Positions 1 to 33,131 of a DNA stretch of 33,131 nucleotides are shown here, one piece after another. Each line of letters starts with the position of its first letter. Within the stretch, counting starts at the first letter, position 1. The notes under the pieces were generated by a model. That model was not told the origin of the DNA. It worked only from the letters and a program-made list of their open reading frames with translations, and did not search any database. This DNA comes from Planotetraspora silvatica (GTDB lineage: Bacteria; Actinomycetota; Actinomycetes; Streptosporangiales; Streptosporangiaceae), in the NCBI RefSeq assembly GCF_016863315.1, contig NZ_BOOQ01000066.1, positions 1-33,131 on the forward strand, read 5' to 3'. Made by a program: the position numbers and the translations under genes.

Positions 1-1049
1 CATCGTTGCCGGCCCTTTCCGGTTCGGCCCGCGCCTGCTGCGGTACGCAGCTCGCGCGGTGGCGCTGTCGAGGCCCGCTCGATCAGCTTGGTGTCCAGGA
101 TGATGCGCCGGGCAGCATCGTTTGCGTACTGGTTATCGAAGCGGCCCAGCAGTAACCGCATGGCGAGCGCTCCCTGCTCGACCATCGGCCGGTCGATGAC
201 GGTCAGCGGCGGCCGCAGCAACGCGCCCGTATCAAGGTCGTCGAACCCGATTAGACTAATTTCGCCAGGAATGTCCGTACGCAGGTCGTGCAGGGCCTTG
301 AGCGCGCCCAGCGTCATGAGGTTGTTCGCGCTGAAGATGGCGGTAGGCGGTTCGGGCAGCGATAGCAGGGACAAGGCGAGCTGGTAGCCGCTCTCCTCCC
401 GGAAGTCGCCGACCAGATCGTGTTCGGGAGGGATCTCGACGCCCGCGGCGCTGAGGGCCTTCATGAAACCCTCGCGGCGGCACCGTCCGGGTGTGGTGTC
501 CTGGCTTCCGCTGATCGCAGCGATCCGGGTATGGCCGAGGCCGAGCAGGTGCTCGCCTGCCTGTCGCCCGCCTTCGGCGTTGTTGACCAGGACGGCGTCG
601 AAGTGCTCGCCGCCGAGCAGGTCGCGATCGACGAATACCAGTGGGACGCCGGCGTCCCGGACATACATCGGAGTCCGGTCTTGCTCGGTGGCGGGGGCGA
701 GGATGATGCCGTCCACCCGGCGCAGCATCTCCGCGAGCACGGCGTCTTCCCGCTCGCTGCTCTCGTCCGTGTTGGCCAACTGGATGCGGTAGTCGGTGTG
801 GCGGGTGACGGATTCCATCCCCTTGACGACCGCGGCGAAGTAGGGGTTCGTGATATCGGGGACGACCACGCCGATGGTGTGCGTCCGGCCCGACTTCAAG
901 GACTGGGCGGTGATGCTCGGCCAGTAGTCCATCTCATCCACAGCTGCCTGGATCGCCTCCGCCGAGCGCACCCGTTGACCACGCAGGAACCGCGAGACCG
1001 TCGCGGGAGAGACTCCGGCGCGGGCGGCCACATCGTGGATGGTGGCCAC
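1..1049 (-). CDS. LacI-family transcriptional repressor (3' end at window edge)
   Basis: This is a sugar- or metabolite-responsive repressor. The reading frame opens with GTG at 1049, preceded by AGGAGG four bases upstream. The N-terminus is a classic LacI helix-turn-helix (TIHDVAARAGVSPATVSR, residues 3-20) and hinge, followed by a periplasmic-binding-protein-like effector domain (GVVVPDITNPYFAAVVKG near residue 60, VDGIILAP near 115, ISLIGFDD near 275). No stop occurs inside the window. The last two bases on this strand are TG, so a TGA needs only one more base outside, which would give about 349 residues, the normal length for the family. It faces the transporter operon starting at 1689 and is the obvious candidate to control it and itself. 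Effector unknown. Confidence 0.93.
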   Translation of the reverse strand, partial: MATIHDVAARAGVSPATVSRFLRGQRVRSAEAIQAAVDEMDYWPSITAQSLKSGRTHTIGVVVPDITNPYFAAVVKGMESVTRHTDYRIQLANTDESSEREDAVLAEMLRRVDGIILAPATEQDRTPMYVRDAGVPLVFVDRDLLGGEHFDAVLVNNAEGGRQAGEHLLGLGHTRIAAISGSQDTTPGRCRREGFMKALSAAGVEIPPEHDLVGDFREESGYQLALSLLSLPEPPTAIFSANNLMTLGALKALHDLRTDIPGEISLIGFDDLDTGALLRPPLTVIDRPMVEQGALAMRLLLGRFDNQYANDAARRIILDTKLIERASTAPPRELRTAAGAGRTGKGRQR

Positions 1050-1061
1050 AGAACCTCCTCT

Positions 1062-1077
1062 CTGAAACCGTTCTCAG
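1062..1077. promoter_or_regulatory. Putative LacI-type operator overlapping the repressor's own leader
   Basis: The sequence CTGAAACCGTTCTCAG is an imperfect palindrome (6 of 8 positions paired) with the central CG typical of LacI-family operators. It lies 12 bases upstream of the GTG start and partly covers the Shine-Dalgarno side, consistent with autorepression. I found no second clear copy close to the binding-protein gene at 1689. Confidence 0.55.
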
Positions 1078-1688
1078 AGAATGGTTGCAGCATCTACGCA
1101 ACCCGCGTCAACGGAACAGCCCCGACATGTGGCTGATTTGAGACCTTCCAGCTCCCAGCCTCGCTCAGCGTCGAGCAGCCACATCCGGTCATAGGATGAT
1201 TTCTATCTAGAGCGACGATTAGTGAAATCGATGTCAGCTGGGGTTTTCGCACCTCCCGCGAGAGCCGAAGGGTCACGAATTTGTGACGCTGTGTTCAGTT
1301 CTAGCGCCATCCCCTTGACATCCGATCGACATCGCAGCCATCGTCCTACCAGCAACTACGCGGACAATCGTGCCGTTTTCGGTACGGCGTACCTGCCAGA
1401 GGAGTGTCGGGTGATCGGTCCTGAAGGACGGCGCGGACGTTGGCGTCTGTCCAACGCCCGAGGGACACCGATTTCAGGCTGACGCCATCGCGACGGTAGA
1501 TCTCGTCGCCCATCGCCGTGCCCGCCTGGTGGCGGGCTCACTCCCCGTTTCGTGGTTCCGCCCGTAGGCGTCCAAGAACGGTTGCACGCCTCCGGCCGCC
1601 TTGGCCAAGCCAGCGCTTCCCTGTCGGCCGGCGTGAGTCACCCCTCTCCGTCAGGCCGTTTTGCTCACCCCCAAGAAAGGCTCCTTCC
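1078..1688. other. Long divergent intergenic region / leader of the transporter operon
   Basis: About 600 bases without a convincing gene separate the repressor from the transporter operon. It holds a near-perfect palindrome (1272-1287), a consensus TTGACA at 1315-1320 that could be a -35 box (the -10 is poor), and a 7-bp stem with a 4-base loop at about 1528-1545 (GCCCGCC/GGCGGGC). A further GC-rich inverted repeat lies near 1568-1595. I see no TPP, cobalamin or purine riboswitch core. The transcript leader could be long and structured, but its function is not assignable by eye. Confidence 0.4.
1272..1287. promoter_or_regulatory. Palindromic candidate regulator-binding site
   Basis: GTCACGAATTTGTGAC pairs at 14 of 16 positions. 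It sits about 30 bases upstream of a TTGACA box and about 400 bases upstream of the transporter operon. The arms resemble GntR-type GT-N-AC sites more than LacI sites. The cognate regulator is unknown. Confidence 0.35.
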
Positions 1689-2726
1689 ATGCCTGCGTCC
1701 CTTTCTCGTCGCGCCTTCCTTTCCGGCGTCGGAGGCGTGTCGCTTCTCGCCGCCGGTACGGCGCTGAGCGCCTGCTCCTCCTCCACCACCTCCGCTTCCG
1801 GCCCGGCCAAGGCGAACTTCCAGCTCGGATGGGTGGCCAATGTCGAGAACATGGGCCTGTTCATGGCGGACCACGCCGGCTACTTCCGCAACGAGGGGCT
1901 CGACGTCACGCTGACACCGGGTGGCCCGTCCGTCGTCGTCGAACCGCTCGTGGTCAGTGGCAAGGCGCTGGTCGGGCTCGACTCCGTCGACACCATCGCC
2001 AAAGCACGTAACGAGGGTGCCGCTCTCAAGATCGTCGCCGCGACCATGCAGACCAATCCGACGGCGATCATGTCCCTCGCCTCGGCTCCCGTACGGACGC
2101 TGAAGGACCTGGTCGGCAAGCGACTCGGCGTCCAGCAGAGCGGCGTGGAGATCGTGAACACCGTGTTCAAGGCGAATGGCATCGATCCTGCCAGCGTGAC
2201 CATCGTGCCGATGCAGTTCGACCCGTCACCCCTGGTGGCCGGGGACTGCGACGCGTTCATGTCGCTGCTGGTGAACCAGCCGATCCAGCTGGACCTCCAG
2301 GGTGTGAAGACCACGACGTTCACGCTCGCCGAGTACGGCTACAACGTCTGGGCGGACGTGCTGCTCGTCCGTGAGCAGACGCTCGCGGACAAGGACAAGC
2401 GCGAGTTGATCGTCAAGATCGTCCGGGCCTCGGTACGCGGCTGGCAGGACGCGCTGAGCGACACCGACGCCGCAGCCAAGATCGTCGTGGAGAAGTACGG
2501 CAAGAGCCTCAATCTCGATCTGAAGGCGCAGCAGAAGACCGCTGCGGCGTTCCGGTCCGTCATCGAGGCCGGAGACGCCACGTCGAACGGTCTGCTCACG
2601 ATGAGCGACCAGGGGATCGCGGCCAACATCGCCACGCTGAACTCGATCGGTATCAAGGCGACCGCCGGTGAGCTGTTCGACACAAGCGTCCTCAGCGACG
2701 TCTACGCGGGCAAGACCCGCCTCTGA
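1689..2726 (+). CDS. ABC transporter substrate-binding lipoprotein, NMT1/THI5-like (SsuA/ThiY type)
   Basis: This is the extracytoplasmic ligand-binding component of an ABC importer. The start ATG at 1689 is chosen because it directly precedes a Tat signal (SRRAFLSG, twin arginines at residues 7-8), a hydrophobic stretch and a lipobox ALSAC with lipidated Cys29, and because AAAGG lies upstream. The mature part begins with the NMT1/THI5 pattern (LGWVANVENMGLFMADHAGYF), then GLDV and GGPSV. Length is 345 residues, normal for the family. Relatives bind sulfonates, nitrate, taurine or thiamine-precursor pyrimidines. The downstream ATPase, permease and deaminase make a nitrogenous heterocycle plausible, but this is inference. 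It is the first gene of the operon. Confidence 0.9.
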   Translation: MPASLSRRAFLSGVGGVSLLAAGTALSACSSSTTSASGPAKANFQLGWVANVENMGLFMADHAGYFRNEGLDVTLTPGGPSVVVEPLVVSGKALVGLDSVDTIAKARNEGAALKIVAATMQTNPTAIMSLASAPVRTLKDLVGKRLGVQQSGVEIVNTVFKANGIDPASVTIVPMQFDPSPLVAGDCDAFMSLLVNQPIQLDLQGVKTTTFTLAEYGYNVWADVLLVREQTLADKDKRELIVKIVRASVRGWQDALSDTDAAAKIVVEKYGKSLNLDLKAQQKTAAAFRSVIEAGDATSNGLLTMSDQGIAANIATLNSIGIKATAGELFDTSVLSDVYAGKTRL

Positions 2727-2770
2727 CGTCTCCCTTCTCGTTGCCCTCATACCAACAGGAGCCCACCCCA

Positions 2771-3352
2771 GTGCCTGTCCCGCACACCGAAGATCCTTGG
2801 ACACACGTCAACAGCGTGCGGGGATTCCCCGCCGACGAGTTGATCTCCACCCTCCAGAAGTCGATACGCCGCGGCCTGCTGGAGAACGCCCTGCTCGTCG
2901 CTCGTGAGATGTACGAGAGCAGCGACGAGCTGGAGGAGGTGATGTGGTCACGCCTCCTCGTCATGTCATGCGAGGACACCGGATCCGGCACGTTCACCGA
3001 ACCCGTGGTCCTCGATTCCCTCTATCGCATGCACCAGCACCTCCCCCGAGGCACCGGCGACAGGTGGCTGTTCGCGGTACACGCCGTACGGTTCCTGGTC
3101 AGCCGTACGAAGGACCGCACGACCGACGAACTGGCGCTGTGGACCATCAACATGCTGGGCAGCGGGGAACGCCTCCCCGAGATCCCCGACTACGCCCTCG
3201 ACATGCACACCCGCCGCGGGCAGGAGCTGGGCCGCGACATCTCGCACTTCCTGAGGGAAGGATCGAAGGTGGAGAACGAGCTCCCCGGCCGCGACACCTC
3301 CTACCGTGACCAGTTGCTCGCCCTCCTGGCGGCGGGAAAGTGGGACGCGTGA
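2771..3352 (+). CDS. Stand-alone protein resembling the C-terminal region of RarA/MgsA
   Basis: The protein is 193 residues from a GTG at 2771 that has CAGGAG nine bases upstream; an earlier in-frame start at 2741 lacks this. The pattern follows the RarA/MgsA C-terminal helical region: [13 protein letters not shown] (compare DLISALHKSVRG), [12 protein letters not shown] (compare RRCLAIASEDVG), a central helical stretch, then [19 protein letters not shown] (compare VPVHLRNAPTKLMKEMG). No Walker A, Walker B or AAA+ module is present, so it is not an ATPase. It lies between binding protein and ATPase genes, and its stop overlaps the ATPase GTG start, so it is translationally coupled to a transporter. 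The similarity is from memory of the family, not a database search. Function unknown; a regulatory or enzymatic helical protein are both possible. Confidence 0.6.
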
Positions 3353-4215
3353 CCGCCCGCCCGGACGCGGCCCCTCCGCACGCCGCCGACCCACCGAGCA
3401 CCGTAGGCCTGGCCGCGACCGCGCTCAGCAGGACCTTCAACGTAGGGGCGGCCGAAGTCGCCACGCTTCACGACATCGACCTGCACACGAGACGCGGCGA
3501 GTTCACCGCGTTGCTGGGTCCTTCCGGATGCGGCAAGTCCACCCTGCTGCGGATCTTCGCCGGCTTGGAGCGGCCGTCTTCCGGCGCCGCGCACGTCCAC
3601 GGCCGCTCCCCCGACGACCTGCGGCGTGAGCATCGCATCGGGGTGGCCTTCCAGGACGCCGCCCTGCTGCCATGGCGCAGCGTCGAGGCCAACATCGCAC
3701 TGCCCTTCGAGGTGGCGGGCCGACCGGTGAGCCGGACGGCGGTGGCGGACCTGGTGCGCCTCACCGGACTCACCGGCTTCGAAAAGGCCCGACCCGCCCA
3801 GCTGTCCGGGGGCATGCGCCAGCGAGTGGCGCTCGCGCGGACCCTCGCCGGCGAGCCGGAGGTCATGCTGCTGGACGAACCGTTCGGCGCATTGGATGAG
3901 ATGACCCGCCAGCGGCTCAACCTGGAACTGCAGCGGATCTGGCTGGAACGTGGGACGACGACCCTCCTGGTCACTCACTCCATCAGCGAGGCGGTGTTCC
4001 TTGCCGACACCGTGGTGGTGATGGGCGCCCGTCCGGGACGGATCATCGACGCTGTACGGATCGACCTGCCACGACCACGCGATGTCGGAGTTACACGTTC
4101 AGCCGAGTTCCATGCGCTCTGCGACACCCTCAGCGAGATGCTCTTCGGACAGGGCGGCGGCGGTGAGGGCGAGGGTGACTCCAGCCAGGTCGGCTCATCC
4201 GAGGACTTGACATGA
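3349..4215 (+). CDS. ABC transporter ATP-binding protein, SsuB/TauB type
   Basis: This subunit hydrolyses ATP to drive the importer from the cytoplasmic side. All motifs are present in order: Walker [10 protein letters not shown] (about residues 56-64), Q-loop FQDAALLPW, signature LSGGMRQR (about 150), Walker B VMLLDEP with [11 protein letters not shown] (about 172) and H-loop VTHS (about 208). The EPFGALD-MTR wording is characteristic of nitrate/sulfonate/taurine-type ATPases. The length, 288 residues, is normal for the subfamily. The start chosen is the GTG that overlaps the previous stop (GTGA); another GTG three codons upstream is possible. It overlaps the permease by four bases (ATGA). 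Confidence 0.93.
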
Positions 4216-5831
4216 ACCCATTCGTGGCGAGCCGGCGAGCCCCGATCGTGGCCCGCAGCGGTGTCCGGTCGTCGGTGGCCGTGGCATTCGGCGTGGTGGG
4301 CCTGCTCTTGATCTGGGCCATACTCGCGCAGATCTTCGCAGGCCTACGGGTCATCCCCCAGCCATGGGCAGTACTGCAGGCGATGTGGGACGACCGGAAC
4401 ATCTACTCCGGCAACATCTCCACCACGCTGTCCGAGGGTGCCATCGGATTCTTCTGGGGCAACGTTCTCGCCGTCGCGCTGGCCGGCGTCTTCGTCCAGG
4501 TCCCGGCCGTGGAGCGGCTGCTGCTGCGCATCGCCGTCGCGAGCTACTGCGTGCCGCTCGTCGCGATCGCGCCCATCCTCGTCGTCGTCCTGCCCGGCGA
4601 CGTCCCCAAGGAGGCACTCGCCGGGCTGTCGGTCTTCTTCACCACCTTGACGGCCGCCGTGCTCGGGTTGCGCTCCGCCGATCGCAGCGCGCTGGACCTC
4701 ATCCACTCCCTTGGCGGGGGCTCCTTCTTCATCCTGCGCAAGCTTCGCCTCCTTTACGCGCTGCCCAGCCTGTTCGCAGGACTCAAGATCGCTGCGCCTG
4801 CGGCACTGCTCGGCGCGATCATCGGAGAGTACCTGGGCTCCAGCAGCGGACTCGGCGTGATGCTGGTGCAGGCGCAATCGTCGTTCCAGGTGGCACGCAC
4901 CTGGGCGGTGGCACTCGTCATCTCGGCCCTGGCGGGCCTGGGCTACGCACTGGTCGCGATCATCGCTCGATGGCTCACCCCCTGGGCCGGCCGGGATGTG
5001 AGTGTGGGGGCGGGCGCGGTGGCATCCGGGGCAGCCGGCGACGGACGGGTGCGATCCCTGCTCGTCGGCGCGGTCGGACTGGCCGGCTCGATCCTCCTGA
5101 TCGTGGTCGGCTGGTATGCGGTCATCCGGGGTTTCGCCCTCGACCCGTACTTCGCGAAGACGCCGGCGGATGTCGCGACCTATTTGTTCGCCGGCGACGA
5201 CGCGGCGGATCATCGGCAACGTCTGCTGGCCGCCTTGGGCACGACGCTGCTTGACGCGGGTGTCGGCTATGTCGTGGGGCTGATCGCCGCAACGCTCGGC
5301 GCCGCAGTCCTGGTGGCGTTCCGTCGCGTCGAACAGATCGTCCTGCCGCTCGCCATCGTGCTGAGGTCCATCCCCCTGTTGGCCCTGACCCCCCTGCTCG
5401 CCCTCGTCTTCGGACGCGGACTACTGGGCGTCACCATCGTCGTCGCCGTGGTCACCTTCTTCGCCACCCTCGTAACGGTCAGCCAGGGACTGCGGGCGGC
5501 CCCCGTCCTCGCCTGTGAGGTCATCACGTCGCTGGGCGGCGGGCAGTTGACGGTCACGAGGAAAGTACGGCTGCTCTACGCGCTTCCCTCGCTGTTCGCG
5601 TCCGCGCGGATCGCGATCCCCGGCGCCATCGCCGGCGCCACTCTCGCGGAGTGGCTCGCCAGCGGCAAAGGACTGGGCAGCCTACTGGTCTCGGACTACA
5701 CCGCCTCCCGCTTCGCGGGGCTCTGGTCCGGATCGGTGGTGATCGTCGTCGTATCGGTGGCCCTATACGGACTCGTCACCGCTCTGGAACGTCCGGTTGT
5801 CGCGCGTTATGCGCCACAACGAGTGGAGTGA
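4212..5831 (+). CDS. ABC transporter permease, tandem duplicated (two fused BPD_transp_1 units)
   Basis: This membrane channel subunit is 539 residues, twice the usual 250-280 of SsuC/TauC permeases. Two homologous halves are visible. The first carries [20 protein letters not shown] followed by [19 protein letters not shown] and [11 protein letters not shown]. The second repeats this as [39 protein letters not shown] and [11 protein letters not shown]. Each half holds about six hydrophobic segments and an EAA-type ATPase-contact loop. A single polypeptide therefore probably forms the whole pore, pairing with two copies of the one ATPase. The ATG overlaps the ATPase stop. Confidence 0.92.
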
Positions 5832-5976
5832 GGACCGAGCCATCGTCGAGGTCCAGAAGCCCGAGAACCTGCCGCTCGACCCCAAGATCGAAGTTAACAT
5901 CCCCGCCGACCGCAGCTCCGTGGCCTACCACGATGGCCTGCGCGACCTCGGCCTCAGCCACTTCTCCACCGCCTGA
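5809..5976 (+). CDS. Small ORF (55 aa) between permease and deaminase, unknown
   Basis: The frame begins with ATG at 5809 inside the last codons of the permease gene and ends with TGA at 5976, twelve bases before the deaminase ATG. The peptide is soluble and acidic at its start ([19 protein letters not shown]) and ends DGLRDLGLSHFSTA. Codon third positions are almost all G or C, as in the neighbouring real genes, which supports coding. No clear Shine-Dalgarno sequence precedes the ATG, so translation would rely on coupling. It could be a genuine small operon protein or the C-terminal stub of a deleted gene. I do not recognise the family. Confidence 0.5.
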   Translation: MRHNEWSEDRAIVEVQKPENLPLDPKIEVNIPADRSSVAYHDGLRDLGLSHFSTA

Positions 5977-5987
5977 CTTCGGGAGCC

Positions 5988-6593
5988 ATGATGGACACCG
6001 CAACCCTTGCCACCGCCTTCGGCGCACGTCTCCCCCGCTGGGTCACCGCCGAGCTCGGCGGTGTCCCGGAGATCCTCCCGACCGACGACGACCGCATCCG
6101 CCTGACCAATCGGCTCGCCGATCGCAACCACCGCGAGGGGACCGGCGGCCCCTTCGCCGCCCTGGTCGTGGAGTCCGCCACCGGACGCCTGATCTCAGCC
6201 GGTGTCAACGTCGTCCTGGCCTCCGATTTGTCGTCGACCCACGCCGAGGTCACCGCGCTGTCCCTCGCCCAGACCCGGCTCGGTGCGTGGGATCTGGGTG
6301 GCCCGGGTCTGCCCGACCTGGAGCTCGTCGTCAACTGGCGGCCCTGCGTCATGTGCTACGGAGCCACCATGTGGTCCGGCGTCCGCCGTCTGCTCATCGC
6401 GGGCGACGGCCCGGAGCTGGAGAAGCTGACGGGCTTCGACGAGGGCCCGATGGTCGCCGACTGGGCCCCCCAGTTCGCCGCCCGCGGCATCGAGGTCGTC
6501 CTCAGCCCGCTGCGCGAGGAAGCCATCGAGGTGTTCCGCGCTTACGGGGAACGCGACGACGTCGTCGTCTACAACGCCCGCGGCACCGCTTAG
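5988..6593 (+). CDS. Cytidine/deoxycytidylate-deaminase-fold nucleoside or base deaminase
   Basis: This is a zinc-dependent hydrolytic deaminase of the CDA superfamily. The zinc ligands and catalytic glutamate are visible: HAEVTAL (His and Glu, about residue 85) and PCVMCYGA (two Cys, about residue 119). The 201-residue length is longer than the 150-160 of guanine or tRNA-adenosine deaminases because of a roughly 40-residue N-terminal extension and a C-terminal tail. It is the last gene of the transporter operon, so it probably deaminates the imported compound, for example a pyrimidine or purine-like base. Its stop codon TAG is immediately followed by the decayed IS630 sequence. The exact substrate cannot be read from sequence. 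Confidence 0.87.
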   Translation: MMDTATLATAFGARLPRWVTAELGGVPEILPTDDDRIRLTNRLADRNHREGTGGPFAALVVESATGRLISAGVNVVLASDLSSTHAEVTALSLAQTRLGAWDLGGPGLPDLELVVNWRPCVMCYGATMWSGVRRLLIAGDGPELEKLTGFDEGPMVADWAPQFAARGIEVVLSPLREEAIEVFRAYGERDDVVVYNARGTA

Positions 6594-6654
6594 TGGTCGG
6601 ATCTCGAAGTCCTTCGGGGGTTCATCAGGTGGTCAGGGCGGCAGAGGATTCTTC

Positions 6655-7198
6655 TTATCGGTCGGCGGGTGTGTGTCGGTTGAGTCTGGCCAGCAGATCG
6701 TCCAGGTCGGAGGTGGTGAACTTCCACTGGAACGGCTGTGCAGTGGCGTTGTAGCGGTCTTCGAATGCTTGGAGCCGGTCCCGGACCTGGGTCAGGTCCG
6801 TGAAGTCGTTGGGTGTGACGACCTTGCGCTGGACGATCGAGAAGAAGATCTCGATCTGGTTCGTCCAGGAGGCGTGAACTGGGGTATGGACCATGGCCGC
6901 GTTTGGAAACGCTGTGATGAGACAGTCGATGGCCTTCTTCCCCCGGTGGGAGGAGCCGTTTCCTTCCCCCGGTGGGAGGAGCCGTTGTCGACGATCCAGA
7001 AGACGCGTCTGGCGCTCGCGTAGGGCTCGGTGGCGTCTGCGCGGCTATCCGGGCGTTGGAGCGCCCTCGGGACGCCAGCAGCACGATGGTCGCCCGCTGC
7101 CGAGCCGGATGCGGGGTCTTGTGACCGTAGGCCATCTTCTTCAGCCGGTGGCGCTGCGAGGCGGTCAGCACGACGGCCACGGCGGGGGTGACAGGCAT
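6655..7198 (-). pseudogene. Decayed IS630-family transposase
   Basis: The N-terminal frame (from ATG at 7198: MPVTPAVAVVLTASQR, then RATIVLLASRGRSNARIA) carries the family's helix-turn-helix start. It then jumps near 7035 to TEPYASARRVFWIVDNGSSH, so the central part with the first catalytic Asp and surroundings, roughly half the gene, is deleted. A 26-bp tandem duplication (6935-6986) shifts the frame just after the DNGSSHRGK catalytic segment. The remaining C-terminus (HTPVHASWTNQIEIFF ... QPFQWKF) is intact to the stop at 6655. A full gene would be about 1,050 bp. It cannot make an active transposase. The remnant starts essentially at the deaminase stop TAG; IS630 elements target TA, so the TA there may be the original target. 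Confidence 0.88.
6935..6986. repeat. 26-bp tandem duplication inside the IS630 remnant
   Basis: Two adjacent 26-bp units (6935-6960 and 6961-6986) share TTCCCCCGGTGGGAGGAGCC and differ at one base. Because 26 is not a multiple of three, the duplication breaks the transposase frame. It probably arose by replication slippage. Confidence 0.9.
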
Positions 7199-7303
7199 GA
7201 GGGGAGGGCGGCCGTTCTTCTGGGGACGTGGGTCTGGCCTGTTGCAGATGCCACCGACCGGTGGGTTCGGGTTCGGTCGCCGCCGGTTGTCGGTGAGGGC
7301 GTT

Positions 7304-7732
7304 TCAGGTTTCGGGATGGGCCAGGCGGCCGAGCAGGGCTACCGCGTCGTCGAGGGGCACCGGCTGGAAGAACCGCACGTCGGCACGCTCAACGGCGGCA
7401 ATCGCGCGTGGGGCCAGGTCGGCGCCGGTGTCGGTGACGCGCAGTCGTTTGGCGCGGGTGTCGGCCGGGTCGACTTCACGCTCGATGAGTCCCTTGTGTT
7501 CCAGGGTGCGTAGGACCTGGGAGGTCATCTTGACGTCGGTGCCGGCTTGGCGGGCGAGGGCCAGCTGATTGGGATGCTCGTCCTGGGTGTTGAGCCACCA
7601 GGCGCAGGCGAGCAGTACGAACTGCACGTGGGTGAGACCGAGCGGGGCCAGGGCTGTGGCGATGTCGCGCTGCCAGCGCAGGGTGGCATGCCAGAGCAGG
7701 AATCCGGGACTGTCGCCGGGGCTGAGGGGCAT
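7304..7732 (-). CDS. MarR-family transcriptional regulator
   Basis: This is a winged-helix repressor of 142 residues, the usual MarR length. The central region reads LGLTHVQFVLLACAWWL, LARQAGTDVKMTSQVLRTLEHKG (recognition helix, about residues 60-80) and the wing IEREVDPADTRAKRLRVT with the conserved DxRxK/R. The ATG at 7732 shares one base with the stop of the SRPBCC gene upstream (TGATG), so the two are translationally coupled. An upstream in-frame start at 7777 would lie inside the SRPBCC gene and is less likely. It probably represses its own operon through the inverted repeat at 8164-8191. Ligand unknown. Confidence 0.9.
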   Translation of the reverse strand: MPLSPGDSPGFLLWHATLRWQRDIATALAPLGLTHVQFVLLACAWWLNTQDEHPNQLALARQAGTDVKMTSQVLRTLEHKGLIEREVDPADTRAKRLRVTDTGADLAPRAIAAVERADVRFFQPVPLDDAVALLGRLAHPET

Positions 7733-8148
7733 CAGCCCAGAGCCAGTTCGGCCAGCGAAGCCATCGTGTCGGGCCAATCGGCGGTGATGCCCGGGCCGAT
7801 CTGCGGGCCGACCTCGTCGGCGCCGGTACCGGTGATCTCCATCCGGTACACCACCCGGATCCGGTCCTGGTCGATCCGGTCGATCCGGTGGATGGTCCGC
7901 AGCAGCAGGTCATCGAAGCGCGCCTCGTCGACGAATAGTTCATCTTCGACCGCCTCAGCGATGCGCAGCAGTACCGGGTCGTCCCCCGGCGGCGTCATCG
8001 TGATCTGCGTGCCAGCCGAGAACGGGCCACTGATTTCGATCTTCTTGATCTCGGCATTCCAGACGCCCCAGTTCTCAACGTCCGCCCAGAGCCGCCAGAT
8101 CGCCTCGGGGGTAGCGCTGGTCTCGATGCTGTGCTCGTACTCCCACAT
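7732..8148 (-). CDS. SRPBCC (polyketide cyclase/START-like) family protein
   Basis: The 138-residue protein matches the Bet v1-like fold family, with a hydrophobic ligand cavity. It opens MWEYEHSIETSATPEAIWRL with the typical alternating strand and WADVENWGVWNAEIKKIE motif, followed by GPFSAGTQITMTPPGDDP and VVYRMEITGTGADEVGPQIG. GGAGACC stands before the ATG. It is the first gene of a two-gene operon with marR. Relatives include stress-response, polyketide-processing and lipid-binding proteins; no catalytic residue allows a more precise call. Confidence 0.85.
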   Translation of the reverse strand: MWEYEHSIETSATPEAIWRLWADVENWGVWNAEIKKIEISGPFSAGTQITMTPPGDDPVLLRIAEAVEDELFVDEARFDDLLLRTIHRIDRIDQDRIRVVYRMEITGTGADEVGPQIGPGITADWPDTMASLAELALG

Positions 8149-8163
8149 GAGTGGTCTCCTCGA

Positions 8164-8191
8164 GTAGATAATCTCTCCATAGATTATCTAC
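8164..8191. promoter_or_regulatory. Perfect inverted-repeat operator, probable MarR site
   Basis: The arms GTAGATAATCT (8164-8174) and AGATTATCTAC (8181-8191) are perfectly complementary around a six-base spacer. The site is 15 bases upstream of the SRPBCC ATG, in an unusually AT-rich island. A further half-site TTATCTGTC lies at 8199-8207. The size and position fit MarR autorepression. Confidence 0.75.
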
Positions 8192-8531
8192 GCACAGTTT
8201 ATCTGTCTAGTGTGTACAGACCACCACCCCGCAGTGCCGCGATCGCGCACCCGAACCACCGCCCACGCCCGCACCACCGAGGAGGCCCTATCCCACACAC
8301 TCGAGTTCCGCCGCACCGTCCAGAAATCCTCCCAGCCCTCTGCACAGCACCCATCGCTGCGGCAACCCCCCGAAGGATTTCGAGAGTTGACCACTCAGCC
8401 GACGTCGAGGACCTGTTCGTAGCAGCCGCCGAAGCTGCGATCGGTTCAACGAGGTGGGTTGAGCTCGACCGGGCGCCACTTATCTCGCCACGAGCAGCTA
8501 GGCCGCCCCCAACGGGGTTCGCGCAGCCAGG
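8192..8531. other. Intergenic region with no recognisable gene
   Basis: About 340 bases lie between the SRPBCC promoter and the 3' end of the deacetylase gene. Open frames here show no family pattern and no start signals. Apart from the operator half-site at its left edge I see nothing assignable. Confidence 0.4.
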
Positions 8532-9428
8532 TCAGGCGCTGGATCCGGGCAGGCCGCTGACCGGGGCGGAGGCACGCTCGACCCAGGCGGCGGTTTCAGG
8601 GTGGGCGAGGATCCAGTCGGCGATCTGGTCCTTGCGGGCCCACCACACGTCGTCGTATTGGCGCAGCCTGGTGAGCACGCGGTCGAGCACCCGGACCCGG
8701 GAGGCGTGCCCGGACAGCCGGTCGTGCAGCGCGATCACCATCATCCGGCGCCGGCGCGAGCCTTCCTCATAAAGCTGCTCGAACTCGTCGATCAGCTGCC
8801 GTTCGTAGGCGTTCGGGTCGAACCCGGCGAAGTCGTAGCTGACGATGTCGTTGAGGTGCACCGTGTACGGGACGGTCGCGAACGGCTCGCCGTTGATGGC
8901 CTGCAGGAAGGGCTCGTCGGCCGACAGGTCGTCGATGTGGTAGCGGAACCCCAGTTCCTGCAGGATCTCCAGGGTGTTGACGCCGGGGCGGATCCAGTAA
9001 TTGGTGTAGCCGGTGGGCCGCGTGCCGGTGACCTCCTCGATGATCTGGACGTTGCTCGCGATCCACACCTTCTCCTCCGGGCGTGGCAGGTGGTACTGGC
9101 GCTGCCAGCGGAGCCCGTGCGCGCCCGCTTCGTGCCCTCGGCGCACGACCTCAGCGGCCAGGGCGGGATGGCGGCGGACCGCCTCTCCGATCATGTAGGT
9201 GCTCACCTTGACGCCATGCTTGTCGAACAGGTCCAGTAGGCGCGGTATACCCTCGCGGGCGCCGTACTCGTAGAAGCTGTTCTGCCCGAGATCGGGGAAG
9301 CCGGGCAGGATCGGCTCGCTGATCGGCCCCGGGGCGCCGCTGATCGGCTGACCGCCCGCCTCGAACTGCACGGTGATCGAGAAGGCCAGTCGCGCCCTCT
9401 CGGGCCAGAATGCGTTTGCTGTCGTCAT
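8532..9428 (-). CDS. Polysaccharide deacetylase-family (NodB/PuuE-like) hydrolase
   Basis: This is a metal-dependent amidohydrolase/deacetylase-like enzyme, 298 residues. The ATG at 9428 has GGGGA upstream, and no signal peptide is seen, so it is likely cytoplasmic. It carries the family frame: FSITVQFEAGGQP at the first strand, STYMIGEAVRRHP, GHEAGAHGLRWQRQYHL (motif 2, histidine ligands, about residues 100-115), GYTNYWIRPGVNT, and VIALHDRLSGH near the C-terminus. The usual first-motif TFDDG Asp pair is replaced by a QFEAGG sequence, as in PuuE-type enzymes that act on small ureido compounds or unusual amides rather than chitin. It diverges from the TetR gene at 9619. Substrate unknown. Confidence 0.85.
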   Translation of the reverse strand: MTTANAFWPERARLAFSITVQFEAGGQPISGAPGPISEPILPGFPDLGQNSFYEYGAREGIPRLLDLFDKHGVKVSTYMIGEAVRRHPALAAEVVRRGHEAGAHGLRWQRQYHLPRPEEKVWIASNVQIIEEVTGTRPTGYTNYWIRPGVNTLEILQELGFRYHIDDLSADEPFLQAINGEPFATVPYTVHLNDIVSYDFAGFDPNAYERQLIDEFEQLYEEGSRRRRMMVIALHDRLSGHASRVRVLDRVLTRLRQYDDVWWARKDQIADWILAHPETAAWVERASAPVSGLPGSSA

Positions 9429-9593
9429 GGCTACGTCCCCCTGTGCGCCTGCTCGGCGGTCCCGCTCGGACGCGCCCCGATGCAGACTCTTCTGGAGCGC
9501 ACTGCCCCATGCACAGGCCATCCCCTGCCTACGCGGCCCTATTCGGCCCTCTGACCAGCCCAACATCCGCCCCGATTGAGAAGTGGAGTGCCC

Positions 9594-9620
9594 ATGCCAG
9601 ACTTCATAGGCTGTGGGCAT
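9594..9620. promoter_or_regulatory. GGCAT/ATGCC half-sites at the tetR start
   Basis: ATGCC at 9594-9598 and GGCAT at 9616-9620 flank the start region of the TetR gene. The same half-sites recur in the operators upstream of the dehydrogenase at 10377, suggesting that the TetR protein also controls itself and perhaps the divergent deacetylase. The spacing (17 bases) is wider than in the downstream sites, so support is modest. Confidence 0.35.
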
Positions 9621-10233
9621 GCCTATCAAGCCAGGAACGATGACCGCCAAGGGGCAGGAGACCAGGCAGCGCATCGTGGCCGCCGCTGCGCAGCTGATGT
9701 TCGAGCGCGGCGTGGCCGACACCACCATCGAGGATGTCCGCACGCTCGCCCAGGTGAGCAATTCGCAGGTCTACCACTACTTCGCAGACAAGACCGCGCT
9801 TGTGCGTGCGGTGATCGAGTACCAGACGGACGCCGTCATCGAGCCCCAGGAGCAGCTCTTCGCCCGGCTGGACACCTTGGATGGCCTGCGCGAGTGGCGT
9901 AATTTCGCAGTCGCCCGCCAACGCGAACTCAACTGCCGCGGCGGCTGTCCGATCGCCTCACTGACCAGCCAGCTCGCCGAGCACGACGAGGCAGCACGGC
10001 TCCAGCTCTCCCACAGCTTCGCGCGCTGGTCGGCCGGCCTCCGTTCGGGACTTGCCGCCATGCATGCAGCCGGCAGGCTGCATCCCGACGCCGACCCCGA
10101 GGCGCTGGCCCTGTCACTCCTGGCCTCGCTGCAGGGCGGGATGCTGATAACCCAGCTCAACCGCGACACCAGGCCTCTTGAGGTGGCGCTCGACTCCACG
10201 CTCGCGTACATCGAGTCGCTGACCGTGCCATAG
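9619..10233 (+). CDS. TetR-family transcriptional regulator
   Basis: The 204-residue repressor has a standard TetR N-terminal domain: TRQRIVAAAAQLMFERG, TTIEDVRTLAQVSNSQVYHY (recognition helix) and FADKTALVRAVIEY within the first 65 residues. The ligand domain contains RGGCPIASLTSQLAE, typical of the LmrA/YxaF-like subgroup. The ATG at 9619 is preferred; a GTG two codons upstream is possible, and no strong Shine-Dalgarno sequence is visible. It lies 143 bases before a dehydrogenase gene in the same direction and diverges from the deacetylase. Confidence 0.9.
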   Translation: MPIKPGTMTAKGQETRQRIVAAAAQLMFERGVADTTIEDVRTLAQVSNSQVYHYFADKTALVRAVIEYQTDAVIEPQEQLFARLDTLDGLREWRNFAVARQRELNCRGGCPIASLTSQLAEHDEAARLQLSHSFARWSAGLRSGLAAMHAAGRLHPDADPEALALSLLASLQGGMLITQLNRDTRPLEVALDSTLAYIESLTVP

Positions 10234-10263
10234 GCATCCTCCGGACGCTCCGGCTCGCCGGCT

Positions 10264-10291
10264 GAGGATTGGCATTGCGATGCCAATCCTC
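10264..10291. promoter_or_regulatory. Perfect 12-bp inverted repeat, probable TetR operator
   Basis: GAGGATTGGCAT (10264-10275) and ATGCCAATCCTC (10280-10291) are perfectly complementary with a TGCG spacer. The repeat lies between tetR and the dehydrogenase. It could fold as a terminator hairpin, but no T-run follows, and the shared half-sites with 10313-10329 favour an operator. Both roles may coexist. Confidence 0.65.
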
Positions 10292-10312
10292 GCGAGCAAT
10301 TCTGGATCGCGC

Positions 10313-10329
10313 ATGCCAGTACTCGGCAT
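10313..10329. promoter_or_regulatory. Second GGCAT/ATGCC operator copy
   Basis: ATGCC-N7-GGCAT, 48 bases upstream of the dehydrogenase ATG. Same half-sites as the perfect repeat at 10264-10291 but in inverted order. Confidence 0.5.
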
Positions 10330-10376
10330 TGCTCACCGACCAGAGGGGTCGGCATCACGTCCAGGAAGGCACGACC

Positions 10377-11129
10377 ATGTACATCCCCACCACCCCCATC
10401 CCCGGAGAGTTCGCCGGGCGGCGAGCGCTCGTCACCGGCGGCTCGCGCGGAGTCGGAGCCGCTATCGCCCAGCGCCTGATCAGTGGCGGTGCCACCGTCG
10501 CCACCAGCGCCAGAAGCTCGCACGACGAAACCCCCAAGGACTCCACGTTCATCAGCGCGGACATCAGGACGGACGACGGCGCACGCCAGTTGGTCAACGC
10601 CGCCCATGAGGCACTCGGCGGACTGGACATCCTGGTGAACAACGCAGGCGCCGCACGCGCGCACTTCGGCCAGATTCCCGACGCGGAGTGGGAAGACTCC
10701 CTCGCCATCAACTTCCTGTCCGCAGTGCGCGTGACAAACGCGGCTCTACCGGCGCTGCAGCAGGCCGACCGAGCCTCCATCATCAACATCTCGAGCGGCG
10801 TCGCCGCCAATCCGCCCGCGCCCATGCTCCACTACGGAGCCGCCAAGGCCGCACTGGCCAGCTGGTCGAAGGGCCTGGCCGCGCAGCTCGCCCCGGCCGG
10901 CATACGAGTCAACGCCATAACGCTCGGCATGGTGGCCACGCCCGGCGGCACCGAGCTGCTGCAGTCGGTGATGGAAGCCATGGGAGCCGGTGTGGAACAG
11001 GCTTACTCTGCCATTCCTCTGGGGCGTGTGGGCGACCCCCGAGACGTGGCCGAGGCCGTTGCGTTCCTCGCCTCCGACCGAGCGCAGTGGATCGCCGGGG
11101 CCGACCTCCATGCCAACGGAGGAGCCTGA
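10377..11129 (+). CDS. Short-chain dehydrogenase/reductase (classical SDR)
   Basis: This is an NAD(P)-dependent oxidoreductase of 250 residues, the usual classical-SDR length. It shows the cofactor motif TGGSRGVGAAIA (about residues 20-30), LDILVNNAG, the catalytic serine segment IINISSGVAA, the active-site YGAAK (Tyr and Lys), and the family end with GRVGDPRDVAEAVAFLAS and GADLHANGG. The ATG at 10377 follows AGGAAGG by seven bases. Two operator-like repeats just upstream point to control by the TetR protein. Substrate cannot be inferred. Confidence 0.92.
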   Translation: MYIPTTPIPGEFAGRRALVTGGSRGVGAAIAQRLISGGATVATSARSSHDETPKDSTFISADIRTDDGARQLVNAAHEALGGLDILVNNAGAARAHFGQIPDAEWEDSLAINFLSAVRVTNAALPALQQADRASIINISSGVAANPPAPMLHYGAAKAALASWSKGLAAQLAPAGIRVNAITLGMVATPGGTELLQSVMEAMGAGVEQAYSAIPLGRVGDPRDVAEAVAFLASDRAQWIAGADLHANGGA

Positions 11130-11409
11130 TTCGGCGGTCTCCGGGACGGCGGTGCCGGGGATCGCGCGGATCTCGAACTCAGACGCACCACGCTCGGAAA
11201 CGTCAGCCGTGGCCAACGCGAGCGTCGACGCACCTTCGGCAAATCGTGATCACGTACGCTCAGCAGCCGGTGAGTCCCACCAGCGTGGCGATTCGTCATC
11301 AGGTGTGCCTGGGCTGGCGAAGTAGAACGGCACACCGAGGCTGCGGGCTACCGCCTGGCCCTTCTCGACAGCTCACCGGCGATCGCAGCGGTGTCACCCC
11401 CCTGGTCAC

Positions 11410-12408
11410 TCATCTTGTGTCGAGGTCCTCGAAGCCCAACTTCAGCCAGCGATGCCCCGCGACGACATGAAGCTCACTGCCTCGACCCAATATGGTCGCC
11501 GCCCTGGGAACGGGTCGCGCATCAGGCATCACCAGCCGAGCCGGACGAGACGCCGAGAAGGCTTCTCCCCGGATGCACCCAGCGACCACCCGGTGCCGGT
11601 GTTCGTCATACCCGCCGACGAGAGCCACTCGGTCATCGGCGACGACAAGCGCATGAGCGCCGCGCACCTCCGTAGACCAGCCGTCGACCGCGGCAGCCCG
11701 CACCCGCACGATTGGGAAGTCCGTGTAGTAGTAAGCCCACGCTTCCTCCCCCGTCACGTTCAACGCGTAACAGTCGGAGATCTCATGGAACTCGCCGTCG
11801 TACGGATAATGCCACGCGATGCCCAGCTCAGGCGTGAAGCGGATCAGCCCAGGGGAGCCGATGGGTGCTGGACTGTCCGCCTTACCCCATCCGCGGTTGC
11901 CGTATACGCCTTCGTCGAAGTAGCTGACCCATATCTCGCCGGTAGGAGTCGTCTGCACATCTTCGATTCCGTCTCCCAGCACGCCCTTGCGTAGCAGTTG
12001 GCCTTCGGCGTCGTAGACGGCGGCGTTGGACTCGGCCGCCCCGTCACGCCAGCGGCACCGGGCGCCCACCAACAGCACGCCGCCATCCGGCATCGGCTGG
12101 ACATGGGGGTATGCGAGTGACTGTCCGGTGATGGACACCGTCGTCGCCAGGCAGGGACTGTACGTGGCGACCTGCACCGAGACGGGTGCGGCCGTACGCG
12201 ATTCGGGATAAGACACGCCATTGGGCCGGACAGTGCGTGCGACCAGAGCCTCTGCGTTCTCCTGCGACGCCCACACGACGACCAGTTCTCCCTCAGGACC
12301 TGCCGCCGCCGTCACCAACTCCGCACCTGGGGATGGCGGGATCACGTCCGCATGGTGGCGCAGCCGTGCAATACCTGCCTTCCGATTTCTTCCGGTTCGA
12401 CCTCGCAT
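11410..12408 (-). CDS. Hypothetical beta-propeller-like cytoplasmic protein
   Basis: The 332-residue protein has repeated beta-rich units with the shape of a propeller: GPEGELVVVWASQENAEAL, YPHVQPMPDGGVLLVGARC, VQTTPTGEIWVSYFDEGVYG, HALVVADDRVALVGGYDEH and RAATILGRGSELHVVAGHRW. No signal peptide or membrane segment is seen. Similar unnamed proteins occur in actinomycetes. The ATG at 12408 has no Shine-Dalgarno sequence, but TAACTT stands seven bases upstream on the coding strand, at the distance expected for the -10 box of a leaderless transcript. Function unknown. Confidence 0.7.
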   Translation of the reverse strand: MRGRTGRNRKAGIARLRHHADVIPPSPGAELVTAAAGPEGELVVVWASQENAEALVARTVRPNGVSYPESRTAAPVSVQVATYSPCLATTVSITGQSLAYPHVQPMPDGGVLLVGARCRWRDGAAESNAAVYDAEGQLLRKGVLGDGIEDVQTTPTGEIWVSYFDEGVYGNRGWGKADSPAPIGSPGLIRFTPELGIAWHYPYDGEFHEISDCYALNVTGEEAWAYYYTDFPIVRVRAAAVDGWSTEVRGAHALVVADDRVALVGGYDEHRHRVVAGCIRGEAFSASRPARLVMPDARPVPRAATILGRGSELHVVAGHRWLKLGFEDLDTR

Positions 12409-12623
12409 GGGACATAAGTTATTGATCTCGCGGCCTGCTCACGAATGAATTACCTGGCACGCTTGTACCGATCACGTTCGGACAGATCCCGCGCCCAGGG
12501 GGGCGGTTGCGCCCACGGGAGGTGTAAGAGTTTCCGCTGGTAGAGGCGTGGCGTCGTGAAATGAGTACGGCCATCGCGTGATCCTTCGTGATTGCGACAT
12601 CAAGATCGAAGGAGAAGAAAGCG

Positions 12624-13030
12624 ATGGCCGTGAACGACAGTGTGGACCCTGCCGCGTGGCTGGCGCGGCAGATCGAGACCGGGGATCCGGATCTGTTGCG
12701 ATCCATGGTGAAGACCATGCGAGGCGTTGATGTCGGCAGAAGCAGACAGAGTCTGCGAAGCCTCCTACGGGCAGCGCAGCAACGAGCGGACCAACTCCCG
12801 CAACGGATACCGCACCAGGGAGTGGGACACCCGGGCCGGCACCGTGGAGCTCGCGATTCCGAAACCGCGGCAGGGCTCCTACTTCACCGAGTGACTGCTG
12901 GAACGCCGACGGCGGGCCGAACAAGCGCTGGTCAGCGTCGTAGGTACCAGCTACCTGCCCGACGTCTCCACACCCGGCGGGTGGACAAGCTGGTCGAGTA
13001 ACTCGGCATCACCGGCATCGGTGACGCCCC
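12624..13030 (+). pseudogene. Decayed IS256-family (mutator) transposase fragment
   Basis: The N-terminus (MAVNDSVDPAAWLARQIETG, then DLLRSMVKTM) and the following RTNSRNGYRTREWDTR, TVELAIPKPRQGSYF and RRVDKLVE segments are typical of IS256-family transposases, but they are in different frames. There is a frameshift near 12720, an in-frame TGA at about 12892 where the family has Trp (TGG to TGA), another frameshift near 12967, and a TAA where Gln is expected (CAA to TAA, about 13000). Only about 135 of roughly 400 codons remain. AAGGAG precedes the ATG. No terminal repeats identified. Confidence 0.85.
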
Positions 13031-13052
13031 GGGTTTTGTCCGATGGTATGAG

Positions 13053-13079
13053 AGGAGGGTCGGGCGACCCGACCCTCCT
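13053..13079 (-). terminator. Perfect 12-bp hairpin downstream of the secreted-protein gene
   Basis: AGGAGGGTCGGG and CCCGACCCTCCT are perfectly complementary around CGA, about 20 bases after the stop at 13100. There is no U-tract, as in many actinobacterial terminators. It probably ends the carbohydrate island transcript and also separates it from the IS256 remnant. Confidence 0.75.
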
Positions 13080-13099
13080 GCTCGATTTCCTCGTTGGGT

Positions 13100-14521
13100 C
13101 TATTTCTGCTTGGGGACGTACAGCTTGATCGAGTCGATCGTCGCGGTGCCCTCACCAGCGTCGGTGTACGGGTCGCCGATCACGGGGAAGTCGGGGTAAC
13201 CCGAGCCGGCCGGCCACTGGTCCGGCCACTCCTGCTGGTCGTAGACGCCGTTCTGTACGAGGGTGGCGTTGTAGCGGCCGTCGTACTGATCGGGCGTGTT
13301 GTTGTAGTGCCAGATGGGCACGTTGTCGACGACGAAGTCCCGGTGGAAGCGGATCGTCTGGTGCCCACCGTGCAGGAACGTTCCGGTGACCTCTTCGGTG
13401 TAGCCGGTCTTGTCCCGCTCGACGGCGAATACGTAGTCGCTGTTCGGCATCAGTTCGGGGACCATCTCCGCCGCCGCGGACGGCGACACCTGCGCCGAGG
13501 CCACGCCGTCGGAACAGGTGGTCATGAACCACTGCGAGTTGCCGGTGATTCCGCCCTTGCCAGGGTGGAAGTTCGGCAGGCCGTTGATCCACATGTCCAC
13601 GACGTTCTTGGTGCTGTCGCGGTACGGGTAGTACGTGTTGGTCGTCGGGTCACAGACGCGCCCGCCGCTTCCCGTGCCGATCCGGTCGGGGTGCTGGGCG
13701 AACGAGTCCATGAGAATCTTCCGCCGGTAGTGCCAGAAGTGCAGGTTCGCCGGCTGCGGGTTCGAGAAGTCGACGATGCCGAGCAGGTGGAAGGCGTTAT
13801 ATCCGAAGGGACCGTTCGTCACGCTCTGCCAGTCACACGGATCTGTCGTGATCTCGCTGTTCCACCCACGGGTCCCGATGCCTTCCGCGTACGGGAACTG
13901 CGTCTTGCACTCGCCGGCCACTGTCGAGTAGCCGTTCTCCTTGCCGTCGTAGATGACGCTGCCGTTGCGCTCCCCGCCGAAGTCGAGCGTCTTGAGGTGG
14001 TACTCGAGACGGTATTCGGCTGGCAGCTTCTGCGTGGTGGTGATGAGCGCGCCGTCGTAGGAATCCGGCGAATTGATCTTAAGAACGTTGCCGCCCTTCG
14101 CCTTCTCTGTCGAGATTGTCGGCGGCCGCTCCGGAGTTCCGTTCTTGTCCCAGTCGCGGGCCGATAATGAGGCGGTCAGCCAGCCGTCCTTGCCGAACGG
14201 CACCTGCTTGCGGTACGTCGCGTAGCTGCTCAGCGCAGCTTGCATGCCGGGGCCGTAGTCGTTCTTCCACCAGTCCCCGTAGTCGTCCATGATCGTGTCG
14301 AAGGGCTGGTCACCGGTGAAGCGGATCCACGGGCTCGAGTCCGTGTTCAGGTCCTTCTCGCGGCCTTGGAAATCCTCCGAGTACTTCAGTTTCCACTTGG
14401 TGGCGGCCGCCGCCGACTCGCTGTGTGTGGCCGCCGTGGCCGGGACGCTCACGCCCGGGATCGCGGTCGCCGCGATGACGAGTCCGGCGATACCGGTCCT
14501 CAGTGTTCGCTTACTACGCAC
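13100..14521 (-). CDS. Secreted protein, possible concanavalin-like/GH16-like carbohydrate-active protein
   Basis: The protein is exported: the N-terminus RSKRTLRTGIAGLVIAATA has basic residues and a hydrophobic core, with a likely cleavage after PATAA. The GTG at 14521 is preferred because GGAG stands six bases upstream; the ATG at 14527 abuts GGAG directly. The mature chain is about 440 residues, rich in Trp, Tyr and Gly, and opens WKLKYSEDFQG, like glucanase/lectin beta-sandwiches. RLEYHLKTLDFGGERNGS, WNSEITTDP and VVDNVPIWHYNN look like strands of a jelly-roll. No EIDIE-type GH16 catalytic motif is found, so enzymatic activity is uncertain. It follows a dead binding-protein gene and the DUF5107-like gene on the same strand. 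Confidence 0.6.
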   Translation of the reverse strand: MRSKRTLRTGIAGLVIAATAIPGVSVPATAATHSESAAAATKWKLKYSEDFQGREKDLNTDSSPWIRFTGDQPFDTIMDDYGDWWKNDYGPGMQAALSSYATYRKQVPFGKDGWLTASLSARDWDKNGTPERPPTISTEKAKGGNVLKINSPDSYDGALITTTQKLPAEYRLEYHLKTLDFGGERNGSVIYDGKENGYSTVAGECKTQFPYAEGIGTRGWNSEITTDPCDWQSVTNGPFGYNAFHLLGIVDFSNPQPANLHFWHYRRKILMDSFAQHPDRIGTGSGGRVCDPTTNTYYPYRDSTKNVVDMWINGLPNFHPGKGGITGNSQWFMTTCSDGVASAQVSPSAAAEMVPELMPNSDYVFAVERDKTGYTEEVTGTFLHGGHQTIRFHRDFVVDNVPIWHYNNTPDQYDGRYNATLVQNGVYDQQEWPDQWPAGSGYPDFPVIGDPYTDAGEGTATIDSIKLYVPKQK

Positions 14522-14530
14522 TGGCATCTC

Positions 14531-14845
14531 CTAGAAATCCTGCTTGTTGTCGTACAAGCCCAGGTTCAGGTGCTTGCCTTGCTCAGGGCCCGTTCCGCCG
14601 GATCGCTGCCGGCGCAGTGACTGCCGCCCCGTCCGGCACAACTGTCGGAACGTGCCCTTGTGGATGTGCTCCTGCGTGCTCCTTGGTCTTTGACGACTCG
14701 ACCGGCGTGTCCTTGTCCACCTCCTCGCCGTCAGAGCACCTTGATGGCCTGGTCGAGCCCGAGGCGGCCGATCTGGTCGGCGCTGTTCACCCTGGTGACG
14801 GCGTAGATCCAGACGATGCGTCGCCCGCCGCGGATCGCGCCGGCG
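14531..14845 (-). pseudogene. Remnant of a second RbsB-like sugar-binding protein gene
   Basis: The strand encodes AIRGGRRIVWIYAVTR, then VNSADQIGRLGLDQAIKVL and, after one extra base at 14733 that creates TGA, DGEEVDKDTPVESSKTKEH. The intact binding protein at 18832-19812 has the matching NNADTIGRAGLDRMMAVL and AGAEPSKDTPLEAP. Only about the last 55-60 codons survive, with frameshifts. A continuing frame ends LGLYDNKQDF at a TAG (14531-14533) that overlaps the Shine-Dalgarno sequence of the next gene, suggesting that the original gene was coupled to it. Homology was judged by eye. Confidence 0.65.
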
Positions 14846-14856
14846 GGCGACTGCGA

Positions 14857-17526
14857 TCAGGTGCCGGACTCGGCCGTGAGCAGGGTGGCGCCCTTGGCGT
14901 CGGTGAGTACGAGGCGGGCCTGGGCGCCTGGCGCGACCTTGCCCTCGAGCTTGACCGCGGTGTTCACCGTCCCGGTGAAGGCGCTCTTGTCCAGCGTCTT
15001 GCCGGTCGCGGCGTCGACCAGGGTCGCGTGCAGCCGCTGCCCGATCTTGGTCGAGAACAGCCTGCTGGTGACGTTGCCCGACGCGTCCACCTTGACGTCC
15101 GCGGCGCCGTTGGTGTTCGCGTTGGTGACGTCGCCGAGGTCCATCGTCGGCAGGAACGTCTCCGTCCACGACAGGGTCTGCCCGGCCTTGAGCGTGGCGG
15201 GGGTGAAGAACTTCATGGACGCGCCGGCCCACAGCTCGATGTAGGGGCGGGCCGAGTTGCCCTTGCTGTAGACGTTGGTGTCGAAGGAGCCGTTCTGGCC
15301 CCACTCCCAGAACTTCATGCCGGGGGTCTTGGTGTTGTCGCCGACCCGGATGACGCCCTCGTCGTTCTCGTGGTTGACGACGCCCCACCAGTTGCCCTGC
15401 TGCATGGTGGCCAGGTCCTGGCCGTAGGCGATGCCCGAATTGGTCCAGTTGGACATCTGCTTGAGCTTGTCCAGCTTGAGCAGGCCGGAGCCGGCGGGTC
15501 CGGCGGCCTGTTCGACGCTCTCCATCCACTTGTAGCCCGGGTCGCGGTAGACCGTCTTGACCGGCGAGACGACCGACATCGTCGGGGATCCCGAGTTCGA
15601 CGGGGCGCCCGGCGCGAGCGTCGTGCACGTCCAGTACTCGAACTGCTTGTCCTCCGCGTTCGGGTTGTTCAGGCTGACCGCCATGTCGACGGTCGGCTTG
15701 CGCGCGTCCACGGAGTAGGTGACGGACGTCTTGATGCCGGTGGCGCCGTGCACGTACTTGGACGGCTTGAACGGGTAGTCGACGTCGTCGGTCTTGGTCA
15801 TGGTGAGCGAGAACTTGCCGTTACTCTCGTTGATCTTGTAGTCCCACGGCACATTCCAGTACTTGCCGTGCTCGGCTTCGGTGAGCGTCGGGAACACGCC
15901 GCCGTACACCATCAGCCAGTTCTGGTAGAACGGCGAGTTTCCAGGCGTTCCGGGAGCCGCGGAGGAGAACCCGTACGGGGTGCCGACGGGGTTGGTGTAG
16001 AGCAGATCGTGCCCGGTCGGCTTGTAGATGATCGAGAGGAGACGGCCGCCATAGCTGGGCGCGAACGTCGCCTTGATGTACTTGTTCTCCACCTCGATGG
16101 TCTTGATGGTCTGCCCGACCACCTTGTCGGCCACGCCGTCCTGCCGGACGGACACACCGTCGTCGCTGACCTTGTAGTCGTAGCGCTCGAAGACGGTGGT
16201 GGCGTGCATGTCGACCTTGAGGTAATCCGGGCCGTTCGGGTTGAAGCCCGTGCCCGGCGAGGTGAAGTGCTTCGGGGCCCGGACGGGCACGGAGGCGGTG
16301 CCCGTGCTGGCGGTGCCGGTGACGTCGGTGACGGCCCCCTGGGCCAGCGCCACCGAGCCGCGCGCGCCGGCCCTGAAGGTCTGCCCGCTGTCCAGCTTGA
16401 TCACGAGGGTGGACGCGTCGGAGAAGTACGCCGCGTCATCGCGCAGCGCCTGGTTCACGTCCTTGCCCGAGGTGGTGCTGAGGCCGGTGAAACGCAGCAG
16501 TGCGCGGACCTGGTCGGCGGTGACGTTGGTGCCGCTCACGCCGGTCTTGGTCTCCTTCACCGCCAGGTCGCCGGCCTTGGCGATGCGGTGGCTGAACCGG
16601 ACCTCGATCCTGTCGCCGGACGCAGCGACCTCGGCACCGGCGATCCCCGGAGCCGCGTAGGCACCTCCGCCGCCCGCGACGGTCGCGCCGACCTCGGCGG
16701 TGGCCTGTCCCGCGTTCGTCGTCAGTCTCAGGCGAGTGCCGAGAGTCAGCTGGTAGGTGGCGTCGCGGTTCAGGTCGGCGCCGAAGTACAGCCGGTATCC
16801 GCGCTGGTTTGTCCCGGTGAGGCTTTCCACGTACACCGGGTGGACGGATGAGTCGCCACTCGTGAGTGTGATGTCCGATCCGGTGTAGGCGCCGACCGGC
16901 ATCCCCGACCAGACCGTCCCGGCGAACGTGACGTCCACGGTGCGCGAGTCCACCTGCTCGGCGGACGAGATGCTTGCGAGTGCGGCGTCCTGGGGGTTAC
17001 CGCGGAACTTGGACTGCTTCGTCGACGAGCCGGGCAGCACGCCGCCGTCCGCGGACCGGAAGAACAGGTCACCGAGCTTGTCGCTTCCGCCATCGAACCA
17101 CAGCTCATAGGTGTGGCCGTCCAGCGTGGCGCCGGCGCCCAGCACCACCCTCAGCGTCCGGTGGTCAGGGGTGTCCAGGGGACGGACGGTCGTGCCCGCG
17201 ATCTGCGAGAGCGGCCGGCCGTCGAGCGCCGCGTCCGCACCACCGGCGACGCCGCCGCTGACCTTGATGTACTGGGCCGCGTACGCCGAGTTGGCTGCGG
17301 CGAACTGCAGGATGTCCGACCCCAGCGCCTTGTTGAAGGTGATGTCGATCGACTTGTCGTCGACCGAGGACACCTTGCTGACGCGCAGAGACGGTTGCGC
17401 CGAGTGCTGGGACTGGGCCAGCACCGGCTGCGGCAGCGACACGACCGCGCCGCCCACCGTGGTCAAAGCGAGCGCCACGGCGAGGGCAGCGCCGCGCGGG
17501 CGCGTCCGGTTAAACTGCGTGTTCAT
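14857..17526 (-). CDS. Large secreted multidomain protein with a DUF5107-like (mutarotase-superfamily) domain
   Basis: The 889-residue protein is exported: MNTQFNRTRPRGAALAVAL and a hydrophobic core end near LAQSQ. GGAGAGG lies before the ATG. Residues about 45-410 form three Ig-like, SbsA-style repeats (VSSVDDKSIDITFNKAL, ISSAEQVDSRTVDVTFAG, GAEVAASGDRIEVRFSH). From about residue 470 comes a DUF5107-like region (IEVENKYIKATFAPSYGGRL, HDLLYTNPVGTPYG, WLMVYGGVFPTLTEAEHGKY), related to galactose-mutarotase-like sugar-binding folds. A last beta domain covers about 800-889. It probably binds or processes extracellular glycans; no catalytic residues can be named. It sits below the RbsABC/PfkB genes, on the same strand. 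Confidence 0.75.
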   Translation of the reverse strand: MNTQFNRTRPRGAALAVALALTTVGGAVVSLPQPVLAQSQHSAQPSLRVSKVSSVDDKSIDITFNKALGSDILQFAAANSAYAAQYIKVSGGVAGGADAALDGRPLSQIAGTTVRPLDTPDHRTLRVVLGAGATLDGHTYELWFDGGSDKLGDLFFRSADGGVLPGSSTKQSKFRGNPQDAALASISSAEQVDSRTVDVTFAGTVWSGMPVGAYTGSDITLTSGDSSVHPVYVESLTGTNQRGYRLYFGADLNRDATYQLTLGTRLRLTTNAGQATAEVGATVAGGGGAYAAPGIAGAEVAASGDRIEVRFSHRIAKAGDLAVKETKTGVSGTNVTADQVRALLRFTGLSTTSGKDVNQALRDDAAYFSDASTLVIKLDSGQTFRAGARGSVALAQGAVTDVTGTASTGTASVPVRAPKHFTSPGTGFNPNGPDYLKVDMHATTVFERYDYKVSDDGVSVRQDGVADKVVGQTIKTIEVENKYIKATFAPSYGGRLLSIIYKPTGHDLLYTNPVGTPYGFSSAAPGTPGNSPFYQNWLMVYGGVFPTLTEAEHGKYWNVPWDYKINESNGKFSLTMTKTDDVDYPFKPSKYVHGATGIKTSVTYSVDARKPTVDMAVSLNNPNAEDKQFEYWTCTTLAPGAPSNSGSPTMSVVSPVKTVYRDPGYKWMESVEQAAGPAGSGLLKLDKLKQMSNWTNSGIAYGQDLATMQQGNWWGVVNHENDEGVIRVGDNTKTPGMKFWEWGQNGSFDTNVYSKGNSARPYIELWAGASMKFFTPATLKAGQTLSWTETFLPTMDLGDVTNANTNGAADVKVDASGNVTSRLFSTKIGQRLHATLVDAATGKTLDKSAFTGTVNTAVKLEGKVAPGAQARLVLTDAKGATLLTAESGT

Positions 17527-17552
17527 GTAGTCCTCTCCTATGAGGGGTGGTC

Positions 17553-17582
17553 CCGGAGCCCGGTGTGCAGACCGGGCTCCGG
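17553..17582 (-). terminator. Perfect 12-bp hairpin between kinase and DUF5107-like genes
   Basis: CCGGAGCCCGGT and ACCGGGCTCCGG are perfectly complementary with a six-base loop. It lies after the kinase stop (17794) and before the DUF5107-like gene start (17526), with no U-tract on the transcribed strand. It may end or attenuate the import operon so that the secreted proteins are expressed separately. An operator role is the alternative. Confidence 0.6.
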
Positions 17583-17793
17583 TGGCTTTTCAGCTGACTT
17601 CTTCGGGATGTGGAGTGGTGTCCGCGTCTGTCCTTTGCGTGGAGTGGGCGGGAATCGTGACGGCAGGACTTCGCCCAGACCTGGCAGGCACCGGAGCCGA
17701 GCACGTCCGCTGAAGAGGTTCGAGCTGGGGGATACGGATCAGAGCCGACGGTTCGGTAGAAGGGCGGCCGGTGAACGGAGGACGCGGCGGCGG

Positions 17794-18783
17794 TCAGGCG
17801 GATTCGCTGGAGGACGGCTGTGGCTCGACGTCCGGGGACGCGCCCGCCCGCACCCGCGCGACCTCCTCCGCGCTCGGATAGGACCTGGCGCAGCCGGGCC
17901 ACCGGCACGACAGCGCCCCAGCGATCACGGCTACCTCGAGCGCGTCGGGGGGAGCCGTCCCGGCGAGCCGTCCGGCCAGGTAGGCGCCGGCCAGCGCGTC
18001 GCCCGCCCCCGCGGTGTCGACGACCACGACCCGCGGCGCCGCGACGCGATGGATCTCACCGTCGGTCAGCACCACCGCCCCGGCCGGGCCGTCGGTCAGC
18101 ACGATCTCCTGCGGACCCTCGCCCAGCGCTGCCCTGATCCGGTCGGGACGGTCCGTGTCGAGCATCGCGCGGGCGTCCTCACTGGACAGGATCACAATGT
18201 CGGCGGCGCGGGCGAACGCGAGGTTCTGGTCGGTGTCGGGGCGCAGCATCGGGCGGTGGTTGACGCAGAAGGTCACCGTGACGCCACTGTCGCGGGCCAG
18301 TTCGGCCGCCCGCTCCGCGGCCCGGGCGGCACTACCGGAGATCGCCAGCGAGATCCCGCTGACGTGCAGCACCCCGGCGCCGTCCAGCAGGCGCCCGTCC
18401 ACGTCCGCCGCGCTGAGCCGCGTCGCCGCCGATCCGGACCGGTAGTAGTCGAAGGTGTGCCCGCCGTGCCGCACCGCGTTGACGTACAGTCCGGTGGGAG
18501 CGGACGGATCGACGGCGACCCTGTCGACGTCCAGGTGCGCACGCCGCCAGAAGTCCAGCAGCAGGCGGCCCGGGGTGTCCGCGCCGAGGCGAGTCAGCAA
18601 CCTGGCCGGGGTGCCCATCCGGGCCGCCATGACGGCCACGTTGGCGACGTCCCCGCCGATGCCCCGGCCGAGGTAGTCGGAGGGGAGGTCGTCACGCACG
18701 CCCACCTCCAGCAGCCCCTCGCCCACGGCGACGAGGACGGGCGTCCCTTCGCTGCTCGCGGGATCGGTGTTGTCTTGGATCAC
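17794..18783 (-). CDS. PfkB/ribokinase-family carbohydrate kinase
   Basis: This kinase phosphorylates the imported sugar or a derived sugar acid using ATP. It shows the N-terminal sugar-binding motif GRGIGGDVANVAVMAARMG (about residues 40-55), a substrate loop PTGLYVNAV, and the C-terminal catalytic/ATP motif VVDTAGAGDALAGAYLAG with the general-base Asp (about residue 260). The pattern is closest to 2-keto-3-deoxygluconate or 5-dehydro-2-deoxygluconokinase types, but substrate is unproven. The GTG at 18783 is chosen because GAGGAAG stands just upstream; an ATG at 18804 is also in frame. The stop of the binding protein is 48 bases upstream, so they are probably cotranscribed. Confidence 0.88.
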   Translation of the reverse strand: MIQDNTDPASSEGTPVLVAVGEGLLEVGVRDDLPSDYLGRGIGGDVANVAVMAARMGTPARLLTRLGADTPGRLLLDFWRRAHLDVDRVAVDPSAPTGLYVNAVRHGGHTFDYYRSGSAATRLSAADVDGRLLDGAGVLHVSGISLAISGSAARAAERAAELARDSGVTVTFCVNHRPMLRPDTDQNLAFARAADIVILSSEDARAMLDTDRPDRIRAALGEGPQEIVLTDGPAGAVVLTDGEIHRVAAPRVVVVDTAGAGDALAGAYLAGRLAGTAPPDALEVAVIAGALSCRWPGCARSYPSAEEVARVRAGASPDVEPQPSSSESA

Positions 18784-18831
18784 GCCGGCTTCCTCACTCC
18801 CCATTTTCGGTACGGCACAGCGGCGGGCGGA

Positions 18832-19812
18832 TCAGAAGATGCTGTCCGGGTTGCTGTACCGGTCCACGTTGTCCCCGGTGACCAGCGGGGCCTCCAAGGG
18901 GGTGTCCTTGCTGGGCTCGGCCCCCGCGAGCACCGCCATCATCCGGTCCAGGCCCGCGCGGCCGATCGTGTCGGCGTTGTTGACCGCGGTGGCGGCGTAG
19001 TTCGAGCCGCTCTTGATGGCGGCCAAGGCCTCCTTCTGGCCGTCGGCAGCGACGAGGAACATCTCGCTGGTCCGCCCGGCGTCGGCGATCGCCTTCTGCG
19101 CGCCGAGGCACATCGCGTCGTTCTCACAGAACACCGCGTCGATGTGCTTGTTCTTGGCGAGGACGTTCTCCATCACCTTCAGGCCGCCGTCGGAGCTCCA
19201 CCCCCCGAAGTCCGGGGCGGTCACGACCGTGATGCCGGGCGACTGCTTGACCACGCCGAGCAGGCCGTTCGTCCGGTCCAGACCGATGGTGTTGTCGGCC
19301 GGGCCGCCCGTGATGACGGCGAGAGTGCCGGTGCCCTTCAGCCGATCGGCGATGTACTGGCCGTCGCCCTGCCCGATCTGGGTGTTGTTGGGACCGATCC
19401 AGCTGGTGTACTGGCCGCCGGCGAACTTGCGGTCCACCAAGATCGACGGGACTTTCTTCTGCTCGATCGCGTTCATCGCGGCCGGCGCGGCGTTCAGCGG
19501 GCCGCCGGAGATGATGATCCCGTCCACATTCTGGGTCAGCAGGTCGTTGACGTTCGTCGTCAGCTTGGCCGCGTCCCCCTGCGCGTCCGTGCTGATCACC
19601 TTGACGTTGCTGTAGGTCTTGGCCTCGGTCTCGATGGCCTTGGCCATCGCGATGAAGTACGGCGCCTGGAGGCTGTAGTTCGCTATGCCGATGGTCAGGG
19701 TCTTCTTCGCGGCGCCTCCGCCGTTGTCACCTCCGCTGCCATCGGAGCTTCCGCACGCTGCGAGCGACAATGCGAGCGCGCCCACGAGAGCACAACCGGC
19801 GATCTTCTTCAT
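18832..19812 (-). CDS. RbsB-like sugar ABC transporter substrate-binding lipoprotein
   Basis: This is a periplasmic-binding-protein-type lipoprotein of 326 residues for a monosaccharide importer. The ATG at 19812 follows GGAAG. The N-terminus MKKIAGCAL and lipobox LSLAAC (lipidated Cys20) mark it as a lipoprotein. The mature protein has TLTIGIANYSLQAPYFIAM, NDLLTQNVDGIIISGGPL, VPSILVDRKFAGG, GTLAVITGGPADNT and AVFCENDAMCLGAQKAI, the standard Peripla_BP_4 frame. It sits between the permease and the kinase. A decayed relative lies at 14531-14845. Confidence 0.92.
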   Translation of the reverse strand: MKKIAGCALVGALALSLAACGSSDGSGGDNGGGAAKKTLTIGIANYSLQAPYFIAMAKAIETEAKTYSNVKVISTDAQGDAAKLTTNVNDLLTQNVDGIIISGGPLNAAPAAMNAIEQKKVPSILVDRKFAGGQYTSWIGPNNTQIGQGDGQYIADRLKGTGTLAVITGGPADNTIGLDRTNGLLGVVKQSPGITVVTAPDFGGWSSDGGLKVMENVLAKNKHIDAVFCENDAMCLGAQKAIADAGRTSEMFLVAADGQKEALAAIKSGSNYAATAVNNADTIGRAGLDRMMAVLAGAEPSKDTPLEAPLVTGDNVDRYSNPDSIF

Positions 19813-19902
19813 GGTTCTTCCTTCAGGGTGGGATGGACGCCTCACGACACGGCGAACAAGGCGACGGGGGACGAGGAGAGGGAGGATGGTGTGGGGGTGC
19901 GG

Positions 19903-20913
19903 CTAGGTGTTCTGCCGTTCGCCTCGGCGCACGAGGATCGCGACCGCGATGATGAGCCCCTTCAGCACCTGCTGCCAGTAGCTCTGCACGTCGTAGAGGC
20001 TGAGCAGGTTGTCGATGAGCCCGAGAAGAACGACGCCGGCGAGGGTGCCGCCGATGGTGCCGCGTCCGCCCGACAGGCTGGCTCCGCCGATCACGCAGGC
20101 GGCGATGGCGTCGAGTTCGAAGCCCTGGCCGACGCTCGGCTGCGCGATGCCGACCCGGGAGGCGAGAATGACGCCCGCGACTCCGGCGCACAACCCGGAC
20201 AGCGCGTACGCGAGCACCAGGTGACGCCGCACCTTGACGCCCGCGAGCCGCACCGCCTCGCGGTTGCCGCCGATGCCGAGCAGCGCCCGGCCCGCCGACG
20301 TGCGGTTGATCAGGACCCAGCCCAGCGCGAACATCGCCAGCGTGATGATCGCCGCGATCGGGATGGCGCCGACATTCTGCGAGCCGAGGGTCAGGAAGTC
20401 CGGCGTGGTCGGAGTGATCGGGGTCTTGGAGTAGACGTAGGTGAGCCCTCGGAACGTCGTCATGGATGCGAGGGTCACCACGAACGGAGCCAGCGAGAAC
20501 CGCGCGACCATGAGGCCGTTGACCGTTCCGCACAGCACGCCGACGACGATCGCCGCGAGGATCGCCAGCGGCAACGGCAGCCCGCTCACCAGGCCGGCCG
20601 ACATGATGCCCGTCAGTGCGACCACGGATCCGACCGACAGGTCGATCCCTCCGGTGAGGATCACCAGCAGCATGCCGAGGGCGAGCAGTCCGGTGGAGAC
20701 CATCTGCCGGAGCAGGTTGGTCATGTTCCCCTCGGTGAGGAACGAGTCATTGGTGACGCCCGCTACCACGACGATCGCGACCGCGGCGCCGATCAGCACC
20801 AGGACGGTCGGCGACGGGACGGCCGCGCGCCACCGGGCGGACGCCGGTGCCGTGGCCCCCGCCGCCTCACCCGAAACCGGGTCCAGCACCGTTGATGTCT
20901 GCTGCTCCGTCAT
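19903..20913 (-). CDS. RbsC-like sugar ABC transporter permease
   Basis: This integral membrane channel has 336 residues and about eight to ten hydrophobic helices, BPD_transp_2 type. Family marks include LLVILTGGIDLSVGSVVALTG, GTVNGLMVARFSLAPFVVTL, RTSAGRALLGIGGNREA and CVIGGASLSGGRGTIGG. The ATG at 20913 overlaps the stop of the ATPase (ATGA), so the two are coupled. Longer reading frames upstream belong to the ATPase in another frame and are not part of this protein. Confidence 0.93.
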   Translation of the reverse strand: MTEQQTSTVLDPVSGEAAGATAPASARWRAAVPSPTVLVLIGAAVAIVVVAGVTNDSFLTEGNMTNLLRQMVSTGLLALGMLLVILTGGIDLSVGSVVALTGIMSAGLVSGLPLPLAILAAIVVGVLCGTVNGLMVARFSLAPFVVTLASMTTFRGLTYVYSKTPITPTTPDFLTLGSQNVGAIPIAAIITLAMFALGWVLINRTSAGRALLGIGGNREAVRLAGVKVRRHLVLAYALSGLCAGVAGVILASRVGIAQPSVGQGFELDAIAACVIGGASLSGGRGTIGGTLAGVVLLGLIDNLLSLYDVQSYWQQVLKGLIIAVAILVRRGERQNT

Positions 20914-22394
20914 GCCGCGACCCCCACCGAATGCGCGAGGACCTCGTCCTCGGTCGTGTCCGCCGAGCCGACCTCGGCGACGAGCCGTCCGCCGCGCATC
21001 ACCAGCACGCGATCGGTGGCGCCGAGGACCTCGGTCAGGTCGGAGGAGATCAACAGGATCGCGACCCCCTCCCGGGTCAGCTCGTCGATCATGCGGTAGA
21101 TGTCGACCCGGGTGGCCATGTCGACCCCGCGGGTCGGCTCGTCCAGGATCAGCACCCGCGGCCGCGTCAGGAGCCACTTGGCCAGCACGACCTTCTGCTG
21201 GTTGCCGCCGCTGAGATGGCGGACCGGCATCTCCGGACGTGGCGGGTGGATGCCCAGCCGCTCGATCATGTCCTGAACGTTCGCGGCCCGCCGCCTGGTG
21301 TCCAGCAGGCCCGCGCGTGAGATCCGGGCCATCGTCGCGAACGTCGTGTTGTCGGTGACGTCCATGCCGAGGACGAGCCCGCTGTGCTTGCGGTCCTCGG
21401 TGACAAGCGCGACTCCGGCACCGATGGCGTCGCCGGGTGTGCGGAACCGCGTAACGGCGCCGTCCAGCTCAACCGTCCCGGACGTCGGCCGGTCGGCGCC
21501 GAACACGCACCGAGCGACCTCGCTGCGGCCGCTGCCGACCAGCCCGAACATGCCGACGATCTCGCCCGCCGCCAGATCGAACGAAACGTCGTCGAACACT
21601 CCGTCCCGGCTCAGGCCCCGCACGCTGAGCAACGGCTTGCCAGGCTCGGGTACCCGGTCCGGGTAGATCTGCTCCAGCCGGCGCCCGGCCATCAACGCGA
21701 TGATCTCGTCCTCACTGGTGTGGGCCGGGGTGAGCGTATCCACCACGCGGCCGTCCTTGATGACGGTGATCGAGTCGGAGATCTCCATCACCTCGGCCAG
21801 CCGGTGCGAGACGTACAGGATCGCGACGCCACGCTCCCGCAGCCTGCGAATCAGGTCGAAAAGCCGGTCGAGGTCGGTGCCTGCCAGCACGGCGGACGGC
21901 TCGTCCAGCACGAGCATCCGCGGCTCGACCGCCAGTGCCTTGGCGATTTCCACCATCTGCTGGCGCGCGACCGACAGCTTGCCGGCACGCACGCGCGGAT
22001 CGATGTCGGCGAACCCGATCTCCTCCAGCAGCGCCCGCACCCGCGCGTGCGCCGCCGACCAGTCGACCAGGCCGCGTTTGGTGGGCAGCGCCCCCAGCAA
22101 CACGTTCTCTGTCACCGTCATCTGGGGCACGAGGCTGAGCTCCTGGTAGACGGTCCGGAACCCCAGGCCCTGCGCGTCCTCGGGGCCGCGCAGGGTGAGC
22201 GGCTCGCCGTCCAGCAGGATCTGTCCGCCGTCCAGCGGCACGGCCCCCGCCAGCACCTTGATCAGGGTCGACTTGCCCGCGCCGTTCGCGCCCGCGATGG
22301 CGAGAACCCGCCCGCCCTCGGCGGTCAGGTCGACGCCGTGCAGGACCTCGACGCCGCCGTATCCCTTGCGGACGCCCCGCAGTTCCAGCTTCAT
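20910..22394 (-). CDS. RbsA-like sugar ABC transporter ATPase (two nucleotide-binding domains)
   Basis: The 494-residue duplicated ATPase powers the sugar importer. The first domain has Walker A GANGAGKST, signature LSVARQQMVEI and Walker B MLVLDEPSAVL. The second has the typically degenerate Walker A GLVGSGRSEV, signature LSGGNQQKVVL and LILDEPTRGVD. This asymmetry is normal for RbsA, MglA and XylG. The ATG at 22394 overlaps the aldehyde dehydrogenase stop (ATGA), giving the operon order dehydrogenase, rbsA, rbsC, rbsB, kinase. Confidence 0.94.
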   Translation of the reverse strand: MKLELRGVRKGYGGVEVLHGVDLTAEGGRVLAIAGANGAGKSTLIKVLAGAVPLDGGQILLDGEPLTLRGPEDAQGLGFRTVYQELSLVPQMTVTENVLLGALPTKRGLVDWSAAHARVRALLEEIGFADIDPRVRAGKLSVARQQMVEIAKALAVEPRMLVLDEPSAVLAGTDLDRLFDLIRRLRERGVAILYVSHRLAEVMEISDSITVIKDGRVVDTLTPAHTSEDEIIALMAGRRLEQIYPDRVPEPGKPLLSVRGLSRDGVFDDVSFDLAAGEIVGMFGLVGSGRSEVARCVFGADRPTSGTVELDGAVTRFRTPGDAIGAGVALVTEDRKHSGLVLGMDVTDNTTFATMARISRAGLLDTRRRAANVQDMIERLGIHPPRPEMPVRHLSGGNQQKVVLAKWLLTRPRVLILDEPTRGVDMATRVDIYRMIDELTREGVAILLISSDLTEVLGATDRVLVMRGGRLVAEVGSADTTEDEVLAHSVGVAA

Positions 22395-23803
22395 GCCAGG
22401 CCGTCCATGACGATGATGGTCTTCTGCTCGGTCATGTCGAGCAAGGTGTCGTGCAGTCCCTCGCGGGCTCCGCCGGTCAGCTTCACGCCGCCGAACGGAA
22501 GGTTCTCCGCGCGCAGCGCCGTGGAGCCGTTGATCACGACGCCCCCGACCTGGAGGCGCCGGGCCACCGAGAAGGCCCGTCCGATGTCCCTTGTGAAGAT
22601 CGCCGCCTGTAGCCCGTAGGCGGACTCGTTGGCCAGTCGCACCGCCTCCATGGCGTCGGCCACCCGCAAAAGCGGTGCGACGGGCCCGAAGATCTCCTCG
22701 GCCACGGCCTCCGCATGTGGTGCGACGTCCACCAGCACGGTCGGCGGCATGAACGCCCCGTCCCGGGGTCCGCCGACCACGACGCGCGCGCCGTCATTTA
22801 CGGCTGTCCGAATCGCCTGGTCCACGGCGACGGCGGCAGGCTCCGTGATCAGCGGGCCGACGTCGGTGGCCTCGTCCAGTTGGTCGCCCACGACCAGCTT
22901 TCTGGCCTGCGCCTCCAGGGCCTCAGCGAACGCGTCGTACACACCGTCCTCGACGTAGACGCGCTTGACGGCGCAGCAGATCTGTCCGTTGCCGCGCGCC
23001 AACCGCCCGAGCACGACGGCCTCGGCGGCACGCTCCACGTCGGCGTCCGCACACACGATCAGCGCGTCGTTGCCGCCGAGTTCCAGGTGGGTCCGCTTGA
23101 GTGTCCCGGCGGCGAGCTCGGCCAGGGCCTTGCCTGCGGCGGTGCTGCCGGTAAGGCTGATCATCTGCACGCCGTCGGCGGACGCGAGGAACCGCGCCAG
23201 CTCCGGCCCGCCGGGAACGATCTGGTGCGCCGCCTCGGGGAACCCGGCCGCCTCGATGAGCCGGCCGATCTCCATCAACGTGAGTGGGCACTTCTCCGGC
23301 GGCTTCACGATCACCGCGTTGCCCGCTGCCAATGCCGCTGCGGCCTTGTGCGCCCACAGCTCGACCGGGTAGTTGAACGGGACGATCGCCGCGACCACCC
23401 CGATCGGCTCCCGGACCGTTACCGCCAAGTGGTTCTCAAGACCGGGGACGGCGTCCAGCGGGATCTGCCGGCCGAAGATCCGGGTCGCCTCCCCAGCGAA
23501 CCCGCGGAAGATCCGGACCGCGGCTGCGATCTCCTCGCGGGTTTGCCGGATCGGCTTCCCGTTCTCGGCGGCCAGATCCCGGGCCAGTTCCTCGGCCCGC
23601 GCCTCGATCCCGTCTGCGACCTTGGCCAACAGCCGTGCCCGCTCATGCGAGGCGGTGGCGGCCATCGCGGTCCGGGCCTCCTGGGCCGTCCGGACTGCCG
23701 CGCGCGCCTCGGCCTCGGTCGCGACCGGCATCTCGCCCAGCACGGCGCCGGTCCCAGGGTTGTGAACGGGTAGAGCTCGTCCGTCGCTCAACGGATTTGT
23801 CAA
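22391..23803 (-). CDS. NAD(P)-dependent aldehyde dehydrogenase
   Basis: This enzyme oxidises an aldehyde to an acid. The 470-residue chain has the cofactor and fold motifs VPFNYPVELWAHKAAAALAAGN, SLTGSTAAGK, the general-base segment HLELGGND (Glu, about residue 243), the nucleophile segment GQICCAVKR (Cys, about 275) and EEIFGPVAPLLRV. TTG at 23803 is preferred because AGGAG stands seven bases before it; the GTG at 23830 lies inside the probable IclR operator. The pattern resembles lactaldehyde/glycolaldehyde and related sugar-pathway dehydrogenases. As first gene of the sugar import operon it probably acts on a catabolite of the imported sugar. Confidence 0.9.
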   Translation of the reverse strand: MTNPLSDGRALPVHNPGTGAVLGEMPVATEAEARAAVRTAQEARTAMAATASHERARLLAKVADGIEARAEELARDLAAENGKPIRQTREEIAAAVRIFRGFAGEATRIFGRQIPLDAVPGLENHLAVTVREPIGVVAAIVPFNYPVELWAHKAAAALAAGNAVIVKPPEKCPLTLMEIGRLIEAAGFPEAAHQIVPGGPELARFLASADGVQMISLTGSTAAGKALAELAAGTLKRTHLELGGNDALIVCADADVERAAEAVVLGRLARGNGQICCAVKRVYVEDGVYDAFAEALEAQARKLVVGDQLDEATDVGPLITEPAAVAVDQAIRTAVNDGARVVVGGPRDGAFMPPTVLVDVAPHAEAVAEEIFGPVAPLLRVADAMEAVRLANESAYGLQAAIFTRDIGRAFSVARRLQVGGVVINGSTALRAENLPFGGVKLTGGAREGLHDTLLDMTEQKTIIVMDGLA

Positions 23804-23824
23804 CGTATAGCTCCTTGCCGGTCG

Positions 23825-23859
23825 TTCCACTATGTAGAATCACACTTCGTATTGTGGAA
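23825..23859. promoter_or_regulatory. Putative IclR operator in the divergent promoter
   Basis: TTCCAC (23825-23830) and GTGGAA (23854-23859) are perfectly inverted, and the flanking bases extend the match to about 8 of 10 (TTCCACTATG versus TATTGTGGAA). The AT-rich interval sits between the starts of the dehydrogenase operon and iclR, so one bound dimer pair could control both directions. Confidence 0.5.
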
Positions 23860-23896
23860 TCGTCAGCACATTAAAACGGAAGGAAAGGGGCTGTCA

Positions 23897-24679
23897 ATGG
23901 GTTACGAACCAGCCGAAAACGTGCGTCACGGCGGCCGGGCGTCGTCGGCCGGCAACGCGGTGACCAAGACGCTCAACGTGCTGGAGGCCGCCGTCGCAGG
24001 CCAGGGACCGCGCCGGCTCGCCGATATCTGCGTCGAATCAGGCGTGCCGAAAGCCAGCGTCCATCGCATCCTCGCGACACTCGCCGAACTCGGCTTCATC
24101 ACCAGTGAGGGCGGCGGCAGCTACCGCGCGGGCCCCCGCATGCTCGCCCTCGCCGAGGAGGTCAAGGCCGCCAGCGCAACCGGCATCGGCGACGTCCTCA
24201 CCCGGCTCTCCCGGGATGTGCGCCAGACCGTCCACCTCGCGCTGCACAGCGGCGACCACGCCGTCTACGTCCACAAAGTCGAGGCCGACCAGCCCTACCG
24301 GATGGCCTCCCGCGTCGGCATGCGCCTGCCCCTGCACTGCACCGCCATCGGGAAATGCATCCTGGCGCACCTCCCGGAGGACGAAGTGGTGTCCATCGTC
24401 GCCAGCGCGGGAATGCCCGCGAAGACGTCCGAGACGATCACCGACCTCAAGCGGCTGTCCGTAGAGCTGGCGCAAATCCGCGAACAGGGCTATTCCATCG
24501 ACAACGAGGAGAACGAGAAGACCATACGGTGCATCGGCGCCCCCGTCTTCGACCGCACCGGTGCCGTCGTCGGCGGCGTCAGCATCTCGACGGTCGCCTT
24601 TCTCCTGCCCCGCGAGGAGTTGCTCGCCTTCGCACCCGTCCTGCAAACGGCTGTCGCCTCTCTCACAAACCTTCTCTAA
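23897..24679 (+). CDS. IclR-family transcriptional regulator
   Basis: The 260-residue regulator has the N-terminal winged helix (VTKTLNVLEAAVAG, RRLADICVESGVPKASVHRI, GSYRAGPRMLAL, about residues 22-90) and the C-terminal ligand domain (RMASRVGMRLPLHCTAIGKC, EEVVS-like loop, YSIDNEENEKTIRCIGAPVFD, VGGVSIS). The ATG at 23897 follows GGAAAGGGG. It is divergent from the dehydrogenase/RbsABC/kinase operon and is the clear candidate to regulate it in response to a sugar-derived ligand. An 8-bp inverted repeat (24672-24679 with 24697-24704) overlaps its stop and may act as a weak terminator. Confidence 0.93.
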   Translation: MGYEPAENVRHGGRASSAGNAVTKTLNVLEAAVAGQGPRRLADICVESGVPKASVHRILATLAELGFITSEGGGSYRAGPRMLALAEEVKAASATGIGDVLTRLSRDVRQTVHLALHSGDHAVYVHKVEADQPYRMASRVGMRLPLHCTAIGKCILAHLPEDEVVSIVASAGMPAKTSETITDLKRLSVELAQIREQGYSIDNEENEKTIRCIGAPVFDRTGAVVGGVSISTVAFLLPREELLAFAPVLQTAVASLTNLL

Positions 24680-25240
24680 TTGCAACGAAAACACATTTAG
24701 AGAAATCGCCGGCTACCGATACTCGACCGTGAAGGCCCAATGGTCGCGCAGCGCCATTGGCGTGCTTGGAACTTCACTCAGTACCGCAGCACGGGTCAGG
24801 AGCCATCTTGCACATCTCACACTGAACGTCTTTCGTGCGCCCAGCGGCGCAGGAGTTGAAGTCGCCTCCGTGACAGCGCCTGACCTGTGTCTTCATAAGC
24901 CCGCCATCGCTTGCCGGTGTGAATCCGGTCCGAGCCGCTGCCGGGATCCCCGATAGCAGCAGGACTGGCAGTTTCGTATGGAAACCCCGTGATGCGAGAT
25001 GCGGTTAGATCAAATGCGCGGTTCAGGGAGCATGCCGAAATTTGATTCGACACCTCGACCGCGAATGCTCAAAATAGATGAAGCTCTATGGCAATGATCC
25101 AGGGGCAACCGGCTGAAGCAACTCCTGGCCCAACATCGAATTCCTCGTGGCCACGGAATGTCACGCTTCCAATCCGCTGCCCCACCGGCACTTTGTGTCT
25201 CAGGCGACGGGCAGAGTCCCCGACATTTCCGTCAGGCCTG
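24680..25240. other. Intergenic region with no recognisable gene
   Basis: About 560 bases after iclR contain the inverted repeat noted there and otherwise no coding pattern. A CCGGTGTGAATCCGG hairpin near 24914-24928 superficially resembles a cobalamin riboswitch element, but the remaining conserved parts are absent. The right part leads into the truncated IS701-like remnant. Confidence 0.4.
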
Positions 25241-25269
25241 AATGTCCCGACGCGAGCGCAGAAGAGCCG

Positions 25270-26256
25270 CCATCAATGTCGTGTACTGCAGTTTCGCCAC
25301 CAGGGCCGGGCACGCGCTGGTCGGTGCGCGCCTGTATCTTCCGGCCGAACAAGCCGCCGATGCCGCCCGGCGCAGGCAGGCCCGGGTACCTGAGGAGGTG
25401 AAGTTCGCGACCAAACCGGAACTGGGCCGACAGATCCTGGCCGGCCTGCACGCCGAAGGCCGGCTGCCGCCGTGGGTGACCGGGGATGAGGTATACGGCC
25501 GTGACCCAGGCCTGCGGACCTGGCTCGAACAGGCCGGCACTGGCTATGTGCTGGGGATCTCCAAGTCGACCCCGGTCGCCTTCACCAAGACCCGCCAGGC
25601 CAGGGCCGATACCGCGCTGAAGATGCTGATCGCCTCGGACTGGGTCATCGATTCGTGCGGGGGCCGGCTCCAAAGGCGAACGCCGTTACGCCTGGGCCTG
25701 GATCGGCACCGCCGACCCACGCCATCACCTGCTGATCCGCCGCAGCCTGGTCCTCAATGCCAAAGGCGTCCGTGAAGTGGCGTTCTACCTGTGCTTCGTC
25801 CCCGAGGGGCACCCTGTCACGTTGCGTACCCTCATCACGGTCGCCGGGCGCAGGTGGCCTGTGGAGGAAGATTTCCAGACTGGAAAGGACGCGTTCGGGC
25901 TGGACCATTCCCAGGTCAGGACCTACCCGGCGCTGCTTCGCCACCTCGTGCTCACCATGGCCGCACTGGCCGTGTGTGCCGTCACCGCCGCCCGGGCTCG
26001 CACGACCAGCGGCAGCACGATGCCGCTACCGATCAGCCCCAACGATGTCCCGCCGGCCGACCCGGGGCTGATCGCGTTGACCGTCGCCGAGGTGAAACGC
26101 CTGGTCAACCTACTCACCCACAGATGGCACGATCTGGAACATCACCTGCGCTGGCACATCTGGCGACGACGACACCAAGCCCGGGCCCGCTGGTTCCACC
26201 ACCGAACACGACTCAACCGCCGACTCAACCGCCGATGTGTGACGGCGCGGACGTGA
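25270..26256 (+). pseudogene. N-terminally truncated, frameshifted IS701-like transposase
   Basis: The remaining sequence carries VVYCSFATRAGHALVGARLYLP, WVTGDEVYGRDPGLRTWL and YVLGISKSTPV in one frame. After one extra G in a G-run near 25660 it continues in another frame: SKGERRYAWAWIG, REVAFYLCFVPEGHPV and RRWPVEEDFQTGKDAFGLDHSQVR with the catalytic Glu region. The N-terminal third, including the first catalytic Asp, is missing, so it is inactive. Its end overlaps by about 30 bases the 3' end of the convergent TetR gene, so the element may have inserted against or replaced the last codons of that gene. Confidence 0.85.
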
Positions 26257-26851
26257 GCGTGTCCCAGGCGGCCATCGCGCAGGTGATGACCGCTTCCAAC
26301 TCGGCGCGGTCGGCGCCGTCGCGGGCTTGTATGGAGAGGCCCTGCACCACGGTGGTGTAGTAGCGGGCGATGGCGTCGAGGCTGGCGGGCGGCGCGGTGA
26401 GGTCGCCGTCGGTGACGCCGCGGGCGAGCCGGTCTTTGATGGTGGTGAGCATGTCGCGCCGGAGGCCGGCTAGGAACTCTCGGACCGCGTGGTTTTCCAC
26501 GGCGCCGGTGGGCGCGGCGAGGATGAGCATGCAGTAGTGCGGGGTGTCGGGGCGGGTGATCTCATCGGCGGTGGCGCGCAGCATGGCGTGGATCGCGGCG
26601 CGCGCGGTCGGTTGTTCGCGCAGCGCGCGCCTGGGCGGCTCGCCTGAGGTGGTGCCGTAGAGCGCCATGACCTTGCGGAACAGGTCCTGCTTACTGCCGA
26701 AGCAGGCGTAAATGCTGGCCGAGGCGATACCCATGGCCTGGGCCAGGTCGTTGAGCGAGGTGCCCTCGTAGCCCCGTTCCCAGAACAGGTCCAGCGCCTG
26801 GCGCAGGGCGGTGTCCGGGTCGAATGTGCGCGGCCTGCCGCGAGTGGCCAT
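26225..26851 (-). CDS. TetR-family transcriptional regulator
   Basis: The 208-residue repressor has a typical N-terminus GRPRTFDPDTALRQALDLFW, GTSLNDLAQAMGIASASIYACFG and SKQDLFRKVMALY. The ATG at 26851 follows GGAGA by about eight bases. It diverges from the quinone oxidoreductase at 26963 with a 111-base shared promoter, so it is the likely regulator of that enzyme and of itself. Its last residues lie against the transposase remnant, so the true C-terminus may have been altered. Confidence 0.9.
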   Translation of the reverse strand: MATRGRPRTFDPDTALRQALDLFWERGYEGTSLNDLAQAMGIASASIYACFGSKQDLFRKVMALYGTTSGEPPRRALREQPTARAAIHAMLRATADEITRPDTPHYCMLILAAPTGAVENHAVREFLAGLRRDMLTTIKDRLARGVTDGDLTAPPASLDAIARYYTTVVQGLSIQARDGADRAELEAVITCAMAAWDTLTSAPSHIGG

Positions 26852-26924
26852 CGGGATGCGTCTCCATACTTGTTTGCCGTTCGATCAAGTTTACCTTGAC
26901 CTTCGCCGGACGGCCGTGGCACGA

Positions 26925-26948
26925 TTTTTTGATCGTTCGATAAAAAAA
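26925..26948. promoter_or_regulatory. Inverted repeat, probable operator of the TetR/oxidoreductase pair
   Basis: A T-run and GATCG, then TTCGAT and an A-run, form an imperfect palindrome around ATCG-TT-CGAT. A second related stretch, TTCGATCAAG, lies at 26879-26888. The repeat sits 15-38 bases before the oxidoreductase ATG. A TTGACC at 26896-26901 may be the -35 box. Confidence 0.5.
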
Positions 26949-26962
26949 GGAAGCCGATCGTC

Positions 26963-27961
26963 ATGAGCGTTCCCGCAACCATGCGCGCCCTGCAGCAGAC
27001 GTCACTGAACGGCCCGCAGGACCTGGGCCTGATCACCGACGCGCCGGTACCGAGCCCGGGCCCGGGCGAGGTCCTGATCCGTGTCGCCGCCGCCGGCGTT
27101 AACTTCGTCGACATCTCGCAGGCCCGCGGTACGTTCGCAGGCGGCCCGCAGCCGCCGTATCTGGCGGGCATCGAGGGCGCCGGTGAAGTCACCGCCGTTG
27201 GTGAGGGGGTGACCGACCTGGAGCCCGGCGTCCACGTCATCGGCGTCGGCGTCCGAGGCGGCGCCTTCGCCGAATATATGGTGCTGCCCGCGGCGGGCGC
27301 GGTGCCGGTGCCGACGGGCTGGGCCGACGAGCAGGCGCTGGGCCTGGTCGTGAACTGGCCAACCGCGCTGGCGGCGCTCAAGCCACTGGGCGGCGTCACC
27401 GCAGGGCAGACCGTGCTGATCCACGCCGCGGCCGGCGGGACCGGCCAGGCCGCGGTGAAGATGGCCAAACACTACGGCGCTACGGTGATCGCCACGGCAT
27501 CGCCAGGCAAGCACGAGGTGGTACGGGCGCTGGGCGCCGATTACGTCATCGACTCCCGCGGCACCGACATCGCCGCCGAGGTCCTGCGGCTGACCGACGG
27601 CGCGGGCGCGGACCTGGTGCTGGAGTCGGTCGGCGGCGCCACCCTCGACGCCAGCCTGGCCGCGACCAAGCGGGTCACCGGACGGGTTGTCGTCTATGGC
27701 GTGGCCGGCGGCGAAGCCGCGATCACCAACTGGGAACTGGTCTACAAGCACCAGATCCACGTCATCGGCCTGAACATCGGCACCCTGATCCAGGCCGCAC
27801 CGCAGATCTTCGGCGAGGTCATGGGCCAGTTGTTCGGGCTCCTCGCGGCCGGGGTGCTCGGCCCCGGCCAGCCCACCGTGTATGAGCTGGCCGAGGGGCC
27901 GAAAGCACTCGCGGAGCTGGAAGCGCGGGCCACCGTGGGCAAGCTGGCACTGCTGCCCTGA
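26963..27961 (+). CDS. Quinone oxidoreductase-like NADPH-dependent reductase (zinc-free MDR)
   Basis: The enzyme transfers hydride from NADPH to quinones or enones. The 332 residues carry the MDR fold: GEVLIRVAAAGVNFVDIS near residue 35, GIEGAGEVTAVGEGV, the Rossmann segment LIHAAAGGTGQAAVKMAKHYGA (about residue 155), HEVVRALGADYVIDSR and VLESVGGATLDASLA. The structural and catalytic zinc ligands of alcohol dehydrogenases are absent, as in quinone reductases. AAGGAAG precedes the ATG. Divergent from a TetR gene, it is probably a redox or xenobiotic response gene. Confidence 0.93.
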   Translation: MSVPATMRALQQTSLNGPQDLGLITDAPVPSPGPGEVLIRVAAAGVNFVDISQARGTFAGGPQPPYLAGIEGAGEVTAVGEGVTDLEPGVHVIGVGVRGGAFAEYMVLPAAGAVPVPTGWADEQALGLVVNWPTALAALKPLGGVTAGQTVLIHAAAGGTGQAAVKMAKHYGATVIATASPGKHEVVRALGADYVIDSRGTDIAAEVLRLTDGAGADLVLESVGGATLDASLAATKRVTGRVVVYGVAGGEAAITNWELVYKHQIHVIGLNIGTLIQAAPQIFGEVMGQLFGLLAAGVLGPGQPTVYELAEGPKALAELEARATVGKLALLP

Positions 27962-27971
27962 GCAGACCGTG

Positions 27972-28000
27972 ACGCCAGGTGGCGGGCCGCCTCGGCGTTT
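27972..28000 (+). terminator. Hairpin terminator after the quinone oxidoreductase
   Basis: ACGCCAGGTGGC and GCCGCCTCGGCGT pair with one bulge and one G-T pair, followed by TTT, eleven bases after the stop codon. Confidence 0.65.
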
Positions 28001-28538
28001 CTGAGGGGCCACATGGGTGTGCGGCTGCCGCGATCATGACGCGTTGAGACACGATCAAGACGCGGCAGTCGCTGCTGCACCGCCGATGAGAAGTCCTCCG
28101 CCGGTGGGGCGGCGCTGCCTGCCAGTACAGCGACACGGTGGGCTGTCCAGCATTACTGCAGGCACCCTCGCACAGATCACGATCTCGGACTGCCGTACTA
28201 GGCTTTCAAGACCCATCCTCCCGAAGCTCAGGAGGCGTGGTGCCTCGTCAGCTCCATCGTCGGTAGCGCCCTTGGAGGTGCTCCTCTTCTGCCATGTGCG
28301 TGATGGGCTCGATCACGGCACAGCAGTCGTCGACGGCTGTGCCGTTGTCCTGGGCGGCGACCCGGGTCGGTAGCCCGGCACAGGCAGGGCTGGTGCTCGC
28401 CGCAAGTTCGGTGCCGAGGGCGGTGCTGATGCTCGGCGGGGGCGTCCTAGCTGACCGGTAGCGGGACGCGGTCAGCCGCGCCATCGCACGCGATAAACCC
28501 GGCGACGTCGACGATCGCCCCCGGGATACTGGTCGTCC
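28001..28538. other. Intergenic region with no recognisable gene
   Basis: About 540 bases separate the oxidoreductase terminator from the next gene. It is less regular in base composition than the genes, and no frame shows a family pattern. Some inverted GC-rich repeats (around 28340-28380) are visible without a clear role. Confidence 0.35.
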
Positions 28539-29285
28539 ATGGATGAAGTCCAAATGGTCGTCGCCCATTCCGAGCGCGCGACCCTGCGCGTCGGCGACGT
28601 GTTCCTGAAGGTGGACGCCGATCAGGCGCGCATCGACGTCGAGGTCGAGGCGATGGCCCTGGCGCCGGTCCCGACCCCGAAGGTCCTGTGGCACAAGCCG
28701 CCGGTGCTCGCCATCGCCGCAGTCCCGGGGACGGCGCTCGGCAGCCTCGGCGAGCCGTCGACCGCGTCCCCGGCGGCGTGGGCCGCGGCGGGCGCCGTCA
28801 TCCGGAGGTTGCACGACGCGCCGTTGCCGCCCCGGCTCGGCCGGGCCGGCCGGGGCCTCGACGAGTTGGCGGCGGATCTCGACGGCGAGTGCGAGTGGCT
28901 CGTGACGAACGGCGTCCTGCCCGCCGACCTGGTCACCCGCAACCGCCAGGTCGCCGAGGCCGCGCTCCGGCCGTGGCCTCCGGTGTTCACGCACGGCGAC
29001 CTGCAGATCACTCACGTGTTCGTCGACGGCGACGAGATCACGGGCATCATCGACTGGTCCGAGGCGGGCCAAGGTGACGCCCTGTTCGACCTCGCCATCT
29101 TGACGCTCGGACACGAGGAGCACCTCGGCGACGTCGTCGCCGGCTATGGCACCGACGTCGACCTCGACGTGATCCGCGCGTGGTGGTCGTTGCGAAGCCT
29201 GCTAGTGGTTCGCTGGCTGGCCGAGCACGGCTTCGACCCGTTCGCGCCGGGCTGTGAGGTCGACGTGCTGAGATCCCGGCTGTGA
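28539..29285 (+). CDS. Aminoglycoside phosphotransferase (APH)-fold kinase
   Basis: The 248-residue protein has the APH/choline-kinase fold. The catalytic loop reads HGDLQITHVF (about residue 152) and the metal-binding segment GIIDWSEAGQGDALFDLA (about 170). In the loop, HxDxxxxN has His where Asn is usual. The N-terminal ATP lobe is short (LRVGDVFLKVDAD). Such proteins phosphorylate small metabolites or antibiotics; a resistance role cannot be claimed. The start has no strong Shine-Dalgarno sequence; no earlier in-frame alternative is better. Confidence 0.82.
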   Translation: MDEVQMVVAHSERATLRVGDVFLKVDADQARIDVEVEAMALAPVPTPKVLWHKPPVLAIAAVPGTALGSLGEPSTASPAAWAAAGAVIRRLHDAPLPPRLGRAGRGLDELAADLDGECEWLVTNGVLPADLVTRNRQVAEAALRPWPPVFTHGDLQITHVFVDGDEITGIIDWSEAGQGDALFDLAILTLGHEEHLGDVVAGYGTDVDLDVIRAWWSLRSLLVVRWLAEHGFDPFAPGCEVDVLRSRL

Positions 29286-29435
29286 GGCTGCGCGGGCCCG
29301 ACTGCTATGAGAAGTCCTAGCGCCGCCCAAGCCGTCAGCCACTCCTCGTTCAACCCCAATGCCGCCTCATCCACTCGGCCGCTTCACGTCGATCATCCCA
29401 GCCGCCCTCATCGCGGCATGAGCGTGCATTCGGTG

Positions 29436-29990
29436 TCATACGAGTGACGGTCGGGTCGGGTCCAGGAGCTCGCTGACTCCGCCCCGGTCGAGTGCCGCGA
29501 TGAGCGCGTCCGTTCCCTGCGACACCTTCAGCATGACCTCGGCCGGATGCAGCGGTATTAGCGCGAGCAGGGTGATCCACGTCCCGTACTCGTGCGGCAA
29601 CCGAGCCACCTGCTTCAGCACGCGCACCGGCCACCCCGTCCGCTCGTCGTGCAGCGCCGCCTGCGTCAGCGGCCAGTCCGCCGGCAGGCACAGCATCAGC
29701 TCCGCATACGGACTGATTCCATGCCCATCGGGCACTGTCATCGGCCGCTCGCTCATCCCCGATGTGACCAGCGTCTGGTACGGACGCTCCGCCGAGGGCC
29801 CGACCACGTAGACATGCACCCCGACAAGGTGCGAGGCGATCTCGTGCAGGACGAACGCGACCGGTCCGAAGTGTGTGGCGATGTGCCGATCGATGGCCTC
29901 GGCCACCTCCTGCCGCTGACCGGCAGCCGCCACGAACCCGTCATACCGCGGCTCATGCCGCACAATCCCCGCCCCAGACACCTCGTCCAC
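29436..29990 (-). CDS. Suppressor-of-fused (SUFU) domain protein with an apparent internal deletion
   Basis: The sequence matches bacterial SUFU-domain proteins: AEAIDRHIATHFGPVAFVLHE, YQTLVTSGMSERPMTVPDG, YAELMLCLPADWPLT, WPVRVLKQVARLPHEYGTW, then ALIPLHPAEVMLKVSQGTDAL and GVSELLDPTRPSL. In complete relatives about 40-45 residues (with a GHTVPNG-type segment) separate HEY-TW from the IPL-EM segment; here the two are joined almost directly, in frame. The start is uncertain: GTG at 29990 or 29981, neither with a strong ribosome site. Function of bacterial SUFU proteins is unknown, though some act as immunity proteins. Confidence 0.75.
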   Translation of the reverse strand: MDEVSGAGIVRHEPRYDGFVAAAGQRQEVAEAIDRHIATHFGPVAFVLHEIASHLVGVHVYVVGPSAERPYQTLVTSGMSERPMTVPDGHGISPYAELMLCLPADWPLTQAALHDERTGWPVRVLKQVARLPHEYGTWITLLALIPLHPAEVMLKVSQGTDALIAALDRGGVSELLDPTRPSLV

Positions 29991-30097
29991 GACCGCGCAG
30001 TCTAGAGCAGTCGATGGCACGGGCGACCAGGCGGCGACGAGCAACGACCACCCGACGAGCGAACGGCACACGGTCGGCGGCGTGAGAGTGCACCCGT

Positions 30098-30712
30098 TCA
30101 GCGGTGGCCGAGATCCGGGTGTAGCCCTGGGGCCGACGTGACCGCGCGCAGCTCGGCGGCCACCTCGGCGATCAGGTCGGTGAGCAAGGCATCGCTGCCG
30201 GGCGCGACCCAGCGGGCGAACGCCACCCGGAAGACCGTGACGCCCGACTCGGTGGCGAGGATGGCCGGGGTCTCGCCGACGCCCTTGGCACGCAGGGCGG
30301 CGGCGACAGCGGCCGCCAGCGAGCCCATCTTGCGCAGCTCGCGCTCCTTTAGTTCGGGGCTGCCCTCGATGATGGACTGCCGCACGCGAACCAGGTCGAG
30401 GCGGTCGGCGAAGATCTCGTCCGCCACCTGGTGGAAGGCGGCGATAACGGTCTCGAAAGGGGCGGCGTCCGTCTCGGCGACCGCCTTGACCAGGACCTCC
30501 TCCAGCAGTTTGCCGCCGCTGAAGAGCGCTTCGCGCTTGTCGCCGAAGAGCCGGTAGAACGTGCGTTTGTCGAGGCCGGCACGGGCCGCGATGTCGGTGA
30601 CCGTGGTCTGGTCGAAACCGCGCTCGCGGAACAGCTCCAAGGCGGCCGCCTCCAAGCGGCCGTGCGCGTCCGGTTGCCAGCGGGCCATGCCGGCGATGAT
30701 ATCCGATGTCAC
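30098..30712 (-). CDS. TetR-family transcriptional regulator
   Basis: The 204-residue protein has the TetR N-terminus: GRLEAAALELFRERGFDQTT, VTDIAARAGLDKRTFYRLFG and DKREALFSGG, then a helical ligand domain with FRVAFARWVAPG. The GTG at 30712 has GAGGAG ten bases upstream; an ATG at 30688 is a possible alternative. It diverges from an NAD(P)-epimerase gene. The shared promoter holds three phased copies of one palindrome, the first overlapping the GTG start, so it almost certainly represses itself and the divergent gene. Confidence 0.9.
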   Translation of the reverse strand: MTSDIIAGMARWQPDAHGRLEAAALELFRERGFDQTTVTDIAARAGLDKRTFYRLFGDKREALFSGGKLLEEVLVKAVAETDAAPFETVIAAFHQVADEIFADRLDLVRVRQSIIEGSPELKERELRKMGSLAAAVAAALRAKGVGETPAILATESGVTVFRVAFARWVAPGSDALLTDLIAEVAAELRAVTSAPGLHPDLGHR

Positions 30713-30785
30713 ACGGCGACATCTCCTCGACGAGGCATGTCACATGGTGACATCACGATGTATGGTGATGTCACAAGATGACATC
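30705..30785. promoter_or_regulatory. Three phased TetR operator copies (31-bp periodicity)
   Basis: Three copies of GATGTCAC-N3-GTGACATC fill the divergent promoter. They are 30705-30723 (one mismatch between arms), 30737-30753 (perfect seven-base arms, ATGTCAC/GTGACAT) and 30767-30785 (one mismatch). Their centres are at 30714, 30745 and 30776, exactly 31 bases apart, about three helical turns, so bound dimers would lie on one face of the DNA. Confidence 0.85.
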
Positions 30786-30806
30786 GCTCCTTGGGAAGGA
30801 ACCACG

Positions 30807-31715
30807 ATGCGGGTATTCGTCACCGGCGCCTCGGGCCACCTCGGCTCCGCGGTCCTGCCAGAACTGCTCTCCGCCGGGCACCAGGTCGTCGGCCTGGCTC
30901 GCTCCGACGCGTCGGTCGCCGTGATCGAGAAGCTCGGCGCCCAGGTACGCCGCGGCGGCTTGTCTGACCTCGACGTGCTGCGCGAGGAGGCGGCCGCCTC
31001 CGACGGCGTGATCCACCTCGCGTTCCGCCACGACCTCATGCTGACCGGCGACATGGCCGGCGCTGCCGAGGCCGACCTAGCCGCCCTCAAGGCACTTGCC
31101 GACGGTCTGGACGGCTCCGGCAAGCCGCTGGTCGGCACGAGCGGGACGGCCATGCTCGTGATGGGCGGCGTCGTCGGCCGCCCTGGTACCGAACGGGACG
31201 TGTTCGCGGGCGGCTACCGCATCGACGCGGAGAACTTCGTGGCCGACCTCGCCTCGCGCGGCGTGCGCTCGTCGATCGTCCGGCTTTCGCCCACAGTGCA
31301 CAGCTCGCTCGACCACCACGGCTTCATGACGGTCATCATTGCCACCGCCCGGCAGAACGGGTACGCCGCATACGTCGGCGAGGGCGCCAACCGGTGGCCG
31401 GCCGTGCACACGCTCGACGCGGCCGACCTCTACCGGCTCGCCCTGGAGAAGGCCCCGGCCGGCTCGCGCCTGCACGCGGTCGCCGACGAGGGCGTCCCGT
31501 TCGCCGAGATCGCCGCCGCCGTCGGCCGCAACCTGGGCATCCCGGTCCGGAGCATCAGCCCCGAGGAGGCGGGCGACTACTTCGGCTTCCTCGGGTCGTT
31601 CGCGCAGATGGACAACCCGGCGTCGGCCGCGATCACCCGCGAACTGCTCGGCTGGACCCCGGCCCACCGCGGCCTGATCGCCGATCTGGACGAGGGGCAC
31701 TACTTCCAGGCATGA
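30807..31715 (+). CDS. NAD(P)-dependent epimerase/reductase (extended or atypical SDR)
   Basis: The 302-residue protein starts with the cofactor motif VFVTGASGHLGSAVLPELL and contains DGVIHLAFRHDLM, PLVGTSGTAML, AVHTLDAADLYRLALE and a C-terminal ITRELLGWTPAHRGLIADLD, as in atypical SDR family members. The usual YxxxK is not obvious (YRIDAENF stands at the expected place), as in other non-classical members that reduce or merely bind NAD(P). GGAAGGA precedes the ATG at 30807. It is divergent from and probably repressed by the TetR protein. Substrate unknown. Confidence 0.88.
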   Translation: MRVFVTGASGHLGSAVLPELLSAGHQVVGLARSDASVAVIEKLGAQVRRGGLSDLDVLREEAAASDGVIHLAFRHDLMLTGDMAGAAEADLAALKALADGLDGSGKPLVGTSGTAMLVMGGVVGRPGTERDVFAGGYRIDAENFVADLASRGVRSSIVRLSPTVHSSLDHHGFMTVIIATARQNGYAAYVGEGANRWPAVHTLDAADLYRLALEKAPAGSRLHAVADEGVPFAEIAAAVGRNLGIPVRSISPEEAGDYFGFLGSFAQMDNPASAAITRELLGWTPAHRGLIADLDEGHYFQA

Positions 31716-31723
31716 ACCACAAG

Positions 31724-31763
31724 CGGCGGCCCGGGACTTGTTCCCGGCCGCCGTTTCGGTTTG
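31724..31763 (+). terminator. Rho-independent terminator after the epimerase-like gene
   Basis: CGGCGGCCCGGGA and TTCCCGGCCGCCG pair around a short loop with one bulged C, followed by TTTCGGTTTG. It starts nine bases after the stop codon. Confidence 0.8.
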
Positions 31764-31828
31764 TCGGATACTCGGGACGAGCCCAGCTGCTCGGCTTCCG
31801 ACAGGGGGTTACTCCCGGCCGTTGGTCA

Positions 31829-32326
31829 CTGCTTCGTGTATTCGGCCAGTTCCCAGGGGTCATGTGCCGAGAACACTGCCACGCCGTGGTCGTTCGCGAG
31901 CGAGCGTAGAACCTCCTGGCTGGACACCCGCCGCTTCGGGTCGACCTGTCGTACCCCGCATGCCCCGCGCTGTGCCCGCCGAGAGGTACGAACAGGATGT
32001 ACTCCGGCAGGCCCGCCAGTGGCCGGACCCCCTCGGCGCCCTTCCATGTCGTGCCCGTGCCGGGATAGGTCACCCAGTTCGGTCCGTGCGCCCAGTGGCC
32101 GGGCCGGTGGCGCAGGCTGGGCGCCCCGGCCAGCGCCGCGTCCAGTTCCGCCGCCATGACATGCACCTGGGCCTGGGGGGAAGTCCGGCAATCCCCCGCA
32201 GTGGTCCACATCCAGATGGGTGACCACGATGTGGCGTACATCGGCGGGGTCGTAGCCCAGCGCAGCGACCTGCCGCACGGCCGTCTCGGCAGGGTCGAGC
32301 AGGGGCTCGACTTGCTTGATTGACAT
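31829..32326 (-). pseudogene. Broken metallo-beta-lactamase-fold hydrolase
   Basis: Three frames carry pieces of one MBL-fold protein. The first has [21 protein letters not shown] and [19 protein letters not shown], the zinc motif HxDxDH. The second has [15 protein letters not shown] and [32 protein letters not shown]. The third ends [19 protein letters not shown] frameshift near 32180 (within a G-run) and a deletion near 31935, where the HAGD zinc-ligand segment should be, make it inactive. The first 40-50 residues are also missing: the frame begins at 32326 inside the 5' end of the divergent merR gene. Complete relatives are about 280-300 residues. Confidence 0.8.
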
Positions 32327-32702
32327 CGGCGAAGTGGCCAGGCAGAGCGGGCTGGCTGCTTCGGCGCTGCGTTTCTACGAGCGCAAGGGACTCATCGAGG
32401 CCGACGGGCGCAATGGGCTGCGCCGGGCGTACCGGCCGGAAATACTGGAACGCTTGGCGCTCATTGCCTGCGCCCGCGACGCGGGGTTCACGCTGTCCGA
32501 GATCGCCGAGTTCGTGCGGGCCAGGCCGTCCGACGCGCGGCTGCGTGAACGCATGGCCGCCAAGGAACGCGAGGTGGACGAGCGGGTCTCCCAGCTCACC
32601 CGGCTGCGTGACAGCCTGCGGCACGCGGTGGTTTGCGAGCACGATCCGCTGATCGAGTGTCCCGACTTCAAGCAGGCCGTACGCCGCATAACCCAGGGAT
32701 GA
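32316..32702 (+). CDS. MerR-family transcriptional regulator
   Basis: The 128-residue regulator begins [31 protein letters not shown], the standard MerR winged helix, then [13 protein letters not shown] and a long helix, ending with Cys-containing [12 protein letters not shown]. The only start is TTG at 32316, inside the broken MBL gene on the other strand. MBL-fold genes often sit divergently from such merR genes with a normal promoter between. Here that promoter and both 5' ends are apparently gone, so expression is doubtful. Confidence 0.85.
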
Positions 32703-33060
32703 TCACGCGGAGCTGACCTACTTCTTGCGTCGCAGCGCAGCGCCACCTCCCGCACCGACACGTCGAACCCGTGCCTGCCCCCGGGCGGCAGCAGCCAGGT
32801 GGCTCGCGTAGCGCCCTGACGCCGCCTGCGCCGATTTGGTCTCCAGGAGGCCGTCTCCCCCGGTGAGATCGCGGCGGTTGCGGGCGGCGACACGTAACAC
32901 CGTCCTGAACATTCCGCTAACGCAGCGTGGCCCTCGTGCGCGTACGCGTAACGAGCGGCGGCATTTAGGCGATTTTCCCTAGGCACTTTCCCCGCAGAAG
33001 AGAGATTTCTGGCGCCCCCGATCCCAATGCCCCTGATGTTCGAGTTAGGAGCAAAATCCT
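32703..33060. other. Intergenic region with no recognisable gene
   Basis: About 360 bases after merR show no family pattern on either strand. The last part is a plausible promoter region for the edge gene, with an AT-richer stretch around 32960-33060 and a Shine-Dalgarno sequence GGAG at about 33048. Confidence 0.4.
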
Positions 33061-33131
33061 GTGGCAATCCCCAGAGCACGTCGGCTTGTCGCGGCGGCGA
33101 GTCTGCCGCTGATGGTTGCGGCGACCGTGGC
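33061..33131 (+). CDS. 5' end of a probable secreted protein (truncated by window edge)
   Basis: GTG at 33061 follows TAGGAG by nine bases. The 23 visible codons read as a signal peptide: basic start AIPRARRLVAAAS and hydrophobic core LPLMVAATV. The mature protein is outside the window, so its nature is unknown. Confidence 0.6.
   Translation, partial: MAIPRARRLVAAASLPLMVAATV

Follow-up and report, generated by a model that had tools for sequence, protein, structure and literature searches.

In the window, a stretch of 33,131 nucleotides from Planotetraspora silvatica (contig NZ_BOOQ01000066.1), a gene lying within an ABC importer operon encodes a stand-alone relative of the C-terminal domain of RarA/MgsA, and the family to which it belongs is a divergent, unnamed branch of this known domain in an unexpected role. 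With moderate confidence we place this protein (solo MgsA_C, hereafter the solo protein) as a cytosolic, ligand-processing member of the RarA/MgsA C-terminal helical-fold family in an operon for the uptake and breakdown of purine nucleosides or nucleobases. Judged from the sequence evidence its function appears to be directed at ligand handling; we infer the ligand class and the cytosolic location, and the reaction proposed below is a guess.

Members occur across many phyla, time and again beside nutrient importers, yet annotated copies go by “hypothetical protein” on plasmids and mostly by “AAA-ATPase” in phages. Identifying the ligand would fill in a step now missing from nucleoside salvage, and the solo gene singles out a group of NMT1-type importers that probably carry purines or nucleosides. 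Knowledge of the ligand would also help to explain why residues in the C-terminal part of RarA are conserved, and PMC8735627 describes the molecular function of that protein as obscure.

The solo gene and its operon

The open reading frame of the solo gene starts with GTG at 2771 and ends with TGA at 3350-3352, and is preceded by a likely ribosome-binding site (Table 1). The initial annotation had described a 193-residue protein with RarA/MgsA landmarks and without an ATPase module, and this description was borne out: three landmarks were found in the protein (in stretches of 18 and 10 residues), and the window protein alone matched zero Pfam families at E 1 or better and carried no AAA+ domain. 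The GC3 value of the gene is 0.87, compared with 0.84-0.90 in the four other operon genes, and dN/dS is 0.20-0.23 against the homologs at loci L045, L046, and L047; the comparison with the very close L044 gave 0.54 at a dS of only 0.07, and with L048 no dS was computable. Both measures fit a gene under selection. The stop codon overlaps the GTG of the ATPase gene at 3349-3351, which agrees with the stop/start coupling claimed earlier; a second in-frame GTG for the ATPase gene is located at 3340.

The operon lies divergent to a gene for a LacI-type regulator and encodes, in this order, an NMT1-type binding protein, the solo protein, an ATPase, a double permease, and a PF00383 deaminase, so that the binding protein, ATPase, and permease of an NMT1-type ABC importer are all present. 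The best NCBIfam models for the ATPase were of the nitrate/taurine/sulfonate type, all below their cut-offs. We propose that the operon would serve the regulated uptake and breakdown of a purine nucleoside (or nucleobase), with control exerted by the LacI-type regulator, uptake by the NMT1-type importer, and the deaminase acting in the breakdown. Elsewhere in the window, a second cluster at 17794-22394 resembles, by reading, an ABC importer of the ribose type together with a sugar kinase, and the open frames at 6590-7198 and 25242-26256 resemble, likewise by reading, insertion-sequence remnants.

Table 1. Coordinates of the solo gene, its putative ribosome-binding site and the neighboring operon genes in the window.
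Feature	Position	Strand	Evidence or remark
LacI-type regulator, divergent from the operon, runs to the contig edge	3..1049	-	
NMT1/THI5-like substrate-binding protein	1689..2726	+	PF09084, E 5.8e-46; start at ATG 1689 picked within the longer frame 1518-2726
AGGAG, likely ribosome-binding site of the solo gene	2757..2761	+	9 bases before GTG (sequence)
Stand-alone RarA/MgsA C-terminal-like protein (solo MgsA_C), 193 aa	2771..3352	+	Family alignment, PF12002, PDB profile, model, Foldseek
ABC ATPase	3349..4215	+	PF00005; GTG 3349
Fused tandem permease, two BPD_transp_1 stretches on one chain	4212..5831	+	
Nucleoside/base deaminase-like protein	5988..6593	+	PF00383, E 3e-12; TadA model E 9.1e-7, below cut-off

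Kinship to the RarA/MgsA C-terminal domain

Direct searches of Pfam, NCBIfam, and PDB with the window protein gave nothing significant (best PDB match: 2r9g at E 1.2), and a PF12002 search of the window's own genome left the solo protein unmatched at E 0.01. A route through the protein family was therefore required. A relative at 43% identity scored above the MgsA_C cut-off (29.7 vs 27 bits) and matched PDB 2r9g (3.9e-5) and E. coli RarA 3pvs (3.8e-4). Among the 70 rows of the family alignment 53 matched PF12002 at E 0.01 or better and 17 were unmatched, and a profile built from all 70 rows matched six PDB sequences at E 1 (E 1.5e-10 to 8.6e-5), all of them RarA/MgsA-type ATPases (2r9g, 2qw6, 3pvs, 3bge, 3ctd, and 8g28). 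Structure 3pvs is titled MgsA/RarA; the other titles read AAA ATPase, mostly for C-terminal fragments, and we take these to be MgsA-type. In a one-to-one comparison by hhalign the solo family aligned with 11 RarA sequences at a probability of 96 and an E-value of 2.2e-9.

The AlphaFold2 model of the window protein (mean pLDDT 93.7, pTM 0.81) was in accordance with these profile results. Using the model as query, Foldseek returned RarA/MgsA-type structures in all of rows 1-19 (best E 5.6e-5, 14 of the 19 at E 0.001 or better), followed by an unrelated structure in row 20 (E 0.62) and by clamp-loader chains from row 21 (E 0.84). The longest superpositions of the model on RarA/MgsA structures were loose, with an rmsd of about 10 A, and superpositions of parts were tight (2qw6: 91 columns at 1.8 A; 3ctd: 127 columns at 2.9 A).

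A profile of six solo rows only, run against 396 genomes of the phylum and 394 of the class, recovered beyond solo genes 14 different frames of 372-537 aa (E 2e-8 to 6e-4) and no RarA-length match in most of these genomes; on its own it would lend the kinship weak support, RarA being widespread. A RarA motif filter retained 10 of these 14 long frames together with a frame from the window's own genome, and the resulting RarA comparison set thus consisted of 11 of the 15 frames sought (text filter), all from the window's own phylum. In the tree the 70 solo rows were separated from the RarA rows by a 100/100 branch.

Taken with the matches to PF12002, PDB, and Foldseek structures, the kinship of the solo protein to the RarA/MgsA C-terminal domain, as claimed in the initial annotation, is real. 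Still, the solo protein is not the cell's RarA, since it has no AAA+ module and a separate RarA frame of 473 aa, matching PF12002 at 3.1e-71, is encoded elsewhere in the window genome. It also differs from RarA/MgsA in its location in metabolic operons.

The stand-alone family and its invariant residues

The unnamed family was collected by one scan of genome contigs with two degenerate peptide patterns, a census that is not exhaustive and that gave 71 loci. According to the record titles these belong to the Actinomycetota, Chloroflexota, Pseudomonadota, Acidobacteriota, Spirochaetota, Bacillota, Fusobacteriota, and others. The 70-row alignment comprised the window and 69 loci; L006 was left out of alignment A1 (stop codon within the range), and L113 (incomplete frame) and L114 (no ORF) were left out of alignment A3. 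Stand-alone MgsA_C proteins were not found treated anywhere in the literature searched, a weak negative given that subscription journals were thinly covered. Copies on plasmids were named “hypothetical protein” in 12 of 17 matched records, 4 others being without annotation and 1 without the feature.

The 69 relatives, at 36-92% identity, share with the window protein the same 17 invariant columns in 70/70 rows: 13 polar or aromatic residues (D22, K30, R33, R34, E46, W59, R61, E68, D69, R107, K114, H146, and T147) and L62, L109, G150, and G154. Six of the 13 (K30, R33, R61, E68, D69, and K114) as well as G154 are also invariant in the 11 RarA sequences, in which L62 is found in 10/11 and L109 and H146 each in 9/11. 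The remaining seven (D22, R34, E46, W59, R107, T147, and G150) are confined to the solo family (0/11 RarA). Conversely, seven positions are uniform in the 11 RarA sequences and different in the solo protein (Y22, G34, A59, S115, N116, Y147, and A150). Since seven invariants are common to both groups, part of this shared core may be structural.

In the AlphaFold2 model D69, K114, H146, and T147 are located between helices. The loops holding these four residues may meet, as single bridge residues at 14, 20, 70, and 114 suggest. As modeled, the invariant residues fit a putative, strongly basic ligand site of the kind expected for a phosphate or a base. The invariant charged residues and the position of D69, K114, H146, and T147 between helices favor an enzyme acting on an imported nucleoside or phospho-glycoside, and the solo protein would most likely bind and process the imported ligand rather than move it.

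It is possible, and in our estimate distinctly less probable, that the solo protein is instead a non-catalytic, probably oligomeric nucleoside/nucleotide sensor or scaffold that tunes the pathway through the importer, the deaminase, or a regulator. The RarA domain that it resembles is an oligomerisation domain (3PVS), the RarA C-terminal domain is not known to have enzyme activity, and 7 of the 17 invariant columns are shared with RarA. In a literature passage RarA is described as working as a tetramer. A sensor or scaffold would also be in line with the variety of transporter types and regulators that accompany the solo protein. However, 13 polar or aromatic invariants kept across phyla, among them D22, R34, E46, W59, R107, and T147 of the solo family only, exceed what a scaffold usually needs.

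Linkage to importers

An importer was encoded within 6 kb of the solo gene for 49 of 71 genes (70 loci and the window; L114 is without an ORF), namely an NMT1 ABC importer for 23, a PnrA/BMP ABC importer for 8, a MalFG-like ABC importer for 10, and a PTS EIIC for 8, while the other 22 had none of the screened importer types within this distance. These counts are based on neighboring genes called by simple ORF rules and not by a gene finder, they are not independent because many loci are near copies, and some are depressed by contigs ending inside the 6 kb; L051 was scored as “none” despite a MalFG-like gene 5.2 kb away. The label “MalFG-like” was assigned to the permease from reading, the companion binding protein being SBP_bac_1. 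The initial annotation had named two outcomes that would speak against it, a structure unrelated to the RarA C-terminal region and a linkage to transporter genes that is not conserved in other genomes; neither appeared in the Foldseek search and this neighborhood survey.

The importer types were clustered on the solo tree, with 11 changes compared with a mean of 49 after shuffling. The BMP-linked solo proteins at L054, L055, and L059 (Agromyces and Amnibacterium flavum) were nested on starred branches among NMT1-linked rows, which include that of Amnibacterium kyonggiense (L057); the importer appears to have been exchanged while the solo protein remained. Also the place of the gene in the operon varies, as it follows the permease gene in L063 and L065, is convergent in L072, and comes first in L073. 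Constancy of the solo protein while unrelated importers change and its variable place in the operon make a tie to the ligand more probable than one to the transporter.

A role as a dedicated importer subunit, whether accessory or for assembly and acting for example on the ABC ATPase, is accordingly quite unlikely for the solo protein. Such a subunit would be consistent with the position of the gene in the window between the binding protein and the ATPase, with stop/start overlap, and with the co-occurrence of the two genes in the window's own family, where binding proteins of the window type (at least 85% identity; up to 6 candidates per genome scored) were found in 6 of 338 genomes and these are the same 6 that hold a linked solo gene. 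Against it stand the association of one family with PTS as well as with ABC importers of the NMT1, PnrA, and MalFG-like types, the varying gene position, and the importer relatives at 41-42% identity that lack a solo gene, these being the next-closest binding proteins in the window's family. The solo gene was detected in 7 of 341 genomes of this family, the seventh (43% identity) being on an 8-kb contig with none of the screened importers. Of the three roles suggested in the initial annotation, ligand processing is thus favored by importers that differ among close relatives and by the variable operon place, an assembly factor fits poorly, and a transporter regulator retains some plausibility.

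Several other loci showed further arrangements. On two plasmids the solo gene adjoins a PTS EIIC gene: in Cetobacterium (L118:6292-8905) an RpiR-type regulator is also present, and in Enterococcus faecium (L119:7980-11693) an IS110 element lies in between; the PTS-solo pair of Superficieibacter had no match in E. coli. In an Erysipelotrichaceae locus (L106:8599-10551) a gene of the ADP-ribosylglycohydrolase family adjoins the solo gene, and a PnrA-like importer is near.

Nucleoside and purine genes in the neighborhood

At least one of nine nucleoside/purine families was encoded within 6 kb of 17 of the 23 NMT1-linked and 6 of the 8 BMP-linked solo genes, compared with 0/10 of the MalFG-like, 2/8 of the PTS-linked, and 1/21 of the unlinked rows; the loci counted here are also those that supplied the nine families, and the sole control is distance, which was uneven. 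By distance from the solo gene the hits to these families numbered 16 (0-2 kb), 24 (2-4 kb), 3 (4-6 kb), and 9 (6-8 kb), that is 40 in 528 kb up to 4 kb and 12 in 450 kb between 4 and 8 kb. The low MalFG-like and PTS counts and the 6 of 23 NMT1 rows without a nucleoside gene speak against a general nucleoside theme.

Near the NMT1- and BMP-linked solo genes we identified nucleoside hydrolase, the nucleoside deoxyribosyltransferase family, PfkB kinase, PNP/UDP phosphorylase, IMP dehydrogenase, a metalloenzyme family (phosphopentomutase-like by reading), and amidohydrolases of the deaminase group. The six amidohydrolases tested were all below the NCBIfam cut-offs, their best models being TRZ/ATZ hydrolase, N-ethylammeline chlorohydrolase, and 5'-deoxyadenosine and 8-oxoguanine deaminase. 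A type I phosphodiesterase gene was near 7/10 solo genes of the MalFG-like branch and a GH4 gene near 5/8 of the PTS branch, and with these neighbors the family taken together extends beyond nucleosides. A strict substitution of the solo gene for nucleoside hydrolase was rejected, since L054, L055, L059, and L073 carry both.

Three of the window-importer relatives (41-42% identity) without a solo gene were opened, and all have purine/nucleoside-type or PfkB neighbors. One of them (L142:5453-11401, 41% identity) has a nucleoside hydrolase gene directly upstream and an amidohydrolase gene downstream, suggesting a purine nucleoside importer; another (L143) has PfkB near, and the third (L144) has uricase, OHCU decarboxylase, and a molybdopterin-dehydrogenase flavoprotein within about 7 kb. 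From these neighbors the importer clade of the window looks purine-directed, which would be consistent with PMC7373994, where NMT1/THI5-like genes under a xanthine riboswitch go with deaminases and nucleoside transporters.

The clusters of PMC7373994 resemble the present loci in having NMT1-type binding proteins beside TadA-like and guanine-type deaminases. They differ in that the NMT1-motif RNA is absent from the window and the 27 loci scanned, and the text available of that paper mentions no solo gene. The Rfam scan of the window and the 27 loci gave no riboswitch at solo operons; in L080 the solo gene is 3.1 kb away from a ZMP/ZTP riboswitch (L080:11095-11177), and two other solo genes have group II intron matches at distances of 1.3 kb (L070:9917-10564) and 0.1 kb (L103:8692-8735). 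PnrA and BmpD are purine nucleoside binders according to PMC7093131. ABC operons of this PnrA/BMP kind are near solo genes at 8 loci, 6 of them with nucleoside-type enzymes, whereas the window has an NMT1-type importer instead.

As for the chemistry of the proposed ligand-processing enzyme, an N-glycoside or phospho-glycoside reaction would, speculatively, be the likeliest, as the contexts of the family share nucleosides, phospho-sugars delivered by PTS, and glycosylated phage bases.

Phage copies

Short relatives of the solo protein were found in 62 phage records (56 Microbacterium, 5 Arthrobacter, and 1 faecal) and at two loci on viral contigs, and the window protein matched PHROG 16866 and 33349 (phage families of unknown function or named “ATPase”) with E-values of 4.9e-8 and 1.1e-6. 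Among 20 listed records of Microbacterium and Arthrobacter phage copies, 19 carried the name “AAA-ATPase”, yet the single copy opened has a length of about 206 aa. In Busephilis the solo-type gene follows genes annotated as ParB-like, glycosyltransferase, and UDP-glucose dehydrogenase; by Pfam the dehydrogenase only was confirmed of the latter two, and the Pfam scan of the solo copy itself gave no family. On one viral contig (L115:669-8420) genes for ParB, a TET-associated glycosyltransferase, a sliding clamp (DNA polymerase III beta), and a second ParB precede a solo copy that is above the MgsA_C cut-off. The three phage-type copies examined kept R34, E46, T147, and G150, whereas D22 was absent in 3/3, R107 in 2/3, and W59 and K114 each in 1/3, and they grouped with RarA in a quick tree with long branches, a placement that is unsure.

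A wider reading, which we consider unlikely, is that stand-alone MgsA_C proteins constitute a new helical class of nucleoside- or glycoside-processing enzymes. The RarA/WRNIP1 C-terminal domain would then be a relative in which roughly half of this pocket is retained (K30, R33, R61, E68, D69, K114, and mostly H146), so that at stalled forks a base or nucleotide might be recognized or acted upon by RarA, and other copies would be used by phages beside DNA-base glycosyltransferases. Very unlikely is a cut-down RarA serving in DNA maintenance and guarding replication against imported base or nucleoside analogs, for which the homology to RarA, the ParB, sliding-clamp, and glycosyltransferase genes beside distant phage versions, and the uncertain grouping of these versions with RarA could be cited, but which is opposed by the lack of an AAA+ module, the seven RarA-uniform positions that differ in the solo protein, the separate RarA frame in the genome, and bacterial neighbors that are mostly metabolic where tested. 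A replication-fork role, to which the initial annotation had alluded, is for the first three of these reasons not supported for the bacterial solo protein. At the second viral-contig locus (L145:3738-6579) the phage relative of the solo gene is located beside ParB.
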